Made by a program: the position numbers and the translations under genes. From positions 1 to 64,000 of the forward strand of contig JANXLU010000055.1 in NCBI GenBank assembly GCA_025354985.1: 64,000 bases of DNA, given 5' to 3'. The first letter of the stretch is position 1; every line of letters begins with the position of its first letter. Positions 1 through 64,000 of the stretch are shown one piece after another. The stretch comes from Chloroflexota bacterium (lineage in GTDB: Bacteria > Chloroflexota > Anaerolineae > J036 > Brachytrichaceae). The notes beneath the pieces were generated by a model, which worked only from the letters and a program-made list of their open reading frames with translations, was not told where the DNA came from and did not search any database.

Positions 1-30
1 AGGGGCCGGGCCAATTGGCCCGGCCCCTTT
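1..30. terminator. perfect 28-nt palindrome with short T run
   Basis: Positions 1-28 are a perfect palindrome (AGGGGCCGGGCC arm, AATT centre, mirrored arm) followed by TTT at 28-30. A GC-rich stem followed by T residues is the form of an intrinsic terminator, here best oriented for a plus-strand gene lying left of the window. Because the window starts at the stem, any A run on the left that would make it bidirectional cannot be seen. Confidence 0.6.
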
Positions 31-35
31 ACCGG

Positions 36-84
36 AATCTTGTCATGAGTGCGGTGCCGCAGGCACCGCACTCATGACAAGATT
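36..84 (-). terminator. 23-bp perfect hairpin behind secreted-protein gene
   Basis: Left arm 36-58 and right arm 62-84 are perfectly complementary over 23 bp with a 3-nt loop (GCA). It begins 3 nt after the stop codon of the minus-strand gene at 88-753, so it most likely ends or protects that transcript. It has no clear U tract on the minus strand, so factor-independent termination is uncertain; together with the palindrome at 1-28 it forms a double hairpin at a likely convergent gene border. Confidence 0.6.
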
Positions 85-87
85 CAA

Positions 88-753
88 TTACTGACCCGCA
101 ACCACGGGTACTGGCTGGTTTACAGTGAACGTCGTGTCCACGGTACCGTTCATCAATTCCGCCTGTTGCTGCAGCGTCGTTGGCTGGTTGCCACCCTGAA
201 ACTCGAACATGTCAACAAGGGCCACATACTGACCCTGCGCGTTCATGCGAACCAACCACGCGTTGTCGGGGATGCGCAACACGGTTGTATCGGACGAGTC
301 CACTACGAGTGTCCTGATGGTTTGATTGCTGCTGCCATCCGCATTGTTTTCTACATAGCTGGCATCCAATGTGCCGGGGGCGGCCTGACCGCTCAACTTT
401 GCTGGAGTCGGGGTCAGAGTGACCACGCCGTCCTTCCAGCGAGCATAGAACGAGCTGCCTGCGTTGATCACGGTGCCGGCTGGGCGATACACATAGTTGC
501 CCTGCCACGTTGCACCGGTGATGCTGCCATCATCGGCCAGGGTTACTACGTTGCCAGCCTTCACGTTGGCCAATTGTGGCAACTGTGAAATACGCTGGTC
601 AAACTGCTGCATGTCTATCATCACCTTGGTGGGCGGATTGACCGCCACATCGCCGCTGGCGGCGTGAACCACGCCGCTCAAGGACATGGCCATGGCTGCG
701 CTTGCCACTACTGCCGATACACGGACTGCACTTTTGAAAGATTTGAAATTCAT
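88..753 (-). CDS. secreted protein of unknown function
   Basis: 221 aa. The N-terminus (MNFKSFKSAVRV, then a run of Ala/Val/Met ending near VVHAASG, about residue 32) is a standard Sec signal peptide, so the protein is exported. The start at 753 is chosen because it puts the signal peptide at the very N-terminus; an in-frame upstream start at 804 would add 17 uncharged-to-acidic residues in front of it. The mature part has no cysteine, no membrane segment and a mixed beta-type pattern rich in Thr, Val, Asn and Gln. I do not recognise the family. It is transcribed toward a double hairpin at 1-84 and stands alone, with the tandem repeat array on its upstream side. Confidence 0.75.
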   Translation of the reverse strand: MNFKSFKSAVRVSAVVASAAMAMSLSGVVHAASGDVAVNPPTKVMIDMQQFDQRISQLPQLANVKAGNVVTLADDGSITGATWQGNYVYRPAGTVINAGSSFYARWKDGVVTLTPTPAKLSGQAAPGTLDASYVENNADGSSNQTIRTLVVDSSDTTVLRIPDNAWLVRMNAQGQYVALVDMFEFQGGNQPTTLQQQAELMNGTVDTTFTVNQPVPVVAGQ

Positions 754-967
754 AATAGATGTTTCGTTGAAAACGTTTGTTTCAACGATCCTTTTAGCGG
801 GCACTAGACTGCTCTGACCGGTATTCCGCGGTTACCGTCGCAAGTGTTGGGTGCCTACAAGATTGATCATAGTGAAGCCGCGTCCCCGGTTCAATTGAAG
901 GCTGTCACCCGCGTACATGACGCACGTAACCCGGCGTATCATCCTCCACCAAGGTTGGAGATATGGA
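754..967. other. intergenic, nothing recognised
   Basis: This stretch lies between the secreted-protein gene and the repeat array. It should hold the promoter of the minus-strand gene, but I see no convincing -35/-10 pair or operator. Plus-strand open frames that start here exist only because they run into the repeat array. Confidence 0.4.
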
Positions 968-1303
968 GCGCGGGCTTCCAGCCCGCAGTTCGGCGTCAGC
1001 CGAGTATGAAGCGCGGGCTTCCAGCCCGCACTTCGGCGTCAGCCGAGTATGGAGCGTGGGCTTCCAGCCCGCAATTCGGCGTGAGCCGAGTATGGAGCGC
1101 GGGCTTCCAGCCCGCACTTCGGCGTCAGCCGACTATGGAGCGCGGGCTTCCAGCCCGCAATTCGGCGTCAGCCGACTATGGAGCGCGGGCTTCCAGCCCG
1201 CACTTCAACGTCAGCCGAGTATGGAGCGCGGGCTTCCAGCCCGCACTTCGGCGTCAGCCGACTATGGAGCGCGGGCTTGCAGCCCGCAATTCAACGTCAG
1301 CCG
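968..1303. repeat. tandem array of eight 43-bp units with palindromic core
   Basis: Seven full 43-bp units start at 968, 1011, 1054, 1097, 1140, 1183 and 1226, and a partial eighth at 1269. Each begins GCGCGGGCTTCCAGCCCGCA, whose GCGGGCT and AGCCCGC halves form a 7-bp stem with a 3-nt loop, then a spacer TTCGGCGTCAGCCG, then a short TATGGA-type joint. Units differ at a few sites: CGGCG or CAACG in the spacer, GAGTAT or GACTAT at the joint, CTTGCAG for CTTCCAG in the last. Since 43 is one more than a multiple of three, all plus-strand frames stay open and give repetitive SAGFQPA-like pseudo-proteins. The array lies between two minus-strand genes. Related single palindromes occur at 7111, 25350 and 54246. 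Confidence 0.95.
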
Positions 1304-1426
1304 AAATCTTTGAAATCTTTGAGTAACGCCATCAGGAACTTTGCGTGCAACGCAAATCCCTACGGACAATATTCAAAGAGTGGGCAGGATTCCCCGGTCT
1401 ACTCACCGACAACGCACCATCCTCCT
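1304..1426. other. intergenic, nothing recognised
   Basis: The stretch follows the repeat array and precedes the 3' end of the thioredoxin-like lipoprotein gene. A direct repeat AATCTTTGA occurs next to the array end (about 1304-1322). No clear terminator is visible for the minus-strand gene. Confidence 0.35.
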
Positions 1427-2113
1427 CTACTCCGCCAGCAGCGCTTTGATGTTCTCGCGCGTCTCGTCATAGGCGCCCTCGCCGATGTGGCTATAGCGCA
1501 CATTGCCGCGCTTGTCGATCAGTGTCCAAGCCGGCCAGTAGTGATTGGTATACCGCTGCCAGTTTGCAAAGTCATTGTCAATGGCAACCGGATATTCGAT
1601 CCCGGCTTCCTTGACCGCCTTCTGCACGTTGGCCAGCACCTTCTCATAATCAAACTCCGGTGCGTGCACCCCAATCAAGGTAAACCCCTGATCGGCAAAG
1701 TCCTTGTGATAGCCCTTCATGGCTGGCGTCACATGAATGCAGTTGATGCATGAAAACGTCCAGAACTCGACCATCACAACCTTGCCACGCAGACCGTCCC
1801 AGCTCAGCGGCTGTGAGTTGATCCAGTTGCTGCTGATGATCGGTGGCGCAAGGGGGCCGGTTGGCAGCGAAAGTGCCACGGGTTTGGCGGGTTTTATAGG
1901 CATGGCGGTTGGCTCAGGGGGTACTGGTGCTTGTGTTGGCAGTGCTGCTCCAACCCGTGATGTCGGTACAGCACCGACGGTGGCGGGAACAACGGCGGGT
2001 TCGGTTGGCTTGGCCGGCACCAACGGAGCCACAGTGCTAATCGCAGTGGGGGTGGCACATGCGGCCAGACCCAAAGACAATCCCATAAAAGCGAATTTTC
2101 GTCGTGTCAACAT
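1427..2113 (-). CDS. thioredoxin-like (TlpA/DipZ-type) lipoprotein
   Basis: 228 aa. The N-terminus carries a twin-arginine pattern (LTRRKFAFMG) followed by a lipobox LAAC with Cys19, so it is probably exported folded by Tat and anchored as a lipoprotein. Residues about 20-95 are a Pro/Ala/Thr-rich linker. The redoxin domain follows, with the motif FWTFSCINCIHV; the CxxC cysteines are about residues 122 and 125. The FWTxSCINC form is typical of the C-terminal domain of DipZ and of TlpA-like proteins, which reduce or exchange disulfides of extracytoplasmic proteins. The start at 2113 gives a complete Tat-lipoprotein signal. The gene is divergent from recX and not in an obvious operon. The redox partner cannot be inferred from the neighbours. 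Confidence 0.87.
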   Translation of the reverse strand: MLTRRKFAFMGLSLGLAACATPTAISTVAPLVPAKPTEPAVVPATVGAVPTSRVGAALPTQAPVPPEPTAMPIKPAKPVALSLPTGPLAPPIISSNWINSQPLSWDGLRGKVVMVEFWTFSCINCIHVTPAMKGYHKDFADQGFTLIGVHAPEFDYEKVLANVQKAVKEAGIEYPVAIDNDFANWQRYTNHYWPAWTLIDKRGNVRYSHIGEGAYDETRENIKALLAE

Positions 2114-2251
2114 AACAAGCAGATTAGGGTCACATTCTTACGTCGCCGTTACAAAAGTGTGACACAACGCCACCCGGCAACGGCTATTTCTCAGCGGATT
2201 TCCCACTCCGTTCACATAGGTATAATCATTCTGTAAAGTAAATATTCGCGC

Positions 2252-2887
2252 ATGGCAGGCACGATCACAAAGCTACACACGCAGAAAAACTCAAATTCCC
2301 GCGTCAATGTGTATTTGAATGGGGAATTTGCATTTGGTCTGGCGCTCATACATGCACTTTGGCTGAAAATCGGGCAGGACCTTGATGATGACGACATCAC
2401 CAGGTTGAAGTCCGCTGATTCGCTCGAGATGGCGATGCAACGTGCGGTTGGTTTTGTGGCATATCGCCCGCGTAGCGTACTTGAGGTTAAGCGCAGGTTG
2501 AAAAAGGCTGGCGCGGATGATGAGCAGATCGAGGCCATTGTCGTGCGTTTGAAGGAAGCAGAGCTGCTGGACGACGCAACGTTTAGCAGTGAATGGGTGG
2601 AAAGTCGGCTGAGAAGTCGCCCACGCAGCAAGCGGATGATGGCGTGGGAGCTGAAGGCCAAGGGCATTGACGGTGCTGCCGCCAGTGTGGCCTTGGCACA
2701 GGTCGATGACGACAAGACCGCCCTTGAGTTGGCGCGCAAGCGCTGGCCCAGGCTTCTCGCCTCCGACCTCACCCCTCAAGAACGCAAACGCAAGCTGTCG
2801 GATTACCTTGCGCGAAACGGCTACGGCTATGAAGTGATTCAAACCGTAATAAGAGAAGTTAGCAAAACGTGGATACCATCAACCTAA
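2252..2887 (+). CDS. recX: regulatory protein RecX
   Basis: 211 aa. RecX binds RecA filaments and limits recombinase activity. The three-helix RecX repeats are visible: the stretch MQRAVGFVAYRPRSVLEVKR, the following LDDATFSSEWVESR block, and the third ending in KLSDYLARNGYGYEVIQTVI. A roughly 60-residue N-terminal extension with beta character (VNVYLNGEFAFGLAL) precedes the repeats, as in other longer RecX proteins. The gene overlaps the start of rny by 19 nt, so the two are very likely co-transcribed and translationally coupled. RecA is not in the window. Confidence 0.92.
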   Translation: MAGTITKLHTQKNSNSRVNVYLNGEFAFGLALIHALWLKIGQDLDDDDITRLKSADSLEMAMQRAVGFVAYRPRSVLEVKRRLKKAGADDEQIEAIVVRLKEAELLDDATFSSEWVESRLRSRPRSKRMMAWELKAKGIDGAAASVALAQVDDDKTALELARKRWPRLLASDLTPQERKRKLSDYLARNGYGYEVIQTVIREVSKTWIPST

Positions 2888-4419
2888 TCATTGGTCTCGT
2901 CATCGGATTGGTGCTGGGTGCCGCCGCTCTGTGGTTCTGGGGCACATCAGCTGTAAAAAATACTCGGAAGGAAGTTCAGGACGTAGGAGCAGCCCAGCGG
3001 CTGCAAGCTGAGAAGGAAGCCGCGGAGTCTCAAGTCAAGAGCCGCGACCTGCTGGTGCAAGCCAAGGATGAAGCACTGCGCATCCGCGACGAAGCGGACA
3101 AGGATATCAAGGAGCGGCGCATCGAAATTCAGCGCGAGGAAGAACGCCGCCGCAAAGAGCGCGCTGAAATCAATGGTGAGCGCGAACGGCTCGACCAACT
3201 AAACCGAAAGCTGGCCCAGCGCCAAACGACTGTTGAGAAACGCGAAACCGAATCCGAAAAACTCATAAAGGATCGGCAGGCTGCGCTTGAAAAGGCGGCG
3301 GGGATGGCCCGGGAAGACGCCCGTGCCGAGCTGATCAACGCGGTTCGTGAAGAGACCCGGAACGACCAGGCCCGCGTGATCCGCGAGGTTGAGGCCCAAA
3401 CCAAGGACGAGGCCGAGAAGCGCGCCCGCGAGATCGTGGTTGACGTCATGCAGCGCGTGGCCACCGACACCGTGGCCGAGCGCACCGTCAGCACCATTGA
3501 GCTGCCCAGCGAAGAAATCAAGGGCCGCATCATTGGTCGCAATGGACGCAACGTGCAGGCATTCGAGCAGGCCGCAGGCGTTGATGTGATCGTGGATGAC
3601 TCACCCGAAACGGTGACCATCAGCTGCTTTGACCCGGTTCGCCGCGAAATCGGTCGGCGCGGGTTGGAGATGTTGCTGCGAGACGGGCGCATTCATCCGG
3701 CCCGGATCGAGAAGGCGCTTGAAGATGCCCGCCGCGATGTTGAGCGGGTCATTTGGGATGAGGGCGAGCGGGCCACGCTGGAAGCCGGCGTGCCAAATCT
3801 GCCGGGAGATGTTGTGCGCACGCTGGGTCGTCTGCGCTTTCGTACCAGCTACGGTCAGAACCAATTGTTCCATTCGGTGGAGAGCGCCCGCATCGCTGGT
3901 CTCCTGGCAAGTGAGTTTAAGGCCGACATTAAGGTATGCAAGATGGGCGGGCTGTTGCACGACATCGGCAAGGCGTTGGATCGCGAAAATGAAGGAACTC
4001 ACGTCCAGCTTGGCGTGGATTTGCTCAAGCGCTTCAACATCAACCCAAAGGTGATTCACACGGTCGAGGCCCATCACCACGATGTTGAGATGGAAACCAT
4101 CGAAGCCGTTATCGTGGAAATTGCGGACGCCATCAGCGGCAGCCGCCCGGGCGCACGCCGCGAAAGCGCGGACAACTATGTCAAGCGTGTGCGCGCCCTT
4201 GAAGATGTGGCACGCTCATTCCGTGGCGTACAAGAGGCCTATGCGGTTCAGGCCGGTCGTGAAGTGCGTATCATTGTCAAACCCGATCAGGTGGATGACC
4301 TTCGTTGTATCGAAATCAGCCGCGATGTGGCCCGGCAGATTGAGGAGACCATGCAGTATCCGGGTCAGATTCGCGTCACCGTCGTGCGCGAGTTCCGCGC
4401 CCAGGAACTGGCCAAGTAA
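2869..4419 (+). CDS. rny: ribonuclease Y
   Basis: 516 aa, the normal length for RNase Y, the membrane-anchored endoribonuclease that starts mRNA decay in many bacteria lacking RNase E. Residues about 4-24 are one transmembrane helix (LIIGLVIGLVLGAAALWFW). A long charged coiled coil follows (about 30-200). The KH RNA-binding domain carries GRIIGRNGRN near residue 219. The HD domain holds the metal-binding pair His364-Asp365 in LLHDIGKALD, with a further HHHD motif downstream and the usual C-terminal segment ending in FRAQELAK. It sits directly behind recX with a 19-nt overlap. All family features are intact. Confidence 0.97.
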   Translation: MDTINLIIGLVIGLVLGAAALWFWGTSAVKNTRKEVQDVGAAQRLQAEKEAAESQVKSRDLLVQAKDEALRIRDEADKDIKERRIEIQREEERRRKERAEINGERERLDQLNRKLAQRQTTVEKRETESEKLIKDRQAALEKAAGMAREDARAELINAVREETRNDQARVIREVEAQTKDEAEKRAREIVVDVMQRVATDTVAERTVSTIELPSEEIKGRIIGRNGRNVQAFEQAAGVDVIVDDSPETVTISCFDPVRREIGRRGLEMLLRDGRIHPARIEKALEDARRDVERVIWDEGERATLEAGVPNLPGDVVRTLGRLRFRTSYGQNQLFHSVESARIAGLLASEFKADIKVCKMGGLLHDIGKALDRENEGTHVQLGVDLLKRFNINPKVIHTVEAHHHDVEMETIEAVIVEIADAISGSRPGARRESADNYVKRVRALEDVARSFRGVQEAYAVQAGREVRIIVKPDQVDDLRCIEISRDVARQIEETMQYPGQIRVTVVREFRAQELAK

Positions 4420-4446
4420 GCAAATGCCGGCCAGTGGGTTGCTCGT

Positions 4447-5292
4447 TCACAGCTCCCAGCGGTCGCCCTGATCGCCCACGCCAAACCCGTGCGCGATCAC
4501 CCGGGCATATTCCGCAGAAGTTTTGGTGAGCACCGGGTTGGAGTGATTTAGGTGAACAAACCGAATGTCACGTTCAAGCCCGTTTAACACGGTCATTGAA
4601 TGCGCAATCACCGGATGCGGGATCAGGGTCATGTCACGCCCCTTTAGTTCCGTGGAATCATAAAAACAGCCGTCGATCAGGCTTACGTCGTGGGTGCTGC
4701 AGAGTTCACGCACCGGGGTGCCCCAGTCCTCCCATCGATCAATATCCGGGCAGTAGAACAATGAGCGCTGCGTGCCCGCGATGACGTAGGCGACGGTATC
4801 GGAGAATTCATCGCGGTGCGGGACCACCAGTGCCGTAATGGAGCAGCCCGGCCCGAGCTCGCAGAGTTGTCCGGGTGCAATTTCGATCAACGCTATGTTG
4901 TTGTTCCGCACCAGCAACGACCATGGTGCATTTGTGCACAGAAACTGGCACACGCGAGCGCTTGCATGGACGGGTAACGCGCGCGCATTCATGCACTCCT
5001 TACCCAGATGGATCAGACCGGTGTAATGCCCGATATGGGCATGCGTCAGAAATATGCCCTGCCATTCGCAGCCCGGCGCGGCCGCCATCAGCGCGGCATG
5101 CTGATGCTTGAAGTCTGGTGTGGCGTCGATCATCCAGCACGCCGATCGGTCACGGTCGATCAGCCCCAGACACACCGTGTAATGCTGATTTGCCGGGTTG
5201 GCCCGTGCATTCGCGCAGGTGGTACAGTAACAGCCGGCCTGTGGCACGCCGGCATCCTGCGCCACGCCGAGCAATATGCATTCAAGTGACAT
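4447..5292 (-). CDS. PqqB-like metallo-beta-lactamase-fold hydrolase
   Basis: 281 aa from the start at 5292; a second ATG at 5316 is possible and the frame stays open further upstream without support. The N-terminus ILLGVAQDAGVPQAGCYC and the CxxC pair in CYCTTC match PqqB-type proteins. The metal motif reads THAHIGHYTGL; later His residues occur in VVPHRDEFSDT and FVHLNHSNPV. PqqB acts in pyrroloquinoline quinone biosynthesis, but no pqqA, pqqC, pqqD or pqqE is near, and many PqqB-like proteins occur without the pathway, so a role in PQQ synthesis is not claimed. It is convergent with rny and divergent from ogt. Confidence 0.8.
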   Translation of the reverse strand: MSLECILLGVAQDAGVPQAGCYCTTCANARANPANQHYTVCLGLIDRDRSACWMIDATPDFKHQHAALMAAAPGCEWQGIFLTHAHIGHYTGLIHLGKECMNARALPVHASARVCQFLCTNAPWSLLVRNNNIALIEIAPGQLCELGPGCSITALVVPHRDEFSDTVAYVIAGTQRSLFYCPDIDRWEDWGTPVRELCSTHDVSLIDGCFYDSTELKGRDMTLIPHPVIAHSMTVLNGLERDIRFVHLNHSNPVLTKTSAEYARVIAHGFGVGDQGDRWEL

Positions 5293-5358
5293 CGTTCCGT
5301 CATTGTACGAAACCATGTCGTGCGTGGGTTTCCAACGGTCTAGTGACCGACTCTGGCA

Positions 5359-5868
5359 ATGATGTTTAGCACGTTCCAACTTCCCAGCCCGCTCGGCCGG
5401 TTGCATATCGTCTGTGACAAAGACGCGCTCATAACCGTTGATTTCGATGGGTTCAGCGCGCGTTTGGAGCAATTGCTGCAGCAGCGCTTTGGCGCTGTCA
5501 CGTTGACCGAGACGTCTCCGGCGCCTCATATTGGCACCGCGTTCGACCGCTATTTCGCCGGCGAGCTAAATTCACTCGACGGCTTGTTGGTCAGCATGGG
5601 TGGCACTGAATTTCAACAGCGGGTGTGGCGTCAGTTGCGCCTGATACCTGCCGGGTCAACGCTAAGCTACGGTGGGCTGGCGCGCGCCCTTGGTCTGCGT
5701 GAACGCGAATCCGCCCGCGCCGTTGGTCATGCCAACTCGCTCAATCCGATTGCCATCGTCGTCCCGTGCCACCGCGTGATCGGCGCAGACGGTACGCTCA
5801 CCGGCTACGCCGGCGGCTTATGGCGCAAGGAGTGGCTGCTTCGGCATGAGGGCGCGCTCTTAATTTAG
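5359..5868 (+). CDS. ogt: methylated-DNA--protein-cysteine methyltransferase
   Basis: 169 aa. The enzyme moves the alkyl group from O6-alkylguanine to its own cysteine, which repairs DNA and inactivates the protein. The active-site motif VVPCHRVIG carries the acceptor Cys at residue 137, and the upstream helix-turn-helix region RVWRQLRLIPAGSTLSYGGL with the RAVGHANSLNPIAIV segment is typical. The single-domain size fits Ogt/MGMT rather than the two-domain Ada. Its last 9 nt overlap the end of the convergent FAD oxidoreductase gene. Confidence 0.95.
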   Translation: MMFSTFQLPSPLGRLHIVCDKDALITVDFDGFSARLEQLLQQRFGAVTLTETSPAPHIGTAFDRYFAGELNSLDGLLVSMGGTEFQQRVWRQLRLIPAGSTLSYGGLARALGLRERESARAVGHANSLNPIAIVVPCHRVIGADGTLTGYAGGLWRKEWLLRHEGALLI

Positions 5869-7089
5869 CCCGCTCCGATCCGCCGCAAACGGCGCGATCG
5901 CGTCGGGCTTTGTGTTGTGCATCGCCGCATGCACCAGCGCCTCACCCGTGGCAAGGCCGTAGCACATCCCGTGGCCATTAAAGCCACCTGCTACCCAGGT
6001 GTGATGTTGTCCGGGGGCCTTGTCGATCACGGGCAGGTAGTCCTTGGTAAACGCCATTGGACCGCTCCAACGATGGGCCACCGTAAGGTTGGTTAATTGC
6101 GGGAACAAGCGCGGAATCACCTGCTCAAGCGGCTCCTGCACCTCCGAACGCAGCACGTCTGCGCGCAGGTTCCATTCGCGATCTGGCGCATCCGCTCGGC
6201 ACCCGCCAATTAGGATACTGCCATCAAGCGTCTGTTGCCAATACTCACCGGTGGGCGTCACGCTGGCGCCCATGCCAACATCAAACACCCGCGCGCTGGG
6301 GGCATAGCTCAGGACTTGTCCGCGCACCGGTATCACCGTACCTGCCAAGTGTGGCACGAGCTCATCCGTCCAGGCGTTTCCTGCAAGAATCAGTGACTTG
6401 GCTTCGATATCACCGGCGCTGGTGTGCACGATCACCCGGTTGGCGTAATCCTCAAAGCTGCGCATTTGGGCAATACAGACTTTGGCGCCACGGCGCACTG
6501 CGGCGCCGGCCAGCCCAAACACATACTTGGCCGAGTGCACCAAGGCGGTGTTTGGCTTAAAAACGCAGCCATCGATCTCCTCGGAAATTTGGGTGTTGAT
6601 CAGTTTCTGGGTGCCCACGTGGTCCCGCCATTCATATTCACCGGTGATGCCATCCGCCTCCATTGCCGCGATGTTTGCGTGCCAGGAACGCACCTCAGCG
6701 TCATTCAGGGCCAGCGTGAGCGTGCCATTGACCCGATGGTCAAACTCAAAATTGTCTTCGGCGATTATTTGATTGAGCAACACACGGTTTCGTAGCGTAA
6801 ATTGCCATATTGCGCGCGCCGCGTCACGACCGTATTGCGCGCTCAGGCTCAGATACGAATCGGCGGCGCCCAGCGTGATAAACCCGCCGTTGCGCCCGGT
6901 GGCGCCCGCGGCCAACGCCGATTGCTCGATAAGCGTGACCCTCAAGCCCGCCCGCGCCGCCCAGTAGGCCGCCGCCACCCCAACGCCGCCACCACCCACC
7001 ACTACCAAATCTGCGGTTTTGGGGAGGTCGGAATACAGGTCGGGGGCCGTTGCGGTATGTTGCCAGAATGATGTAGTACCCATACCCAT
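5860..7089 (-). CDS. FAD-dependent amino-acid oxidoreductase (DadA/glycine-oxidase type)
   Basis: 409 aa. The N-terminal dinucleotide-binding motif is VVVGGGGVGVAAAYWAARAG, followed by the acidic residue in LIEQ that binds the adenosine ribose. The C-terminal segment TWVAGGFNGHGMCYGLATG is the second FAD contact of the DAO family (D-amino acid dehydrogenase, glycine or sarcosine oxidase). These enzymes oxidise a C-N bond of an amino acid or N-methyl amino acid; the substrate cannot be told from the sequence. Starts at 7089 or 7083 are equally plausible. A palindromic repeat (7111-7141) separates it from the upstream PspA operon. Confidence 0.88.
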   Translation of the reverse strand: MGMGTTSFWQHTATAPDLYSDLPKTADLVVVGGGGVGVAAAYWAARAGLRVTLIEQSALAAGATGRNGGFITLGAADSYLSLSAQYGRDAARAIWQFTLRNRVLLNQIIAEDNFEFDHRVNGTLTLALNDAEVRSWHANIAAMEADGITGEYEWRDHVGTQKLINTQISEEIDGCVFKPNTALVHSAKYVFGLAGAAVRRGAKVCIAQMRSFEDYANRVIVHTSAGDIEAKSLILAGNAWTDELVPHLAGTVIPVRGQVLSYAPSARVFDVGMGASVTPTGEYWQQTLDGSILIGGCRADAPDREWNLRADVLRSEVQEPLEQVIPRLFPQLTNLTVAHRWSGPMAFTKDYLPVIDKAPGQHHTWVAGGFNGHGMCYGLATGEALVHAAMHNTKPDAIAPFAADRSGLN

Positions 7090-7110
7090 AGTTTACGACC
7101 GCCATCCACC

Positions 7111-7141
7111 ATGGTGCGCGGACATCCTGCCCGCGCACCAT
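7111..7141. repeat. dispersed palindrome of the GCGGGC...GCCCGC family
   Basis: Left arm ATGGTGCGCGG (7111-7121) pairs with CCGCGCACCAT (7131-7141) around a short ACATCCTGC centre. The core is related to the palindromes at 25350-25366 and 54246-54268 and to the units of the array at 968-1303. It lies between two minus-strand genes, just after the stop of the 7151-7969 gene, where it could act as a transcript-end hairpin. Confidence 0.7.
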
Positions 7142-7150
7142 CCTCGGCGT

Positions 7151-7969
7151 TTAGCGTGCGGCCTGTCCGGCGGTGCGGCGGCCTGAGATGTCATCCATGC
7201 TGGTCAGCAAATCGGATAGCCCGCTGACCTGCTGGTTGACATCCTCGCTCAGGCGCTGGGCGCGACCACTGCTGACGTCGCGGTTGTCAACCATGATCAC
7301 CTGGGAGTACACCGTGCCGAGTGCCGTCAGTGTATTCTCGATTTGCAATTCGGCCCGATCCATTGTGTTGTCCAGCTGCTGTAGTGAATCCGCCTGGGCT
7401 TGTTTGTGTGCGATGGTATCGAGCAAGTCCTGCTTCAGGTTGTCATTTGCGGCGCGGGCAAGGCGCGCCTTTAGCTCGGCCACGCTTTGGCGCACATCTA
7501 TCAGGTCATTGCGCAGCAGCGGATCAGCGCGGTAAGACTCGACGCGCTGGGCCAGTGAATATATCTGCCCAACCCAGCCTTCGATTTGATTGGCCACATC
7601 GAACAACTTGACCTTCATCGGACCATCGGCCAGCCCATCCACCTGCTGATCAATCCGCTGGCGATAGGCAATTGCCTGTTCGACATCTTTTTTGAGCTGC
7701 GCGTTTTTAAAAATCGACGTGTCGTATTTTTGCCGCAGCATGTTGGTCACCGCTTGCTGGTTATGCTGCGAACTAAGAAGACGTGATCCGACTACGCCCA
7801 GCCATGCCATGCCAACCGGGATGAGCCACGCCACCGCGGGTGCGTGCACCACCGGAACCTCGGAGGTCATGACCACGAGCACCATGCCCAGCGCAATCAA
7901 CAATGCGCTGGGCACATTGATGATTGCGCTTTCGAGGATGGCGGTCCGTGCGCGCTTGCGTAGGTCCAA
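7151..7969 (-). CDS. membrane-anchored coiled-coil protein, partner of PspA
   Basis: 272 aa if translation starts at the TTG 2 nt after the pspA stop codon. Two transmembrane helices lie near the N-terminus (about residues 18-34 and 44-60), and the remaining 200 residues are mostly heptad-like, charged helix, so the protein looks like a membrane anchor with a long cytoplasmic coiled coil. I know no named family for it. The 2-nt gap to the PspA-family gene and shared direction make one operon nearly certain, and suggest it is the membrane partner of that protein, in the place PspB/PspC or LiaF-like proteins fill elsewhere. That role is inference from position and topology only. Confidence 0.75.
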   Translation of the reverse strand: MDLRKRARTAILESAIINVPSALLIALGMVLVVMTSEVPVVHAPAVAWLIPVGMAWLGVVGSRLLSSQHNQQAVTNMLRQKYDTSIFKNAQLKKDVEQAIAYRQRIDQQVDGLADGPMKVKLFDVANQIEGWVGQIYSLAQRVESYRADPLLRNDLIDVRQSVAELKARLARAANDNLKQDLLDTIAHKQAQADSLQQLDNTMDRAELQIENTLTALGTVYSQVIMVDNRDVSSGRAQRLSEDVNQQVSGLSDLLTSMDDISGRRTAGQAAR

Positions 7970-7971
7970 GT

Positions 7972-8652
7972 CTATTGCCCGATACCCAGACGCTTCTTGC
8001 GTTCTTCAAGTTGGGCGTCAAGCTGGCCCTTGCCAAGCACATCGTCCATTTGGGTGTCAAGGTTCTGGGCGGCCATTTCGGCGCGCGCGTTTTCCTTGTC
8101 CAATTTTGTTTTGATGCTCTCGGCCAGCCGCGCCACATCCTGATCACCCGTGCCGGCCAGGTTGTCCAGGCTCTTGATCGTCTTATTGGTGATTTCCTTG
8201 GCTTTGGCCAGCTCCATAAGCGACTGCATCTCTTCACGCTGTTGCTTGATGGTTGTCAGCTTGGCCTGCAGCTTCAGCCGCGCATCCAACAGGCTTTTGT
8301 ATTCGGCCTGTTCGCGCGTCAGCTGGGTGGTGTAGGTGTCAAACAGCCCCTTGGTGCTGTTGAATTTTGACTGGGCGGCAGCGGCCAGCTCGCTCTTGCC
8401 TTGGCGCAAGAAAATGTCGATATTGGCATCGAGCTGATCCATTTCCTTCTTGTACTCCGCCGTCTTGCGCTCGAGTGTCTTGACCGTGCCGCCAACCGTG
8501 GCCGCGGCGTCTTCCAAGGCGACCAGGTTGTTGTCCACATCTCGAATGTATTGATCAATGACGGCCATTGAATTGCTCTGCAGAGCCTGATCCACCAGTG
8601 CATGCAGGTTTGCCTTGATCAGTGTGCCGACCTTGTCTATAAGTGATGCCAT
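7972..8652 (-). CDS. pspA: PspA/IM30 family membrane-stress protein
   Basis: 226 aa, the usual PspA length. It is almost wholly helical and coiled coil with no membrane span. The N-terminus MASLIDKVGTLIKANLHALV corresponds to the amphipathic helix that touches the membrane, and the segment AVIDQYIRDVDNNLVALEDA aligns with the family hallmark. PspA/IM30 proteins assemble into ESCRT-III-like rods or rings on damaged membranes. The gene after it (2-nt gap) encodes a two-helix membrane coiled-coil protein. No pspF or LiaRS-type regulator is adjacent; the gene upstream on the same strand is the LCP protein, 143 nt away. Confidence 0.93.
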   Translation of the reverse strand: MASLIDKVGTLIKANLHALVDQALQSNSMAVIDQYIRDVDNNLVALEDAAATVGGTVKTLERKTAEYKKEMDQLDANIDIFLRQGKSELAAAAQSKFNSTKGLFDTYTTQLTREQAEYKSLLDARLKLQAKLTTIKQQREEMQSLMELAKAKEITNKTIKSLDNLAGTGDQDVARLAESIKTKLDKENARAEMAAQNLDTQMDDVLGKGQLDAQLEERKKRLGIGQ

Positions 8653-8770
8653 GTAATCGTTGCCTCCAAAATCTCAAATAAGTGTGCGATTTGCGCGCCA
8701 TGCGCGGTGGTTCAAGCCACCTGTTTGGATTATATGTGAGGCGCGGGACAAGACCCGACGTTCCCTTCGC

Positions 8771-8800
8771 GCGGGCTGCTGCGGGCTACTGCGGGCTATT
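8771..8800. repeat. three tandem decamers GCGGGCTRYT
   Basis: GCGGGCTGCT, GCGGGCTACT and GCGGGCTATT follow one another at 8771, 8781 and 8791. The third copy contains the stop codon of the LCP gene (8796-8798). The GCGGGCT word is the same as in the 43-bp array units, which suggests a degenerate or short member of that family. Confidence 0.7.
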
Positions 8801-9842
8801 GGACCGGCATTGAGGTAAAAAATGAGGTTCGAAGTTTGGCCATGGCTGCGCGATTGGGCACCACTACGTTTTGCCCGTCGGCGGTGTCACGATACTCCGT
8901 ATAGTTCTCGTCGATCACTTCGGAGCGAATATTTTTGCGGTCAATTTGCGTGGCCAATGTGGCCAACTGTTGGATCTGATCCAGGGTCAGATCGGTCTGC
9001 ATCGAGCTGCTCAGGTTCTGCATGATCTCCGGGCCGCTTGCAAACAACGATAGCGCGATGCGCGGGTTCTTTAGCTGCTCCTGTACAGCCAGCATGACCT
9101 GCTGTTGGCGCTTGGCGCGTTCAAAGTCCGTGCTGTTGTGCCGGGTGCGCGCATATTTCAACGCCACGTCGCCGTTCAACTTTTGAATGCCGTGGGTGAT
9201 GCTAAACACTTGGGTTGAATAGGTATCGGTCGGGTAGGTTGGGTCCAAAATGTCGTTGGGCACGTCCACGGTAATGCCACCCAGCCGGTCAATGACATCC
9301 TCAAACGCGGTGAAGTTCAAACGCACATAATGCTGAATCTTGATACCCAGAACGTTCTCTACGGTCTTTCTGGCCAGCGCGGGCCCGCCGCCTGGATACT
9401 TCACCCGATCCCCGATGTCATTGGCCGTGTTGATACGCGCGTTGCCATAGCCCGGAATGGGCACCCACATGTCCCGCGGAACGCTCAGCATTCCGCCCTG
9501 CAACGTGGCCGGATCAAGCGTGAGAACGATCATCGTGTCGGTCCGGTATCCCAGCTCGGTTTCGCCCTGGCGCTGGTCGATTCCCATGAGCAAAACGTTC
9601 AGACGTTCCTTGCCGTCCCACGCTTTCTGGATGACGATCGGTGCGGGCTGTGCCGTCACTTCAAACGGGTTTACCGTTGCGGCCGCGGTGGGTACAAATG
9701 TGGCCACGATTTTTGGGGCATCACCCACGGGGAGCGCGCGACCCAGATTGCGCCCATAGTTATAGGCAAAAACGCCGGCCGCCACGCCCAAACACAAGAC
9801 AACAACGCCCAGCCAAAAGACGCGGGACCGAATCACGTTCAC
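8796..9842 (-). CDS. LytR-CpsA-Psr family cell-envelope protein
   Basis: 348 aa from a GTG at 9842. The frame is open much further upstream, but there it would overlap the divergent gene at 9882, so the short form is taken; a GTG at 9836 is also possible. One transmembrane helix lies at about residues 8-26 (FWLGVVVLCLGVAAGVFAY). The LCP domain follows with NVLLMGIDQRQG, YRTDTMIVLTLD, MLSVPRDMWVPIPG and YARTRHNSTDFERAKRQQQ; the Arg and Asp residues in these motifs bind the pyrophosphate of the polyprenyl substrate. LCP enzymes attach glycopolymers to the cell wall or glycans to proteins. It may be co-transcribed with the pspA operon downstream. Confidence 0.9.
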   Translation of the reverse strand: MNVIRSRVFWLGVVVLCLGVAAGVFAYNYGRNLGRALPVGDAPKIVATFVPTAAATVNPFEVTAQPAPIVIQKAWDGKERLNVLLMGIDQRQGETELGYRTDTMIVLTLDPATLQGGMLSVPRDMWVPIPGYGNARINTANDIGDRVKYPGGGPALARKTVENVLGIKIQHYVRLNFTAFEDVIDRLGGITVDVPNDILDPTYPTDTYSTQVFSITHGIQKLNGDVALKYARTRHNSTDFERAKRQQQVMLAVQEQLKNPRIALSLFASGPEIMQNLSSSMQTDLTLDQIQQLATLATQIDRKNIRSEVIDENYTEYRDTADGQNVVVPNRAAMAKLRTSFFTSMPVQ

Positions 9843-9881
9843 AAGCAAAATCGTACCACACGATGCTATGATGCTGATGGA

Positions 9882-11174
9882 ATGGACATCAACCAAATCT
9901 CCAATCTGGTTCAGTATTATGATGAAGAGCGGCGCAAGGATCGCGTGCTGCTGGTGCAAATGCAAGAGCGGGTGGAATCGTTGCTGCGCGAGAACGAAGC
10001 GCGCTCGCGCTATGCCCAAGGTCTGGAAACCAGCATCACCGAACTCAAGTCTCGCGTGGCGCGGGCCGAAGGCTGGCAAACCGCCATCGAGACCGCGCGC
10101 GCGGAATTCAAACAAAACGTGGCACGCGCCGAGGAGAGCTTCAAGCGTGTGGATACCGATGCCCAGCGTGTGCGCCAGGTTGAGCTGGAGTCGGTCACCC
10201 GCCAGATCGCCGAACTAAAACGGGAAATTAAACCCTATGCGCGTTATGCGGATGATTTCGAGGGTCGCAAGCAGGAGGACGCGCGACTTTCCGAACTGAT
10301 CGGAAAGCTGCAAGTACAAGCGATTGACCTCGACCGCCGGCTCGACCAGCCGGGCGCCGCCATTTCATATCTGGAGGAACAGCGCCGTCAGGATGCCAAA
10401 CGCATTGTGCAGGTCGAAGACCAATTGCCTGATTTGCGCCGAAAAATAGACGCGCTGCCACCTCAGTTGCTATTGCTGGACGAGGGTATTCGCAAAAAGC
10501 AGCTTGAGATCGAGGAAGCGGGCAAAATGCTGGAGGCGCAGAGCCAGCTTATGGAAAATCAGCGCGTGTCTGATATCCGTCGTGAACGCCAGTTTGCCGA
10601 ATATGCCAGCGTGGTTGAGCAATTGAAGGTGCGTGCGGACGATATTTCCACACAAACCACCGGGTTTATCCAAATGCGTGAAGACGTGCGCCGGGTGCTC
10701 AACGAATTCCCTGAATTTGAGCGGCGCATGGAGGCCCGAATCAATGAGTTGTTCGAAATTCAGCGCGATGCCGAGGAACGAACCAAACGCCAAACGGAAA
10801 GCTTTAAGGATCGCATTGACAAGGACTGGCTCGACTTTGCCACCTCCCAAAATGAAAAGTGGTTTGACCGGGATCGGCGAATATCCGAGTACGATGGTCG
10901 GTTTGATGAGGTGGAGGATGAGCTGGCCAAAATACCGAGTCTGCACCCGTTATATGGACTGATCGAGTTGATGGCAAAGCAACAGGCTGCGGCCGGCCGC
11001 GAAGCATTTGCTGCTCTCAGTGCCCGTCTCGACGAGGCCCGCACCACGTCAACCAGTGATGTTCGCCTTTCGCGCCGGCAAAAACGCAAACGCAGCACAC
11101 TCAAGGCGGAGGAAATTGGCAGTCCGATTCCGGTCACCAACGGGGTTCATCAGGACGATGATCTGCTGTCCTAG
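9882..11174 (+). CDS. large coiled-coil protein, unknown function
   Basis: 430 aa from ATG 9882 (MDINQISNLVQYYDEERR). The frame is open upstream to 9330, but that part is antisense to the LCP gene and has no protein-like pattern. The sequence is charged and helical nearly throughout, with heptad patterns from about residue 10 to 390, no signal peptide and no membrane helix, and a polar C-terminus with a basic patch RRQKRKRS followed by an acidic tail. It resembles filament-forming or scaffold proteins in composition but matches no family I can name. Its start lies 40 nt from the start of the LCP gene on the other strand, so they share a tiny divergent promoter region. The next plus-strand gene begins 27 nt after its stop. 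Confidence 0.75.
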   Translation: MDINQISNLVQYYDEERRKDRVLLVQMQERVESLLRENEARSRYAQGLETSITELKSRVARAEGWQTAIETARAEFKQNVARAEESFKRVDTDAQRVRQVELESVTRQIAELKREIKPYARYADDFEGRKQEDARLSELIGKLQVQAIDLDRRLDQPGAAISYLEEQRRQDAKRIVQVEDQLPDLRRKIDALPPQLLLLDEGIRKKQLEIEEAGKMLEAQSQLMENQRVSDIRRERQFAEYASVVEQLKVRADDISTQTTGFIQMREDVRRVLNEFPEFERRMEARINELFEIQRDAEERTKRQTESFKDRIDKDWLDFATSQNEKWFDRDRRISEYDGRFDEVEDELAKIPSLHPLYGLIELMAKQQAAAGREAFAALSARLDEARTTSTSDVRLSRRQKRKRSTLKAEEIGSPIPVTNGVHQDDDLLS

Positions 11175-11200
11175 ATTTGCCAATTTGCTACACTCTATCC

Positions 11201-12379
11201 ATGCAGGCACTACACGATTTCGTCAACAATCATAGACAGGAATGGCTCGACAACCTGGCCCGGCTCACCGCTATCGATTGTGGAACCACCAACAAGCCCG
11301 GTGTGGACGCTGTTGGCGCACACATCACCAACCTCTGTCGGTCATGGGGCTGGGATGTGCACACCTATCCGCAGGAAAAGTGGGGTGATTGCCACACGGC
11401 CACGCTCACAGGCACGGGTGTCGGGCGAATCATGTTGATGGGTCATTTGGACACGGTCTATTTTGACGGCACAGTGGCCGCCCATCCGGCGCGTCAGGAA
11501 GGCAACAACCTCTATTTGCCAGGCGCGGGGGATATGAAGGGTGGGTTGCTTACCGGCATGTATGCCCTGCGCGCGCTGCAGCAATCCGGATTTGATCAAT
11601 TTGAAACTCTGACTTTTTTCTTTAATAGTGAAGAGGAACATGGATCGCCGGTGTCGCAGCACATCACCCAAAATCTGGCATCTTCGATGGACGCGGCCTT
11701 GGTGTTTGAGCCCGCGCGGTCCAGCGGCGCGATTGTGAGCGCGCGCAAGGCCTCGGCCAAATATGCCGTGCATATCAAGGGGCTGAGCGCGCACGCCGGG
11801 ATCGCTCCCGAGAAGGGTATAAACGCGGTGGTGGCGGCCGCTCATTATGTGCTGGCTGCCGCCGCGCTTAACAAATGTGTGCCTGGTGTGACGGTGACGC
11901 CCACGGTGGTTCATGGCGGCGGCGCCTCCAACGTCGTGCCAGAGGACGCCACCGTGCAGATCGACTGCCGGGCGGAAGATCCGGCGGGCGTGGCGGCAAT
12001 AGAGCAGGGCATGCGCGACCTGGCCAAGCTCACGTTCGTTTCCGGCGCCGCAGTAACGGTTACGGGTGGGTTTAGCTTTCCGCCCATGGCAAAGACGCCC
12101 TCCGTTTCCTTGATGGCCGGTCTGGCCCGCGATGCGGCCGCCGATCTGGATTTTGTCCTTGAAGACGTGGCCACCGGCGGGGCCAGTGACGCCAACATTA
12201 TTGCACCGCACTGCCCTGTGATAGATGGTCTGGGCCCGGTGAGCGGCAACGCACACAACGCCGACCTTGAATATATCGAGCTTGATTCAATTGTCCCGCG
12301 CACGGTAATGGCCGCGCTGCTAATCCGGAAAATCTTACAGCCGCAGACACTGCAGGCACTGCGAAGCGTCCGTGAGTGA
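11201..12379 (+). CDS. M20 family metallopeptidase (CPG2-like)
   Basis: 392 aa. The M20 metal-binding layout is clear: MGHLDTVYFDG with the first zinc His and its Asp, GAGDMKGGLLTG with the bridging Asp, the SEEEHGS motif with the general base and a zinc Glu, VFEPAR with another ligand region, and a late His near APHCPVIDGLGPV. The dimerisation domain sits between (HIKGLSAHAGIAPEKGIN). This is the carboxypeptidase G2 / ArgE-DapE group, which removes a terminal amino acid or acyl group; the substrate is not readable. The start at 11201 is preferred to 11177 because the extra residues are not family-like. It ends at a bidirectional terminator. Confidence 0.9.
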   Translation: MQALHDFVNNHRQEWLDNLARLTAIDCGTTNKPGVDAVGAHITNLCRSWGWDVHTYPQEKWGDCHTATLTGTGVGRIMLMGHLDTVYFDGTVAAHPARQEGNNLYLPGAGDMKGGLLTGMYALRALQQSGFDQFETLTFFFNSEEEHGSPVSQHITQNLASSMDAALVFEPARSSGAIVSARKASAKYAVHIKGLSAHAGIAPEKGINAVVAAAHYVLAAAALNKCVPGVTVTPTVVHGGGASNVVPEDATVQIDCRAEDPAGVAAIEQGMRDLAKLTFVSGAAVTVTGGFSFPPMAKTPSVSLMAGLARDAAADLDFVLEDVATGGASDANIIAPHCPVIDGLGPVSGNAHNADLEYIELDSIVPRTVMAALLIRKILQPQTLQALRSVRE

Positions 12380-12385
12380 CCCGAC

Positions 12386-12414
12386 AAAAAAAAGGCGGTG
12401 ACCGCCCCTTTTTT
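12386..12414. terminator. bidirectional intrinsic terminator
   Basis: A run of A residues, the stem GGCGG-TGA-CCGCC, then CC and TTTTTT. The A and T runs on either side make it work on both strands, and it lies exactly between the convergent M20 peptidase and gap genes. Confidence 0.9.
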
Positions 12415-12434
12415 GTTCTATTTTTGCCCTGATC

Positions 12435-13457
12435 CTAGATCAGACCCATCTTTTGGGACATAAACGCCGCGAGGTCACCCACGCGACACGAATAGCCCCA
12501 TTCGTTGTCATACCAGCTGATGACCTTGGCAAGGTTGCCACCCACGACCAGGGTGTCGATGGCACTGAAGATCGAGCTGTTGGTGTTGCCCTTCATATCG
12601 GTGCTGACCAGGGGATCCTCGGTATATTCGAGAATTCCCTTCATCGAGCCGGTGGCATATTCCTTCATCGCGGCGTTGATCTCTTCTTTTGTCACGTTCC
12701 GGCCAAGCAACGCGGTGAAGTCGATTACGCTGACGGTGCTGGTTGGCACTCGGAAGGCCATGCCGCTGAATTTGCCCTGCAGCTCTGGGATGACCAGACC
12801 GACCGCGCGCGCCGCGCCGGTCTCGCTGGGCACAATGTTCAGCGCGGCCGCGCGCGCATCACGCAGATCCTTGGTAGCCACGTCCAGCAAGCGCTGGGAA
12901 TTCGTGTAGCTGTGCACTGTGGTCAGAACGCCTTTCTCGATGCCGAATTTATCGAACAGCACCTTGGCCACCGGGGCCAGACCGTTCGTGGTGCAGCTGG
13001 CGTTGCTGACGATGTTGTGCTTGGCCGCGTCAAACTTCTCGTTGTTGACGCCCATCACAATGGTGATGTCCTCGCCCTTGGCGGGGGCGCTGATGATGAC
13101 CTTCTTGGCGCCGCCCTTCAAGTGCGCGCTGGCCTTCTCCGCCTGGGTGAACAGACCGGTGCTCTCAATGACGATATCCGCGCCCACGCTGCCCCACGGA
13201 ATCGCTGCGGGATCCTTTTCAGCAAACACCTTGAGGTGATCGCCGTTGATCACAAGGTCACTGCCGTGGGTTGTCACCGTGCCATTAAAGCGGCCATAGT
13301 TGCTGTCATATTTGAAAAGATGTGCATTGGTTGGCGCATCCACGAGGTCGTTGATCGCCACAATGTCAAACTTGTCCTTATGACGCTCAATCATTGCCTT
13401 CAATACTTGTCGACCAATCCGGCCGAAACCGTTAATTCCAATTTTTGCTTTTGCCAT
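12435..13457 (-). CDS. gap: glyceraldehyde-3-phosphate dehydrogenase, type I
   Basis: 340 aa, the normal length. It oxidises glyceraldehyde 3-phosphate to 1,3-bisphosphoglycerate in glycolysis, in the cytoplasm. The NAD-binding start is [15 protein letters not shown], the catalytic motif NASCTTN gives Cys155, the assisting His is in [10 protein letters not shown], and the C-terminal [16 protein letters not shown] is intact. The [13 protein letters not shown] stretch is of the glycolytic, NAD-using type. No other glycolytic gene (pgk, tpi) adjoins it. An inverted repeat at 13500-13540 lies in its upstream region and could be an operator. Confidence 0.97.
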
Positions 13458-13499
13458 TTGTGTTGCTTGCTCCTGAGTTTGAGACCCTTAATTCTCGCA

Positions 13500-13540
13500 T
13501 AGTTTGCGTAGGGATGACACGAACTCGAGTGCGCAAACTA
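13500..13540. promoter_or_regulatory. inverted repeat upstream of gap
   Basis: TAGTTTGCG (13500-13508) and CGCAAACTA (13532-13540) form a 9-bp inverted repeat with a 23-nt spacer, 43 nt upstream of the gap start codon. It could be an operator or a hairpin at the end of the broken doc gene, whose stop codon (13538-13540) is inside the right arm. No regulator can be named. Confidence 0.45.
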
Positions 13541-13857
13541 AAGCTGTCGTGAATTCACGCGCAACCAGTTGGCGTAAGTGGCCTCTTTTAGCTCGCCGGC
13601 CGCAAGCGCCAGTGTTTGAACTACGGCGTTCGTTTGTTACCGTCTATGAATGGATGGTTCAACACAATCCCTACGGCGTAGCTGGCGGCCAATTCCGGGA
13701 TTTCTGAGCCTTCGTACGCGAAACGATGTTGGGGTCGCGCAAGCGCCGAGTCCAGGAGCTCCTGATCACGCAGGCCACTCCCGCCCCCAAATAAGCCAAG
13801 CATCTTTTCGTGGATGCTCAATGCTTCAACGCGGGTTATCCAATTTGGAATGGTCAC
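13538..13857 (-). pseudogene. Doc-family (Fic-fold) toxin, internally deleted and frameshifted
   Basis: The start is probably a GTG at 13857 whose bases overlap the TGA stop of the antitoxin (GTGA). The reading frame gives a normal Doc N-terminus (VEALSIHEKMLGLFGGGSGL, then LLDSALARPQHRF) and the active-site motif LNHPFIDGNKRT, then stops after one more codon at 13621. In another frame, within about 10 nt, the rest of a Doc C-terminus resumes (TLALAAGELKEATYANWLR) and ends at the TAG 13538-13540. Family alignment from memory suggests about 25 residues (about 70 nt) are missing between GNKRT and LALAAGEL, which shifted the frame. Doc proteins phosphorylate EF-Tu and stop translation; this copy should be dead, unless the truncated 79-residue form keeps activity. 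Confidence 0.8.
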
Positions 13858-14084
13858 TTGGCAAGTTCGTGCAATGTGTTTCGATATCGTTTGCAAAGGG
13901 CATCAACCAAGGCCATCTTGGCCGCAAACTCAATTTGATTTGACCGCATTAGAATGCCTGAATCAGCGGCATCAGTTAACACAACAGTATCGCCCTCGGC
14001 TACATTCAGGCGGGAAAGGGCCTCTTTGGGCAGAAGCACGCCCACTGAGTTACCAATTTTGCGAATCTTGAGTTCTAGTACCAT
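13854..14084 (-). CDS. AbrB/MazE-type antitoxin of the Doc pair
   Basis: 76 aa. The N-terminal half is a SpoVT/AbrB swapped-hairpin DNA-binding domain (LKIRKIGNSVGVLLPKEALS, then LNVAEGDTVVL); the C-terminal half would wrap the toxin. Such proteins usually repress their own operon. The gene is intact while the downstream toxin is broken, so it is an orphan antitoxin in practice. The stop codon overlaps the likely GTG start of the toxin, as expected for coupled translation. Its start is 29 nt from the divergent gamma-glutamyltransferase gene, so it could also influence that promoter. Confidence 0.87.
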   Translation of the reverse strand: MVLELKIRKIGNSVGVLLPKEALSRLNVAEGDTVVLTDAADSGILMRSNQIEFAAKMALVDALCKRYRNTLHELAK

Positions 14085-14113
14085 CTAACAATTGTATAAA
14101 CAAAGTAATAACT

Positions 14114-15787
14114 ATGCAATCCACTCACCTCCGCATCAGCCGAACCGAGGCCATCGCGACACACGGCATGGTCAACAGCAAACACCCCCTGGCGGCGCGC
14201 GCCGGGCTGGATATATTGAAAGCCGGCGGCAACGCCGTGGACGCAGCAATCACAACTGCCTTGGCGCAGGGTGTGGTCGAGCCCATGATGTCGGGCGTGG
14301 GAGGCGGTGGGTTTATGGTATTTCATGAAGCCGCCACCGGCCAGACCCATGTGCTGGACTATTTCATGCGCGCGCCGCGTGCGGCCCGTCCGGATATGTT
14401 CGAAATAACCCGGGCCGGAGCGGTAAACGTCCTGGGTTACGGTGGTGTCAAGGACAACGCCAATTCAACCGGCTATCGGAGCATCGGCGTTCCCGGGTTG
14501 ATCGCAGGTGCTCAGGCCGCGCTAGAGCGATTTGGCACCGTCTCGCTCGCCCGGGCGCTGGAACCGGCCATCGATCTGGCCGAGAATGGCTTTGAGCCAA
14601 ACTGGCATCATGTGATGCACAGCGCCCAACATATGGACCTGATCCAGAGTCACCCGGCCACTGCGGCGGTCTTCCTGCGCCCGGGCGGGCTTCTTTACCG
14701 CGCGCCCAACATGGGACCGGGTGACAAGCTGATTCAACGCGACCTGGCCCGCACCCTCAGGCGCGTGGCCGACCAGGGTGCGCGTGAGTTCTATGAGGGT
14801 GAGACCGCGCGCATGATCACCACGGATTTTGCCGGGCACGGAAACCTAATCGACTCCTCCGACCTGGCCAGCTACCAGCCGGAATGGCGCGCGGTGCGCA
14901 GCACAAGTTATCGCGATTTTGACCTGCGCTTTGCGCCCGGCACGGGTGGTGGCACGCTTGCCGAAACCTTTAACATCCTCGAAGGGTTTCGCTTTGACGG
15001 GCTGTCGACCAATGATGCCGAAACCGTGCATCGGTTTATCGAATCTGCCCGAATTGCCTATGCCGACCGCTATTCCTGGCTCTCGGACGAGCGCGCACCA
15101 GGTGTGCCAATTGCGCAATTGGAGTCCAAGCGATACGCTAACGAGCGCCGCTCCGGGATCGATCTGGATCGGGCAGCCGATTCCGTTGCAGCTTGGGCCG
15201 ATGCTGCTGCGCCCGCCCCGGAAGGTGATGGTGGGTGCACCACTCATCTGAGCGTGGTGGATGCACAACGCAATATGGTCGCGCTCACCCAGACCATCAA
15301 CGCGGTTTGGGGCAGTGGCGTCACCGCGCCAGGCACCGGTGTGCTGTTTAACAACACCATGGTGTTATTTGACCCGGTGCCCGGTCGCAAGAATTCGATC
15401 GCCCCGGGAAAGTATCCGTTAAGCAGCATGACGCCAACGATCGTGCTGAGGCATGGCGCGCCCTACATGACCGCCGGTGCGCCTGGTGGCCGGCAGATTA
15501 TGGGGGCGGTGATGCGCACGATTCACAATGTGTTGGAGTTCGGCATGAATCCAGCGGATGCCTGCGCAAACATCGGCTTTGACGCCAGCGCGCCAACCAC
15601 CATTGTCGATGCCGCGCTCGGTGAGGACGTCATCGCCGTTTTGCGCGCCCGTGGCCATCGCCTGGACGTGCGTGAGCACATGGTGTATCCACGCATGTTT
15701 GCCAGTCCGCTGGCAATCGTGGTGGCCGGCGCCCAACTTCTGGGTGGCGCCGATCCCCATCATGTGGGCGAGGCAATGGGGTTTTGA
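14114..15787 (+). CDS. ggt: gamma-glutamyltransferase family protein
   Basis: 557 aa. The N-terminal Ntn-hydrolase region has the family pattern GMVNSKHPLAARAGLDIL, AGGNAVDAAI and SGVGGGGFMVF. The precursor is expected to cleave itself before the nucleophile Thr376, in the motif CTTHLSVVD, giving large and small subunits. GSGVTAPGTGVLFNN and SSMTPTIV belong to the small subunit. The enzyme breaks gamma-glutamyl bonds, as in glutathione or poly-gamma-glutamate, though close relatives include acylases of other substrates. There is no signal peptide, so it is probably cytoplasmic, unlike most bacterial GGTs. It is divergent from the antitoxin gene. Confidence 0.92.
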   Translation: MQSTHLRISRTEAIATHGMVNSKHPLAARAGLDILKAGGNAVDAAITTALAQGVVEPMMSGVGGGGFMVFHEAATGQTHVLDYFMRAPRAARPDMFEITRAGAVNVLGYGGVKDNANSTGYRSIGVPGLIAGAQAALERFGTVSLARALEPAIDLAENGFEPNWHHVMHSAQHMDLIQSHPATAAVFLRPGGLLYRAPNMGPGDKLIQRDLARTLRRVADQGAREFYEGETARMITTDFAGHGNLIDSSDLASYQPEWRAVRSTSYRDFDLRFAPGTGGGTLAETFNILEGFRFDGLSTNDAETVHRFIESARIAYADRYSWLSDERAPGVPIAQLESKRYANERRSGIDLDRAADSVAAWADAAAPAPEGDGGCTTHLSVVDAQRNMVALTQTINAVWGSGVTAPGTGVLFNNTMVLFDPVPGRKNSIAPGKYPLSSMTPTIVLRHGAPYMTAGAPGGRQIMGAVMRTIHNVLEFGMNPADACANIGFDASAPTTIVDAALGEDVIAVLRARGHRLDVREHMVYPRMFASPLAIVVAGAQLLGGADPHHVGEAMGF

Positions 15788-15871
15788 GTCCGGCGGCGAC
15801 AATGCGCAATCCTTCTTGGATCGCGTGGCGCTGTTCAGGCGCAACTTCCCGGGGCCGGGGTGCTTTTGTAG

Positions 15872-15936
15872 GGGTTTTGCACGGGGGATCGAACGCCGGA
15901 TGCGTAACTCGTCAGACCCTTCCCCGCGCAAAACCC
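15872..15936. repeat. imperfect foldback between convergent genes
   Basis: GGGTTTTGCACGGGG (15872-15886) pairs with CCCCGCGCAAAACCC (15922-15936) except at one A/C position (a G-U pair on the opposite strand), with a 35-nt loop. It sits between the 3' ends of the convergent gamma-glutamyltransferase and histidine kinase genes and could stop or protect either transcript. There is no T run. The rest of 15788-15997 shows no coding sense. Confidence 0.6.
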
Positions 15937-15997
15937 GGATCGCCGGACACCGACGGTATGACGGGCAAATTTGCACCAGCTTAGCGCGGCACGCACA

Positions 15998-17143
15998 TTA
16001 CGGCCGGGGCACGGTAAACCAGAACGTGCTGCCGTGGCCAAGCACGCTCTCCACCCAGATGTGTCCGCCGTGCGCCTCGACGATGTGCTTGGCGATGGCC
16101 AGACCCAACCCTGTGCCGCGCTGGCCGCGGGCGCGATCCACCTTGTAGAAGCGTTCAAATATCCGCGTCTGCATGTCCAGTGCGATGCCGATGCCGGTGT
16201 CGCGCACGCCCACGGTGATGAAGTCTGCATTTGGATCCACCGCTTGCATCAGCACCTCCACCGAGCCCCGCGTCGTAAACTTGATCGCGTTGTTGATCAG
16301 GTTGGTCAACACGCGCGCCATTTGTTCGCCATCAATAAGCGCCTCGGCCCCCAATGGCAGGTCATTGCGCAGCTCAAGACCCGCCCGCTCCGCCAGCGGC
16401 GTGAGTTTGGCAATCACATCATTGGCTACCGGCGCCAGCGCGGTCTCAATCAGACGCATGGGCAGCCGTCCGCTTTCGATCTGCGACAGGTCATACATTT
16501 CCTGCGTGATCTGCGCCAGCACGTCGGTTTGATTGTCGATCTGAGTGAGTACGGCCTGCTTGCGTTCCTCGTTGGGCGGCTCGCTGCGCAGACCTTCCGC
16601 CAGCAGCTTGATGGTGGTCAGCGGCGTGCGCAGTTCATGCGACAGGTTGGCCACAAAATCGCGCCGGGCCCGTCCCAATCGTTGCAGCTCGCTGACGTCC
16701 CGCAAGCCAAGGGCCACATTCTTGCCGGTGGCATGCGCGGTCGCACGATACAGTCGCCCGTTAAAGTGGACTTCGCGCGCGCCCACCGGTTGTTGGGCAA
16801 ACGTGTCATCCACCATTCCTTCGAGCTCATACAGGCGCAGTGCCTGTATCAAGCTCGTGCCTGCAACCGCGCGCTCCGAAAGCTGGCGCGCGGCCTCGTT
16901 TGCAAACAAAATGGTGCGTTGGCGATCAACCATAAGCAGTGCATCGCCGCTGGCGGCAGATAGCGCGGCCAGCGTTTGCTCCAGATCGCCCAGGCGGATG
17001 TTGGCCTCAAGCGCGGCGCCCCGCGAGCGGGACAAGTCGGTGGAGAGGCTGGTTGTCAGACGACGTTCGTCGCGCAGCTGAACAATGACGATGGCGCAAA
17101 CAACGGCAAGCGCCGATAGTGCGAGCCAACCGAGCGCCGACAT
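15998..17143 (-). CDS. PhoR-like sensor histidine kinase
   Basis: 381 aa. One transmembrane helix at residues about 3-21, a short linker helix, a PAS-like domain (about 60-150, with DALLMVDRQRTILFANEAA), a HisKA dimerisation domain with the phospho-acceptor His169 in NLSHELRTPL, and an HATPase domain with N, G1 and G2 boxes (NLINNAIKFT, DTGIGI, GTGLGLAIAKHIV). The layout with one helix, PAS and HisKA is that of PhoR-type kinases of phosphate response in this phylum. No response regulator is next to it; the only one in the window is at 36577-37254. The stimulus is unknown. Confidence 0.93.
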   Translation of the reverse strand: MSALGWLALSALAVVCAIVIVQLRDERRLTTSLSTDLSRSRGAALEANIRLGDLEQTLAALSAASGDALLMVDRQRTILFANEAARQLSERAVAGTSLIQALRLYELEGMVDDTFAQQPVGAREVHFNGRLYRATAHATGKNVALGLRDVSELQRLGRARRDFVANLSHELRTPLTTIKLLAEGLRSEPPNEERKQAVLTQIDNQTDVLAQITQEMYDLSQIESGRLPMRLIETALAPVANDVIAKLTPLAERAGLELRNDLPLGAEALIDGEQMARVLTNLINNAIKFTTRGSVEVLMQAVDPNADFITVGVRDTGIGIALDMQTRIFERFYKVDRARGQRGTGLGLAIAKHIVEAHGGHIWVESVLGHGSTFWFTVPRP

Positions 17144-17149
17144 CTGCAG

Positions 17150-18067
17150 CTAATAGCGAACCGGCGTCAGGAAAGAATCACCGGCGCCTGACAAAAAGGA
17201 CAAGCGCGTGGTTATCTTGGCGGGCACAAACCCAAAGGTGCGGTGCACCCCGCCGATCTCGGTGGTACGGTTGTAACTCAACGACTCCAGCTCTGACAAA
17301 TCAAGCGCGTGCTGGCAGCGCGTGACAAACCGAGATAGTTGTTCTGTAAATCGCGACGACACTTTTACGACCCTGCGTTTGCGCTTGCTGGCATTCATGG
17401 TGGCTTGCGCAATTTCCGCCAGGGTCAGGCTCTGCGGCCCGCCCACCGGCACAATCTGCCGAAAGGTGCTCCGGGTGGAAAGGCAGCGCTCCACACAAGC
17501 TGCAAGGTCACCCACCCAGATTGGTTGAAGCTTGGTGCGTCCATCGTGCGGCAATGGGAGCACAAAGGGCAAACCCTTTGACATGCCCATGATCCAGCTG
17601 GTTAGCCAGTCGCCCTCGCCGACAACCGCGGCGCTCTTTAGCACCGTCCAGTTGATTCCGCTAGCCTTGACCGATTCTTCCGCCTTGCCCATGCTTCGCA
17701 ACATTGGAAAGGCGCTGCGGGTTTCGCCCCCCAAGGGCATGACTGTGATCAACCGAGGAGTGTTGGACTGTTTGCACGCTTCCACCACATTGCGCGTTCC
17801 CTGCTCGTTTACGTCGGCAAACGTATCATTTCGCGTTTCATGCCGCAAAGAGCCCAAATGTATGACCGTATCGCACGTGCCGCCATCACTCAACGCTTCC
17901 ACGATGGACGCGGTGTTTCTAACATCACCGCCTGTAATCGTAACCCGTCGTGGCGCGGCATGCTCATGGTTCCAATGCCACAGACACTTCACCTGATGGC
18001 CGGAAGATACCAGGCGATCTACTACGACACGGCCCACACATCCGGTTGCACCGGTTACCAAGATCAT
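17150..18067 (-). CDS. NAD(P)-binding SDR protein (atypical, NDUFA9/NmrA-like)
   Basis: 305 aa from ATG 18067, which places the Rossmann motif MILVTGATGCVGRVVVDRL at the N-terminus; an upstream TTG at 18088 is possible. The fold continues with GDVRNTASIVEAL and VIHLGSLRHETRND. The usual SDR catalytic YxxxK is not evident, as in atypical SDRs that bind NAD(P)H as structural or sensing proteins; KSAAVVGEGDWLTSW and PIWVGDLAACVERCL match the NDUFA9-like group. Complex I genes are not near. The stop is 6 nt from the start of the histidine kinase gene downstream, so co-transcription is likely. Confidence 0.8.
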   Translation of the reverse strand: MILVTGATGCVGRVVVDRLVSSGHQVKCLWHWNHEHAAPRRVTITGGDVRNTASIVEALSDGGTCDTVIHLGSLRHETRNDTFADVNEQGTRNVVEACKQSNTPRLITVMPLGGETRSAFPMLRSMGKAEESVKASGINWTVLKSAAVVGEGDWLTSWIMGMSKGLPFVLPLPHDGRTKLQPIWVGDLAACVERCLSTRSTFRQIVPVGGPQSLTLAEIAQATMNASKRKRRVVKVSSRFTEQLSRFVTRCQHALDLSELESLSYNRTTEIGGVHRTFGFVPAKITTRLSFLSGAGDSFLTPVRY

Positions 18068-18163
18068 TGCTTTGGAAATTCTACTCAAGGATATGAGAAT
18101 TTGGCTAAATGTAAGAATATCATTAGAAATGTCTATTCATTACCTGTGGCGGTGCCAAAATAC

Positions 18164-19180
18164 TCAGTCCAGCCAGACCTTTTCCCATTGCCGGGTTAGC
18201 GCCGAGCGGTAGATGGCAAAAGCGGTTTGTAGTTCGCCCAGCGAATATTCGGGTGTCGCCTGTAGACGGGTCCCATCCAACACCGCACATTCAAAATCTT
18301 CAAGTTCGTATCCAAAGGACGCGCTGCGCCCCGGTTGTTTCAGCATGATCTGCATACCCTGCGGATGAGCGTGGTCATAAAGAACTACGCCACCGCTTGT
18401 AAACCCGCGCTCGGTGATGATTTCACCCATCGTCCCTGTTATGCGAAACTCTTCACCACCGCCATGCACCGCGCCGGCGTGGAGTGTGTCAAACACCGCC
18501 ACGACACCGGTCTTGAACCGCAGCAACGCATGCGTCAATGATTCGCCATCCATACCGGCCAACGGGTAGCCAGTGACGCCGATCACTTCATCAATCTCGC
18601 CCAGCCACATGCGGAGCGGGCGCAGCCAATGTGCACCGCCATCCATGGTGATTCCACCGCCCGATTTGGCAAGGTCATACCGCCACGGTCTGGGTCCGCT
18701 TAGCGGTCGCTCGGGCGCGGCGAATACCGCCCGGGCGGTGATTACCTCGCCAATGGCACCTGCTTGAATCAGCTTCTGAATTTTGATCGCATCGGGCCAG
18801 TATTGGCTTTGCTCGGCGACCATAAATACCGTACCGGCGTGCCTGGCTGCGGCGAATATCCGGCCACAGCTTTCCAGCGATGTGGACATCGGCTTCTCCA
18901 GAACCACATGTTTGCCGGCTTCAAATGCGCGCACCGCCACTTCTTCATGCAGATAATGCGGGAGCATGATGTCTACCGCGTCAAAGTCTCCGTGCGCGAG
19001 CGCGTCTTCCAACGAACCAAACGCGGTCGCTCCGGTGCGTTCCGCCATGGCCTGCGCTTGCTGCAGGTTTGCATCAACGACGGCAGTCACCTTTATCCGC
19101 TTTGTGCCGGTTTGAATCCCGCGCCAGTGTTCCTGGGCGATACCGCCGCAGCCGATCAGTGCCAGTTTGAGTTGCGTCAT
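18164..19180 (-). CDS. Gfo/Idh/MocA family oxidoreductase
   Basis: 338 aa from ATG 19180; the nine extra residues of the upstream start are not family-like. The NAD(P)-binding motif is LKLALIGCGGIAQEHWRGI and the catalytic Lys lies in HVVLEKPMSTSLE. The C-terminal half is the alpha/beta dimer domain with GGAHWLRPLRMWLGEIDEV. Members oxidise or reduce sugars, inositols and related polyols with a bound or free nicotinamide cofactor; the substrate cannot be assigned. It is in the minus-strand series with a PH-domain membrane protein upstream (53 nt). Confidence 0.88.
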   Translation of the reverse strand: MTQLKLALIGCGGIAQEHWRGIQTGTKRIKVTAVVDANLQQAQAMAERTGATAFGSLEDALAHGDFDAVDIMLPHYLHEEVAVRAFEAGKHVVLEKPMSTSLESCGRIFAAARHAGTVFMVAEQSQYWPDAIKIQKLIQAGAIGEVITARAVFAAPERPLSGPRPWRYDLAKSGGGITMDGGAHWLRPLRMWLGEIDEVIGVTGYPLAGMDGESLTHALLRFKTGVVAVFDTLHAGAVHGGGEEFRITGTMGEIITERGFTSGGVVLYDHAHPQGMQIMLKQPGRSASFGYELEDFECAVLDGTRLQATPEYSLGELQTAFAIYRSALTRQWEKVWLD

Positions 19181-19233
19181 TTTTATTTGAATAACAATGG
19201 TGGACAATACTCGTTAACGACCATAAACACCGG

Positions 19234-20136
19234 TTAACGACTAAACGCCACGGTGATCACGGCACCGATGCACAGTAGTTGCACAACCAGCCCGCCACCC
19301 CAGGCCAGGAATGCCGCCATGCGTTCGTTTTTCTGGTAACACCACAGTCCCGCTGCACCGTTTATCACCAGCCACGCGAGGGCAATCCCCGACATCCCAA
19401 ACAGTTGAGAGGATGGCGCCAGCCGGTCGACGAGACCGATGGATGAAAAGTGGAACGGCAGTTGCGTTGGAAGCGAGGGAAACAAGGCAAGGCATAGTCC
19501 AAGCAGTGAAATATTCAGCCCGGCCGAGATCAGCAGCAACGTCTGAGCGCCATGATCCTGCCACAGATCGCTTTCCATAAACCCGGGTTTGATTAGTGCA
19601 TGGGTCACGGGTTGGGTGGGGCCCATTTCAAACCTGAGGCGAAACGAATCGATAAATGCGTCGGCATCATATGGGGATACCGCATAGCTCATATGTGGGG
19701 TGACCACGATCAGCTGGTTTGCAATTGGCTCGGTGCCATAGAAACGGATCTGCCCAAGCGACGGGTGGCGGCCTTCGCCAAACCACCATCCCGGCAGGGG
19801 CAGGCGTCGAACCTTTACATCTTTTTGAATCTCGGCGCCTTCAAGCACGCGCTGTACGTCGCCCATGGGCACAATCTCGCGCTGGCCGCCCCAGCGGATC
19901 ACAAACGCATTCCGATCAAGCGCATAGGTGGTGCTTGCAATGGCGCGGAGCATCCACACCAGCCAGCCGGTGGTGACCACGCTGGCGAGCGCCAGCAACA
20001 CAAAAACAAACGACAACCCATTTTTTTGTAACACCACAAACGCCACGAGCATGCCCACGGCCACGGCCATCATTCCCACGATTGCGGCGATACCGTAGCC
20101 TATGGCTGTGCGTGCGTCCGAGTCAAAGATCGTCAT
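19234..20136 (-). CDS. membrane protein with bacterial PH-like domain
   Basis: 300 aa. Two transmembrane helices occupy about residues 12-65, then a soluble beta-rich domain (about 70-165; ALDRNAFVIRWGGQREIVPM and VQRVLEG) with the pattern of bacterial PH domains (bPH/YdbT), then two or three more helices toward the C-terminus (about 198-220, 243-262 and 276-297). The function of these proteins is not known. The protein is an integral membrane protein in a series of minus-strand metabolic genes, 66 nt from the PIG-L gene. Confidence 0.78.
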   Translation of the reverse strand: MTIFDSDARTAIGYGIAAIVGMMAVAVGMLVAFVVLQKNGLSFVFVLLALASVVTTGWLVWMLRAIASTTYALDRNAFVIRWGGQREIVPMGDVQRVLEGAEIQKDVKVRRLPLPGWWFGEGRHPSLGQIRFYGTEPIANQLIVVTPHMSYAVSPYDADAFIDSFRLRFEMGPTQPVTHALIKPGFMESDLWQDHGAQTLLLISAGLNISLLGLCLALFPSLPTQLPFHFSSIGLVDRLAPSSQLFGMSGIALAWLVINGAAGLWCYQKNERMAAFLAWGGGLVVQLLCIGAVITVAFSR

Positions 20137-20202
20137 GGGGGTTTCAGGTCATCCTGGTTCGCGTTGAGGCGCCAAACGTTTTGTATGGCCTTGGCACGCG
20201 GG

Positions 20203-20889
20203 CTAAAGCATCACCCGTCTGAAAGGCTCCATATACCGCACACTGCCATCCGCCAACATGCGCAGCGCGCCCTGGCGAATCCTCATTGTCACGCCCGCCA
20301 TGTCCTTTACCTGGCTGGTGTGACAGCGGATGCCGGCGCACTTGGTTTCAATATAGTCGGTCACGTCATGAAGGTGATTTGGATGAATCGGCCCGGTGAA
20401 CCAAACTTCCTTAGGCGCGTGCATGCTGGATCCGGCGGCGAGCAATCCGGGGAAAAACATCCGGTTTCCACTGGCCGGAAAGATCGCGTCACACACCGCC
20501 AGTCCCATCACCCGATGGTCGTTATGGTTGATGCCGCGGGCCTGATGGTGCACCGTCTCGTGATCACTGGTGACCACCACATCGGGCTTGAATGCGCGTA
20601 TTTCGCGCACCAATTCGCGTTGCAACGCCAGTGTGTTGACGAGCTCGCCATCGTGATGCCTCAGAAACACCACCTCATGCACACCCAGCGCCGCGGCGGC
20701 GTTGCGCTGCTCGACCTCGCGCATCGTTATCAGCGCGTCGATCGTCCGGGTGGGGTCGTCGTTGCCCTTGTCACCACCCGTGACGATCACATAACGCACC
20801 GTGTTGCCTTCGGCCGCCCACCGCGCGATCGATGCGCCCGCGAAAAACTCCGGATCATCCGGATGCGCAACCATGACAAGAATATTCAT
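20203..20889 (-). CDS. PIG-L family N-acetyl sugar deacetylase
   Basis: 228 aa. The zinc motif AHPDDPEFFAG near the N-terminus gives a His and two Asp residues, and the later NHNDHRVMG supplies the third ligand, as in MshB, BshB and PIG-L. The general pattern GGDKGNDDPT with MREVEQRNAAAALGV is family-typical. These enzymes remove acetyl from N-acetylglucosamine-type groups, for example in mycothiol or bacillithiol synthesis or in glycan processing. No other thiol-synthesis gene is close, so the substrate is open. Confidence 0.9.
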   Translation of the reverse strand: MNILVMVAHPDDPEFFAGASIARWAAEGNTVRYVIVTGGDKGNDDPTRTIDALITMREVEQRNAAAALGVHEVVFLRHHDGELVNTLALQRELVREIRAFKPDVVVTSDHETVHHQARGINHNDHRVMGLAVCDAIFPASGNRMFFPGLLAAGSSMHAPKEVWFTGPIHPNHLHDVTDYIETKCAGIRCHTSQVKDMAGVTMRIRQGALRMLADGSVRYMEPFRRVML

Positions 20890-20913
20890 TGCTGTCGCGG
20901 GATTGTAGCTGAA

Positions 20914-22242
20914 TTACCCAGCCGGGCTCGTCGGTTCAGGTGCTGCCTCCAACTCGGTTACAAGCGCGTTGCCAATTTCGTTCCCGCGTCGGATAAATCG
21001 CCCATACAACCAAAGCAGCGGCGCATGCAAGGCGCTGGCCAGCGCAAGAGCGGCCCGAACGCCAAATGATCCACCCACCGCACCCACTGCTGGGCCCGCG
21101 CCAAACTGACCAAGCGCATTTGCCTGGCTAAGCATGCTCAGCACCGTGGCACGCACGCGCCCGGGGATGTGCAGGTTTATCCACGTGCCCGAGATCGTGC
21201 CGGGCGGGCCATAGAAAAGCTCGCGCAGAACCAGAAAAATGATCGCAAGCGCAAAGCTGCCTGTGACCGCAAAGCCCAACGAGCACACCACAACAATGGC
21301 ATAGCTGGCCATGAGCCAGCGCGCAACAGTGGCGTTTGGCGTTGCCGAGGTCACGGTGAACCGTCGCTTCACAACCTCCCAAAAGGGCACTCCGATGATC
21401 ATCCCTAAAAACTCCACCACCGCAAACCAGGCGATTGGGTCAAGCGCGCCGATGCCGATGATCGGCAGTGACAGCACCGGCAGGCTAAAGTTGTTCAACA
21501 CATGGCTCTCCCACAAGCGATCCCAACCCTCGCTGGCGCCACCGCGGATAATTTCGGCGACCACCAACAGAAGCACCACCGGTGTGCCGCGCACAACACC
21601 GCCACTCTGACGCAGCGTGGCAACTATCGTGCGCGCATCGTCCCGAAGGGTTGCGCCGATCGCACGCTCCGGGCGCACAAACCCAGTTTCGGGCATGATG
21701 AAGCACAGCGCGATGTTGAAGAGCAGCAACAGCCCGGCACCCGTGAGGATGGCCGCTTGATAGCCAAACAGACTGGCCAGCGCCACGCTGATCAGCGTAC
21801 CGATCACCCAGCACACCCGCCACACCTGGGCATTTCGCGCATGCAATTCACCCATATGCTCCGCCCCAATTTCGTCGGTTATCCAGGCCTCGGTGGCGCC
21901 GCTGCGAAACGTTTCGCCGATGCCGCGGATCACCTCGGCGGCGATCACCACAGCGAATAACGGCAACGAGCCTTCCAATAGGTAGGTCAGGCTGATGAGA
22001 AAGCCGCCAATCAAAACCGAGAGGCGGCGACTATAGACATCCGCCACGATGCCCGTGGGGACCTCGAACACAAACGCGGTGACCTCGATCGCGGTGCCTG
22101 TCAGCACCAGTTGCAACGGGCTCATCCCGATCACCCGCACATAGTATGCCGCGAGCGCCGTGAAGATCATTTTCATCGCTATCGCGTTGATTGCCGTATA
22201 GAGCAAAAAGACGCGTCGCGCAGACATTTTTGAAACACGCAT
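20914..22242 (-). CDS. MFS transporter
   Basis: 442 aa from ATG 22242 (MRVSKMSARRVFLLYTAIN); ATG 22227 is an equal candidate, and the longer open frame to 22341 runs back through the hairpin of the preceding unit and is not used. About 12 hydrophobic helices are visible, with the MFS loop motif between helices 2 and 3 (PTGIVADVYSRRLSVLIGG). The order of motifs resembles the drug or metabolite efflux groups; no substrate can be assigned. It lies behind a terminator that separates it from the small ORF and DUF1638 gene. Confidence 0.88.
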   Translation of the reverse strand: MRVSKMSARRVFLLYTAINAIAMKMIFTALAAYYVRVIGMSPLQLVLTGTAIEVTAFVFEVPTGIVADVYSRRLSVLIGGFLISLTYLLEGSLPLFAVVIAAEVIRGIGETFRSGATEAWITDEIGAEHMGELHARNAQVWRVCWVIGTLISVALASLFGYQAAILTGAGLLLLFNIALCFIMPETGFVRPERAIGATLRDDARTIVATLRQSGGVVRGTPVVLLLVVAEIIRGGASEGWDRLWESHVLNNFSLPVLSLPIIGIGALDPIAWFAVVEFLGMIIGVPFWEVVKRRFTVTSATPNATVARWLMASYAIVVVCSLGFAVTGSFALAIIFLVLRELFYGPPGTISGTWINLHIPGRVRATVLSMLSQANALGQFGAGPAVGAVGGSFGVRAALALASALHAPLLWLYGRFIRRGNEIGNALVTELEAAPEPTSPAG

Positions 22243-22291
22243 AGAAAAAGTTGATTGCCTTGGGTGACGCAACAGCTGCGCTGCCGCGTCG

Positions 22292-22330
22292 GAAAAACTA
22301 AAAACCGCGACACATGCACTGCGTCGCGGT
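22292..22330 (-). terminator. intrinsic terminator of the DUF1638/small-ORF unit
   Basis: Read on the minus strand: ACCGCGAC (22330-22323), an 11-nt loop, GTCGCGGT (22311-22304), then TTTTAGTTTTT. It lies 30 nt behind the stop of the 23-codon ORF and before the MFS start. Confidence 0.85.
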
Positions 22331-22360
22331 CTGGAAGGCATTCAACTCAAACCTGATCGG

Positions 22361-22432
22361 TTAGAGGTGTGACATCTTAACGGGCGGCGCATCATGCGCA
22401 AAATTAATATTTTGTTGGATTTCGATTTTCAT
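22361..22432 (-). CDS. small peptide gene, 23 aa, strong ribosome-binding site
   Basis: The ORF MKIEIQQNINFAHD, then APPVKMSHL and a TAA stop, is preceded by a perfect AGGAGG (22448-22443) 10 nt before the ATG. Most genes of this window lack such a site, so this is good evidence that it is translated. It starts 41 nt after the stop of the DUF1638 gene on the same strand and is followed by an intrinsic terminator (22292-22330), so it is the last gene of that transcript or has its own. It has no cysteine, no signal peptide and no membrane helix. It could be a small regulatory or leader-like peptide, or a precursor of a modified peptide, but no modifying enzyme is near. No family recognised. Confidence 0.6.
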   Translation of the reverse strand: MKIEIQQNINFAHDAPPVKMSHL

Positions 22433-22442
22433 TTGTAATGCA

Positions 22443-22448
22443 CCTCCT
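22443..22448 (-). promoter_or_regulatory. Shine-Dalgarno AGGAGG of the small peptide gene
   Basis: The minus strand reads AAAGGAGGTGCATTACAA before the ATG at 22432. It is among the best matches to the anti-SD sequence in the window and sets the start of the 23-codon ORF. Confidence 0.75.
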
Positions 22449-22472
22449 TTGCAAAGATTTTCTGAGCCAAAA

Positions 22473-23174
22473 TTATACCGCCACCAACGCCCCCCGACGC
22501 GCGCTTTTGCGCAGTCGCGCAAGCGGGGTGCGATTGGGTAGCGCGGAGTGCAGCGGTGCATCCGGCAGGGTGGGCGCATATTTGTCGAGGTGCAACTCGG
22601 CCATCAGTGATACCAACCGTGTTTCAAGCCCGCCATATCCGGTTGTTTGGAGCTCAAGCGGCAGACCCAACCGGGCGGCAATTGTGAACGCCTTGTCAGC
22701 CAGTACTGCGCTGGGCTCTTGTTGCAAATACACCACCCGGGTGTAGTGCTTGAAATAGTCTTCGCGCAATTCCGGGTGGCGATCCAGTCCAAGCGTTTTC
22801 CAAATGGTGCCGGTAAACCCGCGCACTAAAAAGTCCGTCAGAAAAAAAGTGCCGGGCTGCTCCGCCATCAGCGCATCGTGCGCCGCCCCGCCATACATTT
22901 CATAGCAGTGCGGCCCGGTCAGCCTTGGCACATGGTAGTGCGCCAGCACCGCGTCCAGAGTGCCCCCGGTGCCGCAATCGCCATACACCACCACCATGCG
23001 ATCATGGCTTGGTATCAGCTCCCGCAGCTTGTGCTCAACATGCGGGGCGATACGCATTGGCAGTGAGTGATCGGCCGACGCGATGCCATGCAGGGTTGCG
23101 TCCCACCCATGCCGCCGCACGATGGCCACCACTTCGCGCCCCAACGCCCCGCACAGCACAAGGCCCGTTTTCAT
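22473..23174 (-). CDS. DUF1638 domain protein
   Basis: 233 aa from ATG 23174 (MKTGLVLCGALGREVVAIV). The pattern MRIAPHVEHKLRELIP, VVVYGDCGTGG, HCYEMYGG and FFLTDFLVRGFTGTIWKTL is that of the DUF1638 family. Members are known next to corrinoid-dependent methyltransferases and their activators in methanogens and acetogens, but their role is not established, and no methyltransferase or corrinoid gene is in this window. The conserved Cys, His and Glu residues (GDCG, HCYE) suggest a metal or ligand site. It starts 63 nt from the divergent ppk1 gene and is followed by the small peptide gene. Confidence 0.82.
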   Translation of the reverse strand: MKTGLVLCGALGREVVAIVRRHGWDATLHGIASADHSLPMRIAPHVEHKLRELIPSHDRMVVVYGDCGTGGTLDAVLAHYHVPRLTGPHCYEMYGGAAHDALMAEQPGTFFLTDFLVRGFTGTIWKTLGLDRHPELREDYFKHYTRVVYLQQEPSAVLADKAFTIAARLGLPLELQTTGYGGLETRLVSLMAELHLDKYAPTLPDAPLHSALPNRTPLARLRKSARRGALVAV

Positions 23175-23237
23175 TAATGCCACGTTATCACAGACCGTTT
23201 GCCGGTGTAACACGCCGTGGATACAATACTTTGCGAG

Positions 23238-25304
23238 ATGGCTGCCGAACTAAACCCGACCAACTACATCAACCGCGAATTGTCCTGGATTGAATTTAAC
23301 CGGCGTGTGCTGGACGAAGCCCGCGACCTGCGCCACCCGCTCTTGGAGCGGGTCAAATTTCTGGCAATATTCGCGACCAATCTGGACGAGTTCTTTATGA
23401 TTCGGGTGAGCAGCCTGCGTGAGTTGCGCTCGGGCGCCTCAACCGATGCATCGCCCGATGGGCTTACGCCCGAGCAGACCCTGGAGGCGCTCGCCGAGCA
23501 ATTGCCCCCGCTGCTGGCCGACCATGCCGCCATCTGGCATGACGTGTTGCTCCCCGAGCTAAAGCTGCACGGCGTGTATGTACTGGATTACAACGAGCTC
23601 AATGAAAGCCAGCGCCACCAAGCCGAACAATATTTCAGTCGCGAGTTGCACCCGGTGCTCACCCCGCTCGCGGTTGACCCGGGCCACCCCTTCCCGCATA
23701 TAAGCAATTTGAGTCTGAGCCTGGCGGTCATAATCCGGGAGGAATCGGGTCAGGAGAAATTGGCGCGTGTGAAAGTGCCGCCCAACCTGCCGCGGTTAGT
23801 CCAGTTGAACGAATGTGTGGAGAAGGAAAATGGCGATGCCAATCACCTCACCCTGGTTTGGCTGGATCAGATTATCGCGGCCAACGTGGGCGCGTTGTTT
23901 TCGGGCATCGCGGTCCAATCCACCTATCCCTTCCGGGTGACGCGCGACACTGATATTGAGATTCAGGAGGATGAAGCCAGTGACCTGTTGGCGAGCATTG
24001 AAAACCAGGTGGCTGATCGCAAGTGGGGCCAGCCGGTTCGGCTGGAGGTTGACCAGGCCATGCCCGCCGCGCTGCGCAACGCGCTGCTGGTGAATTTGAG
24101 CTTGCTCCCGTCCGATGTGCATGACATATCGGGGACGCTCAATCTTGCCGACCTTATGGAGTTGATGCGCTTGCCGCTCCCGGCGCTAAAGGATGCCCAG
24201 CTGAATGCGCATGTGCCAATGGCATTTGCATCTATTGGAAATATCTTCGACATTGTCCGCAGGGGTGATCAGGTGGTGTTTCATCCGTTCGACTCGTTTA
24301 ATCCGGTGGTGGACTTTATCCGAAGTGCTACGGATGACCCGCTGGTCATGGCCATTAAAATCACGCTTTATCGGGTGGGGCAGAACTCGCCGGTTGTCCA
24401 GGCCCTGATTCAAGCGGCCAACAAGGGCAAGCAGGTGGCGGTCATGGTCGAGCTTAAGGCTCGCTTTGACGAAGAAAATAATATTCACTGGGCGCGCGCG
24501 CTGGAAGATGCGGGCGCCCACGTGGTGTATGGCATTGCCAATGTAAAGGTGCACTCCAAGATCGCTCTTGTCGTGCGCAAGGAGCCCGAAGGCATTCGCC
24601 GTTATATGCATTTGAGCACGGGCAACTACAACGCCGGCACCGCCAAAATCTACACGGATATCGGCTATTTCACCTGCGACGAGGGCATCGGTCAGGACGC
24701 CACCGATGTGTTTAACCTGCTGACCGGCTATTCCCGCCAGGAAAAGTTTCGCAAACTGTTGGTGGCGCCGGTGAGTCTGCGGGCCCGGATCATGAACATG
24801 ATTGAACGCGAAATCGAGCAGCATGAGGCGCACGGCAACGGTCGTCTGATTTTTAAGTGCAATGCCCTGATCGATCCCGACATCATCGCGCTTCTATATC
24901 GCGCTTCGCGTGCGGGGGTGCAGGTCGACATGCTGGTTCGCGGAATTTGTTGTCTGGTCCCGGGCATCCCGGGCACCAGCGAGCGCATCCGAGTTGTCAG
25001 CATTGTCGGGCGCTTTCTGGAGCATAGCCGTGTGTACTACTTTAACAATGGTGGCGCGCCCGAGATGTATTGTGGCAGCGCTGATCTTATGGAGCGCAAC
25101 TTGGATCGCCGGGTTGAAATTCTGTTCCCGGTGGCCGATCCGGTTTGCATGGCGCAGATAAAGTCCCGTGTGTTGGATTTGGGTCTTGCGGATAACAGCA
25201 AGGCCCGTGAACTGCAGTTGGATCACTCCTATCGCCGTGTGCAGGTTGCCCCGGGGCAACCCCTGATTGATAGCCAGGCCTCGCAGCTTAAGATGGCGCC
25301 GTAG
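23238..25304 (+). CDS. ppk1: polyphosphate kinase 1
   Basis: 688 aa, the normal PPK1 size. The enzyme reversibly transfers the gamma-phosphate of ATP to polyphosphate. The N-terminal domain starts YINRELSWIEFNRRVLDEA, the head domain has HPVLTPLAVDPGHPFPHISN, and the catalytic core carries the phospho-acceptor His near residue 458 in MHLSTGNYNAGTAK. The second core motif GICCLVPGIPG and the C-terminal SADLMERNLDRRVE are intact. The start at 23238 is preferred to a GTG at 23217. It is divergent from DUF1638; no ppx is adjacent, and phoU/pst genes are absent. Confidence 0.97.
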   Translation: MAAELNPTNYINRELSWIEFNRRVLDEARDLRHPLLERVKFLAIFATNLDEFFMIRVSSLRELRSGASTDASPDGLTPEQTLEALAEQLPPLLADHAAIWHDVLLPELKLHGVYVLDYNELNESQRHQAEQYFSRELHPVLTPLAVDPGHPFPHISNLSLSLAVIIREESGQEKLARVKVPPNLPRLVQLNECVEKENGDANHLTLVWLDQIIAANVGALFSGIAVQSTYPFRVTRDTDIEIQEDEASDLLASIENQVADRKWGQPVRLEVDQAMPAALRNALLVNLSLLPSDVHDISGTLNLADLMELMRLPLPALKDAQLNAHVPMAFASIGNIFDIVRRGDQVVFHPFDSFNPVVDFIRSATDDPLVMAIKITLYRVGQNSPVVQALIQAANKGKQVAVMVELKARFDEENNIHWARALEDAGAHVVYGIANVKVHSKIALVVRKEPEGIRRYMHLSTGNYNAGTAKIYTDIGYFTCDEGIGQDATDVFNLLTGYSRQEKFRKLLVAPVSLRARIMNMIEREIEQHEAHGNGRLIFKCNALIDPDIIALLYRASRAGVQVDMLVRGICCLVPGIPGTSERIRVVSIVGRFLEHSRVYYFNNGGAPEMYCGSADLMERNLDRRVEILFPVADPVCMAQIKSRVLDLGLADNSKARELQLDHSYRRVQVAPGQPLIDSQASQLKMAP

Positions 25305-25349
25305 CGTGACTATTGCGCAATACAAGGTAACACGATCGTTATTCAAATA

Positions 25350-25366
25350 GCGGGCAGGATGCCCGC
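25350..25366. repeat. dispersed GCGGGCA-GGA-TGCCCGC palindrome
   Basis: A 7-bp perfect stem with a 3-nt loop in the gap between ppk1 and the M24-like gene, followed by GCACCAT as in the copy at 7111-7141. Same family as the 43-bp array core. Confidence 0.7.
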
Positions 25367-25392
25367 GCACCATACGCAGGCATAATCGGCGC

Positions 25393-26763
25393 ATGAACGT
25401 CACCCTCACCTCGCTGCCGCTACCAAACCTGGCCGAACCAGGCGATTGCCCTCAGATCCGCGCCACCGATTATGACCAACAATTGGCCGCGCTCTACGCC
25501 GCCGCGGAGTGTGACTGGGTTGTGGTGTATGCCGACCGCGAGCACAACGCCAATCTGGTGTTTTTGACCAACTTTGACCCGCGCTTCGAGGAGGCCATTC
25601 TGTTGTTGGGGCCGGCAAGTCGGCGCGTGCTGCTGTTGGGCAACGAAGGCATGGGTTATACCTCGCAAGCCGTGCCCAGGCTGGAATTTGTGTTGTGCCA
25701 GTCCCTGAGCCTGATGGGCCAGCCGCGTGATGTCGCGCCGCGGCTTGAAGCGGTGCTGCGTGCCACCGGGATCACCGAAGGCAACCGCGTGGGTGTGATC
25801 GGGTGGAAGTATCTTGAGCCTGAAGAAGATGACGCCGGCGACGCCCCGGCCTTTGTGCCGTCCATACTGGTGCGGGTTATACGTCGGCTCGTGGGCGGAG
25901 GCGGTGTGGTCAAAGACACCACCGCACTGATGATGCACCCGAGCACCGGGCTTAAGAGCCACAACACATCCGACCGGATTGCGCAGTTTGCCTGGGCGGC
26001 CGCCCTGGCAAGCAACTCAGTACTGCGCGCTCAACGCCTGGCGCGACCGGGCATGACCGAGCGTGGGGGCGCGCTCACCATGGCCCACGAGGGCCTGCCC
26101 TATTCCTGCCATCCGATGTTTAACTCCGCCAGCCCGTCCGAGCCGGTCGTGGGCTTGCGCAGCCCGGGGACGCGCGTGCTGGCTGCGGGTGACGGTGTGT
26201 CCGCGGCGGTCGGTTACTGGGGTTCGTTGTGTGCGCGTGCCGGTCTCTTGAGCGATGTGCCAATTCCGAAGTTTATGGAGCGGGTTGTTGTGCCCTATTT
26301 TCGCGCCATTGCCACGTGGTATCAGACGCTGCGCGTGGGCGTAACCGGTGATGAGATGCACCGCGCAGTAATGGGTGCGCTGGCCGGGGCCGCCTGGCGT
26401 CCGGCGCTAAACCCCGGCCACCTTGTCAGCATCGATGAATGGACTCACTCACCCATCCGCCCGGGCAGCTCGGAGAAAATCGCCAGCGGCATGGCCCTGC
26501 AGTGTGACATCATTCCCGCGCCGATGCCAAACGGCTGGGCGCTCAACTGCGAAGACACCGTGGCCATTGCGGATGCAAACATGCGCGCCGAATTGCAGGA
26601 CAATCATCCGCACCTGTGGTCTCGGATCGTTGCGCAGCGGGCCTTTATGCGCGAGGCGCTGGGGCTGCGGCTGACCGAAGACGTGTTGCCGCTATCCACC
26701 GCCAATGCCTTTCTCGCGCCGTTTTGGTTGGCCCCCGGGCTGGTTTGCGCGGTCTCTCCATGA
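25393..26763 (+). CDS. M24 (Xaa-Pro peptidase-like) protein, probably inactive
   Basis: 456 aa. The N-terminal domain (about 40-170) follows creatinase/prolidase N-domains (DREHNANLVFLTNFDPRFEE), and the C-terminal region keeps the pita-bread outline: AAGDGVSAAVGYWGSLCARA, NPGHLVSIDEWTHSP and LNCEDTVAIAD. Of the five metal ligands expected, the His (GHL) and last Glu (CEDTV) can be placed and the first Asp may be the one in AGDG, but the second Asp is replaced in GYWGSLCAR and the penultimate Glu is Asp in CDIIP. Loss of ligands argues for a non-peptidase or altered role. Its stop overlaps the start of the MFS carrier (ATGA), so the two are coupled and may share a substrate. Confidence 0.72.
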   Translation: MNVTLTSLPLPNLAEPGDCPQIRATDYDQQLAALYAAAECDWVVVYADREHNANLVFLTNFDPRFEEAILLLGPASRRVLLLGNEGMGYTSQAVPRLEFVLCQSLSLMGQPRDVAPRLEAVLRATGITEGNRVGVIGWKYLEPEEDDAGDAPAFVPSILVRVIRRLVGGGGVVKDTTALMMHPSTGLKSHNTSDRIAQFAWAAALASNSVLRAQRLARPGMTERGGALTMAHEGLPYSCHPMFNSASPSEPVVGLRSPGTRVLAAGDGVSAAVGYWGSLCARAGLLSDVPIPKFMERVVVPYFRAIATWYQTLRVGVTGDEMHRAVMGALAGAAWRPALNPGHLVSIDEWTHSPIRPGSSEKIASGMALQCDIIPAPMPNGWALNCEDTVAIADANMRAELQDNHPHLWSRIVAQRAFMREALGLRLTEDVLPLSTANAFLAPFWLAPGLVCAVSP

Positions 26764-27944
26764 GCACCACATTCGCGCTGGATTCACCGCGGCGGCTGGC
26801 GCCCGCGATCATTTCAATCATCGGGCTGCGCACCGCGCTGAACGCGGCGTATCGCGCGCCACTGCCTTTTCTGACCTATATCGCTGCGGCCTTTGGCGCC
26901 CAGCCCGAATCCGTTGGGTGGTTGGGCGCGGCGTTTGCGCTCTCCGGTTTAAGCGGCCCTTTCGTTGGTCTTCTTGAAGAGAAGTTGGGACGGCGGGGTG
27001 CGATTGCGGCGCCCGTCGCGTTGTTTGTGGCGGCGTGTTTTGCCGTTCCGCTGGCGCCGTCGCTGGGTCTGGCCGCGGTCTGCTTTGTATTGCTGGGCGT
27101 GTCAAAGGCGCTGTATGAGCCCTTGTCCACCGCGTTCCTAAGCGAGCACGTGGTTTATGAACGGCGCGGCACGGTCATCGGTCTGGTGGAGTTGGCTTGG
27201 GCGCTTGCGTGGATTTTGGGCGTGCCACTGTTTGGCTGGCTGATCGAGGCTGGTCGCTGGTGGCTGCCGTTTGTCATTGCAGGCGCGGTCGGTGGCGGGT
27301 TTGGATTGGCTGTGCTGCGTTTTGCGTCCCACCAAGTCGTGCAGCCCACTCAGTCCCATGCGAAGGTGGAACCGGGTTATCTCACGGTAATACGCACGCC
27401 GGGTGCGGCAAATATGCTCGCGTTTATGGTGCTGATCATCGGCGCGGCACAACTGGCCACGCTCACCTATGCGCCGTGGTTCCAGCAGCAGTTTGCGCTG
27501 ACCCCTGCGCGTTTGGGCGTGGTCTCAATCGTCATCGGTGTGGCGGACCTGCTGGCCGAGCTGGCCACGATCGTTTTTGTGGATCGTCTTGGCAAGCGCC
27601 GCAGCTTGATGCTTGGCTCTGTCCTGTATGCCGCATCCTTGATCTTGTTCTGGTTATTTAGTCGGGATTTTGCCCTGGCCACCGCGGCGCTGTTTTGCAT
27701 CTTCTTTTTCTTTGAGTTCACACTGGTCACCGGGCTCACCGTGCAGAGCGAGACCGTGCCGGCAGCTCGCGCAACCATGCAAGGGTTTGGTCAGGCCTCC
27801 AACGCGCTGGCCCGCATCATCACGTCCTTGATTGCTCTGCCGCTGTTTATTGCGGGTTCGCTGGCGTTTCCGATGCTGCTTGGCGCCGTCATGATCGGGC
27901 TGGCCATCATCGTCGCCAGCCGGCAAGATACCCGCGCTGCATAG
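26760..27944 (+). CDS. MFS transporter
   Basis: 394 aa from the ATG that overlaps the preceding TGA. Twelve hydrophobic helices can be traced; the loop between helices 2 and 3 has GLLEEKLGRRGAIAAPVALF, a variant of the MFS motif, and the second half repeats it as FVDRLGKRRSLMLGSV. The substrate is unknown. Coupled translation with the M24-like protein suggests a joint function, for example handling a peptide or a methylated amine compound; this is inference from context only. Confidence 0.87.
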   Translation: MSTTFALDSPRRLAPAIISIIGLRTALNAAYRAPLPFLTYIAAAFGAQPESVGWLGAAFALSGLSGPFVGLLEEKLGRRGAIAAPVALFVAACFAVPLAPSLGLAAVCFVLLGVSKALYEPLSTAFLSEHVVYERRGTVIGLVELAWALAWILGVPLFGWLIEAGRWWLPFVIAGAVGGGFGLAVLRFASHQVVQPTQSHAKVEPGYLTVIRTPGAANMLAFMVLIIGAAQLATLTYAPWFQQQFALTPARLGVVSIVIGVADLLAELATIVFVDRLGKRRSLMLGSVLYAASLILFWLFSRDFALATAALFCIFFFFEFTLVTGLTVQSETVPAARATMQGFGQASNALARIITSLIALPLFIAGSLAFPMLLGAVMIGLAIIVASRQDTRAA

Positions 27945-28064
27945 TGGGGGCGTGCGCTCCAAATTGGTAATGCTGTGGAAACGAACCTGCCGCATAATCA
28001 TCTTCGCCGCGGTTGAAATAAATCAGCTGCAAATCATTTAGTAAATTGGAGAATCGATAAAAAA

Positions 28065-28841
28065 ATGGCTGTTATTCCCGTATACCCACCGGTATTGACC
28101 GATGCCAATTGGCAAACTCAAAAAGGCATCATTGCGAAAGTCGTCAAAGGCGAAACCGGTATCGGCGCCGAGTTGATCAAGCTCAAGACTCGCTATGACA
28201 CGCTGGCCCAAGCCTGGAGCCACTTCAACCCAATGGCCCGCAATGACATCATGACAATGTCCTTGCATGATGTGGTCAACCTAAAGCAGCTTGCCCACAA
28301 TGAAACGGCAAAGATCACCGCGGTTACCCAGCAAGCCGGGCACCTGCGCACCATGCTGGTTGACCTTGGCGGCAAATGGACCCGATCACTCTTGGTCCCC
28401 AAGGCCACGGCCACCCACGTGGGCACCACTATGGTGGGGGCATTGGACACGCTGGTCCATACGCTTGGCGCGGTCAATGTCGATAACGAATATCACGTGC
28501 TGGAAGGCAATGTTCAGCAGCGCGTTACGATTGAGCAGAATCAGCTCAAAGTGCTTATGAAGGCGGTTAACGTCGGCCTCAAGGCCATGATTGGAAAGAG
28601 CGCGCCCAAGGACTTTGAAACGCACCTCAAGCAGCCGGTTCGCGGCGTGGGCGCCTGGATTGGCAAGGCCAACAGCCCATACAACGACCTGTATCACGCC
28701 GATTGGGAGCCGTATATCGGAGACACCAACGTTGCCAAGCTCGACAATCCGACCAAGGTTGGCACGGCGGTGTTGAACATCGCATCCGCGCTGCAAGACC
28801 TGCGCGTGCGCACAGGTTTGTCGAACAGCGACATCAATTAA
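28065..28841 (+). CDS. conserved-looking protein of unknown function
   Basis: 258 aa, soluble, no signal peptide and no membrane helix. A GGAGA stands 12 nt before the ATG. The sequence is rich in Val, Lys and His and has a regular helical pattern (VVNLKQLAHNETAKITAVTQ; VEGNVQQ-like stretch around residue 145). The C-terminal part has short loops with GKANSPYNDLYHADWEPYIG. No family recognised. It has a weak promoter region in the 120 nt before it and is convergent with the ATP-grasp gene. Confidence 0.65.
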   Translation: MAVIPVYPPVLTDANWQTQKGIIAKVVKGETGIGAELIKLKTRYDTLAQAWSHFNPMARNDIMTMSLHDVVNLKQLAHNETAKITAVTQQAGHLRTMLVDLGGKWTRSLLVPKATATHVGTTMVGALDTLVHTLGAVNVDNEYHVLEGNVQQRVTIEQNQLKVLMKAVNVGLKAMIGKSAPKDFETHLKQPVRGVGAWIGKANSPYNDLYHADWEPYIGDTNVAKLDNPTKVGTAVLNIASALQDLRVRTGLSNSDIN

Positions 28842-28899
28842 CCGCGCAGGGTTTCATGTGGGCTGCCGAATACTTTGAAACGGCAGCCCGAGGTGGCGA

Positions 28900-30102
28900 T
28901 TACCCCCGACCGGTATCGATCGGCGGGAGCCAGTTGACAAAGTCGGTTTGAAACCGCGTCGTGTAGTCGTCCAATAATGTCTGCACCCGCGCAAAGTCCG
29001 GAGAGCGCAGGATCAGACCGGCGTGATATTGCTTGTTGAGCTTCCAAGCAACCTCGGGGTCGGCATAGCCGCCAAGGTCGGGCCATTCCTGCTTGGCCAG
29101 GCAAATGATGACCGCGGCGGCATCGGCGCGTATGGTCGGCAGGCGATAATCCTCGCCGCGCGCCCGAGCCACCTCGATTTGAGCCCACTGCTCCCAGGGG
29201 TTTATCCCGGTTGCGTGCTCGATCATGTCGGATATATTGGCGCCGCCCACCCGTGCCGCGCCCTCCAGAAAGCGAATCTGTCCGTCCGTTTGGCTTCTGA
29301 GAAACTCGATGTGGGTGATCCCGCGCTCAAGCCCAAAGGCCTCAATCACCCGCGCGTTCATGGCAAACAGGTTCTGGGCAAGCGGGCTGTTGCGATCCTG
29401 CACCCGGGTGGTAAATACCCCTCCTCCGTGGCTGACGCTGAGCGGTGGCTGGCCGTAGCCGCTGGCGATGTTGAACTTGACCTGCCGCTCCCACACAATC
29501 GAATCCACGTGAAACACATCGCTGGGGACAAATTGCTCAAGCAGAAATTTGCTCTGCATATCGCCAAACTGCTGCAGCCAGGTCCAAACCTCGTCCGGTG
29601 AATGCACCTTCTTGATACCCATGGCCCCGGCCTCGCCGCGCGGCTTTAGCAACCACGGCGCGGGCACGCGCGCCATAAAAGCGCGAAGATCGTCATAGTT
29701 GAGCACCGGGCTGAACTCGGGCACCGGGATGCCCCGTTCGCGCGCGCGCGTGCGCATGGCCAGCTTGTCCCGCCACAGCCGCGTCGCGCTTTCACCCAGA
29801 CCGGGCAGCCGCAAATGCTCGCGCAGGGTCGCACTGGTATCGAGCTCGTAATCATCCAGCGGCTGAATGATGCCGATGTGCTCGCTGCGCGCCAGGTAGC
29901 TGACCGCGTTCACAATATTGTTGATGTCCAGCAGATCGGGCATTATGAAGCGCTCGTCGATCGCCTCCATGGGCCAGTCATCATCCTTGCAGCGCTCGGG
30001 TATCACCAGCAGCACCCGGCACCCAAGCCGTTTATATTCACGCAATATGGCCACACCCTTGTGGGCGGAACTAAGACAAAGTACCGTTAGTGGGCTGCTC
30101 AT
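28900..30102 (-). CDS. ATP-grasp domain carboxylate-amine ligase-like protein
   Basis: 400 aa from ATG 30102 (MSSPLTVLCLSSAHKGVAIL). The preATP-grasp Rossmann-like part covers about 1-110; then the ATP-grasp core: DKLAMRTRARERGIPVPEF, the Lys in APWLLKPRGEAGAMGIKKV, the Glu in KFLLEQFVPSDVFHVDSIVW, and THIEFLRS followed by RFLEGAARVGGANISDMIE with the magnesium-binding Glu and Asn. Such enzymes join a carboxylate (activated as acyl-phosphate) to an amine or thiol. It is divergent from the LLM oxidoreductase and separated by a 17-bp foldback. The product is unknown. Confidence 0.88.
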   Translation of the reverse strand: MSSPLTVLCLSSAHKGVAILREYKRLGCRVLLVIPERCKDDDWPMEAIDERFIMPDLLDINNIVNAVSYLARSEHIGIIQPLDDYELDTSATLREHLRLPGLGESATRLWRDKLAMRTRARERGIPVPEFSPVLNYDDLRAFMARVPAPWLLKPRGEAGAMGIKKVHSPDEVWTWLQQFGDMQSKFLLEQFVPSDVFHVDSIVWERQVKFNIASGYGQPPLSVSHGGGVFTTRVQDRNSPLAQNLFAMNARVIEAFGLERGITHIEFLRSQTDGQIRFLEGAARVGGANISDMIEHATGINPWEQWAQIEVARARGEDYRLPTIRADAAAVIICLAKQEWPDLGGYADPEVAWKLNKQYHAGLILRSPDFARVQTLLDDYTTRFQTDFVNWLPPIDTGRG

Positions 30103-30142
30103 GGATAATTTCCTTGGTATACCTGTAGGCAAATGTTTTTCC

Positions 30143-30181
30143 GACATCGCACCCCGGCGCGCGACGCCGGGCTGCGATGTC
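30143..30181. repeat. 17-bp inverted repeat between divergent genes
   Basis: GACATCGCACCCCGGCG (30143-30159) pairs with CGCCGGGCTGCGATGTC (30165-30181) with one mismatch and a 5-nt loop. It lies 40 nt before the ATP-grasp start and 43 nt before the LLM oxidoreductase start. It could be an operator, a transcript hairpin or a small mobile palindrome. Confidence 0.75.
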
Positions 30182-30224
30182 AAGGACAATTGGTTTGCAT
30201 ACTCACGTAGATTCTATACATATT

Positions 30225-31241
30225 ATGAAACTGGACACAAACTTGGGCGTTGATTTTGGCGCCAGCTTTTCCAAAATTATCGAGACCGCGCAGCGCGCCG
30301 AACGCAACGGCTACGATTGTTTGTGGTCCAGCGAAACCACGCATGATCCCTTTTGGCCGCTGATGATCGCAGCGGAACACACCACCAAACTAAACTTGGG
30401 GACCAGCATAGCGGTGGCCTTTGCACGCAGCCCGACCACGTTGGCGCATTTGGCCTGGGACGCGCAGAGCGCCAGCAATGGTCGCTTTATCCTCGGTCTG
30501 GGAACCCAGATCAAGCCACATATCGAGCGGCGCTTTGGCATGGTCTGGGACCACCCGGCGCCCCGTCTGCGCGAATACATCCTGGCCATCCGCGCGCTTT
30601 GGGATAGCTGGCAGACCGGCGCGCCGCTTAACTTTCGCGGTGAGTTTTTCAAACTCACGCTGATGACCCCGTTCTTTAACCCCGGACCCATCGCGCACCC
30701 GGCCATTCCGATTTACATCGCGGGTGTAAACGAGCATCTCTGTCAATTGGCGGGCGAGTTGTGTGACGGGTTCCACGTGCACCCGTTCCACACCCCCAAA
30801 TATCTGGCGGAATACGTGCTGCCGAATATCGATCTGGGCGCACACAAAGCCGGCCGCACCCGCGCTGCATGCGCCATTACGACGAGCGTGTTTGCAATCG
30901 CGGGCGACACCCCGGAGGAGCGCGCCGCCAGCCGGGCAGCGGTGCGCCAGCAGATAAGCTTCTATGCCAGCACGCCCAGCTATCGGGTGGTGATGGATTT
31001 GCACGGCTGGGCCGATGCCGCGCTTCAGTTGGGGGCGCTGGCGTCAAAGGCTCGTTGGGCGGAGATGCCCGCCGTGATCACCGATGACATGCTGGCCGTC
31101 TTTGCCGAGGAGGGAGCCTGGGCCGAACTGCCGGCAAAAATTGCCCGCCGCTATGCCGGTCTGTTGGATCGTGTGGCGTTGTATGTACCGCAGACGCCCG
31201 AAGCCGAGGCCACCGTGGCCCGGGGGTTTGTCCATGGCTAG
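30225..31241 (+). CDS. LLM-class, probably F420-dependent, oxidoreductase
   Basis: 338 aa from ATG 30225. The TIM-barrel luciferase-like fold is shown by MKLDTNLGVDFGASFSKIIE, GYDCLWSSETTHDPFWPLM, NLGTSIAVAFARSPTTLAHL, ASNGRFILGLGTQIKPHIER and the cofactor-binding ELCDGFHVHPF. The pattern corresponds to the TIGR03617-type subfamily of probable F420-dependent oxidoreductases. Such enzymes transfer hydride from F420H2 (or FMNH2); the substrate is unknown. It lies 12 nt before the glycosyltransferase and is probably co-transcribed with it. Confidence 0.88.
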   Translation: MKLDTNLGVDFGASFSKIIETAQRAERNGYDCLWSSETTHDPFWPLMIAAEHTTKLNLGTSIAVAFARSPTTLAHLAWDAQSASNGRFILGLGTQIKPHIERRFGMVWDHPAPRLREYILAIRALWDSWQTGAPLNFRGEFFKLTLMTPFFNPGPIAHPAIPIYIAGVNEHLCQLAGELCDGFHVHPFHTPKYLAEYVLPNIDLGAHKAGRTRAACAITTSVFAIAGDTPEERAASRAAVRQQISFYASTPSYRVVMDLHGWADAALQLGALASKARWAEMPAVITDDMLAVFAEEGAWAELPAKIARRYAGLLDRVALYVPQTPEAEATVARGFVHG

Positions 31242-31253
31242 CCGGCCCCGCTG

Positions 31254-32471
31254 ATGCGGATTCTTTTTCTCACGCCGCAGTTGCCCTTCCCGCCGCGCCA
31301 GGGCACCGCCATGCGCAATTGGGGCCTGCTGAGCGGGATCGCCGCGCACCACGAGGTGTCATTGCTGTCATTAACCGAGCAGGGGCAGCATGTGCACCCA
31401 ACGCTTGCCCAGGCATGCGTCGAGGTGGGCACGGTGCAGGTACCTACGCGCACCCGCCTGCAACGCGTGATGACCCTTGCGACCTCGCCCATTCCAGACA
31501 TGGGTTGGCGCTTGTGGTCGGTTGACTTTGCGCGCCTGTTGAACGAGTGGTTGCAGGCCAAGGCGTTTGACATCGTCCAGGTGGAGGGCATCGAGCTGGC
31601 CCGCTATGCCTTGCAGGCGGCTGCGAACGCACACCAACCGAAGTGGGTCTTTGATGATCACAACTGCGAATATGTGTTGCAGCAGCGAAACCACGAACGC
31701 GACCGGCGCGCCGTTAAGCGCTGGCACGCTTCGGCATATTCGCTGGTGCAGTGGCGGCGCCTCAAGGTGTTTGAACGCGCGGCCATGCGCGCCTCGCGGG
31801 CCACGCTGTGCGTGTCACCCGAGGATCGGGATGCGCTGGTGCGGCTTGATCCCGAACAGCACCCGGTGGTGATCCCCAATGGCATCGACGTCGCCAGCTA
31901 TGCCACTTTTCAGCCGACGCTCGCGGGATCAGACGCCGACGCAGCCCGGCCGGTGCTGGTCTTTAGCGGCAAGATGGATTACCGACCCAACATTGAGGCC
32001 GCGCTGTGGTTTGGTGAACGGGTGCTCCCGCTGATCAAGCGTGCCGTGCCCGATGTGCGCTGGCTGCTGGTTGGGCAAAAGCCCGATGCTCGCCTGGATG
32101 TATTGCGCAGCGACCCGGCCATCACGATCACCGGCGCCGTGGATGACATTCGCGACTACATCGCCCGGGCTTCGGTTTATGTTGCGCCGCTGCTCGCAGG
32201 CGGCGGCACGCGCTTCAAACTGCTGGAGGCGATGAGCATGAGCAAGCCCATCGTCAGCACCACGGTCGGCGCGGAGGGGTTTGCCGCGGTCACCGGTCGC
32301 GAGCTGATGCTGGCGGACTCGGCCGATTCCTTTGCCGCGGCGGTTGTTGACCTGCTGGCTAACAGCCAGGCGCGCGCCGCACTCAGCGGGCGCGGCTATG
32401 ACCTGGTGCGCACCATGTTTGACTGGCGCGTGATCGTGCCACGGCTGGAGGCGGTCTATGCGGGCCTGTAA
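31254..32471 (+). CDS. family-4 glycosyltransferase
   Basis: 405 aa. GT-B fold: N-terminal domain MRILFLTPQLPFPPRQGTAM, the typical interdomain VVIPNGIDVASYATF, then VLVFSGKMDYRPNIEAALWF and the C-terminal donor-binding YVAPLLAGGGTRFKLLEAMS with Glu near residue 325 (LLEAMSMSKPIVST). The pattern resembles the TIGR03087 sugar transferases of exopolysaccharide or exosortase systems. The enzyme moves a nucleotide-activated sugar to a lipid- or glycan-bound acceptor at the cytoplasmic face. It stands alone with the LLM oxidoreductase; no polysaccharide cluster is near. Confidence 0.9.
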   Translation: MRILFLTPQLPFPPRQGTAMRNWGLLSGIAAHHEVSLLSLTEQGQHVHPTLAQACVEVGTVQVPTRTRLQRVMTLATSPIPDMGWRLWSVDFARLLNEWLQAKAFDIVQVEGIELARYALQAAANAHQPKWVFDDHNCEYVLQQRNHERDRRAVKRWHASAYSLVQWRRLKVFERAAMRASRATLCVSPEDRDALVRLDPEQHPVVIPNGIDVASYATFQPTLAGSDADAARPVLVFSGKMDYRPNIEAALWFGERVLPLIKRAVPDVRWLLVGQKPDARLDVLRSDPAITITGAVDDIRDYIARASVYVAPLLAGGGTRFKLLEAMSMSKPIVSTTVGAEGFAAVTGRELMLADSADSFAAAVVDLLANSQARAALSGRGYDLVRTMFDWRVIVPRLEAVYAGL

Positions 32472-32492
32472 AAATTCCAGGGAGTAAAAGAC

Positions 32493-32562
32493 CCCGTAGT
32501 GTTATCACTCGTGCGACAAGCCATGTCGTAGAACGCCGATGGTGTCCACAACGTACTACGGG
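32493..32562. repeat. inverted repeat enclosing a small hairpin
   Basis: CCCGTAGT (32493-32500) and ACTACGGG (32555-32562) are complementary and enclose an inner stem CGACA-AGCCA-TGTCG near 32514-32528. The right arm overlaps the stop codon of the PIN remnant. It may be a terminator for the glycosyltransferase on the plus strand or for the PIN-type gene on the minus strand, but there is no T run. Confidence 0.5.
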
Positions 32563-32744
32563 TTTATGCGACATCGACCGGCATCGCGTTCCATTCGCAC
32601 AAAATCGCCCGGCTTTTGAACAGCCAAACCATAGAACGACGTCCCAAATAACTGTCCGAAATCCTGACGATCCAAAGTCAGCAGTGTATCGGCATATGAA
32701 GCTGCGGTATAACAAATTTGGTAATTGGTTTTATCGAGTTGCGC
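32556..32744 (-). pseudogene. C-terminal remnant of a PIN-domain (VapC-like) toxin
   Basis: Right after the stop of the EXORDIUM-like gene, in the same reading frame, the minus strand reads 62 codons to a TAG at 32556: the segment ICYTAASYADTLLTLDRQDF, then GQLFGTSFYGLAVQKPGDFV and a basic tail. The LLTLDRQDF motif with a following PGDFV is the C-terminal third of a PIN ribonuclease. It has no start codon and lacks the first two-thirds of a PIN domain, including the first acidic active-site residues. It is therefore decay debris, not a functional toxin. No VapB-like antitoxin is next to it. Confidence 0.7.
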
Positions 32745-33485
32745 TCACACGCAGTTGTTTGCCTTGTTTGACCACTCCAACTGCACGGTATAGCCACCCA
32801 GTTTCTTAAACTTCCAGGCGCAGATGTCGCCGATTTCGCCGTTTGCGTCGTCATACCAGCCGGCGCCCGGCACCGGATCGGTAATCGCCTCGCACAGCTC
32901 GTGCGAGGTGGTGCCGGTGAGCGCGTCAAACGCGGGCATCCCATCCAGGCAGCCGTTGCAATCCGGGTAGGGCATCGCGGCATAGAAGAAGCCGGCGGTC
33001 GCCTGGTTGTGATAGCCGCAAAACTGGCTGCACGAGGCATCCTTACCATCTACGACCTTTGTCCCCGGGGGCGTGAAGACAAAGTAGAGCGTGTCGGGCG
33101 TGGCGTGCGGCAGGGTGCCCTTGGTGATCAGCTTTTGGATCAATGACTGGATCGATGCGTCCTTCACCGTGGCCTTGGGTGCGGGCGTTGCGGTGTTTGC
33201 CGTTCCAATCAGCGCGCCGTGCTGGATTGATTTGCCGGGCACGTTGTACTCAGTCATCGCATCCATGAGCGGGCTGGTGAGGACATACCGGAAGAAGTCA
33301 TTCATCTGACCGGCCATTTTGACCAGATCGGGCGATGTAGTCCAAGCTTTGCCCCAAAAAAGCGTAAACACCTTGACCGATTGGAGCAGTGCTCCGTTCC
33401 GATAGGTGAGCTTGGGTGGCGTGGCCGGGGCCATGGCCCGCATGCCATCAGCCAGAGGAACAATACGAATTGGATTGGTTGTCAT
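32745..33485 (-). CDS. EXORDIUM/phosphate-induced-like protein with HExxE motif
   Basis: 246 aa from ATG 33485, supported by AAGGAG 8 nt before it. No signal peptide is evident. The N-terminal part NGALLQSVKVFTLFWGKAWT and LTSPLMDAMTEYNVPG, a central CSQFCGYHNQA with two Cys, FYAAMPYPDCNGCLDG with two more, and TTSHELCEAITDPVPGAGWY with IGDICAWKFKKLGGYTVQLE match bacterial relatives of plant EXORDIUM. The HELCEAITDP stretch is like a modified zinc-protease helix. Family members are secreted or cell-wall associated in plants; here no export signal is seen. The function is unknown. Confidence 0.75.
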   Translation of the reverse strand: MTTNPIRIVPLADGMRAMAPATPPKLTYRNGALLQSVKVFTLFWGKAWTTSPDLVKMAGQMNDFFRYVLTSPLMDAMTEYNVPGKSIQHGALIGTANTATPAPKATVKDASIQSLIQKLITKGTLPHATPDTLYFVFTPPGTKVVDGKDASCSQFCGYHNQATAGFFYAAMPYPDCNGCLDGMPAFDALTGTTSHELCEAITDPVPGAGWYDDANGEIGDICAWKFKKLGGYTVQLEWSNKANNCV

Positions 33486-33550
33486 TATGTGCACTCCTTA
33501 ATACTGTTGCAACAATCCCGACTTTATGTTTTAATGGTTAGGAGAATCTG

Positions 33551-34024
33551 ATGAAAGTCATTCCGTTGGCGTTTGGTTTCATCGCAATTGTGCTTGCCGT
33601 GCTCTCACTTTTACAGGGAATAAAGGAGGTGCGGATCGCCCGCAGCGCGCGTGGCTGGCTGGCAACCGCGGCGACGATTGTGGAAGGCACGTTTGTGCCC
33701 ATTTCGGTGACTGTCGGGCGCGCGCGGCGCACGGAGTTTATGGTCAAGCTGGTCTATCAATATCGGGCATCCGCCATTCTGATGACCGGCACCTCGATTC
33801 GCTCGGATAACATGCCCGTGACTTTTCTCACCCCGGCCGCGGCGAACAAATATATCGATTCGCTGCGGGCAAATGCCGCGTTGCAGGCCTGGGTTGATCC
33901 GGAAAACCCCTCGCGTGCCGTGCTCGAACGCGGCAAGATCACCGGAATCGTCGTTTCATTTTGGACGGCGCTTTTCCTCGGCGTGCTTGGGGCCTTTGCG
34001 GTTTTTATCGGCCTGCCGGCCTGA
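33551..34024 (+). CDS. DUF3592-type membrane protein
   Basis: 157 aa. Helix 1 at residues about 4-22, a beta-rich middle (WLATAATIVEGTFVPISVTV, VKLVYQYRASAILMTGTSIR, VDPENPSRAVLERG) and helix 2 at about 132-154. The middle pattern with a Val-x-Tyr-x-Tyr-x-x core and a WVDPENPSRAVL segment is characteristic of DUF3592. An AGGAG stands 8 nt before the ATG. The family has no known function and is thought to be an envelope protein. Confidence 0.8.
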   Translation: MKVIPLAFGFIAIVLAVLSLLQGIKEVRIARSARGWLATAATIVEGTFVPISVTVGRARRTEFMVKLVYQYRASAILMTGTSIRSDNMPVTFLTPAAANKYIDSLRANAALQAWVDPENPSRAVLERGKITGIVVSFWTALFLGVLGAFAVFIGLPA

Positions 34025-34069
34025 GCAACGTGCGCTGCTCACGACCACCGATTTGCAAAACGGCGGGGC

Positions 34070-36391
34070 CTACCGCACCTGGGCCAGCAAACCCGCGACG
34101 ATGACATCGGCCGGTTGGGGCAGGTGCGCCTCTTGAAAACTGAGCATGGTGCGCAGCGGAAGTCCCTGGATAATTGCCCCAAAATCCAGCCCAAGCATGT
34201 CGCCGCCGCCCTCACCCGCCCCGAGCCCGGTCTGCAGCCCGCGCATCATCTGCTCAAACATGGGCCCAAACACTACCGCGCCACGCGGGTGCGCCAGCCA
34301 TTCGCGAATGGTGCTGTCCTGGTTTAGCGGCACATGATGATCGGTGGCCGCCTGCAGCGTCCCGGTTAGCGTCGCGCGAATATCAGTGCTCGATGCTCCG
34401 ATCAGCACGTCATACGCGTCGCTTTCCGCAATCCACTGCGCAAACGCCGGATCATAGTAGGCAAATGCCCGGGCCTCCAGGTGCATGGTCACAGTCCTGG
34501 TCTCGCCGGGTGCCAGGGCAACCTTGGCAAAAGCCTTCAGTTCTTTGCATGGTCGCGAAAGACGTGGCGCATGTTGATGCACATATATTTGCACGACCTC
34601 GCTGCCGGCCACCGCCCCGGTGTTGGTCACGTCAACCGACACATCCACACCCTCGGCATCCGAAAACACCGGTCGGGACAAGCGTGCATGCGCGTAGGCG
34701 AACGTGGTGTAGCTAAGCCCGTGACCAAACGGAAACTGCACCGGCACGTCCTTGCTGTCGTAATAGCGGTAACCCATAAACAGCCCCTCGCCGTAGCGCA
34801 CCACGCCGTTCTCACCCGGGTAGTTGATATATGCCGGCGTGTCGGCCAGCCGCAGCGGAAAGGTCTCGGCCAGCTTGCCGCTGGGGTTCACCCGGCCGCA
34901 CAGCACATCGGCCACCGCACCACCCGCGGCCTGACCGGAAAAGCCGATAAACAGCACGGCCGCCACGCTGTCCAGCCAGCCGCTCATGCCGATGGCTGAA
35001 CCACACGTTAACACCACCACGGTGCGCGGCTGGGCCGCACCCACTGCGCGGATTAGGTCTACCTGACCCGGGGTGAGGTCGAGGTCGGGCCGGTCGAACC
35101 CCTCCGATTCCTTTGAGCCGGGCAACCCGACAAACAGCACGGCGGCATCTGCACCGTGGGCCAGCGCCACCGCGCTGGCGATGCCTTCCGCGGTCGTGCT
35201 GCCATCCGCCGCGCAGCCCTCCGAATAACTGGTTTCGATATCGCGCAGCAATTTCTGCAGCTCGACAAACGGCACATCCACCTGGCTGGGATTGATCCGC
35301 GAGCTGCCGTTGCCCTGATACAACGCAACCTTGGCTGAGTGCCCGATCACCGCCAGCGATGACACGCGGTGCCTGGCGTTGGCCGGCCCGAGCGGGAGCA
35401 CGCCGCTGTTCTTGAGCAGCACCGCCGACTGGGCCGCGATTCGCCGTGCCAGCGCATGCCGATCTATCGGCACGGCCGGCGTGGATCGCTGCGGCCCATG
35501 CGCCCGGTCCACCAGTTGAAGCACGCGCCCGGCGCACACATCAAGGTCGGCCAGTGGCAGCGCGTCGCCGCCGGAACTGGTGACGGCGGCGATCACCGCC
35601 TGCACCCGCCGGGGTTTGGGGCCCGGCATCTCGAGATCAAGCCCTGCCGAGATGCCGGCCGGGCGGTTGTGCACCGCGCCCCAATCTGACATCACCAGCC
35701 CGGTGAAGCCCCATTCCGTGCGCAGAATGTCGGTCAGAAGTTGTTTGTGTTCGGAGCAGTATGTGCCGTTTAGCCGGTTATACGCGCACATCACCGTCCA
35801 TGGCTGCGCCTGGGTTACCGCGATTTCAAACGCCCGCAGATACAACTCGCGCAACGCTCGCTCGTCCACCACCGCGCTTATCCGGTCGCGGTCACACTCC
35901 TGATTGTTGGCCGCGAAATGCTTGATCGAGGCGCCCACGCCCCGGCTCTGCATGCCGTTGATGAGCGCGGCCGCGAGGTTGCCGGTGAGCACCGGGTCCT
36001 CGGAGAAATATTCAAAATTGCGCCCGCACAACGGGGTGCGCTTCATGTTTACGCCAGGTCCCAGCAGCACGTCCACCCCGAGCGCACGGGCCTCATCCGC
36101 CAGCGCTTCGCCCAGCTCGCGCAGCAAGCCCACGTCCCACGAGCATGCGGTTGCGGACGCCGTGGGGTAGGCCGTCGCCACGTGGCTTTGCGCAATCACC
36201 GCCATCGGGTCGCTGACCTTGCGCACGCCGTGCGGCCCATCCGACACCCATACCGATGGGATACTTAAGCGCGGGATGGCCGTGGTCGTCCACGCCGAGG
36301 CGCCGGTGCATAGCGCGGCCTTTTCTTCAAGCGTGAGTTGCGGGAGCAGTGACGCGAACATCATTGGGCGGATTCTATCGAAGTCATGCAT
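34070..36391 (-). CDS. GH3 beta-glucosidase
   Basis: 773 aa. The (beta/alpha)8 N-domain begins LTLEEKAALCTGASAWTTTA and includes VSDGPHGVRK, the KHFAANNQECDR motif and the nucleophile Asp236 in LVMSDWGAVHNR. The C-terminal alpha/beta domain follows (RIAAQSAVLLKNSGVLPLG) and then a fibronectin-III-like domain (EVVQIYVHQHAPRLSRPCKE). No signal peptide, so the enzyme is probably cytoplasmic and acts on imported oligosaccharides such as cellobiose or other beta-glucosides. The start at 36391 is preferred, although ATG 36364 or 36361 would lose little. It is monocistronic and divergent from the response regulator. Confidence 0.95.
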   Translation of the reverse strand: MHDFDRIRPMMFASLLPQLTLEEKAALCTGASAWTTTAIPRLSIPSVWVSDGPHGVRKVSDPMAVIAQSHVATAYPTASATACSWDVGLLRELGEALADEARALGVDVLLGPGVNMKRTPLCGRNFEYFSEDPVLTGNLAAALINGMQSRGVGASIKHFAANNQECDRDRISAVVDERALRELYLRAFEIAVTQAQPWTVMCAYNRLNGTYCSEHKQLLTDILRTEWGFTGLVMSDWGAVHNRPAGISAGLDLEMPGPKPRRVQAVIAAVTSSGGDALPLADLDVCAGRVLQLVDRAHGPQRSTPAVPIDRHALARRIAAQSAVLLKNSGVLPLGPANARHRVSSLAVIGHSAKVALYQGNGSSRINPSQVDVPFVELQKLLRDIETSYSEGCAADGSTTAEGIASAVALAHGADAAVLFVGLPGSKESEGFDRPDLDLTPGQVDLIRAVGAAQPRTVVVLTCGSAIGMSGWLDSVAAVLFIGFSGQAAGGAVADVLCGRVNPSGKLAETFPLRLADTPAYINYPGENGVVRYGEGLFMGYRYYDSKDVPVQFPFGHGLSYTTFAYAHARLSRPVFSDAEGVDVSVDVTNTGAVAGSEVVQIYVHQHAPRLSRPCKELKAFAKVALAPGETRTVTMHLEARAFAYYDPAFAQWIAESDAYDVLIGASSTDIRATLTGTLQAATDHHVPLNQDSTIREWLAHPRGAVVFGPMFEQMMRGLQTGLGAGEGGGDMLGLDFGAIIQGLPLRTMLSFQEAHLPQPADVIVAGLLAQVR

Positions 36392-36576
36392 TACCCGGCA
36401 ATTCCTACCTCGATAGCGGCATCTGCATCAGCGCTCCGCCATTTTCGATGGAACGGCTGCGATCGTTTATGGTGTCCTAATTCGGGCTTGTAAAGTCACT
36501 GGTTTCAACATTTCCCGATGGGAGTTAACATGCACAAGTCCCACCACTATTTCATGAGGTCGGTTACACTAAAAGG

Positions 36577-37254
36577 ATGCGCCTGCTGTTTGTAGAGGAT
36601 GATCGCAAAATCGCCAAGGTTGTCGTGCGCGGTCTGCGTGAAGAAGGTTATGACGTGGAACACGCCTTGGATGGCGAGCAGGCGCTGGCCATGATCCTGG
36701 CGGAAGCACCGCTGCCCTTCGGGTTGATGATCTTTGATGTGCGCATACCCAAGCGCGACGGCTACAGCTTGTGTGCCGAGGTACGCGCCCTGGGCATAAG
36801 GGCGCCCATCCTGATGCTAACCGCGCTCGATACGCCGGCGGACCGCGCCCGCGGGCTGGCCAGTGGTGCGGACGATTACATCGTCAAGCCGTTTGATTTT
36901 CCAGTGTTGCTTGCCCGGCTGCGCGCGGTTACGATGCGTGCGCCGGTGGAGCCCGAGGGTGGGCGCATGGTAATTGACACGCTCACCTATGACGTGGCCG
37001 GCAAAAGCGCCACGCGCGATGGCCGGCCGCTGGACCTTGGGCCGCGGGAAGCCGGGCTGCTGGAACACCTCATGCGCAACACCGGGCGCGCGGTCGGGCG
37101 CGGCATGTTGCAACAAGCCGTGTGGGGCGTGGACTATGACGGCGCCGCCGATGTGGTGGACGTGTATATGGAACGGTTGCGCAAGAAGGTGGATGCGCAC
37201 GGTCGCCCGCTTATTCAGGCGATTCGCGACGTGGGTTATCGGATCGGCGTCTAA
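36577..37254 (+). CDS. OmpR-family response regulator
   Basis: 225 aa. Receiver domain (about 1-118) with the acidic pair ED at 7-8, phospho-acceptor Asp54 in MIFDVRIPKRDG, Thr in LMLTALDTPAD and Lys in YIVKPFDF. Winged-helix DNA-binding domain (about 128-222) with LDLGPREAGLLEHLM and VVDVYMERLRKKV. No histidine kinase is adjacent. The PhoR-like kinase at 15998-17143 is the only kinase in this window, but the distance is too great to claim pairing. It is divergent from the GH3 gene and could control it. Its end overlaps the serine hydrolase by 4 nt. Confidence 0.93.
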   Translation: MRLLFVEDDRKIAKVVVRGLREEGYDVEHALDGEQALAMILAEAPLPFGLMIFDVRIPKRDGYSLCAEVRALGIRAPILMLTALDTPADRARGLASGADDYIVKPFDFPVLLARLRAVTMRAPVEPEGGRMVIDTLTYDVAGKSATRDGRPLDLGPREAGLLEHLMRNTGRAVGRGMLQQAVWGVDYDGAADVVDVYMERLRKKVDAHGRPLIQAIRDVGYRIGV

Positions 37255-38501
37255 TCTTCGGTCAGCGCCTGATACGTGAGCAGGTGCAGATCGGAATCGG
37301 GCCGCTCCATGCTGAACATGTATTGGGTCATAAACACGCCCACGATGTGATTCACGGGGTCCACCCAGAAGTTGGTCTTGGCTGCACCGCCCCAGCCGTG
37401 CTCACCAATGGAGCCCGGCAGACCGGATGCCGCCACATCCATGGCGACCGATGACCCCAGCCCAAACCCGCGACCCGGGTTGGCCACCCCGCCGATTTCC
37501 CAGGGCAGCATGGCCGCGGGCAGGTGATTCAGATACATAAAATCCACGGTGCTGGGCGCCAATATCCGGGCGCCGTCGAGCTGGCCGCGGTTGCACAGCA
37601 TTTGGGCAAAGCGCAGGTAGTCCCAGGCCGTGGAAAATAGTCCATGCCCGCCTCGGGCAAATGTGGTGGTGTTGTTTGCCGGGTACGTGGCGTCAACATC
37701 CTGACGTCCATTTTGGCCGCGCTGCCAGGCTTCCACCATTTGGCTGACCGTGTGCGTCGTAATATCCGGGTGGCCATACATGGTGGCCAGGCGCGTCATT
37801 TTTTCCGCTACGACCGAGAACGCGGTGTCAGCCATGCCAAGGGGCTTAAAGATGCGTTCAGCGAGAAATTCCTGCAGCGTCTGACCGGAGATCACCTCGA
37901 TCAACCGCGCAATCACGTCAATCGACAAGCCGTAGTTAAATTTGGTTCCGGGTTGATGCGCCAGCGGCAGGGTTGCAATCCCCGCGACCATGGTCTCCAG
38001 CGAGTTATCCGCATTCGCGCCCAGGTTGGATGCGCGATATAACGCGCACACGGGTGAATCCTCCAAAAAATTGTAGGTGAGGCCGGAGGTATGTGTGAAC
38101 AAGTGCTGGATCAGCATTGGGCGCACAAGATCGGCCTCGCTGATCGCGCCATCGGCGCCCGCGCTCATGACGCGCAGTTTGGCAAATGCCGGCAGAAACT
38201 TGGCGACCGGGTCGGACAGCTGAAACTTGCCTTCCTCAAACAGGGTCATGGCCGCCACGCACACGACCGGCTTGGTCATCGAGTAAAGCCGGTAGATCGT
38301 GTCCGCGGTCAGTGGTGTGTTGCTCTCGCGATCCTGCCAGCCCACCTGCCCGGCATGCACGATCTCGCCCCGCCGGGCCACCAGGGTGCTGATGCCCGAG
38401 AACCCGTGATGGTCCACATAGGCCTGCATCAACGGTTTGATTCGGGCGAGTCGTTCGGTGTTGAATCCAAGGGCTTCCGGGGTGGATGTTGATTTTTTCA
38501 T
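37251..38501 (-). CDS. serine hydrolase of the beta-lactamase/S12 family
   Basis: 416 aa from ATG 38501 (MKKSTSTPEALGF), with AGGTGG a few nt before it. The active-site SxxK is SMTKPVV (Ser74, Lys77), the second motif is KFNYGLSIDV (Tyr-x-Ser), and the third box is GEHGWGGAAKTNFWV. This is the class C beta-lactamase fold of esterases such as EstB and of D-alanyl-type peptidases. There is no signal peptide, which argues for an esterase rather than a penicillin-binding protein. The 3' end overlaps the convergent response-regulator gene by 4 nt. Confidence 0.9.
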   Translation of the reverse strand: MKKSTSTPEALGFNTERLARIKPLMQAYVDHHGFSGISTLVARRGEIVHAGQVGWQDRESNTPLTADTIYRLYSMTKPVVCVAAMTLFEEGKFQLSDPVAKFLPAFAKLRVMSAGADGAISEADLVRPMLIQHLFTHTSGLTYNFLEDSPVCALYRASNLGANADNSLETMVAGIATLPLAHQPGTKFNYGLSIDVIARLIEVISGQTLQEFLAERIFKPLGMADTAFSVVAEKMTRLATMYGHPDITTHTVSQMVEAWQRGQNGRQDVDATYPANNTTTFARGGHGLFSTAWDYLRFAQMLCNRGQLDGARILAPSTVDFMYLNHLPAAMLPWEIGGVANPGRGFGLGSSVAMDVAASGLPGSIGEHGWGGAAKTNFWVDPVNHIVGVFMTQYMFSMERPDSDLHLLTYQALTED

Positions 38502-38574
38502 GCCACCTATACTACGTGAATCCGCGCGCACCAACGAGCACACCAGTCGAACCAGTTGGCGCGATAATCACATT

Positions 38575-39426
38575 ATGGCAAACCAAACCCTCGTCGATTG
38601 TCACGTGCACCTCTGGGACCCGAACCATTTCCGCATCCCCTGGCTGGATGGCATCAGTCTCAACAAGGCGTTTCTGCCGGCCGACTTGCACGCCCATGCC
38701 GCACCACATACCATCCAAGCCTATGTATATGCGGAGGTGGATGTCGCGCCGCACTATTCACTAAGCGAGGTGCGTTGGGTGGAGGCTCAGGCCCAACACG
38801 ATCCCCGCTTGAAAGGGATCATTGCCAATGCGCCACTGGAATACGGTCTGCAGGTCAAGGCCTATCTGGATGAGCTGATGACCGCGAGCTCGCACGTCAA
38901 GGGCATCCGCCGGTTGCTGCAAGGCGAGTCTGACACCAATTTTTGTCTACTGCCGGCATTTGTTACCGGGGTTTCACTCCTGGCTGATTATGGCTTGAGC
39001 TTTGACATTTGCATCAGACACGCGCAGCTCCCCTCGGTCATCGAGCTGGTGCGTCGTTGCCCCGCCGTCAAATTCGTGCTCGATCACATTGCCAAGCCGG
39101 ATATTGCGCATCACGTCATGGAGCCGTGGCGCACCCAACTGCAGGCCCTTGCCGCACTGCCCAATGTGGCGTGCAAGATCAGTGGGATGGTAAACGAGGC
39201 GGACAACGCGAATTGGCGCCTGGAAGATTTGCGCCCGTATGTTGACCACGTGGCCGCCTGCTTTGGCGAGGATCGGATCATGTTTGGCGGGGATTGGCCG
39301 GTGTGCACCCTGGCCACCACCTACGCGCGCTGGGTGGATACGCTGGACGAGCTCACGAGCGCATGGAGCGCGTCTGCGCGCCGAAAGCTCTTTATTGAGA
39401 ACAGCACCCGCATCTATCGGTTGTAG
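38575..39426 (+). CDS. amidohydrolase (COG3618, TIM-barrel lactonase-like)
   Basis: 283 aa. The metal-binding HxH is in TLVDCHVHLWDPNHF; other family marks are AYVYAEVDVAPHYSLSEVRW, KGIRRLLQGESD, VKFVLDHIAKPDI and CKISGMVNEADNANW, ending with IMFGGDWPVCTL where the Asp is catalytic. This is the L-fuconolactonase / 2-pyrone-4,6-dicarboxylate lactonase group. It hydrolyses a lactone; substrate unknown. The start at 38575 is preferred over longer frames that overlap the divergent serine hydrolase. The helicase gene begins 3 nt after its stop, so the two are co-transcribed. Confidence 0.9.
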   Translation: MANQTLVDCHVHLWDPNHFRIPWLDGISLNKAFLPADLHAHAAPHTIQAYVYAEVDVAPHYSLSEVRWVEAQAQHDPRLKGIIANAPLEYGLQVKAYLDELMTASSHVKGIRRLLQGESDTNFCLLPAFVTGVSLLADYGLSFDICIRHAQLPSVIELVRRCPAVKFVLDHIAKPDIAHHVMEPWRTQLQALAALPNVACKISGMVNEADNANWRLEDLRPYVDHVAACFGEDRIMFGGDWPVCTLATTYARWVDTLDELTSAWSASARRKLFIENSTRIYRL

Positions 39427-39429
39427 CCA

Positions 39430-42057
39430 GTGCTTGATGACCTGTTGACCGCCCTGCGCGCCGACGCCGAGTTTATGCGCGATGTGGCGGTCTGGCAGCA
39501 TGCACCTTCGGTGGCTGCGCGTCACCAAAGTTGGCCGGCCATGCTGGATGCGCGGGTGCTGGCCGCCCTGGCGTCGCGTGGCATTGCGTTGCCGTATTCG
39601 CATCAGGCACAGGCCGTGTCAAATGCGCTCGCCAATGAACATGTTGTGGTGGTGGCCAGCGCCGCCGGGGGTAAGAGCCTGTGCTTTCACGCGCCCATTG
39701 CCCACGCGTTAATCAACGATGCGCGTGCCACCGCGCTGTGTCTGTTCCCCACCAAGGCCCTGGCCCAGGATCAGCTCACCAGCCTTCGTGGGCTGCTGCA
39801 AGCGTGTGGGTTGGTGCCCCCGGGCAAGGCGGGTGGCGCGCTGGTGAGCGCCTATGACGGGGACACCCCGCAATCTCAGCGCGGCGACATCCGTCGTGAT
39901 GCCAAGGTGATTGTGACCAATGCCGACATGCTGCATGTTGGCATCCTGCCCCACCATACCCGCTGGGCCGGGTTCTTTCGCCACCTGAAATTTGTGGTCA
40001 TCGATGAGCTGCATTTATATCGCGGCGTGTTTGGCAGCCACGTGGCAAATGTCGTGCGCCGTCTAAAGCGTCTGTGCGCCTTCTATGGATCTCATCCGGT
40101 CTTTATCCTGGCGAGCGCCACCATAGCGAACCCGCAGGAACACGCCGAGCGACTGACCGAAGAATCCGTGGCCCTGGTGGATGATGACGGCAGCCCGCAT
40201 GGGGATCAACATGTAATCCTGATAAACCCGCCATTGCTCCCGGATCAGGCCGCCCAGAACCTGCGTGTCAGCAGTCTGCTGATTGCGCGCGACGTTGCGG
40301 CGCGGTTTGTGCGCGCGGGCGCCCAGACCATCGCGTTTGCGCGATCCCGTCAAGACACCGAAGTTCTGCTCAGTTACCTTCGTGCCGTCGCCGGATCGAG
40401 CGCGAAAATCGCCGGGTATCGTGGCGGATATCTGCCCGAAGAACGACGCGCCATCGAGGCTGGTTTGCGTAATGGCGCGGTGCGCGGCGTGGTGACTACC
40501 AACGCACTTGAAGTCGGAATTGACATCGGCGAACTTGACGCTTGTGTGATGACCGGATACGCCGGGACCATTGCCAGCTTTTGGCAGCAAAGCGGGCGGG
40601 CCGGGCGGCGGCGAAACACAAGCGTGGCGGTGATGGTGGCAAGCGCCAATGCGCTGGATCAATATCTGGCCGCCCACCCGGAATATCTATTCAGCCAGTC
40701 ACCCGAGCACGCCCGCATCTCCCCGGACAACCTGGGCATCTTTGCCGCGCACGTGGCCTGTGCCACGTTTGAGCTGCCGTTTAGCCGGGATGAGTTGCTC
40801 GGTCGTGCCGCGGTGACCGAGTTCCTTGAAATCCTGCGCGAAGATGGCGATGTGCACGCCAGTGGTCTGTCTGCGTTGCCGCTCTTTCGCGATGCGCCCG
40901 GTGCGCAACCGGACCCAAAATCGCCGTCGGGTCTGGTGCGCTACACCTGGGTGGGTGAGGGCTACCCGGCCGAGCGCATTTCACTGCGCGGGATTGGCGA
41001 ACGCGTGGCCATCATTGCCGACGGCGAGGCCGATTCGCCCAGGCAGTTGTTGGGCGAGACCGAGCGCGCCAGCGCCCCGGCCCGCGTCCACGTTGGTGCG
41101 GTCTACATGCACCAGGGCGAGACCTATCTTGTCACCGAGCTGGATTGGGAGCAGGGCGTGGCGCGCGCGCGCAAGGCGGACGTGGACTTTTATACCCGCG
41201 CCTCGGTTGTGTCCGAGGTGGTGGTTTTGCATGAGTTTGAGCGCCCGGCGCTCCCCGGGCCGGAACCCGTCGCCCGCGCGGTCATGGGTGAGCTGCAAAT
41301 AACCACCCGCGTTCCCAGCTTCAAGCAGATTCAATTCAACACCCATCATGAATTGGGGCGCGGTCAACTTGACCTGCCGGAGCAGACGCTGCACACAACC
41401 GGATATTGGTTCGCCGTTCCAGAGGAGCTGGCCAAACAACTCGCCCGGGCGGGTGTGATCAAACTCCCCAACGACTACGGTCCAAATTGGCCCAGGCAGC
41501 GCAACGCCGCGCGCGCTCGGGATCAGTTCAAGTGCACGGTGTGTGGCAAGCCCGAACCACCGGAGCGCCAGCACGATGTCCACCACAAAACTCCTTTTCG
41601 TAAATTTGGCTATGTGCCCGGAGAAAATGACCACTACCTGCGCGCCAACCAGCTCGACAATTTAATAACGGTGTGCCCGGATTGTCACGCCAGGGTGGAG
41701 ACCGCCGACCGGGATGGCAGCGCGCTTGACGGGTTGGCTTATTTGCTCGGCAATATTGCGCCCTTGTTTGTAATGTGCGACCCCGCCGACCTGGCGGTGG
41801 TTGCCGACTGGCAGAGCCCGCATACCCGTCTGCCCACAATTACCGTGTATGAATTAACGCCGGGGGGTATCGGTCTTTCCGAGGAGCTGTGCACACAGCA
41901 TGCGCGTATGCTGGAGGTGTGCACCCAGCGTATTCACGAGTGCGTCTGCGAGCGCGGATGCCCGGCATGCATCGGCCCTGTTGGTCCGGGTTCGCTCGAT
42001 GGCCCCCTGCGCAACATAAAGGCTGACACGTTAACGCTTATTGAGGCCATTCGCTGA
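39430..42057 (+). CDS. MrfA/YprA-type DExH helicase with inserted HNH domain
   Basis: 875 aa. Helicase core: Walker A VASAAGGKSLCFHAP, PTKALAQDQL, the DELH box in VVIDELHLYRG, ILASATIANPQEHAERL, then NALEVGIDIGELDACVM and SFWQQSGRAGRR. The C-terminus has the four-Cys zinc site CVCERGCPACIGPVG typical of MrfA/YprA (DUF1998) helicases, which repair mitomycin crosslinks. Between the TTGYWFAVPEEL segment and LDGLAYLLGNIAPLFVMC lies an extra block of about 70 residues (about 692-762): RARDQFKCTVCGKPE, RQHDVHHKTPFRKFGY and ANQLDNLITVCPDCHARVE. This is a zinc-type HNH nuclease fold with the His-His, Asn and His positions in place. Relatives I know (MrfA, Hrq1) lack it. It follows the amidohydrolase gene by 3 nt. 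Confidence 0.9.
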   Translation: MLDDLLTALRADAEFMRDVAVWQHAPSVAARHQSWPAMLDARVLAALASRGIALPYSHQAQAVSNALANEHVVVVASAAGGKSLCFHAPIAHALINDARATALCLFPTKALAQDQLTSLRGLLQACGLVPPGKAGGALVSAYDGDTPQSQRGDIRRDAKVIVTNADMLHVGILPHHTRWAGFFRHLKFVVIDELHLYRGVFGSHVANVVRRLKRLCAFYGSHPVFILASATIANPQEHAERLTEESVALVDDDGSPHGDQHVILINPPLLPDQAAQNLRVSSLLIARDVAARFVRAGAQTIAFARSRQDTEVLLSYLRAVAGSSAKIAGYRGGYLPEERRAIEAGLRNGAVRGVVTTNALEVGIDIGELDACVMTGYAGTIASFWQQSGRAGRRRNTSVAVMVASANALDQYLAAHPEYLFSQSPEHARISPDNLGIFAAHVACATFELPFSRDELLGRAAVTEFLEILREDGDVHASGLSALPLFRDAPGAQPDPKSPSGLVRYTWVGEGYPAERISLRGIGERVAIIADGEADSPRQLLGETERASAPARVHVGAVYMHQGETYLVTELDWEQGVARARKADVDFYTRASVVSEVVVLHEFERPALPGPEPVARAVMGELQITTRVPSFKQIQFNTHHELGRGQLDLPEQTLHTTGYWFAVPEELAKQLARAGVIKLPNDYGPNWPRQRNAARARDQFKCTVCGKPEPPERQHDVHHKTPFRKFGYVPGENDHYLRANQLDNLITVCPDCHARVETADRDGSALDGLAYLLGNIAPLFVMCDPADLAVVADWQSPHTRLPTITVYELTPGGIGLSEELCTQHARMLEVCTQRIHECVCERGCPACIGPVGPGSLDGPLRNIKADTLTLIEAIR

Positions 42058-42071
42058 GCGTGCGCACGCTC
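42056..42071. repeat. 16-nt perfect palindrome at the helicase 3' end
   Basis: GAGCGTGCGCACGCTC is fully self-complementary and overlaps the helicase stop codon (42055-42057). It lies between convergent genes (helicase and EspG-like) and could form a short hairpin on either transcript; no T run follows. Confidence 0.5.
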
Positions 42072-42145
42072 CGGCCAACCCGTCCTTAACGCTATGCGGG
42101 CACGATACGCCAGACTGTTGGCGGATTGCCGTGTGGGCACAGATG

Positions 42146-42925
42146 TCACGCGGCCGTGATGGCCGTCAACAAACCCTCGAACCCCGCAGCCGTAATCGCA
42201 CCAAGCTGCGAGCTGCCATCACCCTGATCCACCAGCAGAAAATTGCCGGAAGGACTGCAAAACACGGCCAGGTCGCGCGACGTGACCGTTTCACCCGGTG
42301 GCAGCGCGGCGAATGCAAGCGTGGCCGACCATGATAGCGACGTTACGCACGCCAGCCAGCCCAGCGCCGTAGGTGATAGCCCGCTATTGTCCGCCAGCGC
42401 ATCGCGGGCATCGGCGAAACCGTTGGTCAGGGCAAGGTTGTAGACCGCGATAAACAGTTGACTGCTGACCTCGACCGGCTCGCCATTCGCGTGGTCCTCC
42501 GCATTCCCGGTGAGCGGCAATACGTTCACCAGCCGCTGCACTAATTCCGCGACGCCGCCCACGTCGCCAAGACGATGCGCGTCGGCGGTTGGCTGGGTGT
42601 GCTCGATAAAGGCTCCATCGCGCTCATAGTAGATAAACCGTTGCACGCCTGAACCCGGCGTGTTCTTGGTCACCAGCACCCCGCGCTCGGGTTCGGCCAG
42701 GGTAAGCGCCGCGCGCAACACCGATTGTTCCAGGCTCACCTCGTTCGCGCCAGTTTGTCGCAGCAGTCCGCGCCCGGCCAGCGTGCGCTCGCCGGCAGCC
42801 AGCAGCGCCTGCCGACTTGGTGCATCGGCCGGTAACTCGGCGCTCGCGTCCAGGCCAAATACCTGGTCGGCACGGGTGAACGCACACAGCGCGAAAAATT
42901 CCGGTCGGGTAAAGGTTAATTCCAT
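42146..42925 (-). CDS. EspG-like ESX-secretion-associated protein
   Basis: 259 aa, soluble. The layout is that of EspG proteins: an N-terminal helix near FTRPEFFALCAFTR, a helical turn with ERTLAGRGLLRQTG, the segment ALTLAEPERGVLV followed by a beta stretch (RFIYYERDGAFIEHTQPTAD), and a C-terminal part with LAVFCSPSGNFLLVDQGDG and a final helix. A second protein with the same plan is encoded at 52421-53203. EspG chaperones bind PE/PPE pairs for type VII secretion in actinobacteria; here it lies in a three-gene unit behind a WXG100-domain protein, so it may act as its chaperone or regulator. Assignment rests on pattern, not on a database match. Confidence 0.6.
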   Translation of the reverse strand: MELTFTRPEFFALCAFTRADQVFGLDASAELPADAPSRQALLAAGERTLAGRGLLRQTGANEVSLEQSVLRAALTLAEPERGVLVTKNTPGSGVQRFIYYERDGAFIEHTQPTADAHRLGDVGGVAELVQRLVNVLPLTGNAEDHANGEPVEVSSQLFIAVYNLALTNGFADARDALADNSGLSPTALGWLACVTSLSWSATLAFAALPPGETVTSRDLAVFCSPSGNFLLVDQGDGSSQLGAITAAGFEGLLTAITAA

Positions 42926-42952
42926 TGGACAGACTGAATGATCATCGGTTGT

Positions 42953-43516
42953 TTACGTGATTCCGGCAATGTGCGTGATCACGATCGAAAACAGATTGCG
43001 AATGCAATCCAGCATATCTCCGTCCAACCCTTCGGCCCGGGACGTAAACGCAATTCGGGTCTTTCCCTTGTACTCAAATATGCTCAGGTTGATATTGTCC
43101 AGTGGGATAGCTAGAAGCTGCTCCTGCAACATTGGTAGTCCCAGAATCATGGCGCCTTGCCTGGGCGTGGACGTTTCGCATGCGAAACGGCGGTCAAACG
43201 CTGGGTTGCCACCTGCCACATTGGTGGTGTTGCGCCGGTCCAGCGCAAGCGTGATCACGCCCGGCTTGGGTGTGCGGGTCGAGATGGCTAGGTCAGATGC
43301 GGTGCTTCCTCGCAAATCCGCGGTCACCTCCAGTTCGGCTTGATCACCGCTTACGGCATCGCCCGCGATGCGTTGGACGAGGCGTATCTCGTTCCCGCCC
43401 TGTCCCCACGTAACCTTGTGCGCAAAGCCGAAAAAACGATACGAGTACGCACCCCCGGCGCGATTGGCAAACGCCTTCATCAGATCACGGGTGGAAACCC
43501 TGGCTGTGACACCCAT
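42953..43516 (-). CDS. unknown protein in the WXG100 operon
   Basis: 187 aa, soluble, no signal peptide. A basic, beta-rich N-terminus (SYRFFGFAHKVTWGQGGNEI) is followed by alternating strands and by NPAFDRRFACETSTPRQGA and INLSIFEYKGKTRIAFTSRA, reminiscent in outline of the soluble part of DUF3137 proteins, which is not a firm match. The start codon comes 1 nt after the stop of the WXG100-domain gene and the next gene starts 27 nt after its stop, so all three form one transcript. It could be a chaperone, an immunity protein or a structural partner; none is supported by sequence. Confidence 0.7.
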   Translation of the reverse strand: MGVTARVSTRDLMKAFANRAGGAYSYRFFGFAHKVTWGQGGNEIRLVQRIAGDAVSGDQAELEVTADLRGSTASDLAISTRTPKPGVITLALDRRNTTNVAGGNPAFDRRFACETSTPRQGAMILGLPMLQEQLLAIPLDNINLSIFEYKGKTRIAFTSRAEGLDGDMLDCIRNLFSIVITHIAGIT

Positions 43517-43517
43517 G

Positions 43518-44492
43518 CTATTTCTTGGCGTCTCCGATGTTAAAGCCCACCGAAAACGGCCCCAACTTGATTTCGGTTTTCTTGCCCACTTGGAACCCCA
43601 GCTCCAGTTTTAGTCCAATCTCTCCCGAAACGCCCACGTTCCAACCCGCCACATTCACACCGGTTTCGGCTTTGGCCGAAATCAGGTTGACTCCCACTTT
43701 GCCACCCACGCTGCCGTCTTGATAGCCGACAAAGCCGGATGCGCTTAACGCCTTCGCCTCGACCCCGCCAGTCCAGCCAAGATCCCGATCACCCACCATG
43801 GCGCCTTCCACCTTCACCCGCCCGCCATACGCCTCGCCCGCCGCGCCCAGCATCCACTTGCCATTGATCTTGCGCAGGCCAACCCCGGCGGTTCCGCCGC
43901 CCAGCTCCCACTTTCCATGGTCGCTCGCAAATTTGTCGCTTTTTACTGCGCCACTGCCAAGATCTATGCCAAACTGCGGCGATTCGCCAGACGCCTGCTT
44001 GCCTTTGATTTTGAACGCCTTGCTGACGTGATCTATAACCCCGTCGATAAACGAGTTGCCGGTCGGCCCGGAACTGCCGCTCGTGCCCGAGCCGCTTGAG
44101 GCTACCGGACCGCCCGAGGGGGCAGAGCTTCCGCCGGTATTGGCGCCGCCTGAACCAGGAGAGTTGCCGGGCCCGCCGGGGTTTTGCTGGTTCCAGTCAA
44201 GGGCGCGTTTGGCTTCGAGTTCCGCACGGTGCATAACGGCACTCACCTGTTGCGTAATGGCCTGACCGGTCTCAAATGCTTGCGCCAAACGGTTAAGGCC
44301 GGGCAGCACCGTGCCCGACATTTCCTGGTAAAAGGCCTCCGCTCCTTTGCCCCGCCAGTCGCCATCCTGCAACACACCCATGTAGGTGGCGACGTCCTTG
44401 ATCAATTGACGCGTGGTTTGGCTTTGCGCGGCAAAATTGTGCGCAATTCGCCCCATCTCATCATAGTTGCATCGTATGCGTGGCGCCGCCAT
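43518..44492 (-). CDS. WXG100-domain protein with Gly-rich C-terminal domain
   Basis: 324 aa from ATG 44492 (MAAPRIRCNYDEMGRIA). The longer frame upstream is antisense to the S41 gene and is rejected. Residues about 5-100 are an ESAT-6/WXG100 helical hairpin, with DGDWRGKGAEAFYQEMSGTV, where DWRGKG stands for the W-x-G turn. A linker of Gly/Ser/Pro (about 105-150) leads to a C-terminal domain (about 150-324) of repeated Gly-rich beta segments: GKWMLGAAGEAYGGRVKVEG, SASGFVGYQDGSVGGKVGVN and VAGWNVGVSGEIGLKLELGF. No known toxin motif is visible there. Proteins of this type are usually secreted by ESX/T7SS; no EccC-like ATPase or membrane component lies in the window. No signal peptide. Confidence 0.78.
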   Translation of the reverse strand: MAAPRIRCNYDEMGRIAHNFAAQSQTTRQLIKDVATYMGVLQDGDWRGKGAEAFYQEMSGTVLPGLNRLAQAFETGQAITQQVSAVMHRAELEAKRALDWNQQNPGGPGNSPGSGGANTGGSSAPSGGPVASSGSGTSGSSGPTGNSFIDGVIDHVSKAFKIKGKQASGESPQFGIDLGSGAVKSDKFASDHGKWELGGGTAGVGLRKINGKWMLGAAGEAYGGRVKVEGAMVGDRDLGWTGGVEAKALSASGFVGYQDGSVGGKVGVNLISAKAETGVNVAGWNVGVSGEIGLKLELGFQVGKKTEIKLGPFSVGFNIGDAKK

Positions 44493-44537
44493 ATTCTGCG
44501 TGGATTTTAGCAGTTCTCCAACCGCTAAAATCGTCAA

Positions 44538-46613
44538 ATGACGATCACACCGCGCTTGATCACAATCGCCGCGATTGCCCTGTGCGCATGCACCCAAAAA
44601 CCGGCTGAACCGCCCGCCACCATTGCGGTGCCCCTGGCTACCACTGTGCCGTCGCCGGCGCCGCAACCATCCGTGTCCCCGGTGGCGACCGCCGCCCCGC
44701 CACCGTCTGCACCAACCCCGGTCATCGTCGCGGTAACCCAACCCTCTTTCTTTACCGGTGCGTTCACCTATACCAACGACATCGTCGCCAAGCGTTTTGC
44801 CGATTACGCAGTGGGCATGATCGATCTGGCCGGTTTTGTTCACCGCGATGAAAACTACGAGATAGCGGTCGATGGCCAAAACCTGGGGTTTATGAAGTTT
44901 GACACAAAGGCCAAGACCGGGACCTATCGCCTGCAACCACCCCTCGAGCCGCGCGCGCAACTGGTCGATGTGGATAACAATGGGCGCGCCGACACCGGGG
45001 TGCAGGTGTTTGGTTTGTCATTTTGGGGCAACCGCGCCGGTGGCCCCTATGGCGAGGGTGACGACAAACGCTTTGGCTGGCCCGGTTACCTGACCTCGTA
45101 TGTGCTTGACCCCGAGGACGACGAGGTGATCGGTGGAAAAATAATCGTCTGGGCGCCGGATGGCCACCAATCCATTCCGAGCGGGTTTGGTCCGGATAAA
45201 AAATTGTTCACCGCCGATGACCCGGTTATGTCCATCCCCGCCGGTTACAGTGTGATCGATCTGGATCAAAGCCCGTTTGCCATCATCCGGGAACATGAGG
45301 CGCACCTGCAACTGTTTGAACCGCGCGACCTCGCGATCAAGGACTACGCCACTCTGGGCTACGTCGCGGCGTTTGACAACTCTTTTGCTCAAATGCGCAA
45401 GGAATACGCGTTCAACGGCATCCCGGGCAAGGCGCCGGATTGGGATGGCCTGGCTGCAACCATTCGACCATTGGTGGTCAAGGCCGAGCTTGACAAGAGC
45501 CCCGACGCATACTATGCCGCCATTGTCCGGTTCATCAGCGCGTTTAAGGACGGGCACACCGGATCAAGCGCGGGAAAGCTGGTTGGCAAGGCTTTTTTGG
45601 CAGAGTTTGGCGGCGGTTTTGGCTTGATTCTGCGCGAGCTGGACGACAAGCGTGTGATTGTGCGCGATGTCATCTCAAACAGCGTGGCCGCGCGGGCCGG
45701 GATCGAGCGGGGCACGGTCATTCTGTCGGTTGATGGTGTGCCGGTGGGCGAGGCCATCGGCAAGGTGCGCCCGTTTGACGAGACATTTTCAAGCCCGTGG
45801 GCGGAGCGGGCTGAACAGGTGCGCTATGTTGCGCGCACCCGGCAGGGTGGCGCACGGACGTTCGAATTCCAAACCCGCGGGCAGGGGCTCAAGCGCGTTA
45901 CCCTGCAAAGCGCGGTCGAGTTTGACAGCATCTTTGATGATGTGGATGCCGAGCAGGCCGGTGATGTGGCGCTGCCCGTCGAGTTCAAGCTCTTGCCAGG
46001 CGGGGCCGGTTACCTGCGGATAAATTCGAGTAATGATGATCTTGAACTCAGCTATCGGCTCATCCGTCGCGCGTTTGAAAATTTTGAAACCGCAAAGGTG
46101 CCGGGCGTCATCATCGACCTGCGCCGCAATGGCGGCGGCACCGGGCTTGGGATTGCCCGGTTCTTGATCACCAGTCCACTGCAGCCGGAAGGCATTCGCT
46201 CGTTGTATTACAACGACAAGACCGGAAAGTTTGAGGACCCCAGCCGTTCAAAGCCGATGCCACTCACACCAAGCGAGCGCACGTTTGGTTTTAAGAAGCT
46301 CGCCGTGCTGGTCGGGCGCGAGTGCGCCAGCGCGTGCGAGGCCGAGGCGTATGAACTCAGCCGTGTTCCGGGAATGCAGGTTATCGGTTTTACACCCACG
46401 GCGGGCGTATATGCCGAGGTGGCGCGTGGCCGCTATAAACTGCCCGAAGACATAACCGTGCAAATGCCCACCGGACGTAGTGAGTGGCCGGATGGCAGGC
46501 TTTTCCTTGAAGGCGTCGGGGTTCCGCCGACGATTCGCGTTCCAATCGATGAGACAACCGCGCTAAGCCGCGAAGATGTGGTTCTGCGGGTGGCGGAAGG
46601 AGTGATTAAATAG
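44538..46613 (+). CDS. S41 family peptidase lipoprotein with PDZ domain
   Basis: 691 aa. Lipobox LCAC with Cys18, then a PT/AP-rich linker to about residue 70. A middle domain of about 200 residues (VDVDNNGRADTGVQVFG etc.) precedes a helical region around 280-360, a PDZ-like part (GLILRELDDKRVIVRDVISN, AARAGIERGTVILSVDGVPV) and the tail-protease domain: VPGVIIDLRRNGGGTGLGIA and LVGRECASACEAEAYELSRV, giving the catalytic Ser598. Length is greater than common CtpA proteins because of the N-terminal domain. Exported and membrane-anchored, it should cut C-terminal tails of envelope proteins. It is divergent from the WXG100 gene (45 nt) and followed by PrsW (4-nt gap). Confidence 0.9.
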   Translation: MTITPRLITIAAIALCACTQKPAEPPATIAVPLATTVPSPAPQPSVSPVATAAPPPSAPTPVIVAVTQPSFFTGAFTYTNDIVAKRFADYAVGMIDLAGFVHRDENYEIAVDGQNLGFMKFDTKAKTGTYRLQPPLEPRAQLVDVDNNGRADTGVQVFGLSFWGNRAGGPYGEGDDKRFGWPGYLTSYVLDPEDDEVIGGKIIVWAPDGHQSIPSGFGPDKKLFTADDPVMSIPAGYSVIDLDQSPFAIIREHEAHLQLFEPRDLAIKDYATLGYVAAFDNSFAQMRKEYAFNGIPGKAPDWDGLAATIRPLVVKAELDKSPDAYYAAIVRFISAFKDGHTGSSAGKLVGKAFLAEFGGGFGLILRELDDKRVIVRDVISNSVAARAGIERGTVILSVDGVPVGEAIGKVRPFDETFSSPWAERAEQVRYVARTRQGGARTFEFQTRGQGLKRVTLQSAVEFDSIFDDVDAEQAGDVALPVEFKLLPGGAGYLRINSSNDDLELSYRLIRRAFENFETAKVPGVIIDLRRNGGGTGLGIARFLITSPLQPEGIRSLYYNDKTGKFEDPSRSKPMPLTPSERTFGFKKLAVLVGRECASACEAEAYELSRVPGMQVIGFTPTAGVYAEVARGRYKLPEDITVQMPTGRSEWPDGRLFLEGVGVPPTIRVPIDETTALSREDVVLRVAEGVIK

Positions 46614-46617
46614 CATC

Positions 46618-47568
46618 ATGTTGTGGCTCCTGACCCCGTTTGCGGTGGCCATCCCCACGTACCTGTATCTGCGCGTGATCCTGCAGGTGGATCGCTTTGA
46701 GCGCGAGCCGCTCTCCTACTTGTTGGGTGCGTTTTTGTGGGGTGCGTTGCCAGCCGTGATCTTTGCGCTGGGTGCCGAGGCAATTTTCGGCGCAATTTCG
46801 GATCTCGTATTTGGCAAAAACGCGGGCGGCGGCTTTATCCAGTCTGCGGTCATCGCCCCTATCGTGGAAGAACTTCTCAAGGCCCTTGCCGTGTTGGCCG
46901 TCTACCTGTGGCGCAAGCGCGAATTTGACGGCTGGGTGGATGGTCTGGTGTATGGGGCCACGGTTGGGTTTGGCTTCGCCTATGTTGAGAATATTCTGTA
47001 TATTGCGGGGACCGCCACCGTGAGCGAATGGATCAGCCTGTTCGTGCTGCGGGTGGTCATCCTGGGCTTTATGCATGGGTTCTGGACGTCGCTGACCGGG
47101 ATCGGCTTTGGCATCGCGCGCTTTCGCACCAGCATATTTGAACATGTGCTTTTCCCGCTGGCCGGCTTGCTGGGTGCCGTCCTGCTGCACATGACGCACA
47201 ATGGTGCGCTGGCGTTGAGTGAGTCGGTCAACAACGGCTTTATTCTGTTCAGCGCGTTTGCCTACGTCTTGATGATTGTGCTTATGCTCGCGCTGGGGCG
47301 TATCTCAAAGCGTGAGGAACAACGCACCATGCGGCGTTTCCTTTTGGACGAGGTTGGCGTTTCGTTGACCCCGGCCACCTATGCGTTTTTGTGTGGCGAG
47401 AGCAAGTTTCAGGGCGTGCCCACACCGCCGGCCAACCGCAGGGTGACCCAGTGCGCTGCCGAGCTCGCCCAAAAGAAGCGTCAGGCCCTGTTCCGTCCGG
47501 ATGGTGCAACGCTCAATCAAATCGGCGCCTTGCGCAACCGTCTGGCCGAGCTGGCAGCCCACAGTTGA
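46618..47568 (+). CDS. PrsW-family intramembrane metalloprotease
   Basis: 316 aa with seven or eight membrane helices. The catalytic motifs are the EExxK of VIAPIVEELLKALAVLA, the Glu-rich ENILYI and a His in MHGFWTSLTGIGFGIARF and LLHMTHNGALALS. PrsW proteases cut anti-sigma factors or other single-pass proteins within the membrane. A soluble C-terminal tail of about 85 residues follows the last helix (SKREEQRTMRRFLLDEVGVS, then ESKFQGVPTPPANRRVTQCA). It begins 4 nt after the S41 gene, so the two proteases are likely co-transcribed. No anti-sigma factor gene is near. Part of its 3' end is duplicated at about 47740-47860. Confidence 0.9.
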   Translation: MLWLLTPFAVAIPTYLYLRVILQVDRFEREPLSYLLGAFLWGALPAVIFALGAEAIFGAISDLVFGKNAGGGFIQSAVIAPIVEELLKALAVLAVYLWRKREFDGWVDGLVYGATVGFGFAYVENILYIAGTATVSEWISLFVLRVVILGFMHGFWTSLTGIGFGIARFRTSIFEHVLFPLAGLLGAVLLHMTHNGALALSESVNNGFILFSAFAYVLMIVLMLALGRISKREEQRTMRRFLLDEVGVSLTPATYAFLCGESKFQGVPTPPANRRVTQCAAELAQKKRQALFRPDGATLNQIGALRNRLAELAAHS

Positions 47569-47594
47569 ATGGTTTTTTGCCCTCGTCACAAGCG

Positions 47595-47700
47595 GTCCGG
47601 GCGGTCATCTATACGAGGACGGAAACCTTAATGGACGCTTTGACAGCGGGGAAAGCGGCTTCTACTACCTAAACACCAGCATCACGCTCAGCGCCACGGA
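47595..47700 (+). pseudogene. fragment of a secreted Ig-like or calcium-repeat protein
   Basis: The frame reads GGHLYEDGNLNGRFDSGESG and then YYLNTSITLSATDGSSG. The EDGNLNGRFDSGE part fits the D-x-N-x-N-G-x-x-D-x-G-E calcium-binding pattern of SdrD-type repeats, and NTSITLSATDGSSG resembles the start of bacterial Ig-like repeats. No start or stop fits a whole gene. A similar motif (FFDRNGNGLRDTVED) occurs in the last gene of the window. Confidence 0.45.
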
Positions 47701-47739
47701 TGGTTCATCCGGATCACGCCTTCCGGCGCTGCCCGTACC

Positions 47740-47860
47740 AGGGCGCACCCACACGGCCGGCCAACCGAAAGGTCACAAAGTATGCCGCCGAGCTCGCCCA
47801 AAAGAAAAGTCAGGCCCTGTTCCGTATGGATGCGGCAACCCTGACTCAAATCGGTGCGCT
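47740..47860 (+). pseudogene. partial duplicate of the prsW 3' end
   Basis: The sequence translates to APTRPANRKVTKYAAELAQ, then KKSQALFRMDAATLTQIGAL, against VPTPPANRRVTQCAAELAQ and KKRQALFRPDGATLNQIGAL in the intact PrsW tail at about 47415-47530. The two DNA stretches match over about 115 nt with scattered substitutions. It is an old partial copy; nothing before it resembles the membrane part of PrsW. Confidence 0.85.
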
Positions 47861-48351
47861 GATGTGGGGCTCGCTGTTGCTCCGCCATCCGCTGGTCCGG
47901 GTGGCGACGTCGTCACGCGGCTCTTACAAAATCTAGCGCATGCGGCGTTACACGACCATGTTTGCTTCGCCTCCACCATCAGCGGGCGTGAACTGCGTTA
48001 CGCCTGAATTGACAGACCAGCTACCCGGCGTCGTTCTTTCCGTGATTCATCAGCCGGGTTCATTTAAACCAGGTGATCTGTACCAGCGCGTGGCGGTACG
48101 CTGGCCGGTTGTCAACCAGTCTCGCATGGTTGCGGCCCGCTCACCCGTTTATCCGGCTGTTCTCATCGCGCGCTAATGGTGGTTCGCCTTGCCTGACTCT
48201 GGGCTACAACGGGTTACATCCGTCATGCCGTGCGGGTGACCGGAGGCAATGGATACCCGGTCGCAACGTGGATACGATTCCTGCAACAGGTGCAGTTCCT
48301 GAACATGACAATGAAGTTTGCCCTTCAGAAAATTGTGCCAAGAGGAAGATC

Positions 48352-49230
48352 ATGAACACGCGCAGTACTACATCTCACGAGAAGTCCATTCGCGCCCCTG
48401 CCATAGCGGGCCAAAAGAACATGTTGCGGCGGGCCATGGTGGGCATATGCTCGGCCTCTGTGATTGCGGTAGCAGTGGTTTCGCCGGCCTATGCGGCGAG
48501 TGATCAGTATGGAAGGGCTTCCGCCGGCTGTACACCGTATACGGTGCGCTACGGAGACTATCTTTCCCGGATTGCGGCGCAGTTCGGCACCTCGGTTAGC
48601 GCGATCATGCGATCGAACTATTTGAATGGCACGTGGATCTACCCAGGGCAGCAATTGTGCGTTCCACAGTTTTCGGGTGTCGGCTATTTCCGTGGCAACC
48701 AGGACCCCGGGTTTGCCGGCAACGTCGGCTTCAATGGTTCGGTTGGGTTTAATCAGGATTATCGTGGACGCGGCAGGTTTCGCTCAAATCGGTTTGACCA
48801 CTATCGCAATTTCAACTACGCATCAGGCGCCAACCAGCCGGTCCAAAATTCATCCAACGGGAACTGGTTTGCGGAATACTTCAACAACACCGGCCTTTCG
48901 GGCTCCCCGGCATACAGTGCTAATGTGCAGGCCGTAAATTTTAACTGGGTGACCGGTTCGCCAAACCCGGCGGTCCAGGTGGACGGCTTCTCTGCGCGCT
49001 TTACAACGCGACAATACTTTAATGCCGCAACCTACACCTTTACCGGAGGCGCCGACGATGGCATCCGGGTATATGTAGACGGCAATCTCATCATCGACCA
49101 GTGGCACGATGAGAGCTTCACCAACTATTCCGCCAACGTCACTTTGGCCGCCGGTGGCCACGACGTGCGGGTTGAGTATTACGAGAACACAAATTTCGCA
49201 GGCGTTCAGCTCACCTGGCAGCAGCAGTAA
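48352..49230 (+). CDS. secreted LysM and PA14 domain protein
   Basis: 292 aa from ATG 48352 with AGAGGAAG 5-10 nt before it; the long frame upstream is rejected. A signal peptide ends near residue 48 (AVVSPAYAASD), after a longer N-region than usual. LysM domain (about 60-103): YTVRYGDYLSRIAAQFGTSV then YPGQQLCVP. A Gly/Asn/Phe/Arg-rich linker (about 105-160) leads to a PA14-like domain (about 165-292): WFAEYFNNTGLSGSPAYSAN, FTGGADDGIRVYVDGNLIID, and HDVRVEYYENTNFAGVQLTW. LysM binds peptidoglycan or chitin-type glycans; PA14 domains bind carbohydrates. Likely a cell-surface adhesive or glycan-binding protein. A strong terminator follows. Confidence 0.9.
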   Translation: MNTRSTTSHEKSIRAPAIAGQKNMLRRAMVGICSASVIAVAVVSPAYAASDQYGRASAGCTPYTVRYGDYLSRIAAQFGTSVSAIMRSNYLNGTWIYPGQQLCVPQFSGVGYFRGNQDPGFAGNVGFNGSVGFNQDYRGRGRFRSNRFDHYRNFNYASGANQPVQNSSNGNWFAEYFNNTGLSGSPAYSANVQAVNFNWVTGSPNPAVQVDGFSARFTTRQYFNAATYTFTGGADDGIRVYVDGNLIIDQWHDESFTNYSANVTLAAGGHDVRVEYYENTNFAGVQLTWQQQ

Positions 49231-49255
49231 TCGAATCGGCGCATACAGAAATAGG

Positions 49256-49295
49256 ACGGTGCCGGGGACAACTTTGTCCCCGGCACCGTTTTGTT
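49256..49295 (+). terminator. 16-bp hairpin terminator
   Basis: ACGGTGCCGGGGACAA (49256-49271), a 2-nt loop, and its exact complement (49274-49289), followed by TTTTGTTT. It lies 26 nt after the LysM-PA14 gene stop. Confidence 0.92.
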
Positions 49296-49581
49296 TGGCC
49301 CCGATTTGTTTCCAAGCACAGCCTGACGGAACCGCCGCCGCAGCTTCCCGGGGTGGCGCTCGTCGTGCCGGTGGCCAGGCCTTTGCGGGCACAAGGTTGT
49401 CACAGCAGCTCATGCTCATGTCGATGCATGTCACGGCATTTCTGATCAGCATTGTGTTGTTAACCATGGCATTGAAGCCCGGGGGAAAGCGCGCAAGCGC
49501 TGCGTAATTGGCAAAGTGTTACAAAAACGAAACACAATCATGACGTTTACGCTAACACGCGCGATGTAAAACGAGGTCACC
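49296..49581. other. intergenic, nothing recognised
   Basis: About 290 nt between the terminator and the HtrA gene. A plus-strand frame ends in a hydrophobic stretch (MHVTAFLISIVLLTMALKPG, 49420-49507), which has no ribosome-binding site of note and is too weak to call. An AT-rich stretch (49508-49560) just before the HtrA gene probably carries its promoter. Confidence 0.4.
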
Positions 49582-50802
49582 ATGAAAACACTTCAAACAT
49601 CCGGCGCGTTGATTGCAACAGCCGTCATTTCAGTCCTGGTCGCGGCGTGCAAGGCACCTACGACAGCCTCGACGTTTGGCAGCGTGGTTGTCTCAACCAG
49701 CGCTCAGAATGTCAAAAGCAGCGATACCGCTCCGGCCAGCGCCGTTGTGCCGCAGAAACAGATCGACGCCGGTGCTGCATCCGCGGTCGCCGGCCTCGCC
49801 GCATATCAAACCGCGCTCGAAGACATCTATCAGCGCGTCAACCCGTCGGTCGTGCACATCAATGTGTCGTCCGCCAGTGCCCAGGGCAATGGCAGCGGGT
49901 CTGGTTTCATATGGGACGCGCAGGGTCATATTGTGACCAATAATCATGTCGTGAGCGGCATGGATAAGATCAGCGTGGTCTTTAGCGATGGATCGTCTGC
50001 CGTGGCCAAAGTGGTTGGCACCGATCCCGACAGTGATCTTGCGGTTATTCAAGTCGCCAAACCAAACCGGTCGTTTGCACCCGTAACACTTGCTGATTCG
50101 ACGCGAGCCCGGGTGGGGCAATTTGCGATTGCCATCGGTAGTCCATTTGGCGAGCGCGGCACCATGACTACCGGGATCATTAGCGCGCTTGGCCGCACAT
50201 TTGCCGAGACCGCGGCCGCGCCTGGCAGGGCGCCGGGCTACAGCCTGCCAGATATGATCCAAACCGATGCGGCCATCAATCCCGGTAATTCGGGTGGCGT
50301 GCTCGTCGACGCCGCTGGTCAGGTATTGGGTGTGACCGCTGCAATTGAGTCACCGGTTCGTGCCTCCTCGGGTGTTGGATTCGTAATTCCTTCAGTGATC
50401 GTCGGCAAGGTTGTTCCATCGTTGATTGCCAACGGTTCCTACGAGCACACCTGGCTTGGTATCAGCGGTGCCACGCTGAATTCCGAGGATGCTGTCGCAA
50501 ATGGATTGGAGTCAGACCAACGCGGTGTCATAGTCGCCACCGTGACCAAGGGTGGACCAGCGGATAGCGCCGGTCTTGTGGGTGCCACCCGGTCGACCGG
50601 CGGCAATGCCGGCGCCAATCATGGTGGGGGTGACATCATCACCGCCATCGACGGTCGTCCTGTGACCCAGTTTGAGGATGTGATGACCTATCTGGCCAGA
50701 AACACAGTTGTTGGACAAAGCATCACATTGGATGTGCTTCGCAACGGAGCGCCCCAGCAGGCAACGCTCACCCTGTCCGCGAGGCCGAAGACCGCGGGTT
50801 AA
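49582..50802 (+). CDS. HtrA/DegP-type serine protease lipoprotein
   Basis: 406 aa. Lipobox VAAC with Cys23, a short linker, then the trypsin-like domain: SGSGFIWDAQGHIVTNNHVV with His122, DPDSDLAVIQV with Asp152 and INPGNSGGVLVDAAGQVLGV with Ser237. One PDZ domain follows (about 290-395; GVIVATVTKGGPADSAGL and DIITAIDGRPVTQFEDVM). The triad is complete. The protein is exported, anchored and probably degrades or refolds damaged envelope proteins. It stands alone with a promoter region of its own; a GAGGTCACC lies directly before the ATG. Confidence 0.95.
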   Translation: MKTLQTSGALIATAVISVLVAACKAPTTASTFGSVVVSTSAQNVKSSDTAPASAVVPQKQIDAGAASAVAGLAAYQTALEDIYQRVNPSVVHINVSSASAQGNGSGSGFIWDAQGHIVTNNHVVSGMDKISVVFSDGSSAVAKVVGTDPDSDLAVIQVAKPNRSFAPVTLADSTRARVGQFAIAIGSPFGERGTMTTGIISALGRTFAETAAAPGRAPGYSLPDMIQTDAAINPGNSGGVLVDAAGQVLGVTAAIESPVRASSGVGFVIPSVIVGKVVPSLIANGSYEHTWLGISGATLNSEDAVANGLESDQRGVIVATVTKGGPADSAGLVGATRSTGGNAGANHGGGDIITAIDGRPVTQFEDVMTYLARNTVVGQSITLDVLRNGAPQQATLTLSARPKTAG

Positions 50803-50876
50803 GCCGGCGCGTTTGGCTCATTCGTTTGGCTCAGTGGCGGTTTGCAGATTTGGCAAACCGCCACTAAAATGTTTCC

Positions 50877-52412
50877 ATGAACAAGTTGATTCTTGGAACC
50901 ATAGCACTATCTCTGGCCCTGGTAAGTACTGGCGGGGCAACTCAGGCGGCCGCACCCTTTGAATTGCAGCGTGCATCCGGCGCTTCGCCGTTTGCGCTAA
51001 ATTGCAACGGTGCGGCCCAGACCGGTATCAACTACCCAAACGCCGAAGTGGAACCCTGGATCACGGTCAACCCGCGTAACCCAAACCATCTCGTCAGTGT
51101 GTGGCAGCAGGATCGCTGGTCCAACGGTGGTTCGAACGGATTGTTGACAGGTGTGTCGCTCGACGGAGGCAGCACCTGGCAGCGCAGCGCGGCCAAATTT
51201 ACCCGGTGCTCAGGTGGCACGGTCGCCAACCATGGTGACTATGAGCGCGCCTCGGACCCCTGGGTGAGCTTTGCCCCGGATGGCACGCTGCATCAAATTT
51301 CGCTCTCATTTGATGACTCCGATGGCAATCAGGCGATTCTGGTCAGCCGCTCCACCGATGGCGGGCTGCACTGGAGTAATCCGATCGAGCTTCAGCGCGA
51401 CACGGCTTTTGACTTTGGTCTGGATAAGGAAGCGATCACAGCAGATCCAAATAATTCCCGCTATGTCTACGCCGTGTGGGATCGCTTGACGGACCTTCTT
51501 AATCCCGATCCCACCCAATACACCGGCCCGACCTGGTTTTCTCGCAGCACCGACGGCGGCGCCACATGGGAACCGGCCCGCAACATCTATGATCCGGGCC
51601 GGGACAGCCAGACCATCGCCAATCAGATTGCGGTGTTGCCAGATGGCACGCTGATCAATGTCATGGTTTCATTCATCCTATTTGATTCGCCAGCACCGGC
51701 GGTGAACGTGGTGGTGTTGCGATCCACCAACCACGGCGTCACATGGTCGGCCCCGATCATTGTCAACTCGCTGCAAGCCATCGGCGTGGTGGATCCGCAG
51801 ACCGGTCACGCGGTGCGCACGGGCGACACCATTCCAGACATCGCTGTTGACGCCCACTCAGGCGCGGTATACGTGAGCTGGCAGGATTCGCGCTTTAGCG
51901 CCGGCGCCCGGGATGGCATTGTGTTGAGCAAATCCACCGATGGCGGTCGCACCTGGTCAGACCCGGTGCAGGTCAACAAGGCCCGCCGGGCTCAGGCCTT
52001 TACGGGGTCGGTCGACGTCAACACTGACGGCGTGGTCGCCGTCACCTATTACGACTTTCGCCACGATACGCGCAATCCAAATACACTGCTCACCAACTAC
52101 TGGCTTGCAACCTCGCGCGATGGTGGACGCACGTTTAGCGAGACTCCGGTGGGCGGGTCGTTCGACATGAGCACTGCGCCGGATGCCCTGGGCTATTTCG
52201 TTGGCGACTACGAGGGGTTGGCCCATGCAGGGGATGCATTTTTGCCCTTCTTTGTGCGCGCCAACTCGGGCAATCTTGCAAACCGCACCGATGCATTTGT
52301 GGCGGTTAATAGCGACATTCCCGACGCATCTGAAGGCGGCTTTACCGACGTTAACACGCATCGCGCCTCGCTGCGCGCGTTGATCGCGTCGCACCGCGCC
52401 CGGCATCACTAA
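50877..52412 (+). CDS. secreted sialidase-like protein with Asp-box repeats
   Basis: 511 aa. Signal peptide at residues 1-25 (MNKLILGTIALSLALVSTGG, then TQAAAPF). The propeller is marked by Asp-box motifs of the type S-x-D-G-G-x-x-W: SLDGGSTWQR, STDGGLHWSN, STDGGATWEP, STNHGVTWSA, STDGGRTWSD and SRDGGRTFSE, six in order. Catalytic Tyr, Glu and Arg residues of true sialidases cannot be assigned with certainty, so the protein may be another BNR-propeller glycosidase or a binding protein. It is exported. It ends 9 nt from the convergent EspG-like gene. Confidence 0.87.
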   Translation: MNKLILGTIALSLALVSTGGATQAAAPFELQRASGASPFALNCNGAAQTGINYPNAEVEPWITVNPRNPNHLVSVWQQDRWSNGGSNGLLTGVSLDGGSTWQRSAAKFTRCSGGTVANHGDYERASDPWVSFAPDGTLHQISLSFDDSDGNQAILVSRSTDGGLHWSNPIELQRDTAFDFGLDKEAITADPNNSRYVYAVWDRLTDLLNPDPTQYTGPTWFSRSTDGGATWEPARNIYDPGRDSQTIANQIAVLPDGTLINVMVSFILFDSPAPAVNVVVLRSTNHGVTWSAPIIVNSLQAIGVVDPQTGHAVRTGDTIPDIAVDAHSGAVYVSWQDSRFSAGARDGIVLSKSTDGGRTWSDPVQVNKARRAQAFTGSVDVNTDGVVAVTYYDFRHDTRNPNTLLTNYWLATSRDGGRTFSETPVGGSFDMSTAPDALGYFVGDYEGLAHAGDAFLPFFVRANSGNLANRTDAFVAVNSDIPDASEGGFTDVNTHRASLRALIASHRARHH

Positions 52413-52420
52413 ATCAGACG

Positions 52421-53203
52421 TTACAAACTTGCCGCTATCATGGCATCCACGGCCTGATGGATCGTGGGTGCCGTGGCGGGCATCATAACCACGTTGCCGT
52501 GCTGGTTGAAGTCGGTGATCAGCCAGCAACTGTCGGCGTCTGAAAACCACATGATGGCGCGTGACTGCAGCTTGTTTCCCCTTTGGGCCAGCGCGGTAAA
52601 AACGGTCTGGTGGGTGGGATGGCTGCCCGCTTTCAACACGCCCGCCGCCAGTTCTGCGTTTAGACCCGCACCCTCCAAAAGCGCCATCAACTGCGCATCG
52701 GGATCGGGTGGCGTGCGCGCAAGCCGCCCAAACGTGGCATGGGGCATGGTAACTGCGCCGCCACCGGCCGTATTTCCGGTGTCAGGTGGCGTCGCGGCCG
52801 CCATAACGCGCCTGGTCACGTCCGCTATCTCCATCGTTTGCTCAAACTCATGCGTGTGTGCATCCACAAACGTGTGCGCGATGATACTCACGGCCGCAAA
52901 GTTAAACCGGATGCGTTGGGCCGGCTTGCCCGCTTGCGCATGCAGCATCTCAAACGCCGTCTGCGGTTGCACGATTTGCAGCAACCTCCCGCGGACCAGC
53001 TCGCCAATCTCCAGGCTGTTGTCCCGTTTTACAGCAGCCAGACCGCGCCTTACCAGGCTTTCGCGGGCTGCTGATAACACCAGCGTCAGGTCGGCTCGTG
53101 TAGCCGCCAGCAAATCCGAGCTGTCGATAAACGGGCGTGGATTCACGTCCAGCGCCGAAAGCGCCACGCACAATTCCGCGGATGAAAGCTGCAAGGTGCT
53201 CAT
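52421..53203 (-). CDS. EspG-like protein, paralogue of 42146-42925
   Basis: 260 aa from ATG 53203 (MSTLQLSSAELCVALSALDV). It has the same order of elements as the protein at 42146-42925: N-terminal helix, ARESLVRRGLAAVKRDNSLE, a helix LVRGRLLQIVQPQTAFEML, a beta segment RIRFNFAAVSIIAHTFVD, then SRAIMWFSDADSCWLITDFN and a last helix. This matches the general EspG pattern (RGL turn; W-F-S-D-x-D-S-C-W-L-I near the C-terminus). No WXG100 gene is beside it; neighbours are a sialidase-like gene and mvaD. It may serve the WXG100 protein elsewhere in the genome or another substrate. Confidence 0.6.
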   Translation of the reverse strand: MSTLQLSSAELCVALSALDVNPRPFIDSSDLLAATRADLTLVLSAARESLVRRGLAAVKRDNSLEIGELVRGRLLQIVQPQTAFEMLHAQAGKPAQRIRFNFAAVSIIAHTFVDAHTHEFEQTMEIADVTRRVMAAATPPDTGNTAGGGAVTMPHATFGRLARTPPDPDAQLMALLEGAGLNAELAAGVLKAGSHPTHQTVFTALAQRGNKLQSRAIMWFSDADSCWLITDFNQHGNVVMMPATAPTIHQAVDAMIAASL

Positions 53204-53274
53204 GAGAATAGTCTCATTATGATGGATTTTCCACGGATTGGGCAATGTCGGTGCTAGGCTAGAATCCGTGCGTC

Positions 53275-54273
53275 ATGCCGACCCGCACCGCCACAGCGCG
53301 CGCCTGCAGCAACATTGCGCTGATCAAATATTGGGGTAATCGCGATGAAGCCCTCCGCCTGCCCGCAAACCCATCCATCTCGTTTAATCTGCGGGATTTG
53401 CATACGACCACCGTGGTGGTGTTTGACCCGGCCCTGGCTGCTGATGAATTGATCATTGATGGCCTGGTCGCCGCCTCTTCCGCACGTACTCGGGTCGGCG
53501 CGTTTCTTGACCTGATTCGTGCAACCGCGCCCACCGGAGACGGGTCGGTGTTCGCCCGGGTAACCTCAGACAACAATTTCCCGATGGGGGCCGGCATTGC
53601 CTCGTCTGCAAGCGCCTTTGCCGCCCTGGGCGTGGCGGCCACCGCGGCACTGGGTCTGACCAATACCGAAGCGCAGCTGAGCGCGTTGGCGCGCAGGGGC
53701 AGCGGAAGCGCCAGCCGCAGCTTACCGGCCGGTTTTGTCGCCTGGAAAGACGAATGCGCATGGTCGATCGCGGCGCCCGACCATTGGGATCTGGTTGATG
53801 TGATCGGCGTGGTGAGCACCGGGGAGAAGAAGACCGGGAGCACCGAGGGCCACGCCCTTGCGGGCACGTCACCGTTACAGGTGGCCAGAGTAGCCGACGC
53901 GCCCCGCCGATTTGAGCGGTGTATGAGCGCAATTCGCACCCGGGATTTTGATCAGCTCGCGGCGGTTATCGAGCAGGATGCGCTGATGATGCACGGTGTG
54001 ATGATGACCTCGGACCCGCCGCTGATGTATTGGTTGCCCGCCTCACTCGCCATCATGCACGAGGTGCAATCCATGCGCGCGCGCGGCGTGCCGGTTGCCT
54101 TTACCATCGACGCGGGCCCAAACATCCATTGCATCTGCGACGCCCCTGTCGCAGACATTGTTGCCACCACCATCGCCGAGCTGGCCGGTGTTGCCCGCGT
54201 GCTGCGCAGCCCGGTGGGTGGCGGCGCAATGCTTTTGACTACATGGAGCGCGGGCATCTTGCCCGCTCTTTGA
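53275..54273 (+). CDS. mvaD: diphosphomevalonate/phosphomevalonate decarboxylase
   Basis: 332 aa. GHMP-kinase fold: ARACSNIALIKYWGNRDEAL, PMGAGIASSASAFAALGVAA, GSASRSLPAGFVAWKD and FTIDAGPNIHCICD with the catalytic Asp in DAGPN. The enzyme decarboxylates a mevalonate 5-phosphate to an isopentenyl phosphate in the mevalonate pathway. The usual Lys of YWGKRD is Asn here (YWGNRDE). In Roseiflexus a relative acts on mevalonate 5-phosphate, with isopentenyl phosphate kinase completing the route, so the substrate is left open. The last residues (WSAGILPAL) and the stop are encoded by a palindromic repeat at 54246-54273. No other mevalonate gene is near. Confidence 0.93.
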   Translation: MPTRTATARACSNIALIKYWGNRDEALRLPANPSISFNLRDLHTTTVVVFDPALAADELIIDGLVAASSARTRVGAFLDLIRATAPTGDGSVFARVTSDNNFPMGAGIASSASAFAALGVAATAALGLTNTEAQLSALARRGSGSASRSLPAGFVAWKDECAWSIAAPDHWDLVDVIGVVSTGEKKTGSTEGHALAGTSPLQVARVADAPRRFERCMSAIRTRDFDQLAAVIEQDALMMHGVMMTSDPPLMYWLPASLAIMHEVQSMRARGVPVAFTIDAGPNIHCICDAPVADIVATTIAELAGVARVLRSPVGGGAMLLTTWSAGILPAL

Positions 54274-54274
54274 G
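54246..54274. repeat. dispersed palindrome that forms the 3' end of mvaD
   Basis: GAGCGCGGGC (54247-54256) pairs with GCCCGCTC (54261-54268) around ATCTT. The preceding ATGGAGCGCGGGC is identical to the start of units in the array at 968-1303. The element lies inside the mvaD frame and supplies its final codons and TGA stop. A CTCTTTGAG at 54266-54274 has an inverted copy CTCAAAGAG at 54324-54332. Confidence 0.85.
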
Positions 54275-54362
54275 CACCACCCGCACTACGTTGCGCTGCG
54301 CGCGCACAGTCTGCTGATCGGCACTCAAAGAGTTCGACTGGCGCCGCCAGCCAACTATGAAC

Positions 54363-54815
54363 CTACTTCGCCGCGGAAAACGTTGCCTTGATCCCGGCGA
54401 TCAGTTGGGCTTTCTCAGCTGCGGTCAACGCGGAATCCGGGTGGAGTGGCACATAAAGCGGATCGGGCATACCCCCCGAGTTGATTTGGCGCTCGGAATC
54501 ATTGATCTTGCCGGCAAACCCGCCGCGACCGCCGGGAGGCTGGCTGACGTTTAGCTGACGTCGACCATCACTCACGTGGTTGGCAATCAGAAAGCTGGCG
54601 GGTGCAATATAGCTCCAAACCGGCCACACGGTCTCGTTGCTGTGACAATCTTTGCAAGCGCGATCCCAAATCGCTTTAGTCTGGGGTGAATCCCACTGCA
54701 TCTGATAGGTCACGGCGGGGTTTGTTCGGTTGATTGGCACGAGCGAAAGCGCGCCGATTAGCACAATGGCGCCAAGTGCAATGGTGCCGATAAGTACTAG
54801 TGGTTTGATACCCAT
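54363..54815 (-). CDS. haem-binding domain protein, membrane-anchored
   Basis: 150 aa. A transmembrane anchor at about residues 5-27 (LVLIGTIALGAIVLIGALSL) is followed by a Haem_bd-type cytochrome domain with ACKDCHSNETVWPVWSYIAP: CxxCH with Cys54, Cys57 and His58. GRRQLNVSQPPGG and the GMPDPLYVPLHPDSALTAAE segment with further His are typical. One covalently bound haem c is expected, on the outer face of the membrane. The electron partner is not known. It ends next to mvaD, from the opposite strand. Confidence 0.9.
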   Translation of the reverse strand: MGIKPLVLIGTIALGAIVLIGALSLVPINRTNPAVTYQMQWDSPQTKAIWDRACKDCHSNETVWPVWSYIAPASFLIANHVSDGRRQLNVSQPPGGRGGFAGKINDSERQINSGGMPDPLYVPLHPDSALTAAEKAQLIAGIKATFSAAK

Positions 54816-55001
54816 GTTCGATCATTCTATCGAGACCTGCCCATGGATTGTTGATTAATTGTTGGGAAACTATTGAGACTTGTCTGATACATGAATCGCA
54901 TCAAGCGCAGCGAATCGCCAGCATCGCAATGTCGCCCAAACGCATTAGCGATTCCGCCTCTACGCATATACGTCGGGCGAGGGGGATAAGCACATGGGCC
55001 G

Positions 55002-55400
55002 CTATGGCAGCCATGTCTCGTGCACATGCACCCAGTGCACCCCGTTTGGGGTACTGGGATCGGCGCCAAATATTGCCGTGGACTGCCGCCGGGTTTGCAC
55101 GCCATCATTGGTCTGCCACTCTTGATAGGCCATGACGACTTGGTTTCCAAACGAATGCAACAGGTGCGCATCGGTTACCCAAATCTTCCCGGTCGGCCGC
55201 GTTGCGTGACCGGCATACAGTGCGGGCGCGAGCTCGGGTCGATGAGCCAGACTGCCATCCGGCGAAACCAACACAAAGCTTGGTGTGGTTGTTTTTTCAA
55301 ACCGCGCAAAAACCGCGTCGGTTTTGGGGCTTGTGCCGTCAAACCAATCCTGAAAGAATTTGTGCAGATCGATGATCTCTTGAATACACGCTTGTTCCAT
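55002..55400 (-). CDS. SnoaL/DUF4440-like protein
   Basis: 132 aa from ATG 55400 (MEQACIQEIIDLHKFFQDWF); an in-frame ATG at 55439 would add 13 residues. The pattern IIDLHKFFQDWFDGTSPKTD, then FARFEKTTTPSFVLVSPDG, WVTDAHLLHSFGNQVVMAYQ and VHWVHVHETWLP is that of the NTF2-like cone fold. Function is unknown; members include small hydrolases and isomerases and many orphan proteins. It is soluble and monocistronic, separated from YceI by a strong hairpin. Confidence 0.72.
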   Translation of the reverse strand: MEQACIQEIIDLHKFFQDWFDGTSPKTDAVFARFEKTTTPSFVLVSPDGSLAHRPELAPALYAGHATRPTGKIWVTDAHLLHSFGNQVVMAYQEWQTNDGVQTRRQSTAIFGADPSTPNGVHWVHVHETWLP

Positions 55401-55444
55401 CCCACAACTATATGCGAATGTGCCGATGGTTTGGATCATGTTCG

Positions 55445-55498
55445 ACAAAAGCGTCCGGACCCATGCTCGGTAACGACCATCGGCCCGGACGCTTTTGT
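55445..55498 (-). terminator. 14-bp hairpin after YceI gene
   Basis: ACAAAAGCGTCCGG (55445-55458) and CCGGACGCTTTTGT (55485-55498) are exact complements with a 26-nt loop. On the minus strand the 3' arm ends in GCTTTTGT, which gives a U-rich tract. It lies 14 nt after the YceI stop. A role as a two-way terminator is possible. Confidence 0.7.
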
Positions 55499-55512
55499 AA
55501 CCTGCGGAAAGA

Positions 55513-56268
55513 TTACGGCTTGGCGACAAACACCAGCGCGAGCTTGGTGTCATCCTCGGCGCGCAACATGCCGGCGATATTCGGAGGTTGAAAACCAAAC
55601 ATGCTCATCTTGACCGCGGTGGTCGCCTTGCCCTTGAGCGTGCTGCCGTCATACGCAGCTTCCACATTCCACGTAACCGGTGTGACCGTCTCGTGAACCT
55701 TCATGTCACCGCTCATCTTGAACTTTAGTGTGTCACCCGTTTTGTATGCGGCGGGCAGACCCTCGTATGCCTTCGGTGTAAATTCGGCGATCGGATACTT
55801 GCTGCTTTCCAGCGCGGTGCGCATGATAAAACCATCCCGCCGGGGCGAGCCGTTGCCATTGGGGTTGCCTTCGCTCTTCAACAGGCTGACGTCAACCGTG
55901 ATCTTGCCCACCTGGCTCTTGCTGGGGTCCTGTGGGTTGAGTTGAATCTCGCCGTTGACTTTTGGGGTTACCCCAATCGCGGTCGCAAGTTTGTTATTCT
56001 CATTGAACAGCGTTTCATTAACCTCATACTGGGCGTTGCTCTCCCCTTCGACGATTTTGAGCGTGACTGCTCCGGCTGGGACCGGGGCCTTTGCCGCGGG
56101 CGCAGCCGTTGGCGCAGCCACCACTGCTGCCGGCGCAGCTGTTGGCGCCGGCGCCACGGTCGCAACAGGTGCCGAAGTTGGTGCGGGCGTTGGCGCTGGC
56201 GCACAGGCGACGAGACCAATGCTGATCGCGCTGGCGAACGACAACAGGGTTATAAGGTTTGTTTTCAT
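55513..56268 (-). CDS. YceI-family lipoprotein
   Basis: 251 aa from ATG 56268 (MKTNLITLLSFASAISIGLV). The lipobox is GLVAC with Cys22. Residues about 23-70 are a linker of Ala/Pro/Thr repeats (PAPTAAPAAVVAAPTAAP). The rest is the YceI lipocalin-like beta barrel with NGEIQLNPQDPSKSQVGKIT, RRDGFIMRTALESSKYPIAE and MKVHETVTPVTWNVEAAYDG. YceI proteins bind long isoprenoid-type lipids, and are often co-regulated with acid or redox stress. The region before it holds a triplicated TTGCTTGATC motif (56298-56348) that may be an operator. Confidence 0.93.
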   Translation of the reverse strand: MKTNLITLLSFASAISIGLVACAPAPTPAPTSAPVATVAPAPTAAPAAVVAAPTAAPAAKAPVPAGAVTLKIVEGESNAQYEVNETLFNENNKLATAIGVTPKVNGEIQLNPQDPSKSQVGKITVDVSLLKSEGNPNGNGSPRRDGFIMRTALESSKYPIAEFTPKAYEGLPAAYKTGDTLKFKMSGDMKVHETVTPVTWNVEAAYDGSTLKGKATTAVKMSMFGFQPPNIAGMLRAEDDTKLALVFVAKP

Positions 56269-56297
56269 GGGTTTGGTTCCTTTTTCCACGGCTTAAT

Positions 56298-56360
56298 ATT
56301 GCTTGATCAATTCAATTGCTTGATCAATTCAATTGCTTGATTTGATCCATTTAATGAATT
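56298..56360. promoter_or_regulatory. tandem TTGCTTGATC repeats before the YceI gene
   Basis: The 17-nt unit ATTGCTTGATCAATTCA occurs at 56298 and 56315, and a third diverged copy starts at 56332. Each unit holds the palindrome TTGATCAA. A further TTTAATGAATTGATTAA follows (about 56350-56366). The block is AT-rich in a GC-rich genome and lies 30 nt upstream of the YceI start. A regulator with a TGATCA-like half-site is the natural reading; which one is unknown. Confidence 0.65.
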
Positions 56361-56525
56361 GATTAAACGGCTACACTCACCTAACGCCTGCATCGGAGTG
56401 CGTGGATTTTCCCGTGCAGGATAGGCGTTTTTGTGAGAGCACGCCAAGAGTGCCATGGGCGGAGCATAAATGTTTGGTTATCCAGATGTGACAATTGAAA
56501 CAAATCGCGTGTAGTATTGCCTGCT

Positions 56526-56813
56526 ATGGTTGACAGTAAGAATCCGATCATGTATGGTGCCATGTGGTGTGGAGACACGCGCAGGGCGCGAAAGTGGTTT
56601 GACGAGAAAAAAGTGGTTTATGACTGGGTGGACGTGGACAAGGTGCCCGAGGCCGACCAAATCGTCAAGCAGATTAACAACGGCAATCGTAGCGTCCCCA
56701 CCATCGTGTTTGCTGACGGCTCGCACCTGACTGAGCCGAGCGTCCTGAAGCTGGAAGAGCACGCCAAACATCTGGGGCTTCTGGCCCAGGGTGCGGGCAG
56801 CCAAGCTTCGTAA
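56526..56813 (+). CDS. glutaredoxin-like (mycoredoxin-type) protein
   Basis: 95 aa from ATG 56526 (MVDSKNPIMYGAMWCGDTRR); a frame start at 56517 adds three residues. The active site is MWCGDTRRA with a single Cys15 in a C-x-x-T form, and the conserved cis-Pro motif is VPTIVFADGSHLTEPS. This is a monothiol-like glutaredoxin, reducing disulfides or mixed thiols in the cytoplasm. It is followed 10 nt later by the DUF4230 gene, so the two are likely co-transcribed. Confidence 0.9.
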   Translation: MVDSKNPIMYGAMWCGDTRRARKWFDEKKVVYDWVDVDKVPEADQIVKQINNGNRSVPTIVFADGSHLTEPSVLKLEEHAKHLGLLAQGAGSQAS

Positions 56814-56823
56814 TAGTCGAGCC

Positions 56824-57519
56824 GTGACACCACCAAACCGCGAGCGTAATCCAAACACCCCGATTGTGATTGCCGCGATCATTGCCGTAGGCTTGATCGT
56901 TGCGGCCATGATTGTGGGCGCCGCCGTGCAAAACCTCCAGACCGGATTTGCAAATTCGGCACGCAGCGCCAACCCGGTTACCCTGTTGAGCACGGCGCTG
57001 CCCCAGTCCACACCGACCTTTGTCGTACGCCCACCCAATATTCAACAAGTGAAGGCCCTTGCCGAGCTCAGCACTGTGCAGACTACCATGAGCACCGTGG
57101 TTGAAGCCAGCAAGGCCCGGGTGGGTGATATCGTGTATGAGCGGCTGCTATTGGTGGCGTGCGGCCGTGTCAAGGGCGGGGTCGATCTCAGCAAGATGCG
57201 CGAGGGCGACATCAGCGTCAGCCCGGATGGGCGGGTGGTGACGGTTCGCCTTCCCAAGGCCGAGTTGCAGGACGTGTATTTAATAGATGACGCAAGCCAA
57301 CCGTGCACTACCCGGGTGTATGACCGAACCAACCTGGTGGTGATCCCCGCCAGTGCCGAGCTCGAAGGGCAGGCGCGCGAACAGGCGTTAAAGGCCATTC
57401 GTGACATGGCCATTCAAAGCGGCGTGCTGACCGACGCCAACCGCAACGCAAAAATTGTAATCGAGCGCGTATTGCTCAGTTCCGGCTTCGACCGGGTCGA
57501 CTTTGTCAGCGCACCATAG
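56824..57519 (+). CDS. DUF4230 family protein, membrane-anchored
   Basis: 231 aa from a GTG at 56824. A transmembrane helix covers about residues 13-35 (IVIAAIIAVGLIVAAMIVGA), then an external domain with LAELSTVQTTMSTVVEASKA, LLLVACGRVKGGVDLSKMRE and VSPDGRVVTVRLPKAELQDV. The alternation fits DUF4230, a family of unknown function found at the outer membrane face of many phyla. The upstream glutaredoxin ends 10 nt before its start, so a joint role in envelope redox balance is possible but not shown. Confidence 0.83.
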   Translation: MTPPNRERNPNTPIVIAAIIAVGLIVAAMIVGAAVQNLQTGFANSARSANPVTLLSTALPQSTPTFVVRPPNIQQVKALAELSTVQTTMSTVVEASKARVGDIVYERLLLVACGRVKGGVDLSKMREGDISVSPDGRVVTVRLPKAELQDVYLIDDASQPCTTRVYDRTNLVVIPASAELEGQAREQALKAIRDMAIQSGVLTDANRNAKIVIERVLLSSGFDRVDFVSAP

Positions 57520-57600
57520 CGCAGACTGCAGGAACCGCATCGTTTGGACTGTTTTTCGCCAACGTCTATCTAATTCCCGTCCTGTACACTATCCGGTTAC

Positions 57601-60249
57601 ATGTCTACACCAGAGAACGATCGGATCGCCAGCCTGCTGCATGCCGCAGACGTCGTTAATGAAGCAAACTTGATCGCCGAACAAACGCCGCTCGGCGCTG
57701 GGACCGAGCCTGTCGAAGAACCCGCGCTGGATCAGCTGACCCCGCTCACCGTCAGCATCCTCCCGTTGCGTGGCATGCTGCTATATCCCATGAGCGCGGT
57801 GCCGTTGCGCAGCGCACTGCCCAGAAGCATCAAATTGATCGATGACGCCGTGCTGGCCAAGGCCCCGGTGGGCATCATCGCCGCGCGCTCGGCCGAGAAG
57901 GAAGAGCCCGGCAAAGACGACATTTTTGACATTGGCACCATGGCCAGCATCGTGCGCGTATTTAAGGCGCCGGATGGCATGACCCAGATGATTGTGCAGG
58001 GTGGTGAACGCTTCAAGGTTTTGGAGTATTTGCAGACTGAACCATATTTGATTGCGCGGGTGGAGATTTTGCCCGAAATCTGGGAGGCCACCAGCGAGAT
58101 CGAAGCGCTAAAGCGCAATATCGCCAGCGTGTTTGGCAAGGTGGCCGAGCTCAAGCCGGCCATCCCGGATGAGTTTGCAAACATGATCCAGCAGATTGAG
58201 GATCCTCGTCAGCTTGCCTATGCCGTGGCCACCTACATGCCGATGGAGATGCGCGATGCGCAGAAGCTGCTCGAGATGAACGGGTTGCAGGACAAGATGG
58301 TATTCCTGTTGCAGCTGTTGAACAAGGAGCTGGAAGTGCTGGAACTCGGTAAGCGGTTTCAGACTGAAGCGACCAAAGAAATGGAGAAGATGCAGCGCGA
58401 GTTTTTCTTGCGCGAGCAGATCAAGGCCATTCAAAAGGAGCTGGGGGATGCCGAGGACCTTGGTGCGGAAATCGCCGGGCTGCGCGAAAAAATAGCCGCC
58501 TGCAACATGAACGATGAGGCACGCAAGGAGGCCGAGCGCGAGCTGGGCCGCTTGTCCAAGCTCCCGCCCCAGGCCGCCGAATATGGCGTTATCCGGACGT
58601 ATCTGGACTGGATGACCAGCCTGCCCTGGAAACAGGCCACGGCCGACAACCTGGACATTCCACATGCGCGGGGCGTATTGAACGCGGATCACTACGGGCT
58701 GGAGGATTTGAAGGAACGTATTCTGGAATTTCTGGCGGTCCGCCGGCGCAAGGCCGAACAGCGCGCCGTGGCTGAGAGTGCGGCTGCGGCGGAAGTTCAA
58801 GCAAGCGCCGCAGCCGGGGCGTCGGAATCAGAGGTCGAAAACCATACGGTCGTACAGGTGCCAATTGCGGATGAGCCGTCCATGGTGCGCCGCGAACGTG
58901 AAGGCGTGATCCTGTGCTTTGTAGGACCTCCAGGTGTGGGCAAGACCTCGCTTGGCGCCAGCATCGCGCGCGCGATGGGGCGCAAATTTATCCGCATGAG
59001 CGTGGGTGGCGTGCACGATGAAAGTGAGATTCGCGGATTTCGCCGCACGTATATCGGCAGCATGCCCGGGCGCATCGTCCAAGGCCTGCGCCGGGCCGAG
59101 AGCAACAACCCGGTGTTCATGCTGGATGAGATCGACAAGGTCGGGCACGATCAACGGGGTGACCCGTCGTCCGCGCTGCTTGAGGTGCTGGATCCGGAGC
59201 AAAACCGCGAGTTTCGCGATCACTACCTGGACGTGCCGTTTGACCTGAGCCAGACCATTTTTGTGTGCACTGCCAACACACTGGATACGATCCCGGCCGC
59301 GCTGCGCGACCGTATGGAGATTCTGGCGCTGAGTGGATACACCGAGCGCGAGAAACTGGCGATTAGCGCGGGCTACTTAGTACCGCGCCAGCTAACGGAA
59401 AACGGGCTGAAGCCGGGCGAGATCATATTTGAGGACGAGTCCATTCTGCAGCTCATGCGCGACTATACCCGCGAGGCCGGCGTGCGCAACCTTGAGCGCG
59501 AGATCGGGAGCATCTGTCGCAAGATGGTGACCCGTGCCGCAGAGGGCAAGGTGACCTTCCCCATCACGGTCAAGCCGGCGGGGTTGTTTGATTTGCTTAA
59601 GAAGCCGCGTTATTACGCCGAAGCCAACGAACGCACCAGTCAGCCGGGGGTGAGTATCGGGCTGGCCTGGACGCCGGTGGGTGGCGATACGATGTTTATC
59701 GAGGCCACCCGGATGAAGGGCAGCAAGGGCTTTCTACTCACGGGTCAGCTGGGTGACGTGATGAAGGAGAGCGCCCAAGCCGCGCTGAGCTATGTGCGCA
59801 CCCATGCCGAGAAATTGCACATAAATCCCAAAAGCTTTGCCGAGAGCGACATTCACTTGCACGTCCCGGCGGGCTCGACCCCAAAGGACGGACCATCGGC
59901 GGGTGTGACGATGGCCACCGCACTGGTCAGCCTGTTGACCAATCGCAAGGTGCGCAGCGATCTGGCTATGACCGGCGAGATCACGCTGCGTGGCAGCGTG
60001 CTGCCGGTGGGCGGAATCAAGGAGAAGGTGCTGGCTGCGCACCGTGCGGGTTTCAAGACAATCATCCTGCCGCACCGTAACGAGATCGACCTGGATGAGC
60101 TGCCGCCTGAAGTGCGCACCGACATCACCTTCGTCCTGGCGGATCGCGTCCAGCAGGTGCTGGATGCCGCGCTTGAGCCGGTGAAGGTCGCACGCAAACG
60201 CAAGCCAGCCATTAAGAAGGCCGTGGCGCGGGTGCGGGGCAGGGGTTAG
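57601..60249 (+). CDS. lon: ATP-dependent Lon protease
   Basis: 882 aa, slightly longer than E. coli Lon (784) because of an N-terminal extension and a longer linker (about 385-420) that is rich in Ala and Glu. N-terminal substrate-binding domain: LTVSILPLRGMLLYPMSAVP. AAA+ module: Walker A GPPGVGKTSLG at residues 442-452, Walker B FMLDEIDKVG. Peptidase: KDGPSAGVTMATALV with catalytic Ser766, and GGIKEKVLAAHRAGFKT with Lys809. It degrades damaged and short-lived regulatory proteins in the cytoplasm. No strong promoter or HrcA/CIRCE element is seen in the 81 nt before it. Confidence 0.97.
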   Translation: MSTPENDRIASLLHAADVVNEANLIAEQTPLGAGTEPVEEPALDQLTPLTVSILPLRGMLLYPMSAVPLRSALPRSIKLIDDAVLAKAPVGIIAARSAEKEEPGKDDIFDIGTMASIVRVFKAPDGMTQMIVQGGERFKVLEYLQTEPYLIARVEILPEIWEATSEIEALKRNIASVFGKVAELKPAIPDEFANMIQQIEDPRQLAYAVATYMPMEMRDAQKLLEMNGLQDKMVFLLQLLNKELEVLELGKRFQTEATKEMEKMQREFFLREQIKAIQKELGDAEDLGAEIAGLREKIAACNMNDEARKEAERELGRLSKLPPQAAEYGVIRTYLDWMTSLPWKQATADNLDIPHARGVLNADHYGLEDLKERILEFLAVRRRKAEQRAVAESAAAAEVQASAAAGASESEVENHTVVQVPIADEPSMVRREREGVILCFVGPPGVGKTSLGASIARAMGRKFIRMSVGGVHDESEIRGFRRTYIGSMPGRIVQGLRRAESNNPVFMLDEIDKVGHDQRGDPSSALLEVLDPEQNREFRDHYLDVPFDLSQTIFVCTANTLDTIPAALRDRMEILALSGYTEREKLAISAGYLVPRQLTENGLKPGEIIFEDESILQLMRDYTREAGVRNLEREIGSICRKMVTRAAEGKVTFPITVKPAGLFDLLKKPRYYAEANERTSQPGVSIGLAWTPVGGDTMFIEATRMKGSKGFLLTGQLGDVMKESAQAALSYVRTHAEKLHINPKSFAESDIHLHVPAGSTPKDGPSAGVTMATALVSLLTNRKVRSDLAMTGEITLRGSVLPVGGIKEKVLAAHRAGFKTIILPHRNEIDLDELPPEVRTDITFVLADRVQQVLDAALEPVKVARKRKPAIKKAVARVRGRG

Positions 60250-60501
60250 TTTGCCGTGAGGAACGACGCTACCCTGTGGATCTTCTAAGTCGCGCGCACC
60301 CCTGGTAACGCGACTGGGCAACTGCGCAGTTGATCCACCCCGACAACCGATGAACGGGTCGCGATCAGACGCGTCCGGTTGCTCCGCCACGGATGTGTCC
60401 AGCGTGGCTGAGTTGGTCTGACCTTCTGACATGCTCATGATCCTATCTCGCAGGCTCCAGACGCAAAAAGTTGTAGCGCACGATACAATCTATTAAAGGT
60501 C
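60250..60501. other. intergenic, nothing recognised
   Basis: 252 bases between lon and the virulence-factor-domain gene. A minus-strand frame begins at 60438 but runs on as antisense of lon and has no family pattern. A TATTAAAGG near 60493 precedes the next gene's ATG. Confidence 0.4.
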
Positions 60502-60810
60502 ATGACGAACTTTCAAATACAGTATTGGCACGATATACCGGTTTTGGTGCGCGCAAAAGACGGCAAAGACCGCCACAGCGCCCAGCTGCCGGCACGCTTT
60601 ATGGAGGCGGTGGACAGCGCGGCCATGGCCGCGGGCATGGTCGGCAGCGATGAATATCTGCGCGCGTTTCACTGGAGCGAGCCGGAGAACCGCGCCGGAT
60701 CACCCGAGCACGTGGCTACCGAGGTCGCCCGGGAGCTCGACGAGCTGTGGCCGGTGTTGGACTGGAAGTCCACCGCTGCGGTGGCGCGATCCGCGGCCGC
60801 CGGGCGGTGA
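60502..60810 (+). CDS. virulence-factor-domain protein (PF13769-like)
   Basis: 102 aa, soluble. The pattern FQIQYWHDIPVLVRAKDGKD, then LPARFMEAVDSAAMAAGMVG and DEYLRAFHW matches the small family named Virulence_fact, found mainly in Proteobacteria. Its biochemical role is not known. The stop codon overlaps the GTG start of the GT39 gene (GTGA), so translation is coupled. No family link to pathogenicity is implied in this organism. Confidence 0.75.
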   Translation: MTNFQIQYWHDIPVLVRAKDGKDRHSAQLPARFMEAVDSAAMAAGMVGSDEYLRAFHWSEPENRAGSPEHVATEVARELDELWPVLDWKSTAAVARSAAAGR

Positions 60811-62852
60811 GAACGGGCGCACGGTCGGATTGGTTGCCGCTCGCGCTGATTATGGCGCTGGGCGGCGGGTTGCGCCTGTGGCAGATCGGCGCTCAGCCGG
60901 GCGGCTTTTACCACGACGAGGCGTTCTATGCCCTGGATGCCGTCTCCGTGTTGCAGGGTCGGCTGGCTCTGTTCTTTGCGGCCAACAATGGTCGCGAGCC
61001 GCTTTTTATCTATCTGCTGGCGCCCATGATCGCGGTGCTGGGCCGGACCGTGCTGGCAGCGCGTGGCACGAGCGCGCTCATTGGCATCGCCACCATCCCG
61101 GCGATCTATCTGGCCGGGCGCGCGTTGTTTGGCCGCCGGGTTGGGTTGCTCAGCGCGGCCATCCTTGCAGGCACCTTTTGGCACCTCGCGCTCAGCCGCC
61201 TGGCGCTCCGCGCGATCACGCTCCCGCTGATTTTGTGCCTCGCCGTCGGGCTGACCGTGCAGGCTTTTGCCCCCGCCTCTGGTGAGCCGGCGGTCCATCC
61301 GCGCTGGCGGGCAATCCTTGCCGGGTTTGTCACCGGGCTCGTTTGGTATACCTACACCTCGGCACAGATGCAGCTGCTGTTCGTCCCGGTGATGGCGCTC
61401 ACACTTTGGCTTTCCCGACCCATGCCCGGGCGTGGCTCGGATCGCGCGGTCTGGTTCGGCTGGCTCCTGGGTCTGGCGCTGGCGCTGGCTCCGCTGGCGT
61501 TTTGGCTCACCCGTCACGCTGATTTGTATCTGGCCCGTGCCGGGCAGGTGAGCGTGCTCAGCCCGACAATCAACCAGGGTGACCTGAGCGGCACGGTGTT
61601 TGGCAATATCGGCAAAGCCCTGGGCATGTTCATAATCACGGGTGACCGCATCTGGCGCCACAACCTGTCGCTGCGCCCGGTGTTTGACAGCATCACAGGT
61701 CCGGTTTTCCTCATCGGTGCGGGGGCGTGTATCTGGTGGTTGATTGCCGCGCGCAAAATCGGTCCACCCCGCCGCGCGCCTGCGGTAATCCTGCTGGCCT
61801 GGCTGCTCATCTATTTGTTGCCCACGATCCTGGCCGAGGACACGCCGCACTTCCTGCGTGCGGTGGGGGCGCTGCCGGCGGCGTGCATCCTCGCCGGAGT
61901 GGGGCTTGAGGTTGCGCTGGCCTGGGTATCGCGCCGCGGCCTGCTCATGATGTTGGCCCCTTTTCGCCGGTGGATCGAACCACCCGCGCTGGTCGCGATT
62001 GCGTTGCTCGCGCTATCCGGATACCAGACCGCACACGATTACTTTGACACGTATGTCAGGCTGCCGATCGTGGGCTATTGGCTTGAGGATCAGAGCGTAT
62101 CGCTAGCGCAGACCATTAATGATGCGCGACCTGGCGTGGCACAACCTCCATCTCAATCTCAATTCAACATGCGCTTCCTGGATGCCGCAAGCTTTCAAAG
62201 CGAGCGCACCGCGCTGGCCTACCTGGCTGCTGACCGGCTTGGTGACTGGCATTCGTTTGATCAGAGCGCACCGCTCCCGCCCGGGCTGACGTCCGCGCAA
62301 TTCATCCTCGACCCAAACCGCGACTGGTCCGCGATCCGGCAATCGTTGCCGCTCTCACCCAGCGTGCTCGGCTTGGCCGTGCCCGCCCGCGCTCAAAATG
62401 ATCTGGATGCGCGACCGCGGGATGCTTATCTCGTCCTTTCAGTAACACCGCTAATCAGTAAAACCGCCGGCGCGCCCGTGCCCACCGCCGGATTTGCCAA
62501 TGGCATGCAGCTGGTTGGCTGGCAACTGGAGCCCTACGCGCAGCCCACCCAGGTGCACCTGTATTGGCGCCTACCAGGGCCTGTCCCGGATGACATCGCG
62601 GTCTTTGCGCACTGGCAGGCCGGCTCGGGTCTGATCGCACAGGATGACAAGACCCCGACCGACAACCTGCTCCCACCCGCGGGCTGGCGCGCCAATCAGC
62701 TGATCGAAGACACGCTGACCGTGCCCGATGACAAGACAAGCGCCACTCAAATCCAAGTCGGGCTGTATCGCCGCGGAGACAACACGCGCGTCGCCGTGTT
62801 GGATGACAGTGGCGCTGCTTTGGGTGACTCGGTTATCATCTGGAGGAGATGA
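60807..62852 (+). CDS. GT39/PMT-type membrane glycosyltransferase
   Basis: 681 aa from GTG 60807. The N-terminal half has about 10 membrane helices, beginning WLPLALIMALGGGLRLW. The catalytic acid lies in the first external loop, GFYHDEAFYALDAV, as in GT-C enzymes of the GT39 and ArnT types. From about residue 430 a large soluble periplasmic/external domain follows with YLVLSVTPLISKTAGAPVPT and a terminal beta region. The enzyme would move a sugar from a polyprenyl-phosphate donor to a protein or glycan outside the membrane. The start overlaps the previous stop, and its stop overlaps the next gene's ATG. Confidence 0.88.
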   Translation: MRTGARSDWLPLALIMALGGGLRLWQIGAQPGGFYHDEAFYALDAVSVLQGRLALFFAANNGREPLFIYLLAPMIAVLGRTVLAARGTSALIGIATIPAIYLAGRALFGRRVGLLSAAILAGTFWHLALSRLALRAITLPLILCLAVGLTVQAFAPASGEPAVHPRWRAILAGFVTGLVWYTYTSAQMQLLFVPVMALTLWLSRPMPGRGSDRAVWFGWLLGLALALAPLAFWLTRHADLYLARAGQVSVLSPTINQGDLSGTVFGNIGKALGMFIITGDRIWRHNLSLRPVFDSITGPVFLIGAGACIWWLIAARKIGPPRRAPAVILLAWLLIYLLPTILAEDTPHFLRAVGALPAACILAGVGLEVALAWVSRRGLLMMLAPFRRWIEPPALVAIALLALSGYQTAHDYFDTYVRLPIVGYWLEDQSVSLAQTINDARPGVAQPPSQSQFNMRFLDAASFQSERTALAYLAADRLGDWHSFDQSAPLPPGLTSAQFILDPNRDWSAIRQSLPLSPSVLGLAVPARAQNDLDARPRDAYLVLSVTPLISKTAGAPVPTAGFANGMQLVGWQLEPYAQPTQVHLYWRLPGPVPDDIAVFAHWQAGSGLIAQDDKTPTDNLLPPAGWRANQLIEDTLTVPDDKTSATQIQVGLYRRGDNTRVAVLDDSGAALGDSVIIWRR

Positions 62853-64000
62853 TACGCGGCAGAAATGGCAGACAGTCCGGGTGCCGTCGCGCTTGTAGCG
62901 CGGGTGCCACAATCGCCACGTTCATCCTGACGTGTGCGTTGATTCTTTTTGGCGCACGGCCCACGCTGGCGCAGACGCCCGCTCCAACCGCCACCCCCGG
63001 CTTGCCGGAGACGACCGCAGCGCTTGCACGCGAGGATTTTGACGGCGCGTTTGTAAATGATGAAGGCGTGTGCCCGCAGGGAAACTGCAATGTGCCCAAG
63101 GGGTGGGGTGCCTGGTTTGTGGCCCGCCGCGACACCGATCCGGAAGGCACCAACGTGCGCCCGCAGTTTGTGCAAACAAGCAACCCGCGCCACGTTAAAA
63201 CCGGGGTGGGTGCACAGCGCATATATGCCGAGAACGGCACCTTCACCGGTGGGCTGTATCGGGTGATCACCGGGGTGAAGCCGGGTGCCAAGCTGCGCTT
63301 TAGCGTACAGGGGTCGGCCTGGAGCACCAATGACGAGAGCCCCATTTCTTCGCGTCCCTCGCGCGATATCAAGCTGCGTATTGGGATCGATCCGCAAGGC
63401 GGTGACAACGGCCAACCCGACCCCTCCGGGGCGCAGGTGGTCTGGTCGGGTGAGAAGGACAGCAAGGATGCGTTTGCGCGCTTTGCGGTCGAGGTGGAGG
63501 CGCGCAACGCGACGGTCATCATCTACACGTTCACCACCATGCGGGATGTGGTTCGCCACAATGAGTCATTCTGGGATGATGCGCTCATTGAGACCGTGAG
63601 CACGATCGCACCCACACCTTTGCCCACCGCAAACCCCAACGCCAGCCCAACCCCGGTGCCATCGCCGACGGTGGCGCCCTCGGCCACACCCAAGGTTGGC
63701 AAGCGGTATATTGTGAAATCGGGCGACACGCTGTTGAGCATCGCGCTTGACCAGAACACCACGGTCGACACGTTGCGCAAGCTTAACCGGGTTCCGGGTG
63801 ACCTCTTGCAGGTTGATCAGGAACTCATTGTTGAGCTGGGGGTGGACTCACCCGCGCCGCCCACGGTGACCCCGTCTGTGCGAGCCACCGCCCTTGCCGG
63901 CGCGGCAAAGACCGGTCCGGGTGAGCTGTGTCTGGAGGCCTTTTTTGATCGCAACGGCAATGGCCTGCGTGACACGGTGGAGGATCTGGTGCCCAACATT
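62849..64000 (+). CDS. secreted LysM protein, cut by window end
   Basis: 384 codons are visible and the frame is open at the window edge. The ATG at 62849 overlaps the GT39 stop (ATGA) and has GGAGG just before it. Signal peptide to about residue 43 (LTCALILFGARPTLAQTPAP). Residues about 60-250 have VPKGWGAWFVARRDTDPEGT, FTGGLYRVITGVKPGAKLRF and FWDDALIETVSTIAPTPLPT, a carbohydrate-binding-like fold; then a PT-rich linker. LysM domain about 288-332: YIVKSGDTLLSIALDQNTTV. At the edge FFDRNGNGLRDTVED is an SdrD-like repeat. The protein is exported and likely binds the cell wall; it may be the acceptor of the coupled glycosyltransferase. Confidence 0.87.
   Translation, partial: MIRGRNGRQSGCRRACSAGATIATFILTCALILFGARPTLAQTPAPTATPGLPETTAALAREDFDGAFVNDEGVCPQGNCNVPKGWGAWFVARRDTDPEGTNVRPQFVQTSNPRHVKTGVGAQRIYAENGTFTGGLYRVITGVKPGAKLRFSVQGSAWSTNDESPISSRPSRDIKLRIGIDPQGGDNGQPDPSGAQVVWSGEKDSKDAFARFAVEVEARNATVIIYTFTTMRDVVRHNESFWDDALIETVSTIAPTPLPTANPNASPTPVPSPTVAPSATPKVGKRYIVKSGDTLLSIALDQNTTVDTLRKLNRVPGDLLQVDQELIVELGVDSPAPPTVTPSVRATALAGAAKTGPGELCLEAFFDRNGNGLRDTVEDLVPNI

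Follow-up and report, generated by a model that had tools for sequence, protein, structure and literature searches.

What is the role of a 23-codon open reading frame (ORF) that carries an outstanding ribosome-binding site and lies between a DUF1638 gene and an MFS transporter gene? The question concerns the minus strand of the window, i.e. the whole 64,000-nt stretch of DNA that was analysed. An earlier note had described the ORF as complete, with AGGAGG 10 nt before its ATG and one of the best ribosome-binding sites of the window. This description was confirmed, and the region in question contains the following elements.

22361..22432, minus strand: leader ORF of 23 codons, peptide MKIEIQQNINFAHDAPPVKMSHL* (ATG at 22432, stop at 22361-22363)

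22441..22450, minus strand: Shine-Dalgarno (SD) sequence AAAGGAGGTG, the strongest of the window and the core of RNA segment 1, which engages in the 1:2 pairing in the free fold

22472..22477, minus strand: TATAAT, probably the -10 element of the leader transcript, assigned from sequence and overlapping the DUF1638 stop codon (22475-22473)

The AGGAGG itself occupies 22448-22443. With an anti-SD duplex energy of -15.3 kcal/mol, the SD ranks first among the window's 2109 ATGs, both strands counted, and 10 shuffled windows yielded one ORF of 8-45 codons with an equally good site. The 4.2-Mb genome holds 12 sites of the type AGGAGGTG-N4-9-ATG (against 1 for a reversed-pattern control); among them, the leader ORF alone is both short and followed by a terminator, and no second leader of the same type was found at the other sites. 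The peptide gave no protein-family match in profile searches. At the DNA level, a comparison of the leader with 60 relatives returned the self-match only, and no close pair emerged when closer homologues were sought in the families of G258, G065 and G037.

Downstream of the ORF, two further elements are found on the same strand.

22302..22332, minus strand: intrinsic terminator stem-loop (segments 3 and 4), 13 pairs, 5-nt loop, -20.6 kcal/mol

20914..22242, minus strand: candidate controlled gene, an MFS transporter of a TetA(P)/Tet(40)-like subfamily, starting at 22242 just past the terminator

The intrinsic terminator that had been claimed behind the ORF is thus present as a 13-bp stem (22332-22302) adjoined by a T tract (22304-22291). 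It lies about 28 nt past the leader stop codon and 60 nt ahead of the MFS start, i.e. between the leader ORF and the gene that it would control. For the leader promoter of the query only a poor -35 match is available and a good one is absent; in L017, L039, L086, L101 and L041, TTGAC(A/T) and a TATAAT-like hexamer occupy the corresponding position, measured from the SD.

The MFS protein matches Pfam MFS_1 (5.6e-14), and its best named families in NCBIfam are TetA(P) (2.5e-67) and Tet(40) (8e-61), over nearly the full length. These tetracycline efflux proteins are the top-scoring named families, but the query protein falls far short of their curated naming cut-offs (227.5 vs 750 bits for TetA(P), NF000043; 206 vs 800 bits for Tet(40), NF000049). 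Judged by these matches, it belongs to the same subfamily as TetA(P) and Tet(40) and is not one of those named resistance proteins.

It is proposed that the 23-codon ORF encodes the leader peptide of a ribosome-mediated transcription attenuator, predicted to control the MFS efflux-type gene (probability of roughly 0.83). This reading is based on the strong SD, the short ORF, the mutually exclusive predicted pairings 1:2, 2:3 and 3:4, and the recurrence of the same layout in six other genera.

The recurrence was established from the upstream regions of MFS homologues, which were found in 104 of the 396 class-level and 64 of the 400 phylum-level genomes, and whose named records come mainly from Chloroflexota, Anaerolineae. 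The screen asked whether such a region contains a short, SD-bearing ORF and, after it, a terminator. An ATG ORF of 16-24 codons together with a terminator of at most -18 kcal/mol is found at seven loci (the query L015, and L017, L033, L051, L060, L086 and L101) from seven genera and six families. Only ATG-initiated ORFs were admitted to this set and the pairings were not a criterion, though some of them had been eyed before testing. All seven loci share the order promoter, strong SD, 16-24-codon ORF, terminator and MFS gene, and their leader peptides have no sequence in common. At several of them the promoter is a good one of the TTGAC(A/T)-TATAAT type. When three leaders were aligned as a trial, the alignment proved too loose for a covariance model. 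The leader is absent before many MFS homologues, among them the closest, L016 and L122, and that of the same-genus G001. Homologues that stand directly behind another gene do not have it, so the leader is, by this comparison, a plug-in element.

For the RNA pairings, segment 1 was defined as the SD region (about 22458-22436), segment 2 as the end of the leader ORF or the stretch just past it, and segments 3 and 4 as the terminator arms. In the query, segment 2 is located as follows.

22374..22398, minus strand: RNA segment 2, covering roughly codons 12-20 of the leader ORF, assigned from predicted pairs with shuffle controls

Two alternative partners are predicted for segment 2: the SD, giving the anti-antiterminator, and the 5' arm and loop of the terminator, giving the antiterminator. 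The query antiterminator comprises 16 predicted 2:3 pairs (22398-22379 with 22331-22311), and the leader fold has a z of -4.3. When segments were exchanged between the seven loci, the mean energy changed from -24.6 (own) to -20.7 kcal/mol (exchanged) for the 1:2 helix (p = 0.0002) and from -24.8 to -20.8 kcal/mol for the 2:3 helix (p = 0.0026). By this cross-locus permutation the pairings are maintained across related loci. RNA structure rather than codons is thus what is kept, an outcome that the earlier note had named as speaking against its own proposal. Compared with shuffles, the strength of the 2:3 pairing is marginal for the query taken alone (p = 0.07) and no better than shuffled in L060 (p = 0.68); for the seven loci combined, the Fisher p is 4e-6.

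The predicted pairing also depends on the position of the ribosome. When the query transcript is truncated at the terminator loop and a ribosome occupies codons 1-3, 14.0-14.5 segment-3 bases are paired with segment 2; the figure is 1.7 without a ribosome and near 0 with a ribosome at later codons. This switch was reached by none of 300 segment-2 shuffles (p = 0.003). Combined over the seven loci, the ribosome-dependent change has a p of 0.004, or 0.06 when the query is left out. No such change is seen in L051 and L101, where the 1:2 competition is missing as well. As proof of a switch, equilibrium folding of the full leader fails for the query, and the terminator beats the antiterminator nearly everywhere, the exceptions being L086 and L051 with the ribosome at particular codons. 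That the antiterminator excludes the terminator depending on ribosome position is a prediction, which equilibrium folding alone does not bear out in the query. Since the terminator wins at equilibrium, the attenuator model requires co-transcriptional timing.

The proposed mechanism would then proceed as follows. In the unstressed cell, the ribosome would traverse the leader ORF and cover segment 2, allowing the 3:4 terminator to form. If the leader is not translated at all, segment 2 would bind the unused SD (1:2) and the terminator would form as well. In both cases the MFS gene would be off. When translation is inhibited, ribosomes would be held at the first codons and segment 2 would be left free. 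The free segment 2 may then capture the emerging segment 3, thereby blocking the terminator. With the antiterminator formed, RNA polymerase would read into the MFS gene and the pump gene would be switched on.

The inducer is probably a ribosome-targeting antibiotic or another translation inhibitor. By analogy it may possibly be of the tetracycline type, which is plausible given that the pump's relatives are TetA(P) and Tet(40). Because of the dependence on early codons and the lack of a conserved peptide, a general elongation inhibitor fits better than a drug that causes peptide-specific stalling. The leader peptide need not have a function of its own.

An alternative is that the leader ORF controls translation of the MFS gene by release of its ribosome-binding site, or acts via Rho, and that the intrinsic terminator is constitutive. 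A precedent exists in Sinorhizobium, where an upstream ORF mediates Rho-dependent attenuation in the presence of tetracycline (PMC12218461). Also relevant here is a second group of leaders before MFS homologues (L130, L146, L157, L040 and L042). Their ORFs start with ATGTCAG.. and encode MSV.. or MSA.. peptides. The leaders mostly have no clear terminator and instead contain a CTCACTCGTG-type segment that is complementary to the CACGAGTGAG immediately ahead of the MFS start. This arrangement resembles attenuation at the level of translation, acting on the same family of pumps. For the query, however, this explanation is unlikely: its strong terminator stands 60 nt ahead of the MFS start and segment 2 is specifically complementary to the 5' arm of that terminator, whereas no matching helix is found at the MFS start of the query. 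A broader picture can be put forward tentatively, with somewhat less than even confidence. Chloroflexota would have a family of leader ORFs that lack a conserved peptide, use no drug-specific stalling peptide and respond to ribosome arrest of a general kind at the first few codons. These ORFs would turn on TetA(P)-like efflux genes, and the attenuation would act on transcription in some lineages and on translation in others.

The earlier note had placed the ORF as the last gene of a DUF1638 unit that ends at the terminator, possibly encoding a regulatory peptide, a subunit or the precursor of a modified product. The strand is indeed shared, the ORF starts only 40 nt past the DUF1638 stop, and its excellent SD would suit a small functional protein. 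Yet such an ORF is absent behind DUF1638 at all twelve homologous loci examined (three same-genus genomes and nine others), and another gene directly follows DUF1638 in the three same-genus genomes. The ORF instead recurs before MFS homologues in six other genera, with unrelated peptides in the leaders; it also has its own TATAAT, and its peptide is without a family match. A DUF1638-linked peptide was thus rejected, and a small protein of that unit is very unlikely. The subunit and the precursor find no support, as the ORF goes with the MFS homologues; the idea of a regulatory peptide survives as a cis-acting leader ORF and is dropped as a DUF1638-associated product. Because the ORF is missing at the DUF1638 loci and the MFS gene starts just past the terminator, the ORF is better read, from gene order, as part of the MFS 5' leader, opening the next unit rather than closing that of DUF1638. 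In the same-genus L003, L004 and L005 (compared with window positions 22473-23174), a cinA-like gene is found after DUF1638, in the place where the query has the leader and the MFS gene. From this replacement it follows that either the module was inserted or the gene order was rearranged in the query species.

It is barely credible that the ORF is spurious and owes its good SD, and its place between the end of a gene and a terminator, to chance: short ORFs are common and the query peptide is without a close homologue, but the SD is the best of the window, the RNA pairings are coupled across loci, and such ORFs are in excess before MFS homologues (11 ATG ORFs of 8-32 codons with an SD of -13 kcal/mol or lower in 203 upstream regions, a few of which are pairs representing one genome from two collections, against 1.1 in shuffled sequences and 0 on the opposite strand).

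The kind of system proposed for the query is already known from ermK, mef(E)/mel and bmrCD, whose published logic matches the proposed mechanism (PMC5418344, PMC4335068, PMC4191407). The macrolide efflux attenuator of mef(E)/mel from Streptococcus pneumoniae has in common a short leader ORF with AGGAGG, stem-loops that exclude one another and an intrinsic terminator, followed by an MFS efflux gene (PMC4335068). It resides in a Gram-positive mobile element and has the conserved stalling peptide MTASMRLR, whereas the Chloroflexota leaders precede a gene for a TetA(P)-like MFS protein and their peptides vary by locus, none resembling MTASMRLR or showing the conservation of macrolide/erm-type leaders. 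The bmrBCD attenuator from Bacillus subtilis also combines terminator, antiterminator and anti-antiterminator to control a transporter, and translation of its leader ORF serves as sensor for ribosome-targeting antibiotics, as is proposed for the query (PMC4191407). It differs in controlling an ABC transporter and in having the terminator inside a longer leader ORF, rather than past the stop codon. In ermK, vmlR and lmo0919, a drug-stalled ribosome on the upstream ORF favours the antiterminator, again as proposed here; these attenuators control ribosome methylase or ABC-type resistance genes and belong to Firmicutes, and no sequence relation to the query was found (review PMC5418344).

Two other classes were considered and rejected. 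A trp/his-type attenuator of amino-acid biosynthesis does not apply, as the leader peptide has no regulatory codon run and the controlled gene encodes an MFS transporter instead of a biosynthetic enzyme. A known RNA family was likewise dismissed, with no Rfam match above the gathering score in the window and none near the threshold in the leader. In the literature searched, of incomplete coverage, no report of leader-peptide transcription attenuation in Chloroflexi was found.

With the attenuator reading, an unexplained small ORF becomes a testable switch for inducible efflux in Chloroflexota. It suggests that uncultured environmental bacteria may have drug-responsive regulation for a subfamily that counts clinical tetracycline pumps among its relatives, and the inducer of the switch would indicate the natural substrate of the pump.

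Some further arrangements were observed. A third leader type occurs in L022, L023, L025 and L029 (family f46), where the peptide M..AATLI.P.TF.GVLECA is common to the four related genomes; its SD is weak and it is located about 240-300 nt ahead of the MFS gene. The MFS homologues of L068, L069 and L089 have a strong conserved upstream terminator of the GGCCCACACGT..ACGTGTGGGCTTTTTT type with no obvious strong-SD leader ORF. Within the window, two more very short ORFs, of 9 and 14 codons, are among the best SD scores, at 2059 (plus strand) and 14169 (minus strand), respectively.
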